NCBI GenBank assembly: GCA_030018935.1
Contig: JASEGZ010000010.1
Coordinates: 1-44,932, forward strand
Reading direction: 5' to 3'
DNA from: Syntrophales bacterium
GTDB lineage: Bacteria > Desulfobacterota > Syntrophia > Syntrophales > CG2-30-49-12
Length of the DNA stretch: 44,932 bases
Shown: piece by piece, positions 1-44,932 of the stretch
How the letters are laid out: every line of letters begins with the position of its first letter
Position numbering within the stretch: the first letter of the stretch is position 1
Notes under the pieces: model-generated
Databases searched by the model: none
Seen by the model: only the letters and a program-made list of their open reading frames with translations
Told to the model about the DNA's origin: nothing
Translations under genes and position numbers: made by a program

Positions 1-95
1 GACACTTATCTATACAGAATAGCTAAACTATTTTTTGGCAACTGTTAAAGATCAGCTAAAGTTTTTTAATTTCCAACTTTAGGCACTTCCAACTT

Positions 96-1970
96 TTAAC
101 TTTTCCCTGCCTCTTCAACCTCTTCCAGCAACTTCCGAAAGACTGATATGGCCTTCATCTCACGCTCTCCAAGGCGGTAAATAAATCCTTCAAGGTATTC
201 TTTAGTCTCTGGGGGAGACAGGCCGATCCTTTTTCCATGCAGGCAACCGATAGAATCGAGTTCATCCTCTGCCCTCTCGAGGGATTTTTGCAGCGCCTGT
301 TGCAGTTCCAGCTTTTTAGCGGCCGGTAGAGATTTTTTCTGCGCCCACACGGCAAAGACAAAGGGGAGTTTTTGCCAATCGTGCCATTCCCTGGCAAGGT
401 CGTACACGAGTTCAAACCCGGGAAGACCGTATTTTTTACGTTTTAATGCCTCATCACCGATGAGCAGCACCGCGGCAAACGCATGGTAATCATTGACCCC
501 GAGATGCATGCGTATGAAGTTCGCTCTCAACCCGTATTTTTTCTCGAGGAGGACATGGAGCAGTTTTACCGACGTCGCCGTTTCGTCCGTGATGCCGATG
601 TTTTTCTCCGCGAGGCCGGCCCAGTCTTCCCTCGCAAAGAGCATGATACTCTTAATCTGATCACGTCCGGCAATGCAGCAGCTCATCGTCTCAAGACTGT
701 CTTCCTGGGCGAGATAATCCATCAGCGAGAAGGGGGCGGCATCAATCTGTCCCTTCCTCGACAAGGCTCCCATCTGCCGCGGTGTAACCGGTAAAATTTT
801 GAATTCTCCCTTCTCAAAATATTCGTAGAAGGGGACGGAATTAAGGTAGGGAATCTTCCCGATGACATCTTCGGCATAGATGTTCAGTGGGTTATAATAG
901 GCATCGCGTTCCACCGGTATCTTTCGGGCATCTTTGATGATCCTGATGATCCGCTCTTTTGCCAGCGCTGTCGGGCTTGTTGCCCCGGCATCGTGTGCGA
1001 TTCTCTCCCCTCCCACGGTTCCATCCATGTCATCAGCCCCGAAGTTCAGGGCCACGGAGGCGATCTCCTCCGTCAGCATGACCCAGTACGCCTTGATATG
1101 GGGAAAGTTATCCAGCATCAGGCGTGAAACGGCGATTGTTTTTAAGTCGTCAATGGCGGAGGAGAAACCGCTTTGGGGTCTAATCCCCGTACTGCCGGCC
1201 TGGAAGGCAAGGGGGATAAACGCAAAAAAACCGCCCGTTTCATCCTGTGCCTCCCGGAGCTTGATCATGTGAATCAGCCGTTCTTCGTATGTCTCGAGAT
1301 GGCCGTAAAGGAGCGTTGCATTCGTGGGGATGCCAAGCCGGTGTGCGGTTTTGTGCACCTCGAGCCAGGTCTCCGCGCCGATCTTCTGAGGAAAGAGTAG
1401 TTTGCGGATACGTTCCGAAAAGACCTCCGCCCCACCCCCCGGCATTGTGTCCAGTCCTGCCTCCTTCAACTGGAGAAGGATCTCTGCGAGGGGAAGTTTG
1501 AATTTCCTGCGGAAGAAATCGGCTTCCACGGCGGTGAAGGCCTTGATGTTGATGTTCGAGAAGTTCTTCCTGATCGCGGAGATCATCTGGAGGTAGTGCT
1601 GCCACTCCCAATCCGGGTGGAGGGCGCCGGTGATGTGTACTTCTTGGACATGGGGTGTCAGCCTGCCCAGGATATCCTCGATGGTCATCTCGTAAGCGCC
1701 GGGCCTGCCCCGCTTGGCGGCAAAGGCGCAAAACCTGCAGGAGAGTACACAGATGTTTGTTGGTTCGATCTTCTGGTTGAGGGCGAAGTAGGCGGCGTCT
1801 CCACTCTTCTGTTGCTGAGCGGCATGCGCCATCTTACCGAGGGAGATGATGTCGCCTGTACGGAACATCACCAGACCGTCTTGCAGGGAAAGTCTCTCGC
1901 CCTTCTGAAACTTCTCCCATGCGGGAATGAGTTGTTGGTCACGAAAATTGATGTCCATCTTCCGCCGCAT
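96..1970 (-). CDS. mqnE/mqnA: Fused aminofutalosine synthase-chorismate dehydratase (MqnE-MqnA)
   Basis: Two menaquinone enzymes in one chain of about 624 residues. The N-terminal part (to about residue 365) is a radical-SAM protein with the cluster motif CVLSCRFC (Cys 74, 78, 81) and the PGGGAEVFSERIR segment typical of MqnE/MqnC. The C-terminal part begins at IGKIPYLNSVPFYEYF, which is how MqnA proteins start, and covers a whole MqnA. By family knowledge MqnA dehydrates chorismate to 3-enolpyruvylbenzoate and MqnE joins that product to SAM, so the fused domains catalyse consecutive steps. I chose the ATG at 1970 because AGAAGGA lies just upstream; an in-frame start at 2003 would leave almost no room for a promoter between this gene and the divergent mqnP. 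The stop codon lies in a degenerate AAAAGTT repeat. Cytoplasmic. The family calls are firm; the fusion itself is unusual. Confidence 0.93.
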   Translation of the reverse strand: MRRKMDINFRDQQLIPAWEKFQKGERLSLQDGLVMFRTGDIISLGKMAHAAQQQKSGDAAYFALNQKIEPTNICVLSCRFCAFAAKRGRPGAYEMTIEDILGRLTPHVQEVHITGALHPDWEWQHYLQMISAIRKNFSNINIKAFTAVEADFFRRKFKLPLAEILLQLKEAGLDTMPGGGAEVFSERIRKLLFPQKIGAETWLEVHKTAHRLGIPTNATLLYGHLETYEERLIHMIKLREAQDETGGFFAFIPLAFQAGSTGIRPQSGFSSAIDDLKTIAVSRLMLDNFPHIKAYWVMLTEEIASVALNFGADDMDGTVGGERIAHDAGATSPTALAKERIIRIIKDARKIPVERDAYYNPLNIYAEDVIGKIPYLNSVPFYEYFEKGEFKILPVTPRQMGALSRKGQIDAAPFSLMDYLAQEDSLETMSCCIAGRDQIKSIMLFAREDWAGLAEKNIGITDETATSVKLLHVLLEKKYGLRANFIRMHLGVNDYHAFAAVLLIGDEALKRKKYGLPGFELVYDLAREWHDWQKLPFVFAVWAQKKSLPAAKKLELQQALQKSLERAEDELDSIGCLHGKRIGLSPPETKEYLEGFIYRLGEREMKAISVFRKLLEEVEEAGKS

Positions 1971-2067
1971 TTTATCCTTCTCTAAAATATTGTCAATAAG
2001 CAATCCCTGAGTGATGCCGTCTTGTTATTTCTTAATTTTTGTGTTAAAAAATCCAGCAGGCAGAGAA

Positions 2068-2997
2068 ATGGGACTCATAACAGAGGAGGAGATGATAAGA
2101 AAAGCCCTGTTTGCAGAAGAGATTTTCAGATGGTATTCCAGGGTTGTCACCTACGGGCGGATGATTAAATTTTCCCATACCGTCTTTGCCCTGCCCTTTG
2201 CTCTCGCTGCTCTCCTTCTGGCGCACAGAGAGCATCCTATTACCTCCCGTCTCGTCTTTTTGGTTATTGTGGCGATGGTAGGAGCCAGATCCGCCGCCAT
2301 GGGGTTCAACCGTTTTGCCGATGCAAAGGACGATGCGGAAAATCCGCGGACCGCGGAAAGGGAGATTCCCGCCGGCCGTATTTCTCTCCGGGAAACGGCG
2401 ATCTTCATCACAGGTTCAAGTATCCTTTTTATCCTTGCGGCAGCGGCCATCTCTGAAATCTGCTTCTGGTTTTCCTTCCCCGTTTTGCTTGCCCTCTTCG
2501 GTTATTCCTACACGAAGAGGTTTACCTGGTTATCACACATTGTCCTGGGATTGGTCCAGGGGTTGGTACCCATAGCGGTCTGGGTTGCCGTAACGGGAAC
2601 ATTTTCTGCCAAGATATTGGCCCTGTCCCTGACCCTTTGCACCTACATCGCCGGGTTCGATATTCTCTACGCCTGCCAGGATATGGAGTTTGACCGCCGG
2701 CAGAGGCTCTACTCCATGCCGGCAAGGTTCGGCCTGGCGAGAGCCATGCGTTTTTCCTCGCTCCTCCATTTGATCGCCTTCCTGTCACTTTTATCTCTCT
2801 GGCGGATCTTTGCCCTCAGCCCCTATTATCTCACCTTTGTCTCTGTCATCGGTATTCTTCTGATCGTAGAGCACAGACTTGTCAAACCGGATGATCTCTC
2901 AAGAGTCAACATCGCCTTTTATCACGTAAACAGCGTCATTTCTCTCCTCTTATTTGCCGCTTTGCTGACCGAGGAGATGGTGGGGAGGATGTTTTGA
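2068..2997 (+). CDS. mqnP: MqnP-type UbiA prenyltransferase
   Basis: Integral-membrane UbiA-family prenyltransferase that attaches the polyprenyl chain to the naphthoate precursor of menaquinone. The first Asp-rich motif is NRFADAKDDAENPRT, followed by AEREIPAGRIS, and the second is DMEFDRRQRLYSMPARFG; both bind prenyl-diphosphate/Mg2+ in this family. About eight hydrophobic helices are visible. The segment MIKFSHTVFALPFAL is the usual MqnP N-terminal helix. The start is uncertain: the frame is open from an ATG at 2011, but conserved sequence only begins later, and starts at 2068 or 2092 leave space for a divergent promoter. It overlaps ubiX by four bases, so the two are probably translationally coupled. 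The neighbouring UbiX, UbiD and MqnE-MqnA genes assign it to the futalosine pathway rather than to ubiquinone synthesis. Confidence 0.88.
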   Translation: MGLITEEEMIRKALFAEEIFRWYSRVVTYGRMIKFSHTVFALPFALAALLLAHREHPITSRLVFLVIVAMVGARSAAMGFNRFADAKDDAENPRTAEREIPAGRISLRETAIFITGSSILFILAAAAISEICFWFSFPVLLALFGYSYTKRFTWLSHIVLGLVQGLVPIAVWVAVTGTFSAKILALSLTLCTYIAGFDILYACQDMEFDRRQRLYSMPARFGLARAMRFSSLLHLIAFLSLLSLWRIFALSPYYLTFVSVIGILLIVEHRLVKPDDLSRVNIAFYHVNSVISLLLFAALLTEEMVGRMF

Positions 2998-3599
2998 AAA
3001 AACGGATTATTGTGGGGACAACCGGCGCTTCCGGTACCGTTTATGCGGTGAGGCTTCTCGAGATCCTGCTGACGATGCCTCTTGAGATCCATCTCATCGT
3101 ATCCGCCATGGGTTGGGATATCATGCGTTATGAGCAGGACTGGCATGATGAAACTCTGGATGACTTCATCGCCCGGAAACTGAGACCCAAAACAGCGGCA
3201 GGCGATTTAATCCTGCACCCCATCGGCGATATGTTCGCCCCACCAGCCAGTGGTTCCTTTCAGTCCTCCGGGATGGTGGTCGTTCCCTGTTCCATGAGGA
3301 CTCTTTCTACTATTGCCGCAGGCCACGCCGGCAATCTGATCGAAAGGGCCGCCGACGTTACCCTGAAGGAGAGGCGTCCCCTCGTCCTGGTTCCCAGGGA
3401 GACCCCGGTAAGCCTGATCCATCTGCGAAATATGGTCGCGGCAACGGAGGCCGGCGCCGTGATCATGCCGGCGAGTCCTCCCTTTTATCACCGGCCGCAA
3501 GGAATCGCCGATCTGGTGAACTTTATGGTGGGGAGGATACTCGATCACCTTCATCTGGAACACCACCTGATCCCGAGGTGGGGGGAGAGACATGCCTGA
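2994..3599 (+). CDS. ubiX: UbiX-family flavin prenyltransferase
   Basis: Makes prenylated FMN, the cofactor of UbiD decarboxylases, from reduced FMN and dimethylallyl phosphate. The 201-residue protein has the N-terminal flavin-binding GTTGASG loop (residues 8-14), the central VVPCSMRTLSTIAAG segment and the C-terminal FYHRPQGIADLVNFMVGRIL region of the family. Length is normal. The start is TTG inside the mqnP stop, preceded by GGGGAGGA; the first residues MKKRIIVGTTGASG match the family N-terminus, so this rare start is well supported. The stop overlaps the ATG of the UbiD gene by eight bases. In menaquinone clusters this partner is sometimes called MqnM. Cytoplasmic. Confidence 0.93.
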   Translation: MKKRIIVGTTGASGTVYAVRLLEILLTMPLEIHLIVSAMGWDIMRYEQDWHDETLDDFIARKLRPKTAAGDLILHPIGDMFAPPASGSFQSSGMVVVPCSMRTLSTIAAGHAGNLIERAADVTLKERRPLVLVPRETPVSLIHLRNMVAATEAGAVIMPASPPFYHRPQGIADLVNFMVGRILDHLHLEHHLIPRWGERHA

Positions 3600-5484
3600 G
3601 AAGAAGAATTACAGGAATCTGACTGACTTCGTTCGGGTCCTCGAAGCGGAGGGAGAACTGGTGAGGATCAAGGCCCCCGTCTCTTCTTTCCTTGAGATCA
3701 CCGAGATAACGGACAGGGTCTCCAAGGGCCCATCCGGCGGCAAGGCGTTGCTCTTTGAGCAAGTGGACGGTTCTTCCTTTCCCGTGATTACCAATGCCTT
3801 TGGCAGTGCAAAGAGGATTGCCCTCGCCTTGGGGGTGAGGAATCTGGACGATCTGGAGAGAAGGGTAAAGGAGATACTGGAACAGGCCCCGCCGAAGACC
3901 TTGAGGGAGAAACTCCAGTTCCTGACCAGGGTCCTGAGCTGGGGGTGGTACCTCCCCAAGGTTGTCAGGATGGCCCATCCCCCCTGTCAGGAGGTTGTTT
4001 TGAGGGGTGATCAGGTTGGCCTGAGCAAATTGCCGGTCCTCCATTGCTGGCCCGGTGACGGCGGTCCTTTTATCACCCTACCCGTTGTATTCACTAAAAG
4101 TCTCACCACCGGAAAGAGAAATGCCGGTATGTACCGTCTTCAGGTCTTTGATAAGAATACTACGGGGATGCACTGGCATATCCACAAGGACGGTTCGCAT
4201 TATTTTAATGAGTACCGCAGAGCCGGTAAAAGGATGGAAGTGGCGGTAGCCATCGGCACAGATCCCGCCGTTACCTATGCGGCAACCGCTCCCCTGCCCC
4301 GTGGTATTGACGAGATGATCCTGGCCGGATTCATCCGGGGCAAACCGGTGGAGATGGTAAAGGGGATCACCGTGGATATGGAGGTTCCTGCGGAGGCGGA
4401 GATTGTCCTCGAAGGTTACATCGTCCCGGAGGAGAGGAGACTGGAAGGACCATTCGGTGATCACACGGGGTACTACTCCCTCCAGGATGATTATCCTGTC
4501 TTTCATGTAACCGCCATAACCCACCGGAAAAATGCCGTTTACAGCGCCACGGTCGTTGGCCGGCCCCCGATGGAAGACTGCTATCTGGCAAAGGCAACAG
4601 AAAGGCTCTTTCTTCCCCTGCTGCAGGCCACCATGCCGGAAATCGCGGATTATGTCATGCCCTGGGAAGGTGTTTTTCACAATATTACCATTGTTGCCCT
4701 TGATAAGGAATATCCCGGCCATCCGAGGAAGGCGATCCACGGCCTTTGGGGAGCCGGCCAGATGAGTTTCTGTAAGATGATCGTCGTGGTGGATGGCGCT
4801 GCCGACCTTCGCGATCTCAAGGGGCTTTTTACAAAGATTCTCGATACAGTTGACTTAAAGAGCGATCTTGTCATCACCGAGGGGATACTGGACGTTCTCG
4901 ATCACGCGGCGCCTAATCCCCTCTTTGGAGGAAAGATAGGGATTGACGCCACGGAGAGGATCAGGGGAGAGGTTCCCAGGGAGACCGGAAGTCTGCATCG
5001 TGATGGTGTGGAATTGCCGGCGGCAGGGGAAATCCTCAGAGAACTCAAGGCGCTGGATGAAGGCTTTCTCTCCTGCCGGATGCCGTTTACCTCTGTAGTG
5101 CATCCACTTATCCTTTTACAGGTGGATAAGGGGCTTGGGAAAAGGGGGCGCTTTTTTACGAAATTGCTTTTCCTTGCGAAGACAATACCACCGCAAAGTA
5201 TCGCTGTCCTTTACGATGCAGATATTGATCTCTCTGATAATTCTCTCCTGTTATGGAAAGGATTCAATAATGTGGATCCCCTGAGGGATATTGTCGTCAG
5301 GGGTAACCAGGCGGTTATTGATGCCACGCGAAAGGGACGGGAGGATGGTCATCCACGGCCCTGGCCGGATGATGTTGTGATGAGTCAGGAGGTCAAGGAA
5401 AGGGTTACGACAAGGAGAGAGGAACTGGGGATCTCCCATCTCCTTACTTTAGTTATCCTTCTAATCAGCTTTCAGCTTTTTTAA
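3592..5484 (+). CDS. ubiD: UbiD-family decarboxylase, menaquinone type (MqnL-like)
   Basis: Prenyl-FMN-dependent decarboxylase of 630 residues, probably removing the carboxylate of the prenylated naphthoate in the futalosine pathway. The UbiD core is clear: GMYRLQVFDKNTTGMHWHIHKDG (cofactor/metal region), the catalytic Glu-Arg-Glu region around AEAEIVLEGYIVPEERR, EGPFGDHTGYY, and VGRPPMEDCYLAKATERLFL. It is longer than E. coli UbiD, as menaquinone-type members often are. The extreme C-terminus, ISHLLTLVILLISFQLF, does not look like family sequence. It is encoded by an AATCAGC/TTTCAGC repeat and a T-rich run, so the natural end may have been replaced by a repeat. Co-transcription with mqnP and ubiX is very likely. 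Confidence 0.92.
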   Translation: MPEKKNYRNLTDFVRVLEAEGELVRIKAPVSSFLEITEITDRVSKGPSGGKALLFEQVDGSSFPVITNAFGSAKRIALALGVRNLDDLERRVKEILEQAPPKTLREKLQFLTRVLSWGWYLPKVVRMAHPPCQEVVLRGDQVGLSKLPVLHCWPGDGGPFITLPVVFTKSLTTGKRNAGMYRLQVFDKNTTGMHWHIHKDGSHYFNEYRRAGKRMEVAVAIGTDPAVTYAATAPLPRGIDEMILAGFIRGKPVEMVKGITVDMEVPAEAEIVLEGYIVPEERRLEGPFGDHTGYYSLQDDYPVFHVTAITHRKNAVYSATVVGRPPMEDCYLAKATERLFLPLLQATMPEIADYVMPWEGVFHNITIVALDKEYPGHPRKAIHGLWGAGQMSFCKMIVVVDGAADLRDLKGLFTKILDTVDLKSDLVITEGILDVLDHAAPNPLFGGKIGIDATERIRGEVPRETGSLHRDGVELPAAGEILRELKALDEGFLSCRMPFTSVVHPLILLQVDKGLGKRGRFFTKLLFLAKTIPPQSIAVLYDADIDLSDNSLLLWKGFNNVDPLRDIVVRGNQAVIDATRKGREDGHPRPWPDDVVMSQEVKERVTTRREELGISHLLTLVILLISFQLF

Positions 5485-5511
5485 CTTTTAACCTTGAAGG
5501 TGTAAGGTGTT

Positions 5512-6531
5512 ATGGAAAAGAAGGATTACTTGAAGACACCGGTTGAGCACATTGATATAACATCCATCAATGCTGTGGATATCATTCGGGCCATGAGGGG
5601 GATGTCCTTCACGGCAAGGGATCTTGCCGTGGCCTCGGACATATACGACAGAATGCTTATGGACCCGGATTGTGCCATCATACTGACTGTAGCCGGCAGT
5701 ACAAGCGCCGCTGGTTGCATGCAGATCTATTCTGATCTCGTAAAGTACAATATGGTGGATGTGATCGTTGCCACCGGCGCTACGATTGTAGATACGGATT
5801 TTTTCGAGGCCCTCGGATTCAGACATTACCAGGGTACCCCCTTTGTGGATGACAGGCTATTGAGAAGATTATATATAGACAGGATCTACGATACCTTCAT
5901 TGATGAAGAAGAACTCCAGGTTTGTGACAGAACGATCAGTGCAATCGCCGATGCCCTGCCCCCCCGACCCTATTCTTCCCGGGAGTTTATCCAAGAGATG
6001 GGGCGATACCTGACGGTCCACGCGAGAAAGAAGGATTCCCTCGTTCAGGTGGCCTACGAACATGATGTGCCGATCTTCTGTCCCGCCTTTTCCGACAGCA
6101 GCGCCGGTTTTGGTCTTGTCCTGCATCAGTATCAGCACCCTGAAGAACATTGCTCCATTGATTCCGTGAAGGATTTTAGAGAGTTAACCATGATCAAGAT
6201 AGGGGCTGAAACGACGGGACTCCTCGTTATCGGGGGAGGAGTCCCGAAAAATTTTGCCCAGGATACGGTGATCTGTGCCGAGATATTAGGCAAGCAGGTC
6301 CCCCCGCATAAGTATGCCGTGCAGATCACCGTTGCCGATGTGAGGGACGGAGCATGCTCCAGTTCTACGCTGAGGGAAGCGACCTCGTGGGGGAAGGTGG
6401 ATATGGCCTGTGAACAGATGGTTTATGCCGAGGCAACCTCCGCCTTACCCTTGCTGGCAAGTTACGCCTACCACAGGGGAAATTGGAAAATTAGGAAGAA
6501 ATGGCGATGCGCAAAGATATTTGAAGCTTGA
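5512..6531 (+). CDS. Deoxyhypusine synthase-family protein
   Basis: A 339-residue homologue of deoxyhypusine synthase. NAD-binding and active-site stretches are recognisable: TVAGSTSAAGCMQIYSDLV near the start, GGGVPKNFAQD (residues 241-251), and ATSWGKVDMA, in which Lys295 aligns with the lysine that carries the aminobutyl intermediate in the eukaryotic enzyme. Bacteria lack eIF5A, so hypusination is not the expected job. Bacterial relatives are proposed to transfer an aminobutyl group between polyamines, for example to form homospermidine. The gene starts 28 bases after the UbiD gene and could share its transcript, but nothing links it chemically to menaquinone. Substrate unassigned. Confidence 0.87.
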   Translation: MEKKDYLKTPVEHIDITSINAVDIIRAMRGMSFTARDLAVASDIYDRMLMDPDCAIILTVAGSTSAAGCMQIYSDLVKYNMVDVIVATGATIVDTDFFEALGFRHYQGTPFVDDRLLRRLYIDRIYDTFIDEEELQVCDRTISAIADALPPRPYSSREFIQEMGRYLTVHARKKDSLVQVAYEHDVPIFCPAFSDSSAGFGLVLHQYQHPEEHCSIDSVKDFRELTMIKIGAETTGLLVIGGGVPKNFAQDTVICAEILGKQVPPHKYAVQITVADVRDGACSSSTLREATSWGKVDMACEQMVYAEATSALPLLASYAYHRGNWKIRKKWRCAKIFEA

Positions 6532-6645
6532 TCGGTGCTTGCCCTTGCAAAAAAGATAAGCGTTCAGCGGCAAGAGATTTTCCCCTGTAGCGGCGCAGGT
6601 TTTGAGAGGCCATCAACCAGAGGTTTATGTGCCTGGCCATATTCT

Positions 6646-6975
6646 TCATTTCTTTATCACCTTGAGGGTATAGACCTTCTCAGAGAGAACACCCGGCGTA
6701 ACAACCACATCGCAATCGGAGTGGAAACAGAACCCTCCCGGCAAGTCGCTCCGGCGGGCATATATCCCTTCGGCCAGGTTCCTCGAAGTACAACACTGGG
6801 CAATGATTGGAATGGCCGGTCCCCCCAGAGTCCCCAGCAGCGCCATCCGCATTTGCGTATCTCTCGAGTTTTGGTAATTCGTGGCAATGTGATCGTTATA
6901 GAGATAGACGCCCAGAAGAACGATCATCACGAAAATAATTCTTAAAAAGTATTTCTCTTTTATCAATGCCTGCAA
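6646..6975 (-). CDS. Small membrane-anchored hypothetical protein
   Basis: A 109-residue reading frame with no family I recognise. The N-terminus (about residues 9-27, YFLRIIFVMIVLLGVYLYN) is one hydrophobic helix after a lysine, giving an anchor or uncleaved signal. The rest is predicted outside the membrane and carries four cysteines (QCCTS, and later FCFHSDC). The ATG lies inside the end of the upstream trmO-like gene (13-base overlap), which favours a real gene in the same transcript. The opposite strand is also open over much of this stretch, so the call is moderate. Confidence 0.5.
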   Translation of the reverse strand: MQALIKEKYFLRIIFVMIVLLGVYLYNDHIATNYQNSRDTQMRMALLGTLGGPAIPIIAQCCTSRNLAEGIYARRSDLPGGFCFHSDCDVVVTPGVLSEKVYTLKVIKK

Positions 6976-7529
6976 CTCCTCTCCGGGGAGTTAATTCTTT
7001 TACCCTCAAGCCAGCCAACCTTTACCTTCTCCCTCTGATCAAATTGAGGGACATAGGGCTTGATATCGAGAAGAGGGGTGCCATCCAGGGCGTCTATTTC
7101 TGCGATCCGCAATATATTCTTTCTCCTTGAAAGGAGCTTTACCACAGATAATCCAATGGGATTGGGCCTTCCGGGATGCCGGGTGGCAAAAAGGCCCCGG
7201 AGACTATCATCCAGAAACGGTTTTACTTTAAGAGAGTAGCTGTCAGATTTATGGAAGAGATACAGGAGGATAATATGGGAAAAGCCATCAAGATCGGCAA
7301 GGCCCTCCTCAAACTCCTCAAAGACCTCTACCTCACCCACCTCATGGGATCTATACCCCTGGTAAGGTGTCTCCTCCAGTGGCGACATTTCCCCCCCTCC
7401 CGTGTACCATTGCCGCATTACAGTTAGGGGGCAGACAAGACCCCTCATATTTTCCCACTCCTGTGATGTGATAAGATAAAACAAAAATAACGCCAAAAAG
7501 GTGTATATCTTGAACATTTTGTATTTCAA
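6963..7529 (-). CDS. trmO: TrmO/TsaA-family tRNA methyltransferase with abnormal N-terminus
   Basis: From about residue 48 on, this is a clear TsaA/TrmO domain: EVGEVEVFEEFEEGL, FSHIILLYLFHKS, ATRHPGRPNPIGLSVV and LDGTPLLDIKPYVPQFD. In E. coli TrmO methylates t6A37 of certain threonine tRNAs using SAM. The usual N-terminal strand (an IGxxHTPF-like sequence) is missing. The frame instead opens with a hydrophobic stretch (FLALFLFYLITS) and CPLTVMRQWYTGGG, encoded across a run of G bases. A later start at 7418 is possible but lacks a good ribosome site. A frameshift in the G-run or a 5' rearrangement would explain this. Function is therefore likely by family but uncertain for this copy. Confidence 0.75.
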   Translation of the reverse strand: MKYKMFKIYTFLALFLFYLITSQEWENMRGLVCPLTVMRQWYTGGGEMSPLEETPYQGYRSHEVGEVEVFEEFEEGLADLDGFSHIILLYLFHKSDSYSLKVKPFLDDSLRGLFATRHPGRPNPIGLSVVKLLSRRKNILRIAEIDALDGTPLLDIKPYVPQFDQREKVKVGWLEGKRINSPERSCRH

Positions 7530-7567
7530 CTACTTGAATACGTCTGGAAGAAAAGTGAGCCGGAGTA

Positions 7568-7618
7568 AGTTGCATCTTAGCGACTCTGGAAGAGGGTTAT
7601 AGTTGCATAAATGCAACT
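7568..7618. promoter_or_regulatory. Candidate operator: three AGTTGCAT half-sites
   Basis: AGTTGCAT occurs at 7568-7575 and again at 7601-7608, where it is followed after two bases by its reverse complement ATGCAACT (7611-7618), forming an 18-base palindrome. It lies in the 208-base gap between the divergent trmO-like and flavodoxin genes. That position suits a repressor or activator site. The regulator is not identifiable from sequence. Confidence 0.35.
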
Positions 7619-7737
7619 CTTTTCAGATTATACTTAACCATCGAGTTCTTAACAGATTTTAACTTTTTTTCAAAGGTCTTATTTTTGTTTGATTTGACAG
7701 TCCAACTTTTATAGTATTTGTTTACACGTAGGAGACG

Positions 7738-8202
7738 ATGGGAGACATGTCCAGAATATTAATTATCTATCACTCACAGACGGGGAATACAGAAAAGATG
7801 GCCTTAGCCGTTGCAGAAGGGAGCCGCGGCATTGAAAATACCGAAGTTATGATAAAAAAAGCGCAAGACGCCACCCTCGATGATCTTTTAGAGGCGGACG
7901 GTCTGGCGATTGGTACACCGGAGAACTTTGGCTATATGTCAGGCATGGTCAAGGATTTTTTTGACAGGACTTTTTACCTCGCCCAGGATAAGGTCTTGAG
8001 AAAACCCTACGTGGTCTTTATCAGCGCTGGTAATGACGGTACTGGTGCCCTGAGGAGTATCGAACGGATTGCCCAGGGCTATAAGTTCAAAAAGGTCTAT
8101 GACCCTGTGATTTCTACAGGCGCCTTGACCGAAGATACCCTGGAGAAATGTCGCAACATGGGAGGGGTTCTTGCCGCCGGCTGTCAGATGGGAATTTACT
8201 GA
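7738..8202 (+). CDS. Flavodoxin-family protein (WrbA/NAD(P)H-FMN reductase-like)
   Basis: A 154-residue FMN-binding protein with a flavodoxin-like fold. The phosphate loop is IIYHSQTGNTEKMA (residues 9-22). The isoalloxazine loops are AIGTPENFGYMSGMVKDFFDR and FISAGNDGTGALRSIERIA. It lacks the acidic insert of long-chain flavodoxins and resembles small NADPH-dependent FMN reductases and flavodoxins of anaerobes. TAGGAG precedes the ATG; a second ATG three codons on is also possible. It lies upstream of the Hmc-type redox genes, on the same strand but 150 bases away, so a direct partnership is only a guess. Cytoplasmic. Confidence 0.85.
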   Translation: MGDMSRILIIYHSQTGNTEKMALAVAEGSRGIENTEVMIKKAQDATLDDLLEADGLAIGTPENFGYMSGMVKDFFDRTFYLAQDKVLRKPYVVFISAGNDGTGALRSIERIAQGYKFKKVYDPVISTGALTEDTLEKCRNMGGVLAAGCQMGIY

Positions 8203-8352
8203 GCGCATTGAACACCAATGCGAGCAGCACAGAGGAACTCGATGTGGAGATTATGAATTATAACCCTTGTGGCTGACTTCATCAATGCGGCGAAGGGGCG
8301 TATGACGCCTCAAACCAAATAGGGAAGGCTGTGAACGTTTGATAAATGGGCT

Positions 8353-9735
8353 ATGAGAAGAGACGAGCCGACAACCTTTTTCAATATCATCCTCGATAGC
8401 ATAGCTGATGGCGTCTTCACAATCAATGACGAGGAAGAGATCACCTCCTTCAATCGGGCAGCACAAGAGATCACAGGTTTTAGCAGGGAAGAGGCCGTTG
8501 GGCAGCATTGTTTCGATATATTCAGAACCAATATCTGCCAGACAAACTGTGCCCTCAGGCAGACTGTACGGACAGGCAAACCTATTATCAACATGCCCGT
8601 GAACATCCTCAGGAAAAACGGGAAAGAGGCGCCGGTCAGTATCAGCACGGCTGTGCTCAGGGACGAACAAGAAAAGGTGATCGGGGCGGTGGAAACCTTC
8701 AGAGACCTCTCGGTGGTAGAGGAATTGAGGAAGGAGTTATCCAAGCGATACGCCCTCGAAGACATCATAGGTAAGAATCACCAAATTCAGGATATCTTTC
8801 ACATCCTTCCAGATATTGCCGAAAGCGACGCTACCGTTCTTATCCAGGGGCCGAGCGGTTCCGGTAAAGAGCTTTTCGCCAGGGCTATCCATAACCTGAG
8901 CCACCGAAAGAATCACCCTTATGTCAAGGTGCATTGCGGAGCCCTCCCCGATACCCTTCTCGAGTCCGAACTTTTTGGCTATGTTAAAGGGGCATTTACC
9001 GATGCGAAGAAAGATAAACCGGGCCGATTTGCCTTGGCAGAGGGAGGCACCATTCTTCTCGACGAGGTAGGGGATATGTCCCACGCCCTCCAGGTAAAGC
9101 TCCTTCGGATCTTACAGGAGAAAGAGTATGAACCACTCGGAGGGGTAACCTCTATTAAGGCCGATGTACGGATCGTGGCAGCTACTAATAAGAACCTACC
9201 CGATCTGGTACGGACCGAGGGCTTTCGGGAGGACCTCTTCTATCGTCTTAATGTAGTCAAGATCGTTTGCCATAGCGGGCCTTCCAGGGAAGATCGAGCC
9301 GTGCGAAGGCTTGAGACGTTAGATGGCTCTCTGCCGGAAATGGCGCCCGAAGTGATAGATATCGGTGTCTTAAAAAAGAAATATATGCCGGCTCGGTTTC
9401 CTCATCTTGCCCATGTCAAGAAGTTATCTGAGATTTCGAATAGAAACAGGTTAGCCAACTATTTCCATGCCGATAAAGCCACTATCTGTGCGGGGTGTCA
9501 CCATTACACTCCAATTGAACCTAAAAGCCCTCCTCCACTCTGTAGAGACTGCCATAACGTCTCCTTTGACCTCCAGGATTTGAAAAAACCGAGACTTGTT
9601 GCAGCGTATCATCTCCAGTGTATAAACTGTCACAAGAGGATGAAACTAAAACCTTTAAAATGCACTGATTGTCATGCCAAGAGGCTTGTGGATAAATCGT
9701 TATCTCAGAAAAACCGGACTATTGAAGTGAGGTAG
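8353..9735 (+). CDS. Chimera: PAS/sigma-54 activator joined in frame to multihaem cytochrome c C-terminus
   Basis: Residues 1-120 form a PAS domain with a Cys cluster (Cys53, Cys62, Cys66). Residues 137-304 are the AAA+ domain of sigma-54 activators, with Walker A GPSGSGKE, the GAFTDA form of the GAFTGA loop, LLDEVGD (Walker B), and FREDLFYRLNVVKI. Here the AAA+ domain stops before the usual PPLRERxxDI and no Fis-type helix-turn-helix follows. From Val305 the protein is a cytochrome c C-terminus with four haem sites (CAGCH 379-383, CRDCH 397-401, CINCH 423-427, CTDCH 437-441) and the rear half of a fifth (VCH, 305-307). There is no signal peptide, so haem attachment in the periplasm is not expected. 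It sits exactly where HmcA-like cytochrome precedes HmcB. Most likely the product of a deletion that removed the regulator's end and the cytochrome's start; probably non-functional in both roles. An assembly error is the alternative. Confidence 0.85.
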   Translation: MRRDEPTTFFNIILDSIADGVFTINDEEEITSFNRAAQEITGFSREEAVGQHCFDIFRTNICQTNCALRQTVRTGKPIINMPVNILRKNGKEAPVSISTAVLRDEQEKVIGAVETFRDLSVVEELRKELSKRYALEDIIGKNHQIQDIFHILPDIAESDATVLIQGPSGSGKELFARAIHNLSHRKNHPYVKVHCGALPDTLLESELFGYVKGAFTDAKKDKPGRFALAEGGTILLDEVGDMSHALQVKLLRILQEKEYEPLGGVTSIKADVRIVAATNKNLPDLVRTEGFREDLFYRLNVVKIVCHSGPSREDRAVRRLETLDGSLPEMAPEVIDIGVLKKKYMPARFPHLAHVKKLSEISNRNRLANYFHADKATICAGCHHYTPIEPKSPPPLCRDCHNVSFDLQDLKKPRLVAAYHLQCINCHKRMKLKPLKCTDCHAKRLVDKSLSQKNRTIEVR

Positions 9736-9767
9736 TTCGTATTGTTAACACGATAAGGAGAAGTGCG

Positions 9768-10622
9768 ATGGACAGGAGGGAATTCCTGAAGACGATAGGA
9801 ATAGGGATAGGAGGGGTTGCCTGTGGAGATATTCTGACACCTTCTATTGTCAAGGCCCAAAATGCTTTTGAGGTCAACGAATTCTTCGGTGTTCTTGTTG
9901 ATACAACCCGATGTATTGGCTGCATGCGGTGCGAGATGGCGTGCGCCGAGGCGCATAACTTGCCCCTGCCTGATATCTCCAATGATTCTGTATTTGAAAA
10001 GAAACGGAATACGACAGAGACCCGGTGGACCGTTGTCAACCGCTATGAAACTGAGAAGGGAAAGATTTTTGTAAAACAGCAGTGCATGCACTGCAATCAG
10101 CCTGCCTGTGTTGCGGCATGCCTTGTAAAGGCCATGAAAAAGAGAAAGGAAGCTCATGTCACCTGGGATACAAATTGTATAGGTTGCAGGTTATGTATGG
10201 TCTCTTGTCCTTTTGACATGCCAAAGTTTGAATACAATAGTCCTTTTCCCAAAATTCAGAAGTGCAATCTCTGCTGGGATAGGTTCCAGGAAGGAAAACT
10301 TCCTGCCTGTGTTGAAGCGTGTCCAGTGGAAGCATTGAAATTTGGCGCGAGGAGGGACATTTTGGATGAAGCCAATAGCCGGATCTTTCAAAATCCCCAT
10401 AATTATGTCCACCGCGTGTATGGTGGGCATGAAGTGGGTGGCACATCATATATCTATCTCTCAGCAGTTCCCTTTGAACAGATAGGTTTCCGGGGAGACC
10501 TTGGAACAACCCCCTATCCGGAGTTTACCACCGGTTTTCTTTACGCTGTTCCCTTCGTGTTCGTCCTTTGGCCTCTAATTTTGCTGGGAATGAACCGTGC
10601 GACAAGACGAGAGGAAGATTAA
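9768..10622 (+). CDS. HmcB-like periplasmic 4Fe-4S ferredoxin subunit (Tat-exported, membrane-anchored)
   Basis: A 284-residue iron-sulphur subunit that passes electrons between a periplasmic cytochrome and a membrane quinone-reactive partner. The N-terminus MDRREFLKTIGIGIGG is a twin-arginine signal (RREFLK) ending near VKAQ. Four cysteine clusters of the DMSO-reductase-B/HybA type follow: CIGCMRCEMAC, CMHCNQPACVAAC, CIGCRLCMVSC and CNLCWDRF...CVEAC. A C-terminal hydrophobic helix (FLYAVPFVFVLWPLILLG) anchors it, as in HmcB. Ribosome site AAGGAGAAG. It precedes the NrfD-like subunit by 23 bases, the normal Hmc order. Intact, unlike its upstream neighbour. Confidence 0.9.
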   Translation: MDRREFLKTIGIGIGGVACGDILTPSIVKAQNAFEVNEFFGVLVDTTRCIGCMRCEMACAEAHNLPLPDISNDSVFEKKRNTTETRWTVVNRYETEKGKIFVKQQCMHCNQPACVAACLVKAMKKRKEAHVTWDTNCIGCRLCMVSCPFDMPKFEYNSPFPKIQKCNLCWDRFQEGKLPACVEACPVEALKFGARRDILDEANSRIFQNPHNYVHRVYGGHEVGGTSYIYLSAVPFEQIGFRGDLGTTPYPEFTTGFLYAVPFVFVLWPLILLGMNRATRREED

Positions 10623-10645
10623 TATAATTAAATGGGGATGACCAG

Positions 10646-11872
10646 ATGAACGGAAAAACGGCAACAATAGAGAGCTTCAAAGATTTTGTGACCTTTATAC
10701 GCGCTGAGTTGAAGCCAAAGGGAAGGATATTCACGATTTTCAATGTAATTTCTGCCCCTATAATCCTTCTCGGCGCAATTCTCATTGTCTATCGTCTTGC
10801 AAAGGGATTGGGCTACCCTGTCACCAACCTTTCCCAGGACTTTCCATGGGGGATATGGATAGGATTTGATGTCATGACAGGTGTTGCGTTTGCAGGGGGA
10901 GCATATGTCCTTACCTTCGTAGTCTATGTCCTTGGAGCGAAAAAGTATCATCCAATAATAAGGGCAACGGTTCTTAATGGCTTCCTTGCCTATGTCTTTT
11001 ATACGGGTGCGATCTTCCTGGATTGTGGCCGTTGGTGGAACATAGTCAACCCGATAATTGGAAATAAATTCGGAGTAAACTCTGTCCTGTTTCTCGTTGC
11101 CTGGCACTTCCTGCTTTACATGTTAACAGCGCTGGTTGAATTCTCTCCAGCAATTGCAGAATGGCTTGGTTGGAAGAAGATTAGAAAAATCCTCGGCTCA
11201 CTGACCCTGGGGGCAGTGATATTCGGAATCACACTCTCCACTCTCCACCAATCAGGCCTCGGGGCCTTAGTTATGATGGCAAAATGGAAGATTCATCCCC
11301 TATGGTACACCGAATTTATCCCTGTACTATTCTTTATATCCAGTATCTTTGCAGGACTTTCGATGGTAATATTCGAGGGAACGATAAGCCATAAGGTATT
11401 CAGCCAACAGATAGACGAAGAGCATCACAGATCCTATGACGATATATTAGTAGGCCTTGGGAAGATATGTGCAGTTGCCATGTTTGGTTATTTCTTCTTG
11501 AAGGTTCTCGTCTTCATCCACGGCAGGCATTGGTCGCTCATAAATACCCCTATGGGGTACTGGTATCTCTTGGAATTGATTGGATTTGTACTTATCCCCT
11601 GCTTCATCTTCGTCCAGGGTGTAAAGGATAGAAATCTCCTTTCCATCCGTGTTGCCGCCATCCTTACGATGGCCGGTATTATTATCAATAGGTTAAACTA
11701 CGTTTTTATTGCGTATAAATGGTATGTACCTATGAGCGAAAGGTACTTTCCCACCTGGATCGAGATTGTCATAACGCTCGCCATCGTATTTGCAGAGATA
11801 TGGGTATTCAGGTGGATTGTAAATAGGATGCCAGTCCTGAAGGAATCACCTGAATGGGCAAGAGAAGAATAG
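10646..11872 (+). CDS. HmcC-like NrfD/PsrC-family membrane subunit
   Basis: A polytopic membrane protein of 408 residues with about ten hydrophobic helices. It belongs to the NrfD/PsrC family, which binds menaquinone and works with a four-cluster ferredoxin subunit. Family features include LSQDFPWGIWIGFDVMTGVAFAGGAY near the second helix, TLHQSGLGALVMM, and the C-terminal INRLNYVFIAYKWYVPMSERYFPTWIE. It lies between the HmcB-like and HmcD-like genes, as in the Hmc operon of Desulfovibrio. The complex would exchange electrons between periplasmic cytochrome c and the menaquinone made by the mqn genes in this window. The cytochrome b and HdrD-like subunits (HmcE, HmcF) are not present here. Confidence 0.9.
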   Translation: MNGKTATIESFKDFVTFIRAELKPKGRIFTIFNVISAPIILLGAILIVYRLAKGLGYPVTNLSQDFPWGIWIGFDVMTGVAFAGGAYVLTFVVYVLGAKKYHPIIRATVLNGFLAYVFYTGAIFLDCGRWWNIVNPIIGNKFGVNSVLFLVAWHFLLYMLTALVEFSPAIAEWLGWKKIRKILGSLTLGAVIFGITLSTLHQSGLGALVMMAKWKIHPLWYTEFIPVLFFISSIFAGLSMVIFEGTISHKVFSQQIDEEHHRSYDDILVGLGKICAVAMFGYFFLKVLVFIHGRHWSLINTPMGYWYLLELIGFVLIPCFIFVQGVKDRNLLSIRVAAILTMAGIIINRLNYVFIAYKWYVPMSERYFPTWIEIVITLAIVFAEIWVFRWIVNRMPVLKESPEWAREE

Positions 11873-11909
11873 GGTGTAAGACCAAAAAATAAGAAGAGGA
11901 GATGACACA

Positions 11910-12020
11910 ATGGAGGGCTTCACGTATGTAGACATCTTTGTGACAAAGGGCATTGAATATTTGGTTGTAATTGTTTTTCTCCTAATTATCATTCCATTCT
12001 GGATGTTCCTGAATAGATAG
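11910..12020 (+). CDS. HmcD-like single-helix membrane peptide
   Basis: A 36-residue peptide starting MEGFTYVDIFVTKGIEYLVV. One transmembrane helix (EYLVVIVFLLIIIPFWMFL) fills its second half. Spacing from the HmcC-like gene is 37 bases, with AGAGGAGATG upstream. HmcD subunits are similarly tiny (about 48 residues in Desulfovibrio) and occupy this place after HmcC, so position and topology support the call. Sequence alone is too short for certainty. Confidence 0.7.
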   Translation: MEGFTYVDIFVTKGIEYLVVIVFLLIIIPFWMFLNR

Positions 12021-12058
12021 GTCTACCGCTGAAATTCGGGGAATGGAGGAAAAAGAAG

Positions 12059-12178
12059 ATGACAAAGATCGCCATTATTGGGTGCAAGCGGATTCAAGAT
12101 CAATTATGTGTAGCGTGCGAGAAATGCTTCAAAGTCATCAGCAGGAAGGAAGGGGAGTTTTCCAGGTATTTTGTATAA
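12059..12178 (+). pseudogene. N-terminal stub of a CGGC-domain protein
   Basis: A 39-codon frame reading MTKIAIIGCKRIQDQLCVAC and then EKCFKVISRKEGEFSRYF before TAA. This matches the first third of CGGC-domain metal-binding proteins (usually about 110-130 residues), including the early Cys and the CxxCxxC-like group. The remaining two thirds, with the CGGC motif, are absent in all frames before the next gene starts. The ribosome site (GGAGGAAAAAGAAG) is still present. Judged a remnant left by a deletion. Confidence 0.6.
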
Positions 12179-12214
12179 GATGCGAATCAGGGAAATAATT
12201 AGAAGGAGGACACA

Positions 12215-12301
12215 ATGGGCAAGAAGATAATGGTCATTGATGATGAGCCTGATGTCCCCCCGGGAAATCGGAGTAAGGACCTTCGTGGAAACTTCCTCTG
12301 A
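12215..12301 (+). pseudogene. N-terminal stub of a response regulator receiver domain
   Basis: After AGAAGGAGGA the frame begins MGKKIMVIDDEPDV, the exact style of a CheY-like receiver start with the acidic pocket Asp-Asp pair. It then departs into PPGNRSKDLRGNFL and stops after 28 codons. The phosphorylatable aspartate (near residue 53) and all later parts are missing. Hmc-type operons often carry response regulators downstream, so this is probably the remnant of the operon's regulator. The break lies at a run of C bases. Confidence 0.6.
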
Positions 12302-12354
12302 CCCGGAAGGTATCATGGCTCATCAGGAATGCAAACGGCCCCGCGATAGAGACT

Positions 12355-13476
12355 CTACGTGCTGCTGAAAGGAATTGCGGTTAAAAATGCCGTTTCGGAT
12401 CTGGGAAACACCTCTATAATTTCATACAGTGTTGACCTCTGGGCAGCATCAAAGCCTGCATCGTGTATCATCTGTATGCACTCTTTTGTGTCCGTCCTGT
12501 TTATAAAATCTGCCGCCGCATGGACATTCTCTTCCAACAATGTCCCGCCGAAATCATCGGCCCCGAAATGGAGGGCGATCTGTCCCGTCTTTTTGCCTTC
12601 TGAAAACCACGAGGCCTGTATATGGGGGAAGTTGTCCAGATAGATCCTTGAAAAGGCGATTATCTGCAGGTAGCGGGTCACAGTTACCTGCTGAGTAATG
12701 GTTTTCGCAAGGGGCGTGTTCCCCGGCTTGAAACTCCAGGGGATAAAGGCGGTAAAGCCATAATACTCATCCTGCAACTGCCGGATACTTTCCAGATGAC
12801 TCAGGATATCTTCATCTATCTCCAGATGCCCGTACATCATCGTGGCCGTTGATTTATAGCCGATCCTGTGCGCTTCACGCATCACCTGAAGCCAATCCGC
12901 CGATATTCCTTTCTTTTTGCTGATTTTTTCCTTTACCCTGTCGGATAAAACCTCAGCTCCACCACCGGGGATGGTCCGCATACCGGCATCCCAGAGTTTT
13001 TCTAATACCTCCGGAATCGAAAGACCGGAGATACGGCTCATGCCGATGATCTCCGGGGGTGAATAGAAGTGGGGATGGACCTCAGGAACTTCGGCAATTG
13101 TCCTTTTTACCATTTCCAGGTAGTAGTCAAAGGTGATGGCAGGATTTACCCCACCCTGCAACAGGATTGTGGTGGCTCTCCTCGCCGCCGCATCTTTGAA
13201 ATGCTGAATCATCTGATCAACCGTATAGGTATAGGCGCCCTCTTCACCCGGATGACGGTGGAATGCACAGAAGACACAATTGTTCTCACAGATGTTTGTA
13301 TAGTTTGGATTTGAGTCCACCACAAACGTTACCTGCGGTTCGGGATTCTTCTCGAAACGGATTTCGTTTGCCGTCTCTGCAAGGTCGAGTAAGTCCGCAC
13401 GGCTGAGAAGGAGCAGACCTTCTTCCCGAGAGATCCTTTCCCTATTACGAGTTTTCACATAGATTGCCGCTAACAT
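12355..13476 (-). CDS. mqnC: Cyclic dehypoxanthinyl futalosine synthase (MqnC)
   Basis: Radical-SAM enzyme of 373 residues that cyclises dehypoxanthine futalosine in menaquinone synthesis. The cluster motif is CENNCVFC (Cys63, 67, 70) after DSNPNYTNI. PGGGAEVLSDRVK, ATMMYGHLE, GFTAFIPWSFKPGNT and HFGADDFGGTLLEENV are all typical of MqnC. Length is normal and it resembles the MqnE half of the fused protein at the window start but lacks an MqnA domain. It is separated from the other mqn genes and is convergent with the Hmc-like remnant operon. The heptamer array lies directly upstream, between it and gltX. Its promoter is not evident. Confidence 0.93.
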   Translation of the reverse strand: MLAAIYVKTRNRERISREEGLLLLSRADLLDLAETANEIRFEKNPEPQVTFVVDSNPNYTNICENNCVFCAFHRHPGEEGAYTYTVDQMIQHFKDAAARRATTILLQGGVNPAITFDYYLEMVKRTIAEVPEVHPHFYSPPEIIGMSRISGLSIPEVLEKLWDAGMRTIPGGGAEVLSDRVKEKISKKKGISADWLQVMREAHRIGYKSTATMMYGHLEIDEDILSHLESIRQLQDEYYGFTAFIPWSFKPGNTPLAKTITQQVTVTRYLQIIAFSRIYLDNFPHIQASWFSEGKKTGQIALHFGADDFGGTLLEENVHAAADFINRTDTKECIQMIHDAGFDAAQRSTLYEIIEVFPRSETAFLTAIPFSST

Positions 13477-13494
13477 CTCCCCCCTCTTTCGTCA

Positions 13495-13637
13495 GTCATC
13501 AGTCTTACGTCATCAGTCTTACGTCATACGTCCTCGTTTTTGACTTACGACTTACGACTTATGACTTACGACTTACGACTTACGACTTACGACTTACGAC
13601 TTACGACTTACGACTTATGACTTATGACTTACGACTT
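13495..13637. repeat. 7-bp tandem repeat array (GACTTAC/GACTTAT)
   Basis: Thirteen and a half head-to-tail copies of GACTTAC or GACTTAT run from 13542 to 13637. They are preceded by two copies of the 14-base unit GTCATCAGTCTTAC and further degenerate copies. Read on the gltX strand the unit is AAGTCGT/AAGTCAT. The array overlaps the end of gltX and provides its last two codons and TAA stop. A shorter array of the same unit ends the PHP-domain gene at 25798-25825. Confidence 0.95.
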
Positions 13638-15031
13638 TCTATATATTCAATGGCTCTCTTTAACCTTTTGACTACCCGTTCCTTCCCTAAGGTGATCATG
13701 ACCTCATCAATACCGGGGCTTACCGTTTTTCCCGTCAGAGCAACTCTCAGTGTCTGGGCAACGGATTTGAGTTTTGTGCCCCTTTCCTCGGCCACGGCCC
13801 GCAGAAAACCCTCTATCCCATCTTTTGTATAATCCGACAACGAGGAAACCTTTTCCATAACAGCCCGGAGATGTCTTGCAAACTCCGGTTTGAGGAATTT
13901 TCCTGCCGCCTCGTTGTCATAAGCAAGGCCATCCTTGAAGTAGAAAGCCCCCGCATCTGCCATCTCCACGAGAGTTTTTACCCTCCCCCTGAAATCAGCA
14001 ACGATCCTTCCTGTAAGTTCTCGATCGGAGGTATCCAGTCCCCGCCTTTCCCAGAAGGGTTTCATTGTATCCACCAGTTTCTCTTCGGGATACGTTTTAA
14101 TATAGCGCTGATTCAACCACAGGAGTTTTTCCGGATTAAAGACAGCGGCAGATTTTCCCACTGCCTCGAGGGTAAACAGACGGATCAGTTCCTCCATGGA
14201 GAATATCTCCTGGTCTCCATGAGACCAGCCGAGCCTGACAAGATAATTGACCAGGGCCTCCGGCAGATAACCCATTTCCCTGTAAGCCATGACGGAGGTG
14301 GCGCCGTGACGCTTGCTCAATCTCGCTTTATCAGAGCCGAGGATCATCGGGACATGACCGAATTTGGGAACTGCCGCTCCCATCGCTTCATAGAGGAGAA
14401 TCTGACGCGGCGTGTTGTTCAGATGGTCATCACCCCGGATCACATGAGTGATGCTCATCTCCACGTCATCAACCACAACGGCAAAATTATAGGTTGGCCA
14501 GCCGTCACTCCGCTCGATGACAAGATCATCCAGTTCTTCATTATTAAAAGAGATGGACCCCCTGATGAGGTCGTTCACGATTGTGATACCAGCCCGGGGG
14601 CAGCGGAATCTCACGGCTGAGCTTGCCGTTCTAACAAGTCCTCTGTCACGGCATGTGCCATCATACCTTGGTTTTCTCTCCTCGGCCAGCGCTCGTTTCC
14701 TCTTTTCTTCCAGCTCCTCGGGGGTACAGATGCAGCAATAGGCCGTTCCTTCATCAACAAGCCTTTTTACCATTTCTCTGTAAATTTCCACTCGTTCTGT
14801 CTGGAAGAACGGACCTTCATCCCAGTTAAGTCCGAGCCATAACAGGGCATCCAGGATCGCCGCCGTTGATTCAGCGGTAGAGCGGACCTGATCGGTATCC
14901 TCGATCCTCAGAATAAACTGCCCGTTGTTGTGCCTGGCATAGAGCCAGTTAAAGAGGGCCGTTCTTGCCCCGCCGATATGCAGGAAACCTGTAGGAGAGG
15001 GGGCAAATCGTGTCCTGATTTTTTCTGACAT
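13622..15031 (-). CDS. gltX: Glutamyl-tRNA synthetase
   Basis: Class I aminoacyl-tRNA synthetase of 469 residues charging tRNA(Glu). The N-terminus MSEKIRTRFAPSPTGFLHIG carries the HIGH-type signature (HIGG, 18-21), and DKARLSKRHG (residues 234-243) is the KMSKS loop. YCCICTPEELEEKR and YDGTCRD are the zinc-site region. The frame is open 33 codons further upstream, but conserved sequence begins exactly at the methionine chosen and GCAGGG precedes it. The last residues (ESRKS) and the stop codon fall inside the 7-bp array. It diverges from the tetR gene. Desulfobacterota often have two GluRS-type enzymes; from sequence alone I cannot say whether this one is discriminating. Confidence 0.93.
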   Translation of the reverse strand: MSEKIRTRFAPSPTGFLHIGGARTALFNWLYARHNNGQFILRIEDTDQVRSTAESTAAILDALLWLGLNWDEGPFFQTERVEIYREMVKRLVDEGTAYCCICTPEELEEKRKRALAEERKPRYDGTCRDRGLVRTASSAVRFRCPRAGITIVNDLIRGSISFNNEELDDLVIERSDGWPTYNFAVVVDDVEMSITHVIRGDDHLNNTPRQILLYEAMGAAVPKFGHVPMILGSDKARLSKRHGATSVMAYREMGYLPEALVNYLVRLGWSHGDQEIFSMEELIRLFTLEAVGKSAAVFNPEKLLWLNQRYIKTYPEEKLVDTMKPFWERRGLDTSDRELTGRIVADFRGRVKTLVEMADAGAFYFKDGLAYDNEAAGKFLKPEFARHLRAVMEKVSSLSDYTKDGIEGFLRAVAEERGTKLKSVAQTLRVALTGKTVSPGIDEVMITLGKERVVKRLKRAIEYIESRKS

Positions 15032-15192
15032 TTTTTTAAACCCTGCTTCTTCTTTATGATGAACTCTCTTATAGGGTTCCCGCCCTCCTTTTGTCAAGAC
15101 CGATTCCTGATAGTTTTCGTCCCACCACAATGACTCTGCTTTTCAATGCCCAAACGACCACCCTCTCAAGGAATTATATTGTAAAAAAATAC

Positions 15193-15221
15193 TTGACTTT
15201 TATATTTTTGTTCCTTAAAAA
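15193..15221 (+). promoter_or_regulatory. Candidate sigma-70 promoter of the TetR gene
   Basis: TTGACT and TAAAAA are separated by 17 bases. The -10 box would overlap the first ATG of the tetR frame, which fits better if translation begins later, at the GTG at 15272. Between them lie two direct copies of ACAAATGATGGGGAAAA (15230-15246 and 15251-15267), period 21 bases, which would then be an operator-like leader. Confidence 0.35.
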
Positions 15222-15982
15222 TGAATCCTACAAATGATGGGGAAAATCAAACAAATGATGGGGAAAAGACGGTGGTAAACTCTCCAGCGAAAAAACCCCG
15301 GAACCTCGAAACTGTGAGGGTAAAAATCCTGATTGCTGCCCGACGGCTTTTCGGGAAGTACGGCTTTCATGGCACTACCACCCGTATGATTGCCCGGGAG
15401 GTGGGAATTGATGTTTCTACCCTGTATTATCACTGGGGGGAAAAGGGAAATCTGTATGAAGCTGTCGTCCTTGACATAAACGACGATCTGAGGAAAAAAC
15501 TTATTGATCTCGAAGGGGTAATCCACGGTCTTCCCCTCGCCCAACATATGAAAATTGCCATCGAAGCGATCACCGATTATCTTTTTGAACACCCTGAGAT
15601 AACAAAGGTAATCCTCTCCCGTTGTTTCGTGAAGATCCGTCACGAGTCAAGCCAGAATATCCGTGTGCCGGAGTACATCTCTAACATCGCTTTTTCCATG
15701 GGTCTCAGTAGAGACAAAAAAAAGGTTTCTATAAGGCATAAAATGCAAGTGTTGACTATCATGAACGCCATTTATGCCTTTGTTTCGGGAGAAGAATTCT
15801 TCCGGGCAAGTCTCGGGATAAAGAGGGACGAGTACATCGCTCTTGTCAAGGAAACGTTAAAATTTATCCTGATTCCTGCCTTTGCGGATTCCATGGCGGG
15901 AAAGATTTTAAGCGTTCAGCAGTCAGCAGTCAGCAATCAGCGGTCAGGAAAAAACCGGACAGTGAAGGATGGCCGCTTATAG
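15221..15982 (+). CDS. TetR-family transcriptional regulator
   Basis: DNA-binding regulator with a TetR helix-turn-helix at about residues 33-80 (ILIAARRLFGKYGFHGTTTR, IAREVGIDVSTLYYHWGEKG). The remaining helices form a ligand/dimer domain. By position it probably controls the acyl-CoA cluster that starts 114 bases downstream on the same strand, sensing an acyl-CoA or acid. The first ATG has no ribosome site; a GTG at codon 18 may be the true start. The C-terminus (LSVQQSAVSNQRSGKNRT) is encoded by GTCAGCA-type repeats that run into the gene, so the original stop has probably been lost and the protein extended by about 20 residues. Confidence 0.87.
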   Translation: MNPTNDGENQTNDGEKTVVNSPAKKPRNLETVRVKILIAARRLFGKYGFHGTTTRMIAREVGIDVSTLYYHWGEKGNLYEAVVLDINDDLRKKLIDLEGVIHGLPLAQHMKIAIEAITDYLFEHPEITKVILSRCFVKIRHESSQNIRVPEYISNIAFSMGLSRDKKKVSIRHKMQVLTIMNAIYAFVSGEEFFRASLGIKRDEYIALVKETLKFILIPAFADSMAGKILSVQQSAVSNQRSGKNRTVKDGRL

Positions 15983-16055
15983 ATAGTAAATATCTTAAGG
16001 AGGATAAGCTTTTGTTTTTACTGAAAACTGAAAGCTGACGGCTGATAGCTGAATG
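15911..16055. repeat. Inverted pair of TCAGC heptamer repeats
   Basis: The left arm (15911-15948) is a run of 7-base units of the type NNTCAGC starting AGCGTTCAGC. The right arm (16030-16055) carries the complementary units GCTGACG, GCTGATA and GCTGAAT. Together they form an inverted repeat with about 80 bases between. The left arm is part of the tetR coding frame. A similar element is at 22275-22428, and two units end the UbiD gene near 5460. Confidence 0.8.
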
Positions 16056-16095
16056 CCTCCAAATAATTTAAATACATAAATGAGGAGGAAAGGAA

Positions 16096-16974
16096 ATGGC
16101 GATACCAGCTCATGAAGAATGGAGAAAAGTAGAAGGATATGATTTTGATGATTTGATTTATGAGAAGAAATATCTGAAGACAGGGGGAGTTGCCAGAATG
16201 ACGATCAATCGTCCTGCAAAGTTGAACTCATTTACCGGGGCGACCATCCGTCATATGTGGGAATGCGTTTTTGATATCAACAGCGATCCTTCCATCGGGG
16301 TGGCAATTATGACCGGCGCTGGGGATAAGGCGTTTTGCACCGGCGGGGATGTGGAAGCGGAAGCGGAAGGCGAATTCGAAGATACGGTCTTCCTGAATTG
16401 CAATAAAATGATCGTGGCCTGCAGAAAGCCGATCATCGCTGTCGTGAAAGGGTGGAGCGTTGGGGGGGGGAACCACATGGCTTACTGCTGTGATTTTACC
16501 ATTGCCGCCGACAACGCCAGATTTGCCCAAAATGGCCCCCGTGTGGGAAGCCCTGCCTGTGGCTGGCCCATTCAATACGCGGTAAGAGTAGTTGGTGCAA
16601 AAAAGGCAAGGGAAATGTGGATGCTTTGCCGTAGATACAGCGCGCAGGAGGCGCTAGAGATGGGGTTGGTTAATTCCGTTGTCCCTCTCGACAAGATTGA
16701 TGAGGAGGTGGATAAGTGGTGCAATGAGATCCTCGAAAAAAGCCCAACTTGTATTCAGATACTAAAGGCTACCTTTGATGCAGAATCCAGCCATCTGAGA
16801 CATGAGGATACTTTTGACATGCAAAAACTGATGTTCCCGGACTTTCAGAACAGCGAGGAACAAAAAGAGGCGCAGAATGCCTTCTTTGAGAAGAGGCAAC
16901 CTGAGTTCTTAAAATTCGGGGAAAAAGAGTACGAAGAATATTTAAAGAAGAGGAGAGTAGTACATATTAAGTAA
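16096..16974 (+). CDS. BadI/MenB-like ring-cleaving hydrolase (crotonase superfamily)
   Basis: A 292-residue crotonase-fold protein closest in motif to 2-ketocyclohexanecarboxyl-CoA hydrolase (BadI) and its relative MenB. BadI opens the ring of 2-ketocyclohexanecarboxyl-CoA to pimelyl-CoA. DFDDLIYEKKY, TINRPAKLNSF, the oxyanion segment AFCTGGD (79-85), SVGGGN (122-126), RVVGAKKAREMWMLCRRY and EKRQPEFLKF all agree. The catalytic segment that reads VGSxDxGYG in BadI/MenB is VGSPACGWP here (150-158), so the acid and tyrosine are replaced and the exact substrate may differ. Strong ribosome site GAGGAGGAAAGG. First gene of the long cluster. Cytoplasmic. Confidence 0.82.
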   Translation: MAIPAHEEWRKVEGYDFDDLIYEKKYLKTGGVARMTINRPAKLNSFTGATIRHMWECVFDINSDPSIGVAIMTGAGDKAFCTGGDVEAEAEGEFEDTVFLNCNKMIVACRKPIIAVVKGWSVGGGNHMAYCCDFTIAADNARFAQNGPRVGSPACGWPIQYAVRVVGAKKAREMWMLCRRYSAQEALEMGLVNSVVPLDKIDEEVDKWCNEILEKSPTCIQILKATFDAESSHLRHEDTFDMQKLMFPDFQNSEEQKEAQNAFFEKRQPEFLKFGEKEYEEYLKKRRVVHIK

Positions 16975-16994
16975 GGGTAAAAGGAGGGAAGAAG

Positions 16995-17924
16995 ATGGCA
17001 GAGGAGAAGAAGATTGACCTCAAGGAGATTAAGGCAGTTGATTGCAGTCTGTTACCACATTATTGTGGTATGCCCCAAAGGTTACAAGATACCTTCAAAT
17101 ATTGGGAGTTCCAGATCATGGCTATTACCACCTTTGCCGGGGTATTCAGGAAAGTGCAACCGAAGCCGGGGGAGGAATGGAAGGTTTTAGGCGCTGCCTG
17201 TAAGTCCTCCGTAGAAGAAGCGGTGGCTGAAATGGATGAGGTAGGGATAGACTATGCGATATGCCCAATGGTCCCTGTGTGGTCCCAGCGTGACCATGCG
17301 ATGATGATGGGTTATAGCCTTGAAGAAGTAGCCGAGATATGTAAAAAGTCTAATGGGAGGATAATCGGAGGTGCCGCCTACAATCCTTTCCGGATTAAGG
17401 AAAGCCTTGAGGAGATAGAGAGAGCAGTCAAAGAGTATGGTTTTAAATATGTATGGTTCCACCCCATCAGCTTTGGGTTGAGGCCGGATGACAGGAGGAA
17501 CTATCCCCTTTATGCCAAATGCCTAGAACTGGGAATACCGGTAGGCATGCAGGTTGGTCACTCGGCAGAACCACTTACCAGCGAGCCAGGGCACCCCATG
17601 TATGCAGATGTTGTCGCCATAGATTTCCCCGATCTCGCCATAATCCTTACCCACACTGGCTATCCGTGGATTGAGGAGTGGTGCTCCATGATCTGGAGGC
17701 ATCCCAATGTCTATGGGATGCTAAACGCCTATATGCCATCGGGCCTTGAGCCCGCCACAATTAGATTTGTGGACAGCCCGAGGGGTCGAGATAAAGTGCT
17801 TTGGGGTTCTCATGCATTTGGGATCACGCGCTGGAAGCAAGAGTTTTTGGGGTTGCCCATTCGTGAAGATACTAAGATAAAGGTCCTCAGAGATAACGCG
17901 ATAAAGTTGTTTAAGTTAGGTTAG
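16995..17924 (+). CDS. Amidohydrolase-2 family protein with incomplete metal site
   Basis: A 309-residue TIM-barrel protein of the ACMSD-like amidohydrolase family. Recognisable elements are YVWFHPISFGL (His156), MQVGHSAEP (His189) and IILTHTGYPWIEEW (His220). The N-terminal HxH metal pair is not seen (DCSLLPHYCG instead), and the late GTDYP motif, with its catalytic Asp, reads GSHAFG. It may bind metal differently, act on another reaction, or serve as a non-catalytic partner. It begins 20 bases after the BadI-like gene and is clearly co-transcribed. A second family member with complete motifs lies at 25876. Confidence 0.75.
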   Translation: MAEEKKIDLKEIKAVDCSLLPHYCGMPQRLQDTFKYWEFQIMAITTFAGVFRKVQPKPGEEWKVLGAACKSSVEEAVAEMDEVGIDYAICPMVPVWSQRDHAMMMGYSLEEVAEICKKSNGRIIGGAAYNPFRIKESLEEIERAVKEYGFKYVWFHPISFGLRPDDRRNYPLYAKCLELGIPVGMQVGHSAEPLTSEPGHPMYADVVAIDFPDLAIILTHTGYPWIEEWCSMIWRHPNVYGMLNAYMPSGLEPATIRFVDSPRGRDKVLWGSHAFGITRWKQEFLGLPIREDTKIKVLRDNAIKLFKLG

Positions 17925-18012
17925 GTGGCTGGACCAAATCCCGTTTTTAACGATTGGTGCTTTTTAGGGAAAAAACCTTTTTCAGTATAAATGGTATGTA
18001 AGGGGATATGCG

Positions 18013-19149
18013 ATGGATTTTGAACTTACAAGTGAACATCTTCTTTTCAGGGAGAGTGTTGCCTCCTTTGTCAAAAAAGAACACTCTTTCAACCGCTTGA
18101 GAGCATTAAAGGGTGATCCCTGGGGTTACTCGAGAGACGTTTGGAAGAAGATGGCCGAACTGGGGTGGATGGGGCTCATCTACCCCGAGGAGTACGGCGG
18201 CCTCGGATTGGATTTTACCTTTGTGATGGTATTGCTGGAGGAATTTGGCAGGGGGTTGTTGCCTGAGCCCTGGATTTCTACAGTCTTGTTAGGAGGGAAT
18301 CTTGTCCTCGCAGGCGGTACGGAAGCACAAAAAGAGGAGATAATTCCTGCCATCGTTGCCGGTGACCTATTTGTCACCGTAGCATACCTGGAGGATGGCG
18401 GCCGATATGACCTTAACTTCTGTGCTACCTCTGCCCGGCAAAAAAATGGCGGATTTTCCCTTTCCGGCAGAAAGATATTTGTCCTCGATGGCTGCTCTGC
18501 GGACAGATTTATCGTTACCGCCCGCACATCGGGGGACATCTCTGATGCTGATGGCCTCACCCTCTTTATCATTTCCCGCGGGGCCAGCGGGGTGGAGATA
18601 ACTCCTCTGAAAACGATGGATGGGCGAAATGCCTGTATCCTCGACCTTAAGGATGCGTCCGTGTCTGAAAGCGATATTATCGGTAAGCAGGATGACGGTT
18701 ATCCTCTACTCGCGGATATTATTGATCAGGCCACGGCGGGTGTCTGTGCGGAAATGGTTGGCGGGATGGATGCCTCTCTCGAAATGACGGTTCGCCATCT
18801 CTCCGAAAGGGTACAGTTCGGCAGACCCATCGGTTCCTTTCAGACCTTACAGCACAAGGCTGCCGATATGTTCATCCAGAAGGAACTGGCCGCCTCTGCC
18901 ACGTACTATGCCGTTGCCTCCATAGATGAGAAGACCGAGGAGAGGTCCCTTGCCGTATCCACGGCCAAGACCAAATGCTCCTCTGCCTATCTGGAGGTGA
19001 CAAAAACGGCCATGCAGTTGTTCGGGGCCATGGGTTTCACCAATGAAGCGGATATCGGTTTTTTCCTGAAGCGGGCAAAGGTGACAGAAGTCCTCTTTGG
19101 AGATGCCGATTATCATCTCGCGCGCGTGGCGACCATGAAGGGTTATTGA
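18013..19149 (+). CDS. Acyl-CoA dehydrogenase, PimD-like (small-subunit type)
   Basis: Flavin-dependent acyl-CoA dehydrogenase of 378 residues. The start MDFELTSEHLLFRESVASFV, ELGWMGLIYPEEYGGLGLDF and the C-terminal QLFGAMGFTNEADIGFFLKRA belong to the family. The region that carries the catalytic Glu in single-chain enzymes (YEGTSEIQR) reads LFGDADYHL, which is seen in the partner-type subunits of heteromeric dehydrogenases such as PimD. It lies directly before a PimC-like gene (18-base gap), so the two probably form one heteromeric enzyme oxidising a dicarboxyl- or ring-acyl-CoA, with electrons passing to ETF. Substrate unknown. Confidence 0.85.
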   Translation: MDFELTSEHLLFRESVASFVKKEHSFNRLRALKGDPWGYSRDVWKKMAELGWMGLIYPEEYGGLGLDFTFVMVLLEEFGRGLLPEPWISTVLLGGNLVLAGGTEAQKEEIIPAIVAGDLFVTVAYLEDGGRYDLNFCATSARQKNGGFSLSGRKIFVLDGCSADRFIVTARTSGDISDADGLTLFIISRGASGVEITPLKTMDGRNACILDLKDASVSESDIIGKQDDGYPLLADIIDQATAGVCAEMVGGMDASLEMTVRHLSERVQFGRPIGSFQTLQHKAADMFIQKELAASATYYAVASIDEKTEERSLAVSTAKTKCSSAYLEVTKTAMQLFGAMGFTNEADIGFFLKRAKVTEVLFGDADYHLARVATMKGY

Positions 19150-19167
19150 TTTTAAGGAGTTTGAAAA

Positions 19168-20352
19168 ATGAATGTTTCATATTCTCAAGACGAACAGAGA
19201 TTTCAGGAGGAAGTCAGGAAATGGTTCCGGGAAAATGCTCCTGCCGAGATCATAGACCAGACCCTCGGGGGGAGCACCCTTGATCCTGATTTACAGATAA
19301 AGTGGCATAAGACCCTCTTTGAGAAGGGGTGGGCCGCCCCTGAATTTCCCAGGGAGATGGGTGGCGCTGGTTTCAGCGAGACGGAGCAGTTTATCTTCCA
19401 TTACGAATACAGTCTCTCCGGCGCCCCCAGGCCGAAGACCAAATTTATATCTCTTGGCATGCTGGCGCCTATACTGCTCCAGTTTGGTACAAAGGAACAG
19501 CAGGAACGTTTTATCCCGGACATGATTTCCGGTAAGACTGTATGGTGCCAGGGGTTTTCTGAAACTGAGGCGGGATCGGATCTGGCCAGTTTGAAGACGA
19601 AAGCCTCTCTGGAGGGGAATGAGTTTATTGTCAATGGCCAGAAGACATGGACCAGCATGGCCGATCATGCGGACTGGATGTTTATGCTGGTGCGTACAGA
19701 TTCATCAGGGAAAAAGCAGGAAGGCATCAGCTTTTTACTGGTAGATATGAAATCTCCAGGTATTACCATCCGTCCGATCGAGGCCTTGACGGATCATGCA
19801 CCGTTCTGTGAGGTATTTTTCGATAATGTCCGGGTTCCCAGGGAAAATCTGGTGGGGAAAATCAACGAAGGATGGAAGATTACCGGGACCCTCCTGGAAC
19901 ACGAGCGATTGGACGCCTCCGCCATGGGGGAACTGGTCTATGCCATAGAAACGGTCCGCAAAAATGCCGCAAAAACCATCTTCAGGGGAAAGCCCCTCCT
20001 CCAGGACGAGGTTTTCCGAAAGAAGTTGGCGGCCCTGGAGGTAGACTGTGATTCCCTTCTTTACGCCTTTTTCAGGATATTATCACAATTAAAAATCGGC
20101 GCGGCGCCTGGACCGGGCTCCTCCTTTCTCAAGGTTTATGGCGGTGAACTTTATCAGCGTGTGCTGGATCTTAATCTTGAGGCAATAGGTCCCTATGCTC
20201 AATCCTGGTATAATATAGAGGGATTGGGGAATTCTGTACACCAGGCGACTATGGGCTGGATCAACTCGAGAAGCCTGACTACCTGGGGTGGTTCTTCGGA
20301 GATCCAACGGACGATCATCGCCACACGTATCCTGAATCTCCCCCGTAAATGA
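19168..20352 (+). CDS. Acyl-CoA dehydrogenase, PimC-like (large-subunit type)
   Basis: A 394-residue acyl-CoA dehydrogenase. Flavin and substrate motifs are WCQGFSETEAGSDLASLKT, FIVNGQKTWTSMADHADWMF and LLEHERLDASAMG. The C-terminal motif is TTWGGSSEIQRTIIATRIL, so the usual catalytic Glu of YEGTSEIQR is Gly, as in PimC-type chains. Pairing with the gene just upstream suggests an alpha-beta enzyme like pimeloyl-CoA dehydrogenase of Rhodopseudomonas. Ribosome site TAAGGAG. Downstream comes a large hairpin repeat, so the transcript may weaken here. Confidence 0.87.
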   Translation: MNVSYSQDEQRFQEEVRKWFRENAPAEIIDQTLGGSTLDPDLQIKWHKTLFEKGWAAPEFPREMGGAGFSETEQFIFHYEYSLSGAPRPKTKFISLGMLAPILLQFGTKEQQERFIPDMISGKTVWCQGFSETEAGSDLASLKTKASLEGNEFIVNGQKTWTSMADHADWMFMLVRTDSSGKKQEGISFLLVDMKSPGITIRPIEALTDHAPFCEVFFDNVRVPRENLVGKINEGWKITGTLLEHERLDASAMGELVYAIETVRKNAAKTIFRGKPLLQDEVFRKKLAALEVDCDSLLYAFFRILSQLKIGAAPGPGSSFLKVYGGELYQRVLDLNLEAIGPYAQSWYNIEGLGNSVHQATMGWINSRSLTTWGGSSEIQRTIIATRILNLPRK

Positions 20353-20416
20353 GAGGGGTAAGATCTTTAGAGCTGTGAGGTTAGACAAGGGCCATATATG
20401 TTTAAAGAAGACTGTA

Positions 20417-20529
20417 TTCACCGCAGAGCCGCTGAGAGCGCAGAGATTATTTGTTGTTTTCTGTTGAGAGGGACGGAAAACAACAAACTCAGGTGCGACC
20501 TCTGCGTCTGGAGCGAAGCGGGCGGTGAA
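20417..20529. repeat. Long hairpin repeat with CGCAGAG arms
   Basis: Outer arms TTCACCGCAGAG (20417-20428) and the reverse-complement-like CTCTGCG...GGTGAA (20500-20529) enclose a perfect 11-base inner stem, TTGTTGTTTTC (20451-20461) with GAAAACAACAA (20476-20486). It resembles intergenic repeats with TTCACCGCAGAGGCGCAGAG arms that recur in many Desulfobacterota and other genomes. It fills most of the 232-base gap before the SDR gene. Confidence 0.8.
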
Positions 20530-20584
20530 AAAGGACGGTGAACATAGGAAAGTTCCGATAAAATTTGACAAAAGGGAGGAAAAA

Positions 20585-21376
20585 ATGGATTTAAATTTAG
20601 CAGGAAAGACGGTTATTGTTACAGGTGGAGGATCAAATATCGGTCGTGCGATCTGTCATCGCTTTGCCGAAGAAAAGGCCAATGTGGTGATCGCGGAGTG
20701 GGATGAATCACAGGGCAATAAGGTTGCCGAGGAGGTCAAAAATTTGGGCGCCGCATCTCTCTTTATAAAGACCGATGTGACCAATAACAACGAAGTGGTA
20801 GAGATGGTCAAGAAGGCAACGGCCAAGTTCGGACAGGTTGATATTCTGGTCAATAACGTAGGATGGGCCGTTGATCAGCTCTTCATGGAAGAGACGAGAG
20901 AGAAGTGGGAAAAGATGATCGCCATAGATTTCTGGGGGGTGATAAACTGCACCCGAGCAGTCCTTGATCAGATGGTAGAGCGAAAGAAAGGGGCCATCGT
21001 CAGTCTCGGGTCGGATGCAGGAAGGATGGGCGAATACCGAGAAGCTGTCTATGCCGGATGCAAGGGGGGCGTTATTGCCCTCACCAAGGCATTGGCGAGA
21101 GAAGTGGGTAGATTCGGCATAAGATTAAACGTTGTCTGCCCTGGCTTGACTGTTCCCGAGAGTAAAGATGCGGTTGGCGAGAAAAGTTTGTGGTCTGGCG
21201 AAATGATGAATGTCTTTACCCCCGAGGCACAGGAGAAGGCGGCAAAGGCATACCCGCTGCGCAAACTTGGAAAGGCGGAGGATGTTGCCAACGCCGTTGT
21301 CTTTATGGCATCCGACCGGGCAGGCCATATAACCGGCCAGACACTCAGTGTCAGCGGCGGGTATACCATGATGTAG
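20585..21376 (+). CDS. Short-chain dehydrogenase, BadH-like (2-hydroxycyclohexanecarboxyl-CoA dehydrogenase candidate)
   Basis: Classical SDR of 263 residues. The NAD-binding TGGGSNIGRA is near residue 12, NNVGWAVD follows, the catalytic Ser is in VSLGSDAGRMGE, and the YAGCKGG motif supplies Tyr and Lys. It ends with the common ITGQTLSVSGGYTMM. BadH oxidises 2-hydroxycyclohexanecarboxyl-CoA to the keto form that BadI cleaves, and the BadI- and BadK-like genes around it support that role. The frame is open 20 codons upstream through the repeat element, but GGGAGG sits before the chosen ATG and conserved sequence begins there. Confidence 0.85.
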   Translation: MDLNLAGKTVIVTGGGSNIGRAICHRFAEEKANVVIAEWDESQGNKVAEEVKNLGAASLFIKTDVTNNNEVVEMVKKATAKFGQVDILVNNVGWAVDQLFMEETREKWEKMIAIDFWGVINCTRAVLDQMVERKKGAIVSLGSDAGRMGEYREAVYAGCKGGVIALTKALAREVGRFGIRLNVVCPGLTVPESKDAVGEKSLWSGEMMNVFTPEAQEKAAKAYPLRKLGKAEDVANAVVFMASDRAGHITGQTLSVSGGYTMM

Positions 21377-21440
21377 CGTTGCAAAAAACAGGAAAGCGAG
21401 TCAGCAGGCTGATTACTTCTTAAGAAGGAGGGTTTGTTTT

Positions 21441-22205
21441 ATGGACTTAAAAGTTGTTCTGTATGAGAAGAAAGATCGTGTCGCCATCATCACCATGAAC
21501 TATCAGGAGAGGTTGAATGCACTCAGTGATCAAATCCGTGCCGACCTGAGAACGGCGTATGAGGAGGCGCTGAATGATCGGGAGGTAGGAGTTGTTATCC
21601 TCACAGGAGCGGGAAGGGCTTTCTGTGCCGGAGCAGATATAAGTGGTTTCAAATTCGATATATCGAGTGTTCGCAGGTTTATGCGGGATGTTATACTTTT
21701 CTTAGCGATGCTGGAGAAATTCCCCAAGCCGGTTATTGCTGCGGTAAACGGTCTCGCCTTGGGCGGCGGGTTAGAACTTGCCATTTCCTGTGATATGATC
21801 GTCGCCTCTGACAAGGCAAAGTTTGGGGTACCGGAGGCGGCCATAGGTCTGGTTCCCGGCTTTGCCATTCTCCGGTTACATCAGATCGTGGGAAGGGCAA
21901 AGTCAAAGGAGTTAGCCATGACCTGCGACCAGATCTCCGCCGAAGAGGCATTGAGGATAGGGTTGATAAACAAGGTGGTACCTCATGAAAGCCTTATGGA
22001 TGCCTCGATGGAAATGGCCCAGAAAATACTGTCTAAGGGTCCTCTGGCCATAGAGCTGATAAAGTTAGCCGTCAACAGGGAACTCCATGGAGAAGAACTG
22101 GCTTACGCGCAAGAGGCCCTGGGTTTCCTGTTTAAGTCGGAAGACGCAAGAGAGGGTATGGATGCATTCCTGAATAAGAGGAAACCGGTCTACAAGGGGT
22201 TGTAA
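21441..22205 (+). CDS. Enoyl-CoA hydratase, BadK-like
   Basis: Crotonase-family hydratase of 254 residues. The oxyanion-hole loop is AFCAGADISGF and GLALGGGLELAISCD carries the first catalytic Glu. GVPEAAIGLVPGFA carries the second, so both glutamates of a true hydratase are present. BadK hydrates cyclohex-1-ene-1-carboxyl-CoA to the 2-hydroxy compound, the step before BadH. The gene follows the BadH-like SDR after 64 bases with AGAAGGAGGG upstream. A general enoyl-CoA hydratase of the same cluster is the alternative. Cytoplasmic. Confidence 0.87.
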   Translation: MDLKVVLYEKKDRVAIITMNYQERLNALSDQIRADLRTAYEEALNDREVGVVILTGAGRAFCAGADISGFKFDISSVRRFMRDVILFLAMLEKFPKPVIAAVNGLALGGGLELAISCDMIVASDKAKFGVPEAAIGLVPGFAILRLHQIVGRAKSKELAMTCDQISAEEALRIGLINKVVPHESLMDASMEMAQKILSKGPLAIELIKLAVNRELHGEELAYAQEALGFLFKSEDAREGMDAFLNKRKPVYKGL

Positions 22206-22274
22206 CTTTGACCGGAGTGCTTTTCCCATCGGTCTCGCCCTGCAGGCGGGGTCACGGGACACAATCGTAACAGT

Positions 22275-22428
22275 AAGCGTTCAGAGCTATCAGCCCTCAG
22301 CTTTCAGCGAAAACAGGAAGATACAAGGGGTAGGGGCGTGTTGCAATAAGCCCCTACCCCCAAGAAAAGTTCTCATACTGAAGTTTTTGTTTTGACCTGT
22401 CTTACTGATCGCTGACAGCTGAACGCTT
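22275..22428. repeat. TCAGC-heptamer inverted repeat enclosing a perfect 11-bp hairpin
   Basis: Arms AAGCGTTCAG (22275-22284, continuing as NNTCAGC units) and CTGAACGCTT (22419-22428) are inverted. Inside is GGGGTAGGGGC (22327-22337) with its exact complement GCCCCTACCCC (22350-22360) around a 12-base loop. This GGGGCGT-TTGCAATA type of hairpin is a widespread intergenic palindrome. It lies directly downstream of the BadK-like gene and could slow transcription, but no T-run follows. Confidence 0.8.
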
Positions 22429-22443
22429 GCAAAGATTATTGCG

Positions 22444-22653
22444 TTGAGAGCTTTGAAAATTGCCTTCATCAGGGCTTCAAAATCTTTTTTCGACCATGCA
22501 TCATTTAGTTTCGCTGCCAGGGCAAAACTCAGGCTTCGCCTTCAAACAGTTGCCCTGGCGGGCGCTTCGCTGCGATGGCAGAGCCCCCCTCCCCGAAAAA
22601 ATCTTTGCTTCGCCCTTCACGAAGCCAATTTTCAGTTTTGCAAAGCTCTCGAG
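22444..22653. repeat. MITE-like long imperfect inverted repeat
   Basis: The ends GAGAGCTTTG (22446-22455) and CAAAGCTCTC (22641-22650) are perfect inverted repeats, and the similarity continues inward for some 45 bases with mismatches (GAAAATTGCCTTC against GAAGCCAATTTTC). The element contains no transposase. Together with the preceding repeat it fills the 477-base gap between the BadK-like gene and the next dehydrogenase; I see no gene there. One end of the same sequence reappears at 28717. Confidence 0.75.
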
Positions 22654-22682
22654 TTAAATTCTGATTCAGGAGGAATTTTCCC

Positions 22683-23861
22683 ATGGATTTTAAGTTAACA
22701 GAAAAGCAGCAGCAATTTCGAGAAGAGGTACGGGATTTCCTGAAAGTAGAAATGGCCAGGGGAGTTTACCCCTTTGGAAGCATACACCTGGCGGGGGGTC
22801 TTTCGAGGGAATTCTCAAAGGAGGTAGCCAGGAAAGGTTGGATAGGACTTGCCTGGCCTAAAGAGCACGGGGGGCAGGGATTGGGATACACCGACCGGAT
22901 AATCATGCTGGAAGAGATGTTCCGGGTGGCTGCCCCGATGGCGTATCACTATATGGGAGATCGTCAGGTCGGTCCCGGACTCATACACTTTGGGTCCGAT
23001 TATTTGAAGAGGGAGTTTTTACCAAAGATCCTCAACGCCGATGCTTGTTTTGCCCTTCTCTTCAGCGAACCTGAAGCGGGATCAGATCTGGCCAATTGCA
23101 AGACAACGGCCGTAGAGGAGGGGGATCATTTTATCATCAACGGGCAAAAGATATGGACATCAGGTGGACATTACGCCGAATACGGCTGGGTGCTTGCAAG
23201 AACCAACTTCGATCCCAGCGTCTCGAGATATAATTCCTTCAGTGAAATTATCGTGGACATGAAGATGCCCGGGATCACTATCCGTCCTATTATAAACATG
23301 GTAGGTGCCCACTCTTTTAACGAGGTCTTTTTTGATAACGTCAAGATCGGGGAGGAGTACCTGGTAGGTAAAAAGGATAATGGATTCCGCCAGATCATGA
23401 CTAACCTGGATTATGAAAGGGCAGGCATTGACCGGCTCATGCAAAACTACCAGGTCAAGGAGGCCCTGTTGGAGTATGTAAAGACCAACAAAAGAAACGG
23501 TCAGCCTCTTTCCCGGGATACCCTGATCAGGGATACGGTGGCAAAGCTCGAGGTCGAGTATGAGGTGTCAAGATTATTTGTCTATTATGTGGCCTCTCTC
23601 CTGGATCAGGGGAAGATACCGTCTTTCGAGGCGGCAATGGGTAAAACGATATGCACCCTCTTTGAGGCCAAATTGGCCGACGTGGCAACAACGCTAATGG
23701 GCCTGCCCGGTCTGCTTATGCCGGGTTCACCGGAGGCGCTTTTCGGCGGTGTGGTATGCGAGTCGTATCTCTGGAGCCCTTCGTATACCTTGCAGGGAGG
23801 TACAGTGGAGGTGCTGAAGAATATCATTGCCCAACGGGGGCTGAAAATAGGTGGTAAATAG
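22683..23861 (+). CDS. Acyl-CoA dehydrogenase, large-subunit (PimC-like) type
   Basis: A 392-residue acyl-CoA dehydrogenase starting MDFKLTEKQQQFREEVRDFL. Motifs are LLFSEPEAGSDLANCKT, FIINGQKIWTSGGHYAEYGW and TNLDYERAGIDRLMQ. The C-terminal motif TLQGGTVEVLKNIIAQRGL lacks the canonical catalytic Glu, as in the 19168 chain. Ribosome site AGGAGGAA. It is followed, after a repeat, by a small-subunit-type gene, giving a second large/small pair in the opposite order to the first. It is probably a different dehydrogenation step of the same pathway, such as the ring-acyl versus the opened-chain CoA ester. Confidence 0.87.
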   Translation: MDFKLTEKQQQFREEVRDFLKVEMARGVYPFGSIHLAGGLSREFSKEVARKGWIGLAWPKEHGGQGLGYTDRIIMLEEMFRVAAPMAYHYMGDRQVGPGLIHFGSDYLKREFLPKILNADACFALLFSEPEAGSDLANCKTTAVEEGDHFIINGQKIWTSGGHYAEYGWVLARTNFDPSVSRYNSFSEIIVDMKMPGITIRPIINMVGAHSFNEVFFDNVKIGEEYLVGKKDNGFRQIMTNLDYERAGIDRLMQNYQVKEALLEYVKTNKRNGQPLSRDTLIRDTVAKLEVEYEVSRLFVYYVASLLDQGKIPSFEAAMGKTICTLFEAKLADVATTLMGLPGLLMPGSPEALFGGVVCESYLWSPSYTLQGGTVEVLKNIIAQRGLKIGGK

Positions 23862-23876
23862 TTCCGGTATAAATTA

Positions 23877-24069
23877 GTAACTACTCAGGTAGGCACAAAG
23901 GCACAGAGCACCAAAGGCACAAAGTCGAGAGATCTGAAGAGAATGAGTTGCTTAAGTTCCTATAAGATGTTTACAAAGCGGTATTTGGACAGGTTGTGTC
24001 CTGCATTCCGATCGTATTCCTACAACTTTGTGCCTATGTGCCTTTGTCTCTTTGTGCCTGAATAGTTAC
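23877..24069. repeat. Long inverted repeat with GGCACAAAG arms
   Basis: The left arm starts GTAACTACTCAGG and continues with AGGCACAAAGGCACAGAG (from 23877). The right arm is the complementary CTTTGTGCC units ending TGAATAGTTAC (24022-24069). It occupies nearly the whole gap between two dehydrogenase genes. No protein is encoded. Function unknown; probably another dispersed intergenic element. Confidence 0.8.
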
Positions 24070-24101
24070 ATTGGGGAAAGATTAACAACAGGAGGAGTTC
24101 C

Positions 24102-25232
24102 ATGGACTTTAATTTTAATGAGGACCAGAGGATCTTAACAGATATGGCAAGAAAGTTTTTTGAGAAAGAAGCCCCCAAATCTCTGGTGAGGGAGTTGCTA
24201 CATGATAGCAAAGGTTATTCTCCTGAGTTGTGGCAGAAGATGGGCGAACTTGGATGGATGGGACTTGCCTTTGATGAGGAATATGGCGGTTACGGGGGTA
24301 GCTTCCTGGAGGTTGCCATCATCTTTGAAGAGACGGGAAGGGCAGGAGTTCCAACTCCCCTTTTCTCCACGGTAGTTCTCAGTGGTCTTTTACTTCAAGA
24401 TTCCGGCTCAGCGGAACTTAAGCGAAAGTATCTAACGAAGATAGCGAAAGGGGATTGTATCTCTACCCTCGCACTGGTCGGGAAGGCAGGAATCTATAGC
24501 AAGGGCGAGGTAGGTCTGGAAGCCAAGCCGGTGGGAGATCATTATCACATCAACGGAACGGCATCTTTCGTGCCCTATGCCCATGTGGCAGACAACATCA
24601 TCTGTGCGGCAAGGACACCATTGGCAAGCGGCGAAGGGGTAACACTTTTCGTGGTAGATGGTAAAGCCGAAGGTCTCGAGATAATTCCCTTAAAGACCAT
24701 TTCAGGAGAAGGTGTTGACTGTGTGGTGAACATGAGAGACGTAAAAGTAACCATAGAACAGATTGTTGGAGAACCGGGGAAGGGATGGGAATGTATCGAA
24801 AGGTTATGGCCCAAAATCGCTGTCGCACTCAGTTGTGAGTGTGTGGGAGGGATGAAGAAGGTGATGGAGCTGACCATCGCCCATGTCAATGGGAGGGTGC
24901 AATTTGGAAAGCCCCTGGCTGCACTCCAAATTGTCCAGCATATGTGTGCGGAAATGTTCATAAAGTCGGAAACATCGAGACATGCCGCGTACCATGCGGC
25001 CTGGCTCATCAGCGAAGGGCTTGAGTGTGAGAAAGAAGCCGCTATTGCCAAGTCATGGTGTGGCGAGGCCTTCAAGGATTTGACAAAAATTGCCCATCAG
25101 CTTACCGGCGGTATTGGTTTCACCGAAGAATTTGACCTCCATCTCTACACCAGGAACGCAAAAAAACTGGAATTGTTGTTCGGGGATGGGGCCTTTCATA
25201 GGAATGTAGTGGCAGGCAGTGTTGGACTGTAG
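24102..25232 (+). CDS. Acyl-CoA dehydrogenase, small-subunit (PimD-like) type
   Basis: A 376-residue acyl-CoA dehydrogenase starting MDFNFNEDQRILTDMARKFF. It has ELGWMGLAFDEEYGGYGG, VNGRVQFGKPLAALQIVQH and C-terminal QLTGGIGFTEEFDLHLYTRNAK. As in the 18013 protein, the catalytic-Glu region is replaced (LELLFGDGAFHRN). AGGAGGAG precedes the start. Probable partner of the 22683 chain; in known alpha-beta dehydrogenases only one chain type completes each active site. Confidence 0.85.
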   Translation: MDFNFNEDQRILTDMARKFFEKEAPKSLVRELLHDSKGYSPELWQKMGELGWMGLAFDEEYGGYGGSFLEVAIIFEETGRAGVPTPLFSTVVLSGLLLQDSGSAELKRKYLTKIAKGDCISTLALVGKAGIYSKGEVGLEAKPVGDHYHINGTASFVPYAHVADNIICAARTPLASGEGVTLFVVDGKAEGLEIIPLKTISGEGVDCVVNMRDVKVTIEQIVGEPGKGWECIERLWPKIAVALSCECVGGMKKVMELTIAHVNGRVQFGKPLAALQIVQHMCAEMFIKSETSRHAAYHAAWLISEGLECEKEAAIAKSWCGEAFKDLTKIAHQLTGGIGFTEEFDLHLYTRNAKKLELLFGDGAFHRNVVAGSVGL

Positions 25233-25272
25233 TTGCCACGGAAAACAAAATAGAAGGTTGTAAGAAGGGTTA

Positions 25273-25806
25273 ATGGGTGTGAAGGTAAAGATTGATCTGC
25301 ATACGCACCCTCTGGAAGCGACGGGCGATTCCATTCCCCGGATGGAAACGGTAAAAAAGATTATCGAACAGATAAAGAAACAGGGTCTGTCCGGGATTGC
25401 GGTTACCGAACATTGCAATAAGGATTATGGATTCAGGGTAAAAGAGATAGCCGACCGATATTTCCCCCATGAGGGAATTATAATCATTCCGGGCCAGGAG
25501 ATTCGCCTCCATAGCGAACACGTGGTGGAATTATTCCTGCGGGATAGGGTCTTCAGGTTCTGTGCGCACCCTTTCTTCGGGAACGGTTTTGATGATTTCC
25601 TCGCTAAAGAGGGAGGAAATATCCATGGGATCGAATTAAAGAACGCCTCCTGGCAGCTTCAAGAGGATAGAGTAAGGGAAGTGGCCGGAAGGTACAATCT
25701 CCTCCTTCTGGAGAATAGCGATGCCCATTCACTAAAAGATATAAGTTTTCATTACAACGAGATAGATCTCGAAGATCTCTACCGTTGTGGTAAAGGCAAG
25801 TCATAA
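25273..25806 (+). CDS. PHP-domain metal-dependent hydrolase
   Basis: A small (177 residues) PHP-family protein. Metal ligands lie in DLHTHPLE (residues 7-14), TEHCNKD, PGQEIRLHSEH, FCAHPFFGNGF and NSDAHSLKD. Standalone PHP proteins are phosphoesterases or related hydrolases. The substrate here is unknown. It is 40 bases after the dehydrogenase and in the same direction, so probably co-transcribed. Its last codons and TAA stop (GKGKS) come from the AAGTCAT heptamer repeat, so its original C-terminus may differ slightly. Confidence 0.8.
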   Translation: MGVKVKIDLHTHPLEATGDSIPRMETVKKIIEQIKKQGLSGIAVTEHCNKDYGFRVKEIADRYFPHEGIIIIPGQEIRLHSEHVVELFLRDRVFRFCAHPFFGNGFDDFLAKEGGNIHGIELKNASWQLQEDRVREVAGRYNLLLLENSDAHSLKDISFHYNEIDLEDLYRCGKGKS

Positions 25807-25825
25807 GTCGTAAGTCGTAAGTCAA
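25798..25825. repeat. Short AAGTCRT heptamer array at a gene end
   Basis: Four consecutive units AAGTCAT, AAGTCGT, AAGTCGT and AAGTCAA. The first supplies the last Lys-Ser codons and part of the TAA stop of the PHP gene. It is the same unit, in the same orientation relative to its gene, as the 13.5-copy array at the end of gltX. Confidence 0.9.
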
Positions 25826-25875
25826 AGGACATCAATAACAGATCTCTGTGAACTGGTACTGAAAGGAGTTTCATT

Positions 25876-27000
25876 ATGGGAGAAGAGTTAAAAGATCAAG
25901 AGAAGGTCGAAAAGCTGTATGAGGAGGCAAGGTCTGCATTGTCTGCAAGATACTACATGGATGCGGAAATGTTTTTTAAGCAGGCTTTGGAATTGCTGAA
26001 AGAGGCTAAAGATGAGAGCAAGGCCTCCGCATGTGAAAAAGAGATTGAAGATGTCCAGAAGGAAAGCGCCGCCTGCTCACCTGTTCCGGCCATAGATTAT
26101 CATGCCCACCCCATGTTCCGGGATGACCTGAGGAAGAATCCGGGACTTTTCATGGCTGCCAAACACTTCAGGCTGAAGGATGAGCTTATCCCGAAGGGTC
26201 TCGATGATATGTTGGAGGACATGGATAAGGCCAACGTGGAAAAGGCGGTAATAATGAGCCTGGATAGCTCCGCCTCTGAGCACTGGGCATTGAAAAAATC
26301 CATGTTGAGTAACGATGAAGTGGCAAAACTGGTCTCCCGTTATCCGGACAGATTCATCGGTTATGGCTCGGTAGATCCACGGAGAAAAGATGCGGTGGAG
26401 GAGACGGAGAGATGTATCAAGGAATTGAAGCTCAAGGGGATGAAATTCCATCCCGCCGCTGTGAGTACCTATCCCAATGACGAAAAGCTCTTCTATCCCA
26501 TTTATGAAAAGTGTGTGGAATTTAACGTCCCCGTGCAGAGCCACTGTGGGACAACAGGGATGTATTTTACAAAAATCAAGTATATGATGCCTCTCCTTTA
26601 TGACGATGTGGCCGTGGATTTTCCCACTTTAAAACTGGTGCTCCTCCACTACGGCGTTGGAGGATGGCATGACCAGGCCATGTCTCTGGCCTTCAGGCAT
26701 CCCAATGTCTATCTTGATATATCAGGCTCTTCTCCCAGGATATATCCGCAAAGTCTTATTGTGTCTGCCAATACCCCCTTCTATCAGGGAAAGATTCTTT
26801 TCGGAACAGATTATCCCTTTGTGGGCATGCAATCATGGTTTAAGGCCTTCAAACAACTTAAAGGGTTCGGCTGGAGTGAGGAGACCCAGAGAAAGGTATT
26901 GAGGGAGAATTGTATACATTTACATGAATCGGAACCCGTTTCGCCCCTCGATATCTTAAGAAAGGAGGGTGTTGATGTTCCTCCCGGCGCCAAGAGATAG
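25876..27000 (+). CDS. Amidohydrolase-2 (ACMSD-like) family protein with N-terminal helical domain
   Basis: A 374-residue protein. Residues 10-65 form a TPR-like helical pair rich in Glu, Lys and Ala. From residue 72 an amidohydrolase barrel follows, with complete motifs: AIDYHAHPMF (His76, His78), GMKFHPAA, VQSHCGTTG, VLLHYGVGG and ILFGTDYPFVG with the catalytic Asp. ACMSD relatives are zinc-dependent decarboxylases or hydrolases acting on carboxylated rings, which would suit the cluster. Ribosome site AAAGGAG. The extra N-terminal domain may bind a partner, perhaps the degenerate family member at 16995; that is inference. Confidence 0.82.
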   Translation: MGEELKDQEKVEKLYEEARSALSARYYMDAEMFFKQALELLKEAKDESKASACEKEIEDVQKESAACSPVPAIDYHAHPMFRDDLRKNPGLFMAAKHFRLKDELIPKGLDDMLEDMDKANVEKAVIMSLDSSASEHWALKKSMLSNDEVAKLVSRYPDRFIGYGSVDPRRKDAVEETERCIKELKLKGMKFHPAAVSTYPNDEKLFYPIYEKCVEFNVPVQSHCGTTGMYFTKIKYMMPLLYDDVAVDFPTLKLVLLHYGVGGWHDQAMSLAFRHPNVYLDISGSSPRIYPQSLIVSANTPFYQGKILFGTDYPFVGMQSWFKAFKQLKGFGWSEETQRKVLRENCIHLHESEPVSPLDILRKEGVDVPPGAKR

Positions 27001-27059
27001 TAATAACAGCCGTTGAATATCCGATTTACGAGAAATATCGCAGGAGGTAGATAGAGATA

Positions 27060-28631
27060 ATGAGCGCAAGAAAAACAGAGAGAAGTTATGAAGAGATCTA
27101 TCAAGAATACCGAGGGAGAAGAGAAAAGATAGAAAAAATGGGCGGAGACAAGGCTGTCCAGAAACAGCATGAGGGATCGAAGTTAACCGCCCGGGAAAGA
27201 TTGGACTATTTCTTTGATCAGGGGACCTTTACAGAAATCGGTCTCTTTGTGGAACATCGTACCACCGCCTTCGGGCTAGGGGAAAAAGAGATCCCCGCGG
27301 AGGGAGTTGTCGTTGGTTTTGGAAAGGTCAACGGAAGGTATGTCATGGCTGCCGCCGAGGATTATACCACCATGGCCGGCACTTTTGGCGAATACCATGG
27401 GAAAAAATTTTCGGAAGCTATCAGGATGGCAAAGGAAAAGGGGGTCCCCTTCGTGGGATTGAACGATTCAGGGGGCGCCCGGCTTCAGGAGGGGATGGAT
27501 ACCCTGGAGTCCTATGGCTGGCTGTTCAGGGAGCAGATACTTGCCTCGGGCATTATCCCCCAGATTGCTATCATCATGGGACCATGCCTGGGGGGGCAGG
27601 CATATCACCCCATCATGCAGGATTTCCTCATTCAGTGTAAAAAGACAGGTTTTATGGGAATAGCAGGACCGGCCTTTGTCAAAACCCAGTTAGGCGAGGA
27701 GATCAGCTTGGAGAAACTCTGCGGGGTGCCTGCCCATGCCATCATCAGTGGTCAGACACACGTAGTGGCAGAAGATGATAGGGACGCCCTGGATAAGGCT
27801 AAAAAAATCCTGAGCTTTCTTCCCTCCAACAATAGAGAGACGCCTCCGGTAACAGATGCGGATGACGACCCGGAAAGGGTCGCCTATGAACTTGATGAGA
27901 TGCTCCCCGTCCAACCATCCACCCCTTTTGATATGCATAAGGTTATCGAAAGGATCGTAGATAATGGGGATTTCTTTGAACTTTTCCCGGACTTTGCCCG
28001 GAATGTAATCATAGGTTTTGCCCGTTTTCATGGCCGTCCAACGGGTATTGTGGCCAGTCAGCCCAACTGGTTAGGGGGGGTTATCAATTGTGACGCCGCT
28101 GATAAAGTTGCCAGATTCGTTAGATTCTGTGACCTCTTTAATATTCCCCTCGTAAACCTCCACGATACCCCTGCTTTTATGATCGGTTCCAGGGAAGAAC
28201 ACAAGGGGATTTTAAGGCATGGGGCAAAGATGCTCTATTGCTATATTGATGCTACCGTGCCAAAGATTAGCGTTATCCTGAGAAAGTCCTTTGCCGGGGC
28301 CTATCTTGCCATGTGCTGCAAGGATACGGGAGCTGATTTAGTTTATGCCTGGCCCAATGCCCGCATATCTATCGTAGGGGCGGAGACAGCGGCCAGCGTC
28401 ATCTTTGCCAGAGAGATAAAAGAGGCCGATGATCCGGCCAGGGTAAGGAGCGAAAGGATCGAAGGGTATCGAAGTATCTATGAAAACCCCTACAAAGGGG
28501 CAGAGCGTGGGTATATAGATGACATCATTATGCCCCACGATACGAGAAAGTTTATCGTCCGTTCTCTGGATATACTGAAAAATAAAACGGACACTCGACC
28601 CTTCAGGAAATACTCAAACATCAATCTCTAA
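27060..28631 (+). CDS. Acyl-CoA carboxylase/decarboxylase carboxyltransferase subunit
   Basis: A 523-residue carboxyltransferase of the propionyl-CoA/methylmalonyl-CoA/glutaconyl-CoA family. It has KLTARERLDYFFDQGTF, the oxyanion segment NDSGGARLQEGMD, GPCLGGQAYHP and, in the second half, LHDTPAFMIGSREEHKG and RKSFAGAYLAMCCKD. It moves CO2 between carboxybiotin and an acyl-CoA. No biotin carrier, biotin carboxylase or sodium-pump subunit is nearby, so partners are elsewhere. Placed before a B12 mutase, a malonyl-type substrate such as methylmalonyl-CoA is plausible; glutaconyl-CoA from ring degradation is an alternative. Confidence 0.88.
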   Translation: MSARKTERSYEEIYQEYRGRREKIEKMGGDKAVQKQHEGSKLTARERLDYFFDQGTFTEIGLFVEHRTTAFGLGEKEIPAEGVVVGFGKVNGRYVMAAAEDYTTMAGTFGEYHGKKFSEAIRMAKEKGVPFVGLNDSGGARLQEGMDTLESYGWLFREQILASGIIPQIAIIMGPCLGGQAYHPIMQDFLIQCKKTGFMGIAGPAFVKTQLGEEISLEKLCGVPAHAIISGQTHVVAEDDRDALDKAKKILSFLPSNNRETPPVTDADDDPERVAYELDEMLPVQPSTPFDMHKVIERIVDNGDFFELFPDFARNVIIGFARFHGRPTGIVASQPNWLGGVINCDAADKVARFVRFCDLFNIPLVNLHDTPAFMIGSREEHKGILRHGAKMLYCYIDATVPKISVILRKSFAGAYLAMCCKDTGADLVYAWPNARISIVGAETAASVIFAREIKEADDPARVRSERIEGYRSIYENPYKGAERGYIDDIIMPHDTRKFIVRSLDILKNKTDTRPFRKYSNINL

Positions 28632-28881
28632 TACATACCTAACCCGCATAAAGCGGAAAAGTGACTAAAGTGAATTAAAGTGTGAAGCGCCTAAATTTTC
28701 TGATTTTTCTGTAACTTTGAGAGCTTTGAAATTTGGATTCATCCGCGCTCAAAAATCTAAGGTCTCAACTTCAGGCATTTTAGCTCACTCCAAACTTCAC
28801 ACTCATCTATATTTTTTATCGCTCGCCCACCCAAAACGGCTTATCGTTAATCAATCATCATCAAAAACAGGAGATGATATT
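28632..28881. other. Non-coding gap with degenerate repeats
   Basis: Begins with short AAAGTG-type repeats (ACTAAAGTG, ATTAAAGTG), similar in style to the AAAGTTGG repeats in the first 100 bases of the window. TTGAGAGCTTTGAAA at 28717 starts a partial copy of the 22444 element; both copies could encode a peptide beginning MRALK. The frame stays open into the mutase gene, but nothing resembling mutase sequence precedes 28882. No separate gene is supported. Confidence 0.6.
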
Positions 28882-30618
28882 ATGAAAGATGATCGGAAGG
28901 CAATAGAGGAGAGAGAAAAGCGATGGAAGGAAACCACGCTCAAGACAAACCTTGAGAAACTAAAAAGGGACAAACCGTATACTCGGATTCATACCCCTCT
29001 TGATCTTAGGGAGGACTGGAATTTCTTGGATGACCTAGGTTTCCCCGGTGAATACCCCTTTACCCGGTCGGGTTTCGCGACTTTCAACCCCCCTTTGGAC
29101 AGAGGCATAGACTCCGGCGCCATGGTATCCAGTGGTGTCAGGTCAAGAGCGGGAGAGTACAGTGGGTTCGGCAGGGCCGAGGATACTCGCGACCTCTGGC
29201 GCAGTGAAGGCCGAAGAGGAGCCAACATCGCCTTTGACCTGCCGACGCAGTGCGGCTACGATTCCGATAATCCTCTTGTTGAGGGAGAAGTGGGGGGCAC
29301 CGGCGTGGCAATAGATACTTTAGAGGACTTCGCCACGCTGTACGACGCGTTTGAAGGGGTGGTAACCCTCGACCAGATGGCATCCAACTGGACCATAAAT
29401 GCACCGGTGAACATAATCCTGGCTATGTACATTGCTTTGGCAGAAAAGCAAGGCGTTCCCATAGCCAAACTCAGGGGAACCCCCCAGAATGATATTCTAA
29501 AGGAAATACTGGGGAGGGGTACCCACATATTTCCTGTGGATCCTTCCATGAGGATGATACGCGATACTATAACGTTCTGCACAAAATATCTGCCTCTCTT
29601 CAACACCATCAGCATTTCCGGGGACCACATGCGACAGGCCGGGGCGCTGACACAACCACAGATAATAGCCTTCACATTTTCCAATGCCATCGCCTACATT
29701 AGATTAGGGCTGTCCACGGGGCTAAGTATAGATGAGTTTGTGCCGCGTTTCACCTTTCTCGGTTTAGGAGGCGGCCCCGAGTTTTTTCGTGAGATAGCTA
29801 TGTGGCGGGCAGCCAGAAGGATGTGGGCGAAGATCATGAAAGAACGCTTTGGCGCTACCAGCCAGAGAATAATGACGTTGCGGTCTGCATATTTTGCAAG
29901 ACATGACGCCGACTGGTGCACAAAACAGCGGCCCTTAAACAATTTGATTCGTGGCGTTATCGGGGGCATTGCTGGATGCTTTGCCGGTGGTCAAGCCTCA
30001 GGAGGTATACCTTTTGATGAGCCCCTGGGGCTCGGCTGGAGTTACGAGGCGCGACAGCTTAGAGATGACGCCACCAGGATAATGAGGTATGAATCTCGTC
30101 TGGAGGAAGTTATTGATCCACTGGCGGGTTCCTACTATGTAGAATCTTTGACCGACCAGATCGAGGAAGAGGCATGGAAATTCATCCACGAAATTGATTC
30201 ATTGGGTGGGGCTGTGGAGGCCATAAAGAGTGGTTGGTCTCAACGTCTGATGGCACGTCAGGCTTGGGAGCATCAATCTCAGATAGAACGAGGTGAGACG
30301 ATAATCGTGGGAGTTAATAAATTCACGGGCGAAAACGAACTCGACGTGCTTCCCCAGATGATTGTAGCCCATCCTTACGATGCCAAGAAGAGGGCAGAGG
30401 CGGAAGAATTGCAGATTGCCAAACTGAAGAAAATCAAGGCCGAGAGAGACAATAACCTGGTGCATTCCGAACTCAAAAAGATAGAGGATGCGGCCAAAAA
30501 GGAAGACGAAAATCTGATACCCTATTTCGTTGGTGCGGTCAAGGCACAGGTCACACTCGGTGAGATATGCGGAGTATTGAGGAACGTTTTTGGGGAGTAT
30601 CAGGAGGCGGGCATATAG
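28882..30618 (+). CDS. Divergent coenzyme-B12 acyl-CoA mutase, large (substrate-binding) subunit
   Basis: A 578-residue relative of methylmalonyl-CoA mutase without the C-terminal B12-binding domain. The framework is clear: FPGEYPFTR, NIAFDLPTQCGYDSDNP, GTPQNDILKE, SISGDHM and IDPLAGSYYVESLTD. Residues equivalent to the substrate-carboxylate ligands Tyr89 and Arg207 are kept (Tyr93, Arg212), as is His244 (His249), but Tyr243 is Asp (Asp248). The near-invariant TQSLHTNSxDEA segment is replaced by GQASGGIPFDEP (residues 370-381). This points to a different acyl chain. The small B12 subunit is not in the window. ACAGGAGATGATATT precedes the chosen ATG. Confidence 0.88.
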   Translation: MKDDRKAIEEREKRWKETTLKTNLEKLKRDKPYTRIHTPLDLREDWNFLDDLGFPGEYPFTRSGFATFNPPLDRGIDSGAMVSSGVRSRAGEYSGFGRAEDTRDLWRSEGRRGANIAFDLPTQCGYDSDNPLVEGEVGGTGVAIDTLEDFATLYDAFEGVVTLDQMASNWTINAPVNIILAMYIALAEKQGVPIAKLRGTPQNDILKEILGRGTHIFPVDPSMRMIRDTITFCTKYLPLFNTISISGDHMRQAGALTQPQIIAFTFSNAIAYIRLGLSTGLSIDEFVPRFTFLGLGGGPEFFREIAMWRAARRMWAKIMKERFGATSQRIMTLRSAYFARHDADWCTKQRPLNNLIRGVIGGIAGCFAGGQASGGIPFDEPLGLGWSYEARQLRDDATRIMRYESRLEEVIDPLAGSYYVESLTDQIEEEAWKFIHEIDSLGGAVEAIKSGWSQRLMARQAWEHQSQIERGETIIVGVNKFTGENELDVLPQMIVAHPYDAKKRAEAEELQIAKLKKIKAERDNNLVHSELKKIEDAAKKEDENLIPYFVGAVKAQVTLGEICGVLRNVFGEYQEAGI

Positions 30619-30854
30619 ATCAGGAATTGAAGGACAATGAGAAGATAAGGAGGTGGGATCATCGAATCTTTCCTCTTGACAAACGTCCTAAGGAGAGGTG
30701 GTGTTAGATCACCCAACCTGAAATTGGGAAATCGGTAGGAGGTTATAGATTACAGTGCAGTTAGTCAAGCCAGGAAGAGGTTGTGGATGAGGTTGAAACG
30801 CTAAGCAAAGTTGAAGAAAAGATTCGACCCATTATCCGCTACTGTTAGTAGTTA
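30619..30854. other. Gap without a supported gene
   Basis: No complete reading frame. A 28-codon open stretch without a start (from about 30763, ending EEKIRPIIRYC) might be the tail of a lost gene, but I cannot identify it. GC content falls from here into the beta-propeller gene, consistent with a boundary between the acyl-CoA cluster and foreign-looking DNA. Confidence 0.4.
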
Positions 30855-31928
30855 ATGAAACTTCTGGTATTAATATTATTCTACATACTATTTCTCGGCA
30901 ATAATGCCTATCCTGTCAATCTTGAAAAGATAAAATGCTTTAAGGCTGACGGGGCACCAAAATCAATAGCTATTAGTCCTCGGGGCGATATTGCTGTAGT
31001 GAGTAATCTTGAAGGTGGAAGTGTATGGCTTATAGATACAGTTACAAAAAAGGTATTGAAAAAAATAAAATTTAAAAAAACTCCCGGTACTGGTTTTAAC
31101 TATCAAAAGAGGATAAAAATTCCTTCGTTTCAAGAAAAACCTATAGAAAGCGCCTTTTCAAATGGAGACAGATACATCTGGATATCGCTTCATAATGCAG
31201 GGGGGGTGGTAATCTATGATAGAAAAGAGAAGCTGGAGGGGAAGTCATCTTATAAAAAGGCATGGATATATGATACGTCAAATGACACTACAAAAATAAT
31301 GAAACTCCCATTTATAAAAACTGGCGTAACACCTAAGGTGATAGCTGTTTCTCCAGACGATAATTGGGTATATGTTACCAACTGGCATTCTAATGATGTT
31401 TCGGTAATCAATGCCCGCACATTCGAAAAACTGAAAAATATGAAGGTCATCCGAATCCCCCGTGGTATTATATTTACCCCTGATGGGGAATATGCCTTTG
31501 TTGCAAATATGGGTTCAAATTACCTGTCAAAGATTGATGTTGTCACTCACAATGTAATTGAAAATAAAGTGGTAGGGTTTAATCCCCGCCATCTCGTTAT
31601 CAGCGGTGATGGAAAGTATCTTTATATCTCACTGAATATGCCAGGACTTATAAAGAAATTTGATGTACAGAGGGGAATGTTAATTGCGACTACAGCAGTG
31701 GGGAAAATGCATAGAACTATTGATCTTTCAAATGATGGTCGGTATCTTTTTGTTGCCAACTATGGCGACAACAGCATTACAATCGTGAATACTGAAGCGA
31801 TGTCAGTGATAAAGACTTTTTCTGATCAATTGCGCCCTTGCGGTTTATGCTTCTCTAAAGACAGAAAGGAGCTATGGGTTACAAACTATTATAGTAATAC
31901 TGTTTGTATCTATAAATTTGCTGAGTAA
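30855..31928 (+). CDS. Secreted YncE-like beta-propeller protein
   Basis: A 357-residue protein with a signal peptide (MKLLVLILFYILFLGNNAYP). About six or seven repeated blades follow, each with a phrase like ISPRGDIAVVSNLEGGSVWLID, VSPDDNWVYVTNWHSNDVSV or SNDGRYLFVANYGDNSIT. Such YVTN/NHL-like propellers are periplasmic or surface binding proteins. No catalytic residues are assignable. Codons are more AT-rich than in the neighbouring mutase, which suggests separate acquisition. The ribosome site is poor. No functional link to either flanking cluster is evident, although metal or cytochrome association is common in the family. Confidence 0.8.
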   Translation: MKLLVLILFYILFLGNNAYPVNLEKIKCFKADGAPKSIAISPRGDIAVVSNLEGGSVWLIDTVTKKVLKKIKFKKTPGTGFNYQKRIKIPSFQEKPIESAFSNGDRYIWISLHNAGGVVIYDRKEKLEGKSSYKKAWIYDTSNDTTKIMKLPFIKTGVTPKVIAVSPDDNWVYVTNWHSNDVSVINARTFEKLKNMKVIRIPRGIIFTPDGEYAFVANMGSNYLSKIDVVTHNVIENKVVGFNPRHLVISGDGKYLYISLNMPGLIKKFDVQRGMLIATTAVGKMHRTIDLSNDGRYLFVANYGDNSITIVNTEAMSVIKTFSDQLRPCGLCFSKDRKELWVTNYYSNTVCIYKFAE

Positions 31929-31955
31929 TTGTCAAACAGATAATCGGCTGAAGTC

Positions 31956-31979
31956 CAAATGCCCCTGCGGGGCACTTTG
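31956..31979 (+). terminator. Small GC hairpin after the beta-propeller gene
   Basis: TGCCCC and GGGGCA around a three-base loop, flanked by partly pairing AAA/CTTT, 28 bases after the stop codon. No clear U-run follows, so it is a weak terminator at best. Confidence 0.35.
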
Positions 31980-32102
31980 CTCATCCACCAGCCCGATGGT
32001 CAATGGTCAATAATGTATTAAGTGCTTACAGAGTAAAATTTCACAAACTGGTAAGGAGGATAACACTCCACAATAAGAGGGCATTCTGCGAGGAAGGATG
32101 AG

Positions 32103-33197
32103 ATGGGAACGAATAATATCGGCCTGGGCAGGCATACCCTGAAAACCGCCAATATCCCTATACTGACGAAGATACTCAGTCTGCCGTGGGGGACGACCAG
32201 CCCTCTCCGTGCAGAAGTTTATTTTACCAACATGAAGGTTTTCCCCAATCTGAAATGGGGGACACGAGATCCCGTCGCCTTCAGGGATGCGGAACTGGGC
32301 CTGATCCGTCTCCGGGCTTTTGGTGTTTTTAATCTTCGTGTCATACAGCCGGTTTTCTTCATCAACAGCCTCGTAGGAACCCAGGGAATGTTTACCACCG
32401 AGGAGATTGAGGAATACCTGAACCGTGTTATCGTCTCACGTTTTAACGATTTCGTGGGAGAAAGCATTGACACCATTTTCAATCTTCCCGCCCGCTACAA
32501 TGAACTCTCGGAGGAATTGAAAAAGCTCCTCCCATCTTACCTCCTGGACAGGACGGTCAAATACAATTTATTCCTACCCTTTGCCCCCGGTGTGGTTGGG
32601 ACCTGGAGGGGGAGAAAGCTTCCCTGGTACTCATCTGCAAGAACTGCAATTCTGTGGAGCTGTCCCGGAACGGTATTTGACCCCGTCTCATTTATCGTGA
32701 TGGCGCCAGGTGCCGATGGCCCATTATACTATCTTCCTTTCTGGAGGTTGAAAGTCACCATCGAGGGTATCAAACTCGCCTCCTACGCAGACCTGATCAG
32801 GGTGGGAAACTTACCCAGAGCCATTACGGACGTCTGCGAGGAAAAAACACTCTATTTCTGGTTCCCTGCCTTCAAAGTTAATCCTGCCCTCTTCTTAAGA
32901 TGGGCAAGACAGATGACTGTCTTTCAACCGGAAGGCAAGACAGATGATACACTTCCCAACGGGCTTTATCCGGTTACCCTTCCCGTTCAAGAAGCGTTAG
33001 AAAGTGCAAAGATTATCATCGCAAGCATCACCGCGGATAAAAGGGCAATTTTCCCCCTTCTCTCTAAAATCCAGCTCAGATTAGAGGAGTCTCATCTCGT
33101 TTACCACCCGTTTACCGTAAGCCACCATGAACTTATCCATACACAGATGCATTTGAGCATTGATAAAAAGGCCCTCACTTACGGGATAGGTTTGTAG
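32103..33197 (+). CDS. Chimera: SPFH-domain protein joined to C-terminus of its zinc-ribbon neighbour
   Basis: Residues 5-140 match the middle of a YdjI-type SPFH (virion core protein-like) protein: LGRHTLKTANIPILTKI, AEVYFTNMKVFPNLKWGTRD, FTTEEIEEYLNRVIVSRF, ARYNELSEELK. The first 60-70 residues of that family, and everything after about residue 141, are missing. From there the sequence is the C-terminal region of a protein normally encoded next to such SPFH genes, with LYYLPFWRLKVTIEGI, LRVGNLP-like IRVGNLPRAI, FWFPAFKVNPALFLRWARQ and YHPFTVSHHELIH. Its usual zinc ribbons are gone. The simplest reading is an internal deletion across two adjacent genes that happened to keep the frame, with 5' loss as well. 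Function probably lost; assembly error not excluded. Confidence 0.75.
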   Translation: MGTNNIGLGRHTLKTANIPILTKILSLPWGTTSPLRAEVYFTNMKVFPNLKWGTRDPVAFRDAELGLIRLRAFGVFNLRVIQPVFFINSLVGTQGMFTTEEIEEYLNRVIVSRFNDFVGESIDTIFNLPARYNELSEELKKLLPSYLLDRTVKYNLFLPFAPGVVGTWRGRKLPWYSSARTAILWSCPGTVFDPVSFIVMAPGADGPLYYLPFWRLKVTIEGIKLASYADLIRVGNLPRAITDVCEEKTLYFWFPAFKVNPALFLRWARQMTVFQPEGKTDDTLPNGLYPVTLPVQEALESAKIIIASITADKRAIFPLLSKIQLRLEESHLVYHPFTVSHHELIHTQMHLSIDKKALTYGIGL

Positions 33198-33324
33198 CAG
33201 CGGTTTCCCACGGCTCAACATGCCGGAGATTTACATCCTTCCTATCAGACGTGAGGTATTTGCAACATCCCTTCTTCCCACCAGTGAAGCGAAAAATTTT
33301 CGGTGACAGCCCCCCAAAAAATAC

Positions 33325-33353
33325 TTGACATGGGTATTATTATTTTTTAAAAT
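33325..33353 (+). promoter_or_regulatory. Sigma-70 promoter of nikR
   Basis: TTGACA, a 17-base spacer and TAAAAT lie 25 bases upstream of the nikR start. The -35 box is perfect and the -10 box differs from consensus at one position. It probably drives nikR and perhaps the tonB-exbB genes behind it. No clear NikR palindrome overlaps it, but GTAACAC (33827-33833), which resembles one half of the proposed Desulfobacterota NikR site, lies before tonB. Confidence 0.7.
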
Positions 33354-33377
33354 GTGCCACACAAGGGGAGGAAAAAG

Positions 33378-33797
33378 ATGGGAGAGGTTGTACGTTTCGG
33401 CGTTTCGTTAGATGAGAGTCTGCTGGGAAAATTTGATCAGCTCATTGCCCGCAAGGGTTACACCAACCGCTCGGAAGCCATTCGAGACCTGATCCGTGAC
33501 AGCCTGGTGCAGGCGGAGTGGGAGGTCGGTACAGGCGAGACGATAGGGACAATTACCATTGTTTATAACCATCATACGAGAGAGATTTCCGATACCCTTG
33601 CTCATCTGCAGCATCGTTATTACAGGTCTATCGTCTCTACCACGCATATACACCTGGATGAGCATAACTGTCTGGAGGTCTTGATTGTTAGGGGGAAGGG
33701 TGAAGAAATTAAAGAGATCAGTGATCGACTTATCGGCGCCAGGGGAGTGAAACATGGAAAACTATCTCTCACGACTACGGGAAAAGAACTGACATAA
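33378..33797 (+). CDS. nikR: Nickel-responsive regulator NikR
   Basis: A 139-residue ribbon-helix-helix/ACT-type repressor. The N-terminal DNA-binding part is [20 protein letters not shown] with [15 protein letters not shown]. The C-terminal nickel site is complete: His79, His90, His92 and Cys98 (LQHRYY and [10 protein letters not shown]) keep the spacing of His76, His87, His89 and Cys95 in E. coli NikR. The first ATG in the frame, at 33354, is inside the promoter, so the ATG after GGGGAGGAAAAAG is preferred. It heads the TonB/ABC uptake locus and probably represses part of it when nickel is abundant. Cytoplasmic. Confidence 0.95.
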
Positions 33798-33852
33798 AAA
33801 TTACCCCCAAAATTTTTTTATCCCTGAGTAACACGAATTTAATTATCGTATT

Positions 33853-34593
33853 ATGGAAATTACCCCCCTGTTGTTCAAGCTGGTGTCTTCTGGTGGAGGA
33901 AAGGTATTGAACATATTGAACATACGGCATAACCCCGGGCTTTTTATTTCAGGAATTATTCATATCCTTATTATGGCTATTCCTGTCTCTTTTGCCGTTG
34001 TCCAGAAATTTGGTGAGATAGAGCTTTTTGTAATAACCGAAGAGATGTCTTCTGTTCGAAAGCAAGAGATACCGGAAAAGACACTAAAAGTTAGCAGAGT
34101 ATTGTCACAGAAGACGAAGAACATGGAAGAACCCCTGAAAATTGAGGAACATCCTGAAATTACAGAAGAAAAAGTAATAGAACCTATATTAATTACGGAT
34201 AAGAGAAAAGATATTGCTTTACCCCTGGCGATTGCTGACCCTCTGGAGAAGGCTTCTCCCGCACCTCAGTCTTTTGCCTCAACCGGAACTTCAGGGCCTC
34301 GTGATGTGGAATTCGGGACGGCAACAGGGCCTAAATTTCTGCACAGGAGAATACCTGTTTACCCTTTGATGGCAAGAAAACTCGGCAAAGAGGGAGTGGT
34401 TGTTTTGCGACTTGCCATTGACCACAGGGGTAATCTTTTAAATGTTGAAGTTACAGAAAGAGCCGGTTACGGCTTTACAGAGGCGGCGATTGAGGCTGTG
34501 AAAAGATCAACATTTCTCCCGGCAAAGAGAGACGGGCAACCCATTATTTCACATGCCCTATTGCCCATAAGATTTATGCTCAGGAGGGATTGA
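33853..34593 (+). CDS. tonB: TonB energy-transducing protein
   Basis: A 246-residue TonB. There is one inner-membrane helix at about residues 36-55 (FISGIIHILIMAIPVSFAVV), preceded by an unusually long cytoplasmic lead. A periplasmic linker rich in Glu, Lys and Pro follows. The C-terminal TonB domain holds RRIPVYPLMARKLGKEG, VVVLRLAIDHRGNL and AIEAVKRSTFLPAKRDGQP. It couples the proton-driven ExbB-ExbD motor to the receptors further on. The stop overlaps the exbB start. Dedicated to this locus by position. Confidence 0.9.
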   Translation: MEITPLLFKLVSSGGGKVLNILNIRHNPGLFISGIIHILIMAIPVSFAVVQKFGEIELFVITEEMSSVRKQEIPEKTLKVSRVLSQKTKNMEEPLKIEEHPEITEEKVIEPILITDKRKDIALPLAIADPLEKASPAPQSFASTGTSGPRDVEFGTATGPKFLHRRIPVYPLMARKLGKEGVVVLRLAIDHRGNLLNVEVTERAGYGFTEAAIEAVKRSTFLPAKRDGQPIISHALLPIRFMLRRD

Positions 34594-35129
34594 TGATTGA
34601 GTTTTTCCTGAAGGGCGGATTCCTGATGTATCCAATCATGCTCTGTTCTCTTGCAGGAGTTGCACTCTTAATCAATAAATTTTTGCAGTACAGAAGAATC
34701 TTGAAAGAGATAGGCAGACCAGATATCCTGAAAGTGAAACCGGCCATATTAGTTCCTCTATTAACGGCGCTGGAGAATGGTGGGAACGAAAAAGAATTAT
34801 CGGTCATCGGCACCCGGCAGGTAAGGGAGATGGAAAAAGGACTGAGCTGGCTTGGACTCATTGCGACGATAGCACCGCTCCTTGGTCTTACAGGTACTGT
34901 TACAGGCATGATTAAGGCATTTATGGTGATCTCAAACAGTTCGAGTGTGAGTCCTTCGATGCTCGCCGGAGGCATCTGGGAAGCCCTCATTACGACGGCA
35001 GCAGGATTACTCGTAGCGATACCGGTACATATTGGGCATCACTACCTTGAAAAGCAGGCCGACGATATCGCCTTTATGATGAAGGAGATAACCATGAGTC
35101 TCTATATGAGGAAACAAAATGCGGGCTAA
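34590..35129 (+). CDS. exbB: ExbB/TolQ-family motor subunit
   Basis: A 179-residue ExbB with three hydrophobic helices: one near the N-terminus (FLMYPIMLCSLAGVALLINK) and the pair GLSWLGLIATIAPLLGLTGTVTGM and ALITTAAGLLVAIPVHIGHHY, which form the proton channel with ExbD. It is shorter than E. coli ExbB but typical for MotA/TolQ/ExbB proteins of this phylum. It starts four bases before the tonB stop. Only seven bases after its stop lies the 3' end of a toxin gene on the opposite strand, which separates it from exbD. Confidence 0.9.
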   Translation: MMIEFFLKGGFLMYPIMLCSLAGVALLINKFLQYRRILKEIGRPDILKVKPAILVPLLTALENGGNEKELSVIGTRQVREMEKGLSWLGLIATIAPLLGLTGTVTGMIKAFMVISNSSSVSPSMLAGGIWEALITTAAGLLVAIPVHIGHHYLEKQADDIAFMMKEITMSLYMRKQNAG

Positions 35130-35136
35130 AAGACCT

Positions 35137-35394
35137 TTAAGGTTTTTTGAGTGTATCGTGGGGACCAATCCTTCTGAGGAGATAATATCCTTTGTGAATT
35201 TCAAAGGTAAAACGATAAAACATCGTAATACTTGCTTCCCATTTGTTTTCGTACCCTCCCAGTTTTTTAACCCTCAAAGATGGATGCTGAATGTTTTCCA
35301 TAAAAAGCCTGATCTTTTTATCAAAGGCTTTCTGGACATGATGTGGGAGTTTCTTGTAGTCCTTCTTAAAAGAGTCTGTTCTGACTATTTTCAT
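35137..35394 (-). CDS. RelE/YafQ-superfamily toxin
   Basis: An 85-residue ParE/RelE-fold protein (MKIVRTDSFKKDYKKLPHHV, VKKLGGYENKWEASITMFYR, LLRRIGPHD). Members cleave mRNA on ribosomes or inhibit gyrase; this one looks like the mRNA-interferase kind from the F-YR-F and H-D near the end. Its ATG overlaps the stop of the antitoxin gene (ATGA), giving an antitoxin-first operon. It faces against the tonB operon and lies between exbB and exbD. Confidence 0.8.
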   Translation of the reverse strand: MKIVRTDSFKKDYKKLPHHVQKAFDKKIRLFMENIQHPSLRVKKLGGYENKWEASITMFYRFTFEIHKGYYLLRRIGPHDTLKKP

Positions 35395-35642
35395 GCATTT
35401 AGATCAGTGATGAGTTCATCTACCGATAAAAATTCCTTAACCCTTCCTGATGCTATATCCGAGTCTGCTTCTGTTTCTGCCATTTTCCAGTCAAAATCCC
35501 TGAAATACAGGGGAAGTGTTAATGCATACCTGATAAGTTCATATATTGCAGACTCTTCATTTGGAAGGTGCGATTCCTCTTTAAACTTCATCACTTTATC
35601 AAACATGCTATTTGGTAATTCTAAAACGACTTTTTTACCCAT
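35391..35642 (-). CDS. Antitoxin of the RelE-type module
   Basis: An 83-residue protein. The N-terminal KKVVLELPNSMFDKV and AIYELIRYALTLPLYF form a ribbon-helix-helix-like DNA-binding part. The tail ASGRVKEFLSVDELITDL is the toxin-wrapping segment common in RelE-type antitoxins. AGGAGG precedes the start and a near-consensus promoter lies 27 bases upstream. It would neutralise the toxin and repress its own promoter. Confidence 0.78.
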   Translation of the reverse strand: MGKKVVLELPNSMFDKVMKFKEESHLPNEESAIYELIRYALTLPLYFRDFDWKMAETEADSDIASGRVKEFLSVDELITDLNA

Positions 35643-35668
35643 TTTTTACCTCCTCTTTTGTTCGGTAA

Positions 35669-35697
35669 ATATTAACACGGGATATGCTTTATGTCAA
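35669..35697 (-). promoter_or_regulatory. Sigma-70 promoter of the toxin-antitoxin module
   Basis: On the minus strand TTGACA (35697-35692), 17 bases, TAATAT (35674-35669). It sits between the antitoxin and exbD and points away from exbD. Confidence 0.75.
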
Positions 35698-35715
35698 CCA
35701 TAGGGGAATATAAAG

Positions 35716-36114
35716 ATGGAATTTGAACGCAGACGACATAATCATGCTCATATGGATATTGCTCCATTGGTGGATGTGGTATTTCTCCTGCTTTTATTCT
35801 TCATGCTTACATCTCATCTGATACAGGAACCGGCAATCAGGATCAAGCTTCCCGAATCAAAGACAGCAGAGGCAAAGAATAAAGCGATTAAAACAGTATT
35901 TATTACGAAGGATGGCAAGATCTATTTTATGGATAAAAGGGTGGAACTAAGGAACCTTCAAATGGCGATTAAAGAAGGATTAACCGATAGGGAAAGAGAC
36001 TTTTTGCGGATAAAGGCGGACAGGGATGTAAGTGTTGGCATTTTAGTAAGTGTGATTGATGAGGTAAGGCATTCAGGGATCAAGAATTTCAGTATTGCGA
36101 CTGAAAGGAGGTGA
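35716..36114 (+). CDS. exbD: ExbD/TolR-family motor subunit
   Basis: A 132-residue ExbD. A single helix near the N-terminus, MDIAPLVDVVFLLLLFFML, carries the proton-translocating Asp20. The periplasmic part has IKLPESKTAEA, IFVTKDGK-like VFITKDGKIYF and LRIKADRDVSVGILVSVID. It completes the TonB-ExbB-ExbD motor. Its distance from exbB (586 bases) is due entirely to the toxin-antitoxin insertion, so expression may depend on a new promoter or on read-through. Start preceded by AGGGGAATATAA. Confidence 0.9.
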   Translation: MEFERRRHNHAHMDIAPLVDVVFLLLLFFMLTSHLIQEPAIRIKLPESKTAEAKNKAIKTVFITKDGKIYFMDKRVELRNLQMAIKEGLTDRERDFLRIKADRDVSVGILVSVIDEVRHSGIKNFSIATERR

Positions 36115-36186
36115 AGAATTTTATTTTATAGTGGTGAAAAACACAGGAAAAGAAGGCTTTGACAACGACAAAAAGGAGGTAGAGAG

Positions 36187-36681
36187 ATGGAAGTTTCCAA
36201 AGACACATTGAAGAAGATCTATACTACAAGCTTTGCAGGGCATATAGGCTATATTATGGCTGTGGCAGAGAAGATCGGTAGAGAAGAGGCCATAAGGATT
36301 AATGCCAGGCTCCACGCAGGGATGGCCGAAATGGTAAAACAGAACCTCTCAAAATTGGGTATAACCGGGGATGATGCCAGGGCGGGTATGGCTGTTATAG
36401 ATGCCATAATGGAAGAGCACTACCCTGGATTTAGTGAGTTGATGGAACGGGAGCGGACTGAAAGTACTCCCAAAAGGGTTGTATCCAGGCACAAGGGATG
36501 GTGTGCTACCTTGGCTGCCTGCCAGATGCTGGGGATATCCCCAAAGGACTTCTGCCCCATCCCGCACGAGGAAGGTCTTACCCCAATAGTTCAGGTTTTA
36601 AACCCAAAACTCCGGGTGAAGTTGGGTAAGATCAGACCAGAAGATGAGTACTGTGAATTGATAGTTGAGCTTGAGGATTGA
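36187..36681 (+). CDS. ATC-hydrolase-family protein
   Basis: A 164-residue cytoplasmic protein resembling the L-2-amino-thiazoline-4-carboxylate hydrolase family in overall pattern: a helical N-terminal half (GHIGYIMAVAEKIGREEAIR) and a Cys-bearing half with GWCATLAACQMLG, FCPIPHEEG and DEYCELIVELED. Many such genes in anaerobes have no known substrate. AAGGAGGTAGAG precedes the start. Placed between exbD and the CooT/receptor genes it may share their transcript. A role in metal or thiol chemistry is only suggested by its cysteines and position. Confidence 0.6.
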   Translation: MEVSKDTLKKIYTTSFAGHIGYIMAVAEKIGREEAIRINARLHAGMAEMVKQNLSKLGITGDDARAGMAVIDAIMEEHYPGFSELMERERTESTPKRVVSRHKGWCATLAACQMLGISPKDFCPIPHEEGLTPIVQVLNPKLRVKLGKIRPEDEYCELIVELED

Positions 36682-36772
36682 TACTTCTTTCCCTGGAGAT
36701 CACCATTGTCTTTGAATTGACTTAAGAAGAGGTTTTTATTAATCCTTATCAAAGAGGAAAGGAGGAGGTATT

Positions 36773-36967
36773 GTGTGTGAAGCAAATGCTTATCTGAACA
36801 CGGAAGAAGGAAAGGAAGAGCTTCTTATGGAGGGGGTAAATATACTTCGGCCCGACAAGGATGGAGTCTATCTACAGAGTATCTTTGGGGAGCAGAAGTT
36901 AGTGAAGGCTCACATCAATTCTACAATGAGCGCTTACGATTTGAGAATGAAAAAGAGGAGGTTTAAG
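36773..36967 (+). CDS. CooT-like nickel-binding protein, open into the receptor gene
   Basis: From a GTG after GGAGGAGG, the frame reads MCEANAYLNTEEGKEELLME, then GVNILRPDKDGVYLQSIFGE and QKLVKAHI. This is the complete pattern of CooT-family proteins (about 65 residues), in which Cys2 binds nickel. CooT in Rhodospirillum supports CO dehydrogenase nickel insertion. No stop codon follows. The frame continues through NSTMSAYDLRMKKRRFK into the TonB-receptor start at codon 66. Either the stop was lost and a fusion is made, or internal initiation yields the receptor while CooT is translated with a tail. Listed only to the receptor start. Confidence 0.72.
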
Positions 36968-38974
36968 ATGAGGTCTTTGAAGTTGGTTTTTGTTTTAGTA
37001 GCGATTATGGGTCTTTTTTTCTCCCAGGTGAGTTGGGCGGAGGAGAAAGGGGTCAACAAACTGGAGGAGATTGTGGTGACAGCCACAAAATACGAGACTC
37101 CGATAAAGGATATACCTGGTTCGGTTACAGTCATTACCTCAGAAGAGATAAAAAACCAGCATCTGCCCAACGGTGATATAGGGGATGTTTTACGTTCGAT
37201 TCCAGGTATTACCCTCCGCCGCGCATATGCTCCTTTTCCCGCCTATCCCAATATCCGCGGGGTGGGTAGCGACCTGACGGTCATTCTGGTCAACGGTATC
37301 CCCACTAACTGGGAAATCACTCAGGCTATACCGCCGGAGAATATTGAACGAATCGAAATTGTTCGCGGACCCGCCTCTGCCCTTTACGGGGCCAATGCCA
37401 GCGGCGGGGTAATAAATATAATAACCAAAGAGGGCAAGAAGGAGTTTAAGAGCACCTTCAGCGGGGGATACGGCACCTTCGATACCTATCGTCTTAGCGC
37501 TACTGCAAGTGGAGGTTTAGACAAGTTATATTACTCCCTTGCAGTTGCACAAGAAGAATCGGACGGAGAGAACATAGTAACCAATAATGTCGTTCCCGGC
37601 ATAACGATGGTCGAAAAATGCAGATATGATAAAAAGAGTGTTTCCCTCAATACAAACTATAGATTCAATGGCAGTTCCAGGTTGTCGTTTCTCTATAACT
37701 TCTTCAATGATGACTATACCAGAGGCCGTCCCAATGTGGGAGGTGACTGGGACCGGCACTTTGCCAGTCTCATCTATGACCAGAAGCTGGGCGAGAGCTT
37801 TGCCTTCAAAGGTTCATTGGGATACCGTTATGATGACCTCTTGCACCGCTATGATTACGGAGGAACCAAGTATGCCGAAAGGCAAAGACGCTATACCGAT
37901 TATGATGAAACCCCCTTAGAATTACAGCTCACCGGTGACATTGGTTTGAGAAATACCCTGACTGCCGGTTTCTTTTATAATAAACAGACGACCGACCAGG
38001 ATTTTATCAGTTCTACTACCGGCGCTTCCACACAGCAAAATAGGTACAAGATAAGGACTATTGCGGGCTATCTGCAGGATGTGTGGAAACCGACAGAGTC
38101 ATCGATCGTCACAGCAGGAGTTCGATATGACAAATGGAAGAACTATGACAATACCTTTACCACCTTTAAGACTAGAAACCCTGAGGACAGTTCCCATGAT
38201 AATTGGAGCCCCAAGGTCGGGTTAAGGTATAACTTTACAGCGCAGACTTCTATCTGGACAAACTACGGTATGGGCTACATGCCTCCCACTCCTGAACAAC
38301 TGTATGATGATCGAACGTCCGGGGGGAATCCGAGGCAGCCTAACCCGGATCTCAAGCCTGAGAAGACCCATTCCTGGGAGCTTGGTATGGAGAAATGGTT
38401 TGGCGAATCCGTACAGGCCAGGCTCGTTGGTTTTTACAATTACACCGATGACAAGATACTCTCATGGTTTAGTGCGGATAACGTCTGGATGAATAAGAAT
38501 ATTGGGCGTACGCAGTCTTATGGAACTGAATTTGAGATTGCATTACATCCTCTTGAGCACTTGCTGGTGACGGCAAACTATACCTGGAATAAGGCCAAGA
38601 TCGATGAAAACCCTTCCAAACCGGCACAGGAAGGCAACTGGCTGCCCTTTAGCCCGAAGCATAAGGCTAATCTGGGTGTAACTTATGCTATGGAAAATAA
38701 TTTTACCGTCAGCGGGTTTGCACGTTATCTGAGCCTTCAGCATACCAATGATGATAATAAAAAATATACCGCTGCAGGAGAAGAGATGTTTATGGACAGT
38801 TCATTTGTAGTAGATTTAAAAGCCGTAAAGCATTTGCCTGTTAGATGGGGTTGTCTGAGAAATATCGATCTTTCATTGAGCGTGGATAACGTATTCGATG
38901 AGAAATATAGAACCTTCTATGTGTACGAGGACCCGGGCAGGGTATTCTTCGGAGAGGTGAAGTTTACTTTCTAA
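36968..38974 (+). CDS. TonB-dependent outer-membrane receptor
   Basis: A 668-residue receptor. A signal peptide (about residues 1-24, ending SQVSWA) is followed by the TonB box EEIVVTA (33-39). A plug domain holds SVTVITSEEIK, LRSIPGITLRR, ERIEIVRGPASALYGANASG and GVINIITKEG. The barrel ends in FFGEVKFTF with the terminal Phe needed for assembly. The chosen ATG follows AGGAGG by six bases and matches the start of the second receptor at 44204; the frame upstream encodes a CooT-like domain. With NikR, TonB-ExbBD and an ABC importer nearby, a nickel chelate is the likely cargo. Iron or cobalamin receptors share this architecture, so the cargo is inferred from context. Confidence 0.92.
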   Translation: MRSLKLVFVLVAIMGLFFSQVSWAEEKGVNKLEEIVVTATKYETPIKDIPGSVTVITSEEIKNQHLPNGDIGDVLRSIPGITLRRAYAPFPAYPNIRGVGSDLTVILVNGIPTNWEITQAIPPENIERIEIVRGPASALYGANASGGVINIITKEGKKEFKSTFSGGYGTFDTYRLSATASGGLDKLYYSLAVAQEESDGENIVTNNVVPGITMVEKCRYDKKSVSLNTNYRFNGSSRLSFLYNFFNDDYTRGRPNVGGDWDRHFASLIYDQKLGESFAFKGSLGYRYDDLLHRYDYGGTKYAERQRRYTDYDETPLELQLTGDIGLRNTLTAGFFYNKQTTDQDFISSTTGASTQQNRYKIRTIAGYLQDVWKPTESSIVTAGVRYDKWKNYDNTFTTFKTRNPEDSSHDNWSPKVGLRYNFTAQTSIWTNYGMGYMPPTPEQLYDDRTSGGNPRQPNPDLKPEKTHSWELGMEKWFGESVQARLVGFYNYTDDKILSWFSADNVWMNKNIGRTQSYGTEFEIALHPLEHLLVTANYTWNKAKIDENPSKPAQEGNWLPFSPKHKANLGVTYAMENNFTVSGFARYLSLQHTNDDNKKYTAAGEEMFMDSSFVVDLKAVKHLPVRWGCLRNIDLSLSVDNVFDEKYRTFYVYEDPGRVFFGEVKFTF

Positions 38975-39056
38975 TATCTTCCGTAGTTGAAAAGTCGTAC
39001 CCTGTTACGTTCAATCAGGCGGTTTCCAGGACAGAAGATAATGTCAGCGCAATACT

Positions 39057-40085
39057 ATGATCAGGTTCCCGAAATTCAAAATCTCGCTACAGTTCTGTAA
39101 AGTGATACCTTTAATCTTTCTTGCTGTTGTCTCGTCTGCAGGAAGTTCATATGCTAAGTGCAGAGAGATTGTTGATACCGAGGGGAGAAGGGTGGTTATA
39201 CCGGAGAAGATTAATAAAGCGGTAATTTTGAGCGGGACCTGTATCGAAACGATATATATTTTGGGGGCTCTGGACAGGGTGGCGGGCATCAGCAAAAGCA
39301 TAGTCGACAGCGCTTTGTGTAAGTTCATACCGGCTCTGAAAAGAATCCCCGTAATAGCCCAATCGGTACGCAATATAAATATAGAAAGGGTTCTTGCGCT
39401 GAAGCCGGATATCCTTGTCACCATAGGGCCGGAACATCCGCTAGGTATGGACAGAAAGACGATAAAGAGGTTGGAGGAATTCGGCATACCCGTCGTCCTG
39501 CTGAATCTGGAGAGTCTGGATGAAAACTATTATTCGATTGAACTCATGGGAAAGATCTTTGGAAACGAAAGGCGTGCGGCAGAGCTGATAAACCATATGA
39601 AAGGCATCATAGGGGGTATTCAATGTAAATTGAAAAAGATAGACGATACTCGCAGGATCAAGGCATTGTACATCTCCGGAGCCGGACCGAATTATATTGC
39701 AGGCGGCTACTGGGGTAAACAGGACATAAGGGTTCTTGCAGGCGCTCACAACGTTGCGGAGGATATAAAACTATTCATGACAACAGTATCCTTCGAGCAG
39801 ATCAGTATATGGAATCCTGATGTGATTACCATATCCGCCTCTGCAAAATACACGGCAGCGGATGTGATGAATAACCCACATCTTAGGCATATAAATGCAG
39901 TCGGACAAAAGAGGGTATACAAACATCCCCGTGAGATAGCCGGACTTTTCACCCCACGTGTTCCTCTTCTGCTTGCATGGCATACGGCGAAGTTTTATCC
40001 CGAACTCATGATCGACTGGGCCGATATTACAGATAAATTTTTTAAGAAATTTTACGGAGTCTCGTATCATGACCCGAAAGACTAA
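39057..40085 (+). CDS. Periplasmic substrate-binding protein, iron-complex/cobalamin (BtuF/FepB) class
   Basis: A 342-residue binding protein with a Sec signal (VIPLIFLAVVSSAGSSYA). Class III features follow: EIVDTEGRRVVIPEKINKAV, ETIYILGALDRVAGIS, VLALKPDILVTIGP and AGLFTPRVPLLLAWHTAKFYPEL. No lipobox is present. This class carries metal chelates such as ferric siderophores, haem, cobalamin or nickel complexes. It overlaps the permease gene by 17 bases. The ribosome site is weak, and a 19-codon frame starting at 39041 overlaps its beginning. Confidence 0.88.
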   Translation: MIRFPKFKISLQFCKVIPLIFLAVVSSAGSSYAKCREIVDTEGRRVVIPEKINKAVILSGTCIETIYILGALDRVAGISKSIVDSALCKFIPALKRIPVIAQSVRNINIERVLALKPDILVTIGPEHPLGMDRKTIKRLEEFGIPVVLLNLESLDENYYSIELMGKIFGNERRAAELINHMKGIIGGIQCKLKKIDDTRRIKALYISGAGPNYIAGGYWGKQDIRVLAGAHNVAEDIKLFMTTVSFEQISIWNPDVITISASAKYTAADVMNNPHLRHINAVGQKRVYKHPREIAGLFTPRVPLLLAWHTAKFYPELMIDWADITDKFFKKFYGVSYHDPKD

Positions 40086-41076
40086 AAGTATCGTGTTGTT
40101 TTTGCTCTATGCGTCTCCTCTATTTTTCTGTATCCCCTCTGTCTTTTTCGGTCCGTATTCTCTCACCCCTTCAGAAATAGTAGGTCTGATAGGGAAGAGG
40201 ATCATCTGCTCCGGCCAATCTGTTGCAGAGCAGGCTATCCTGTTTGACATCAGATTGCCGAGGATTATTCTTGCCCTTCTCACAGGGTGTGCGCTCTCAG
40301 CATCGAGTGCATGCTTTCAGGCGACCTTCAGAAATCCCCTGGTAAGCGAGTATATCCTGGGGATATCCGCCGGAGCAGCATTTGGCGCAAGCCTCTCCAT
40401 TGCTACCCTGGGTGACAAACTCCCGGTTCAATTGATGGCCTTTGCAGGGGGCATCGCCGCTGTTCTATTGACCTACGGTATGGCGAGGATCAGAGGAGAG
40501 ACTCAGGTTCTTTCTCTCGTCCTGGCAGGGATTATAACAAATGCCGTTTTTACCGGAGGAAACTACATCATCAGGTACTTTGCCGAACCGGAACAGTTGC
40601 ACGTACTTATCGTCTGGCTTATGGGCAGTTTTTCGGCTGCCTCATGGAAAGACGTATCGTATTCAGGGCCGTTTGTTATAGTCGGAACATTCCTTTTATA
40701 CTTATTGCGATGGCGATTGAATCTCCTGTCAATGGGCGATGAGGAGGCAAAGGCATTCGGCGTGAACACGGAAAAGATGAAGCTGGTGCTGCTCGGTACT
40801 GCAACCCTTGTGACAGCGGCGGCAATCAGCGTGGTGGGCATAATCGGCTGGATCGGCCTGATGGTGCCCCATATTGTGAGGTTGCTCATAGGCAGCGATA
40901 ACCGCAGGGTCTTGCCTGCTTCAGCAACGTTCGGTGCGGCGCTGATGCTTATTGCGGACGATGCAGTAAGGATGGCTAAGGGCGTTGAACTGCCGGTTGG
41001 CGTGCTCACGACTATAATCGGTGCGCCCTTCTTTGCCTATCTTATCAGAAAGAGCAGGGGTGGTGTATGGGAATGA
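40069..41076 (+). CDS. FecCD/BtuC-family ABC permease
   Basis: A 335-residue inner-membrane permease with about ten helices. Family stretches are RLPRIILALLTGCALSASSACFQ, NPLVSEYILGISAGAAFGASL, GIIGWIGLMVPHIVRLLIGSDNRRVLPAS and ELPVGVLTTIIGAPFFAYLIRK, the last two forming the ATPase coupling and exit regions. Works with the binding protein before it and the ATPase after it (10-base overlap). It moves a metal complex from periplasm to cytoplasm. Confidence 0.93.
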   Translation: MTRKTKSIVLFLLYASPLFFCIPSVFFGPYSLTPSEIVGLIGKRIICSGQSVAEQAILFDIRLPRIILALLTGCALSASSACFQATFRNPLVSEYILGISAGAAFGASLSIATLGDKLPVQLMAFAGGIAAVLLTYGMARIRGETQVLSLVLAGIITNAVFTGGNYIIRYFAEPEQLHVLIVWLMGSFSAASWKDVSYSGPFVIVGTFLLYLLRWRLNLLSMGDEEAKAFGVNTEKMKLVLLGTATLVTAAAISVVGIIGWIGLMVPHIVRLLIGSDNRRVLPASATFGAALMLIADDAVRMAKGVELPVGVLTTIIGAPFFAYLIRKSRGGVWE

Positions 41077-41840
41077 TTCGGATCAAAGACCTCTGTTTTT
41101 CCTATGACCATAGTAAAGACGTACTGAAACATATAAACCTTTCTATCGGGAAGGGAAGGATTATTGTGCTTTTGGGGCCGAACGGGAGCGGTAAAACAAC
41201 CCTCCTGAAATGCATCAACGCAATCGTGAAACCGACTTCCGGACATATCTATGTAAACGGCACAGACATGAGTTGCATGAAGAGACATGAAATTGCACAA
41301 CGGATATCCTATGTGCCTCAGGACCACAAGACGTCTTTCCCCTATACCGTACTTGAGTTTATCCTTTTGGGGAGGGCGCCTTATATCGGGATATTTTCAG
41401 TACCGGGCAGAAAAGATATTGAGAGGTGTAATGAGGTATTGGATTCTCTAGAAATACACAACTTGTCTGATAGCCTGTATACTGAAATAAGCGGCGGGGA
41501 AAGAAAATTAGTCATGATAGCAAGGGCATTGTCTGCATCTCCCGAAATTCTCCTTCTCGATGAGCCAACCGCTCACCTCGACATAAAACATCAGGCAGAG
41601 GTCTTAAGGGTAATCAAGACCATGGTCCGTGACAGAGGAACGACAGTGCTTATGACCCTTCATGACCCGAATCTTGCCACACTCATTGCAAACAGAGTGA
41701 TGCTGTTAAGGGACGGGGAACTATTGAATGAAGGAAACCCGAAAGAGATCATCACACGTGATAACATAAAGAGGATATATGATTGCGAAGTCCTGACCTT
41801 TGCATATCAGGATATGGTGTTTATATACCCGGAAACATAA
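41067..41840 (+). CDS. ABC transporter ATPase, BtuD/FecE type
   Basis: A 257-residue ATPase. Walker A is GPNGSGKTT (37-45), the Q-loop is YVPQDHK, the signature is ISGGERK (141-147), Walker B is ILLLDEPTAHLD (161-172), and the switch His is in LMTLHDPNLA. Powers the FecCD-type permease it overlaps. Sequence style is that of iron-complex/cobalamin importers. Confidence 0.93.
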   Translation: MGMIRIKDLCFSYDHSKDVLKHINLSIGKGRIIVLLGPNGSGKTTLLKCINAIVKPTSGHIYVNGTDMSCMKRHEIAQRISYVPQDHKTSFPYTVLEFILLGRAPYIGIFSVPGRKDIERCNEVLDSLEIHNLSDSLYTEISGGERKLVMIARALSASPEILLLDEPTAHLDIKHQAEVLRVIKTMVRDRGTTVLMTLHDPNLATLIANRVMLLRDGELLNEGNPKEIITRDNIKRIYDCEVLTFAYQDMVFIYPET

Positions 41841-41876
41841 GGTTAACTCAGGGGCTATAAAAAGGAGTGCAGCAAA

Positions 41877-42848
41877 ATGCCTATAAAAAACGAAGAGATA
41901 CTACGGTCTATCAATAAAAAGGAGGTGGAGTTTATTCAACGGAGGGTAAGGGTGGATTATGACAATAGACTCCAGATCCCTTTGAGCTTTACTTACCAGA
42001 ACAGGGAGCACAAGGTGACAGGTCTCTTGGGCACCTTTAAAGGTGATTTGTCATCCAGGGATATTACCTATCTTGTGAAGACCCAGGATAAGAATGTATA
42101 CCTGCTTTATCTCCATTTCCATGATTCTTCGCCCCAGAGTCTTCTGTCTCCATGCCATTGGATATTGGGCTTTCGGGTGTTGAGGGATGAGGAACTGATG
42201 TTCTTTTTTAGGGAGGAGAGGAAGATGCTGGTTAATATGGAATTAAAAAGGGTAGCTGATTTCCACGGGCATCTCTGCCCTGATCTTGTGATCGGGTGCA
42301 AGGCCTATGAAGTGGCTTTTGAGATACTATCTCGGAAGGAGAACTTAGATGGCGGGCTCATCGTTATCGCCGAGAACACAACGAGCGCCATTGATGCCAT
42401 CCAGTGCCTTTCAGGATGTACTCTTGGAAATCAGAGGCTGAAAATCCATGACTTCGGCAAACACAAGTACACATTCCTCAATAGCCGAACAGGGCTAGGG
42501 GTAAGGCTATCCTTAAGAGAGCAGAGTTTCAGGGATGAACCACAGCATATTGAGTTGGAGGAGAAGGCTAAGAAGGGGGAGGCAACGGTGGAGGATGTTA
42601 CCTACCTTCAGAGCCTGCTCGATGATAGGGTAAAGAGGCTGTTTTCTCTCAAATACGACGAACTCTTTGAGGCTGTGATGACAACGAGGAAACCACCCCG
42701 GACCGAGACATTTACTGACTTTGCCCAATGTCACCACTGCGGGGATCTGGTGCTGAAGTCAAAACTTGTAAACATTGATGGGCTTTTTCTTTGCAGGCAA
42801 TGTTCTTCTTGTTTGATTCGGTCTTCTACTGATGGTACCCATCATTGA
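41877..42848 (+). CDS. FmdE-like protein with N-terminal extension and C-terminal zinc ribbon
   Basis: A 323-residue cytoplasmic protein. Residues 1-120 are an extra domain I do not recognise. The FmdE core follows: VADFHGHLCPDLVIGCKAYE (126-144), AIQCLSGCTLGNQRLKIHDF and FLNSRTGLGVRL. A zinc ribbon closes it (Cys285, Cys288, Cys306, Cys309). FmdE was named from a molybdenum formylmethanofuran dehydrogenase operon, but the family is wider and its biochemistry unsettled. Behind an ABC metal importer it could receive or sense the metal; nickel is inferred from NikR and CooT, molybdenum or tungsten remain possible. AAAGGAG precedes the start. Confidence 0.85.
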   Translation: MPIKNEEILRSINKKEVEFIQRRVRVDYDNRLQIPLSFTYQNREHKVTGLLGTFKGDLSSRDITYLVKTQDKNVYLLYLHFHDSSPQSLLSPCHWILGFRVLRDEELMFFFREERKMLVNMELKRVADFHGHLCPDLVIGCKAYEVAFEILSRKENLDGGLIVIAENTTSAIDAIQCLSGCTLGNQRLKIHDFGKHKYTFLNSRTGLGVRLSLREQSFRDEPQHIELEEKAKKGEATVEDVTYLQSLLDDRVKRLFSLKYDELFEAVMTTRKPPRTETFTDFAQCHHCGDLVLKSKLVNIDGLFLCRQCSSCLIRSSTDGTHH

Positions 42849-42920
42849 GGTAAGAGAGGAGAGCAAAAGCCTGGGGGATCGGACTAAAGGCATAACATCA
42901 TCTGATACAGGAGGACCGAG

Positions 42921-43955
42921 TTGAAGAAGATCCCAAATCCTCAGACTGGCTTTGAGCCAATAAATCAGATAATCAGAGGATACATCCTCACACAGGTATT
43001 GTCCACTGCGATGAGATATGGGATATTCTCCAGGCTTGATAAGCCAAAGAGTGCATCTATACTGGCAGAGGAGATATCTACAGAGCCGGCAATAACGGAG
43101 AAACTCCTTGAAGTCCTGGTCTCTCTCGATCTGATTTCAAAGGCAGATGGGGGATATGTTAATACTGACTTAGTTCGATCCTTCTTTGTGAAAGACAGCA
43201 TCTTCTATCAGGGAGATCTGATAGATTTCGTGGTAGATAGCTACCCGTTGTGGTCTCAACTTGACCAGGCCCTGAGGGATGGACATTTACGCAATTCGGT
43301 GAAAGGTAAAATGAAAGATACCTTCGATAGAAGGTTTATCATGGCCTCAGCCGAAGCGAGTATAAGGGGGGCGTTGCAGGATATTGTTGAAGTGATAGCA
43401 GGGCTTTCCGAATTCAAAGATGCTAAACGGCTTCTGGATTTGGGAGGTGGGCATGGACTTTATTCCATTGCATTTGCTCAGAGAAATCTCTCGCTTCAGG
43501 CTGTTGTCTTTGATCTGCCTCCAGTACTGGAAATAAGCCGGAGGTTCATTAAAGATTATGAAATGGAGGGACGGGTCAGTGTAATGGCAGGAGATTATCT
43601 TAATGATGATCTGGGAAGTGGATACGATCTCATTTTCATATCCCATTCACTCTTCTACCAACCTCGAGAGATCCTTGAAACTCCTCTGAGGAAGATATAC
43701 CGTGCATTAAAGGAGAAAGGAGCGCTTGTTATCAATCATTGGGTTCGCCAGAAGGACAGGAATTCTCTTATTTCTTCTCTCTGGGATCTTCGGTTGACCC
43801 TTCTCGGCAGTCCCCATTACCTCTATTCAAAAGAAGAATATCTTGATTTGCTGAGAAGATGTGGATTTGTGGAAAAAGATATTCTTCATCCCACCACTTC
43901 ATCGAGTCCAGCAGAAATTATTGTAGCGAGGAAGGATGGAGGAGAGAAGGAGTGA
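42921..43955 (+). CDS. SAM-dependent O-methyltransferase with winged-helix dimerisation domain
   Basis: A 344-residue enzyme of the hydroxyneurosporene/acetylserotonin O-methyltransferase type. Residues 20-95 form the winged-helix dimerisation domain (AMRYGIFSRLDKPKSASILA, KLLEVLVSLDLI). The SAM loop is RLLDLGGGHGLYS (170-182), then VVFDLPPVLE and LIFISHSLFYQPREIL. The start is TTG after AGGAGGA. It closes the importer operon. It could modify a metal-binding small molecule on import or synthesis, but it could also be an unrelated passenger; no substrate is visible. Confidence 0.87.
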   Translation: MKKIPNPQTGFEPINQIIRGYILTQVLSTAMRYGIFSRLDKPKSASILAEEISTEPAITEKLLEVLVSLDLISKADGGYVNTDLVRSFFVKDSIFYQGDLIDFVVDSYPLWSQLDQALRDGHLRNSVKGKMKDTFDRRFIMASAEASIRGALQDIVEVIAGLSEFKDAKRLLDLGGGHGLYSIAFAQRNLSLQAVVFDLPPVLEISRRFIKDYEMEGRVSVMAGDYLNDDLGSGYDLIFISHSLFYQPREILETPLRKIYRALKEKGALVINHWVRQKDRNSLISSLWDLRLTLLGSPHYLYSKEEYLDLLRRCGFVEKDILHPTTSSSPAEIIVARKDGGEKE

Positions 43956-44027
43956 ACTAAATCATTACAGTAGCGATGGAAGGGGGTGACAGGGGGTAAG
44001 TAGGAGAGAACAGAGCGAAAAGAGAAA

Positions 44028-44069
44028 GGGAAGGCAGCCGCCACGGGTAATGGAACAGGCTGCCTTCCC
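44028..44069 (+). terminator. Strong 12-bp hairpin between methyltransferase and second receptor
   Basis: GGGAAGGCAGCC (44028-44039) pairs perfectly with GGCTGCCTTCCC (44058-44069) around an 18-base loop. No U-run follows, so it may be a factor-dependent terminator, an mRNA-stabilising stem or part of a structured leader for the receptor gene 135 bases further on. Confidence 0.5.
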
Positions 44070-44203
44070 CGGAGAACGGCAGAGGATTCTACCGAGCCCT
44101 TTCCTTTTATAGCAGAAAAAGGGGGTATTGTCAATGGTAGTTTCCTCTGTCTTCAGGTTAAGTGCTTAAAGTTATTCGAGAATGAAGAAGAGGAGGTTTT
44201 GGA

Positions 44204-44932
44204 ATGAAGAGGGTAAAGTCAGTTGTTGTTTTAGTGAGTATCATGAGTCTTGTCTTCTCGCAGGTGGGCTGGGCAGAGGAGAAAGAGAAAGAAGTCACAA
44301 AGCTGGAGGAGATTGTGGTGACGGCCCCACCGACAGAAGCAGTGCCGCCTGCCGCCAGGGTCCCGGCAGTAGTGGAATCGATCACTAAGGAGGATTTTGA
44401 AAAGAGAAATGTAGTGGGTACCGACGACATTCTTAGATACCAGCCAGGATTGCATGTGAGAAAACTCATACCCGGCAGTAGCAGCAATCTTTCCATCAGA
44501 GGAACTCACAACCAGACGTCAGGAAGAACTTTAGTTTTGGCAGATGAGATGAGGCTGAGCAATTATTTAAGCGTGGCGGCCGGGCCCAAATGGAGCCTGG
44601 TGGCGCTCGAGGAGATCGAACGGGTTGATGTGATTTATGGACCTTATTCCGCATTATATAGCGGCAATGCCTTCGGAGGTGTAGTATTCATCACAACCAG
44701 GCTTCCTGAAAAAAGGGAAATTTCAGCCAACACATCATACATGTATCATAATTTCAAAGCGTATAAGAGCGACTATGATCTTGACGGTTATACGACACAC
44801 CTCTCTTACGGTGACAAGTTTGGCAAATTCCGAATCTTTGGCCTATTCGATAGATTGGAAAATGAGTCACAGCCGATCTCGTTCTTTGCGAAATTAAAAA
44901 AGGATGGCGCCGCCCCTGTAGGTAATCCAGTA
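44204..44932 (+). CDS. TonB-dependent receptor, cut by the window end
   Basis: The first 243 codons of a second receptor. Signal peptide MKRVKSVVVLVSIMSLVFSQ ending VGWA, then TonB box EEIVVTA and plug domain (VESITKEDFEKRN, ILRYQPGLHVRK, SNLSIRGTHNQ, EEIERVDVIYGPYSALYSGN, AFGGVVFITT). The signal peptide, TonB box and ribosome-site region are close copies of those of the receptor at 36968, so the two are duplicates that have since diverged. A Pro/Ala-rich insert (APPTEAVPPAARVPAV) follows the TonB box. The barrel lies outside the window. Confidence 0.9.
   Translation, partial: MKRVKSVVVLVSIMSLVFSQVGWAEEKEKEVTKLEEIVVTAPPTEAVPPAARVPAVVESITKEDFEKRNVVGTDDILRYQPGLHVRKLIPGSSSNLSIRGTHNQTSGRTLVLADEMRLSNYLSVAAGPKWSLVALEEIERVDVIYGPYSALYSGNAFGGVVFITTRLPEKREISANTSYMYHNFKAYKSDYDLDGYTTHLSYGDKFGKFRIFGLFDRLENESQPISFFAKLKKDGAAPVGNPV

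Follow-up and report, generated by a model that had tools for sequence, protein, structure and literature searches.

The minus-strand gene at positions 96 to 1970 very probably encodes a bifunctional MqnEA protein, in which MqnE and MqnA are joined in one chain. The fusion would have originated once, by loss of a stop codon in or near Ignavibacteria, and mqnEA would have been gained by the present lineage horizontally, together with mqnC and probably mqnD. Coordinates refer to the window, that is, the whole stretch of DNA analysed (44,932 nt; GCA_030018935.1 contig JASEGZ010000010.1, positions 1 to 44,932).

As proposed here, the single protein would catalyse steps one and two of the futalosine route to menaquinone. 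MqnA converts chorismate to 3-[(1-carboxyvinyl)oxy]benzoate, and this is the reaction assigned to the C-terminal part. The N-terminal MqnE part would combine a 5'-deoxyadenosyl radical, derived from SAM, with 3-[(1-carboxyvinyl)oxy]benzoate to give aminofutalosine. PMC5352715 describes MqnE as adding the 5'-deoxyadenosyl radical to the enol ether of its substrate. The joined chain could feed the product to the neighbouring site, or would at least provide both enzymes in equal amounts and close to each other.

The gene lies in a single open frame (99-2003, minus strand; stop codon at 96-98), which comprises 635 residues when counted from the first TTG. Below, residues are numbered from the ATG at 1970, except for profile matches, which follow the 635-residue reading. 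The features of the gene are as follows:

96..1970, minus strand: mqnEA, the MqnE-MqnA fusion with its stop codon; 624 aa from the ATG at 1970 or 620 aa from the ATG at 1958
891..1970, minus strand: MqnE part, residues 1-360, predicted aminofutalosine synthase (radical SAM), from the TIGR03700 profile and the structure match to 6xi9
1728..1751, minus strand: CxxxCxxC motif, Cys74/Cys78/Cys81
876..890, minus strand: junction, about residues 361-365, where the MqnE and MqnA matches abut
99..875, minus strand: MqnA part, residues 366-624, predicted chorismate dehydratase, from PF02621 and the structure match to Streptomyces coelicolor MqnA
840..842, minus strand: Asn377 (Asn to Ser in chain 7an7); N in 41 of 41 fused rows
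648..650, minus strand: Ser441 (Ser to Ala in chain 7an8); S in 41 of 41 fused rows
195..197, minus strand: Tyr592 (Tyr to Phe in chain 7an9); Y in 38 of 41 fused rows and F in 3

AGAAGG stands five bases ahead of the ATG at 1970, from which the protein would have 624 residues. G001, a genome of the same genus, lacks the counterpart of this ATG and carries a stop codon immediately before the next ATG, so that its protein starts at the equivalent of 1958 (620 residues). The ATG at 1958 is the only one of the two ATG starts common to both genes, and G001 was consequently dropped as backing for a start at 1970. Since G001 begins at the 1958 equivalent, the TTG at 2003 is an unlikely start. Both ATG codons are better starts than the TTG, and either 1970 or 1958 may be the true one.

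In line with the original prediction, a complete MqnE is followed in the same frame by a complete MqnA with almost no linker. The TIGR03700 equivalog of MqnE matched residues 30-372 with 455.4 bits (cut-off 434.55) and scored above the MqnC and CofH models, and Radical_SAM and CofH_C domains are present in the N-terminal part. The narrower MqnE equivalog NF006276 remained below its cut-off (350.9 bits vs. 560). The best solved-structure match of this half by sequence was the aminodeoxyfutalosine synthase MqnE of Pedobacter heparinus (E 1e-80). Cys74, Cys78 and Cys81, the expected iron-sulfur cluster ligands in this family, are retained in all 41 fused rows.

The C-terminal half matched PF02621 over residues 381-628 with 160.2 bits (gathering score 26); this family takes in MqnD as well as MqnA. 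A sequence search at E 0.001 retrieved MqnA chains and no MqnD chains for this half, with E values of 2e-17 to 7e-15 for the MqnA proteins. We further built an AlphaFold2 model, for which only the alignment of 41 fused sequences was employed (mean pLDDT 86.3, pTM 0.87). Residues 3-368 of the model aligned to MqnE 6xi9 with Z 39.1, and the alignment to S. coelicolor MqnA gave Z 31-32, the tightest rows spanning residues 365/366-620. Because the MqnE and MqnA structure matches meet, there is practically no linker. Alignments of the model also placed the C-terminal half nearer to MqnA chains (Z 29.6-31.9) than to the MqnD structure 2czl (Z 23.5). The three residues of this half given in the list were deduced by aligning the S. 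coelicolor MqnA chains 7an7, 7an8 and 7an9 against 7ahr, three of the variant chains, which also include 7an6 and 7ywc. Both halves had been noted to keep their key motifs and to look functional, and the invariance of the three cysteines, Asn377 and Ser441 across the fused rows agrees with this.

The own genome (2.07 Mb, 96.3% complete) contained one MqnE above cut-off and two PF02621 proteins, namely the fusion and a protein on contig C22. The latter matched 2czl (MqnD) at E 5e-54 and AF1704 at E 6e-70, and was assigned to MqnD. Neither a separate mqnA nor a second mqnE was found in this genome, where the other radical SAM match is MqnC; the single MqnE and the single MqnA detected are both in the fusion. 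Of 25 fusion-bearing genomes, 17 have a third PF02621 protein. Twelve of these 17 proteins (L184-L195) were examined: they are MqnA-like by profile, and in 12 of 12 the Asn is replaced by Tyr, His, Phe, Pro or Met and the Ser of the Thr-Ser pair by Glu or Asp. The absence of the Asn makes it doubtful that they serve as a spare MqnA, and they may be MqnA paralogues that have no catalytic role or act differently.

To describe the distribution of the fusion, several samples were compared. Among 60 relatives, the own genome included, 10 gave any match and 50 gave none. The full fusion was present in the own genome, in G001 (86% identity) and in G011 (65%), whose contig recurs as locus L040, and was thus limited to the genus of the window and one other genome of its order. 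In five genomes (G013, G018, G042, G051 and G054), mqnE, mqnA and mqnC are adjacent separate genes, and partial matches were obtained in G034 (separate genes, cut by the contig end) and G055. In a sample of 395 genomes of the phylum, MqnE was above cut-off in 191; this sample contains the own genome, whose match stands outside the matches listed. Among the matches listed, seven MqnE frames exceeded 600 aa and none of the seven is an MqnE-MqnA fusion, four being MqnE-MqnC fusions and three having no second Mqn domain. A widespread occurrence of the fusion in the phylum was thus not found among these matches.

A scan of a genome collection with peptides of the window protein, in which the best 80 loci were kept and relatives of that protein are therefore favoured, returned 34 loci among the 80 in which one frame encodes MqnE and the whole or a piece of MqnA. 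Locus L101, which combines PF02621 with CofH_C, was left out of the 34. The 34 loci were mostly titled Ignavibacteria or Bacteroidota, with one KSB1 locus and the order relative L040. In a sample of 294 genomes from the class of the L030 genome (titled Ignavibacteria), MqnE was above cut-off in 88, and in 67 of the 88 it lies in a frame of at least 585 aa, long enough for the fusion. Thirty loci of this sample were opened, revealing 21 intact fusions, 1 broken fusion and 8 unfused loci. The other 46 long frames were counted by length, and some belong to the same genomes as scan loci; one has 898 aa, the length of the broken L052 frame. In a plasmid collection, among the matches listed (20 of 81), either the genes are separate or only the MqnE-like part is covered. 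The home of the MqnE-MqnA fusion is Ignavibacteria. Hence, the expectation that the same domain order would recur in Desulfobacterota was not confirmed, as the fusion is rare near the window and common in Ignavibacteria, while its presence in genus and order relatives means that it is not confined to a single genome.

Several other explanations for the gene were weighed. The assembly consists of 90 contigs and mqnEA sits at a contig end, which would suit an assembly or sequencing error that removed the stop codon between two genes. However, G001, G011 and dozens of other assemblies share the architecture and the conserved junction; chance and assembly error are therefore very unlikely, and we give the error next to no weight. 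A degenerate MqnA half, with MqnA activity supplied by another gene, might be suspected from its low identity in structure alignments to the MqnA proteins of S. coelicolor (about 21-22%) and Deinococcus radiodurans (27%). Against this, all three residues altered in the readable MqnA variants are kept in mqnEA, no second MqnA was found in the own genome, and the extra MqnA-like proteins of fusion genomes lack the Asn in each of the 12 examined, whereas it is present in 56 of 56 other MqnA rows, fused and unfused. We regard degeneration as highly improbable.

A stronger claim than bifunctionality is that MqnEA is a channelling enzyme, in which the MqnA product would reach the MqnE site without leaving the protein. 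MqnA and MqnE catalyse consecutive steps, the linker is nearly absent, and fusion-length frames occur in 67 of 88 MqnE-bearing genomes, albeit in one class sample. In the 41 fused rows, the junction carries no insert in 33, which share an identical length, although 3 residues are inserted in 7 rows and 15 residues in 1. The joint, short and conserved, is compatible with domains held in a fixed arrangement, and so is the high pTM (0.87), which suggests a defined orientation of the two domains; yet this value derives from an alignment that holds fused proteins only, and co-expression alone would preserve the fusion too. Taken together, channelling appears rather unlikely. Unlikely, too, is the broader scenario in which a channelling MqnEA of single origin commits chorismate to menaquinone, and mqnEA and mqnC, with or without mqnD, form a transferable front half that crosses phyla and joins a native UbiD tail.

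Returning to the bifunctional MqnEA of single origin, its descent was addressed by phylogenetic analyses. In the MqnE tree (111 rows), a single branch set 31 of 31 fused rows apart from the others (SH-aLRT 96); the same was observed for 31 of 31 fused rows in the MqnA tree (57 rows; 99/95), and in the joined MqnE and MqnA tree the fused rows were together with 100/100. As the fused rows group together in all three trees, one fusion event, and hence a single origin, is likely according to the sequences compared. The fused clade was most closely approached by 12 rows, among them Chloroflexota, Latescibacterota and Acidobacteriota. The counterpart of the first residue of the MqnA part is found at most 34 nt before or after the mqnE stop in 11 of these rows, and in the twelfth (L067) mqnA is 259 nt away. 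Across 93 unfused MqnE loci, with one genome represented twice, mqnA is directly downstream in 24, including 11 of these 12 rows; many of the other unfused loci carry only about 1.5 kb of flank, so that their mqnA could lie beyond it. We suggest that the ancestral mqnE stood next to mqnA in an mqnE-mqnA-mqnC operon and lost its stop codon, and that this event took place in or near Ignavibacteria. An mqnEAC operon is named in PMC4746308.

Repeats of the same genome, broken or contig-end loci (L052, L055, L057, L058 and L061) and near-copies (L069, L070, L072, L075, L076, L106 and L108) were dropped from the trees. The MqnE and MqnA trees were built without L147-L152, L154-L195 and rows below the set thresholds of length and score. 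L001, L004 and L005 correspond to the window, and L008 and L040 are one genome. L196-L225 are absent from the trees, and some of them are in the alignment A1.

The lineage of the window (window, L007 and L040; 100/97) was nested inside the fused clade. Its neighbour was the Ignavibacteriales row L044 in the joined tree (83/86) and the L031-L036 group in the MqnA tree (98/94), and in the MqnE tree its position inside the fused clade was not fixed. A grouping of the other 28 fused rows without this lineage was rejected (AU p 0.0175, or 0.033 without the KSB1 row), these p-values being moderate and the tested group having been picked after the tree was seen. The MqnC tree (98 rows, 93 of them different because of five identical pairs, with some repeats of order genomes kept) showed a similar nesting, again with L044 next. 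The MqnD of the own genome shares 56-79% identity with that of 23 other genomes with the fusion and 29-45% with that of five order relatives with separate genes. An MqnD tree, built without the unfused order relatives, did not resolve the transfer question. For UbiD, in turn, identities of 55-67% were found in 10 order genomes outside the genus (7 over most of the length and 3 over residues 6-460), in contrast with about 34-39% for UbiD proteins near Ignavibacteria mqnEA (47% over one 72-residue piece). Since mqnEA and mqnC are nested, MqnD resembles that of fusion genomes and UbiD resembles that of the own order, the front half of the pathway would probably be acquired and the UbiD tail native. 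Horizontal transfer would have brought mqnEA and mqnC, and probably mqnD, into the lineage of the window. The G+C content is 53.7% for mqnEA, 53.4% for UbiD, 49.4% for mqnC and 47.8% for the window, and says little about a transfer.

The reverse course, with vertical inheritance of the fusion in the order of the window and passage from there to Ignavibacteria, draws on the fact that families f1 and f11 of the order both have fused genes. It is at odds with the nesting in the MqnA, joined and MqnC trees, with the AU result given above and with the 50 of 60 relatives that gave no match, and we consider it improbable; because the unfused order relatives sit on long branches, what vertical descent should look like is itself uncertain. 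Acquisition by the lineage of the window is thus the reading we retain.

The window contains further genes of the pathway:

12355..13476, minus strand: mqnC, apparently from the same source as mqnEA according to the tree (TIGR03699, 448.4 vs. 428.1)
2011..2997, plus strand: UbiA-family prenyltransferase (PF01040), MqnP candidate, divergent from mqnEA, with a likely start at about 2092
2994..3599, plus strand: UbiX-family flavin prenyltransferase
3592..5484, plus strand: UbiD-family menaquinone decarboxylase (TIGR03701, 655.1 vs. 495.9)

The UbiA-family protein scored above the cut-off of the general model TIGR01475 and below those of all three MqnP models. In the UbiD frame, the last 16 residues (5434-5484, plus strand) are hydrophobic and lie beyond the match to G001, which spans residues 1-614 of 630 though the G001 frame has 634 aa; this gene end may be wrong or freshly diverged. 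No MqnB was found in the own genome, and the sole PF01048 protein found there (contig C6:65821-66408, L110) is MTAP-like and below its equivalog cut-off, so that there is no clear enzyme for the next step. This MTAP-like protein is a candidate for aminofutalosine cleavage, which an MTA-type enzyme could perform; in PMC6302742, a promiscuous enzyme is said to accommodate such steps.

Fusions with a different partner were also detected in the phylum of the window:

L141:1081-3267: MqnE-MqnC fusion
L142:1404-3656, minus strand: MqnE-MqnC fusion
L145:870-4109: MqnE-MqnC fusion
L146:1084-4305: MqnE-MqnC fusion

These were scattered on the MqnE tree, where well-supported branches force at least two changes of label. 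Other unusual frames were noted as well. L101:2168-3931 holds a PF02621 domain followed by CofH_C in one 588-residue frame adjoining a separate MqnE. L052:5956-8649 joins MqnE, part of MqnA and MqnC in one 898-residue frame, with another MqnA piece in a different frame, and probably reflects sequencing errors. At 36773-38974 of the window (plus strand), a CooT-like domain (residues 1-50) is followed by a TonB-dependent receptor in one frame; this oddity may reflect an accidental join or a misplaced start.

Searches of the open-access literature brought up no account of an MqnE-MqnA fusion. Protein databases presumably label such sequences automatically as "multifunctional fusion protein", and the mqnEA sequences themselves are probably not new to them. 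Both enzymes and the pathway are already known, and the fusion is their joining in one chain. MqnEA offers a ready-made test of why the first two futalosine steps are kept together and, as one natural gene, a front end for aminofutalosine production. In genome surveys, a pipeline that expects one gene per step may take the fused protein for a single step and report an incomplete pathway. Further, the mosaic composition of the pathway suggests that parts of menaquinone synthesis can be exchanged separately between phyla.

In comparison with known systems, the MqnE of P. heparinus (6xi9/6xig) has the same fold and the CxxxCxxC motif, with 36-38% identity over the entire enzyme, and the solved protein stops where the MqnA part starts in mqnEA. 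Similarly, the MqnA half shares its fold with S. coelicolor SCO4506 (7ahr/2nxo), which also has the Asn, Ser and Tyr that are altered in the variant chains, and with D. radiodurans MqnA (2i6e) and 6o9a. All these MqnA structures are of stand-alone proteins, whereas in mqnEA the MqnA is attached behind MqnE; such single-enzyme structures fit the earlier statement that MqnE and MqnA are individual proteins in the organisms in which the pathway was elucidated. The unfused mqnE-mqnA-mqnC rows of Chloroflexota, Acidobacteriota and others encode the same enzymes in the same order as mqnEA and mqnC, but as separate genes in which mqnA starts close to the mqnE stop. Finally, the MqnE-MqnC fusions are likewise pathway fusions with MqnE first; their partner, however, is MqnC, the other radical SAM enzyme, in contrast with the MqnA of mqnEA.
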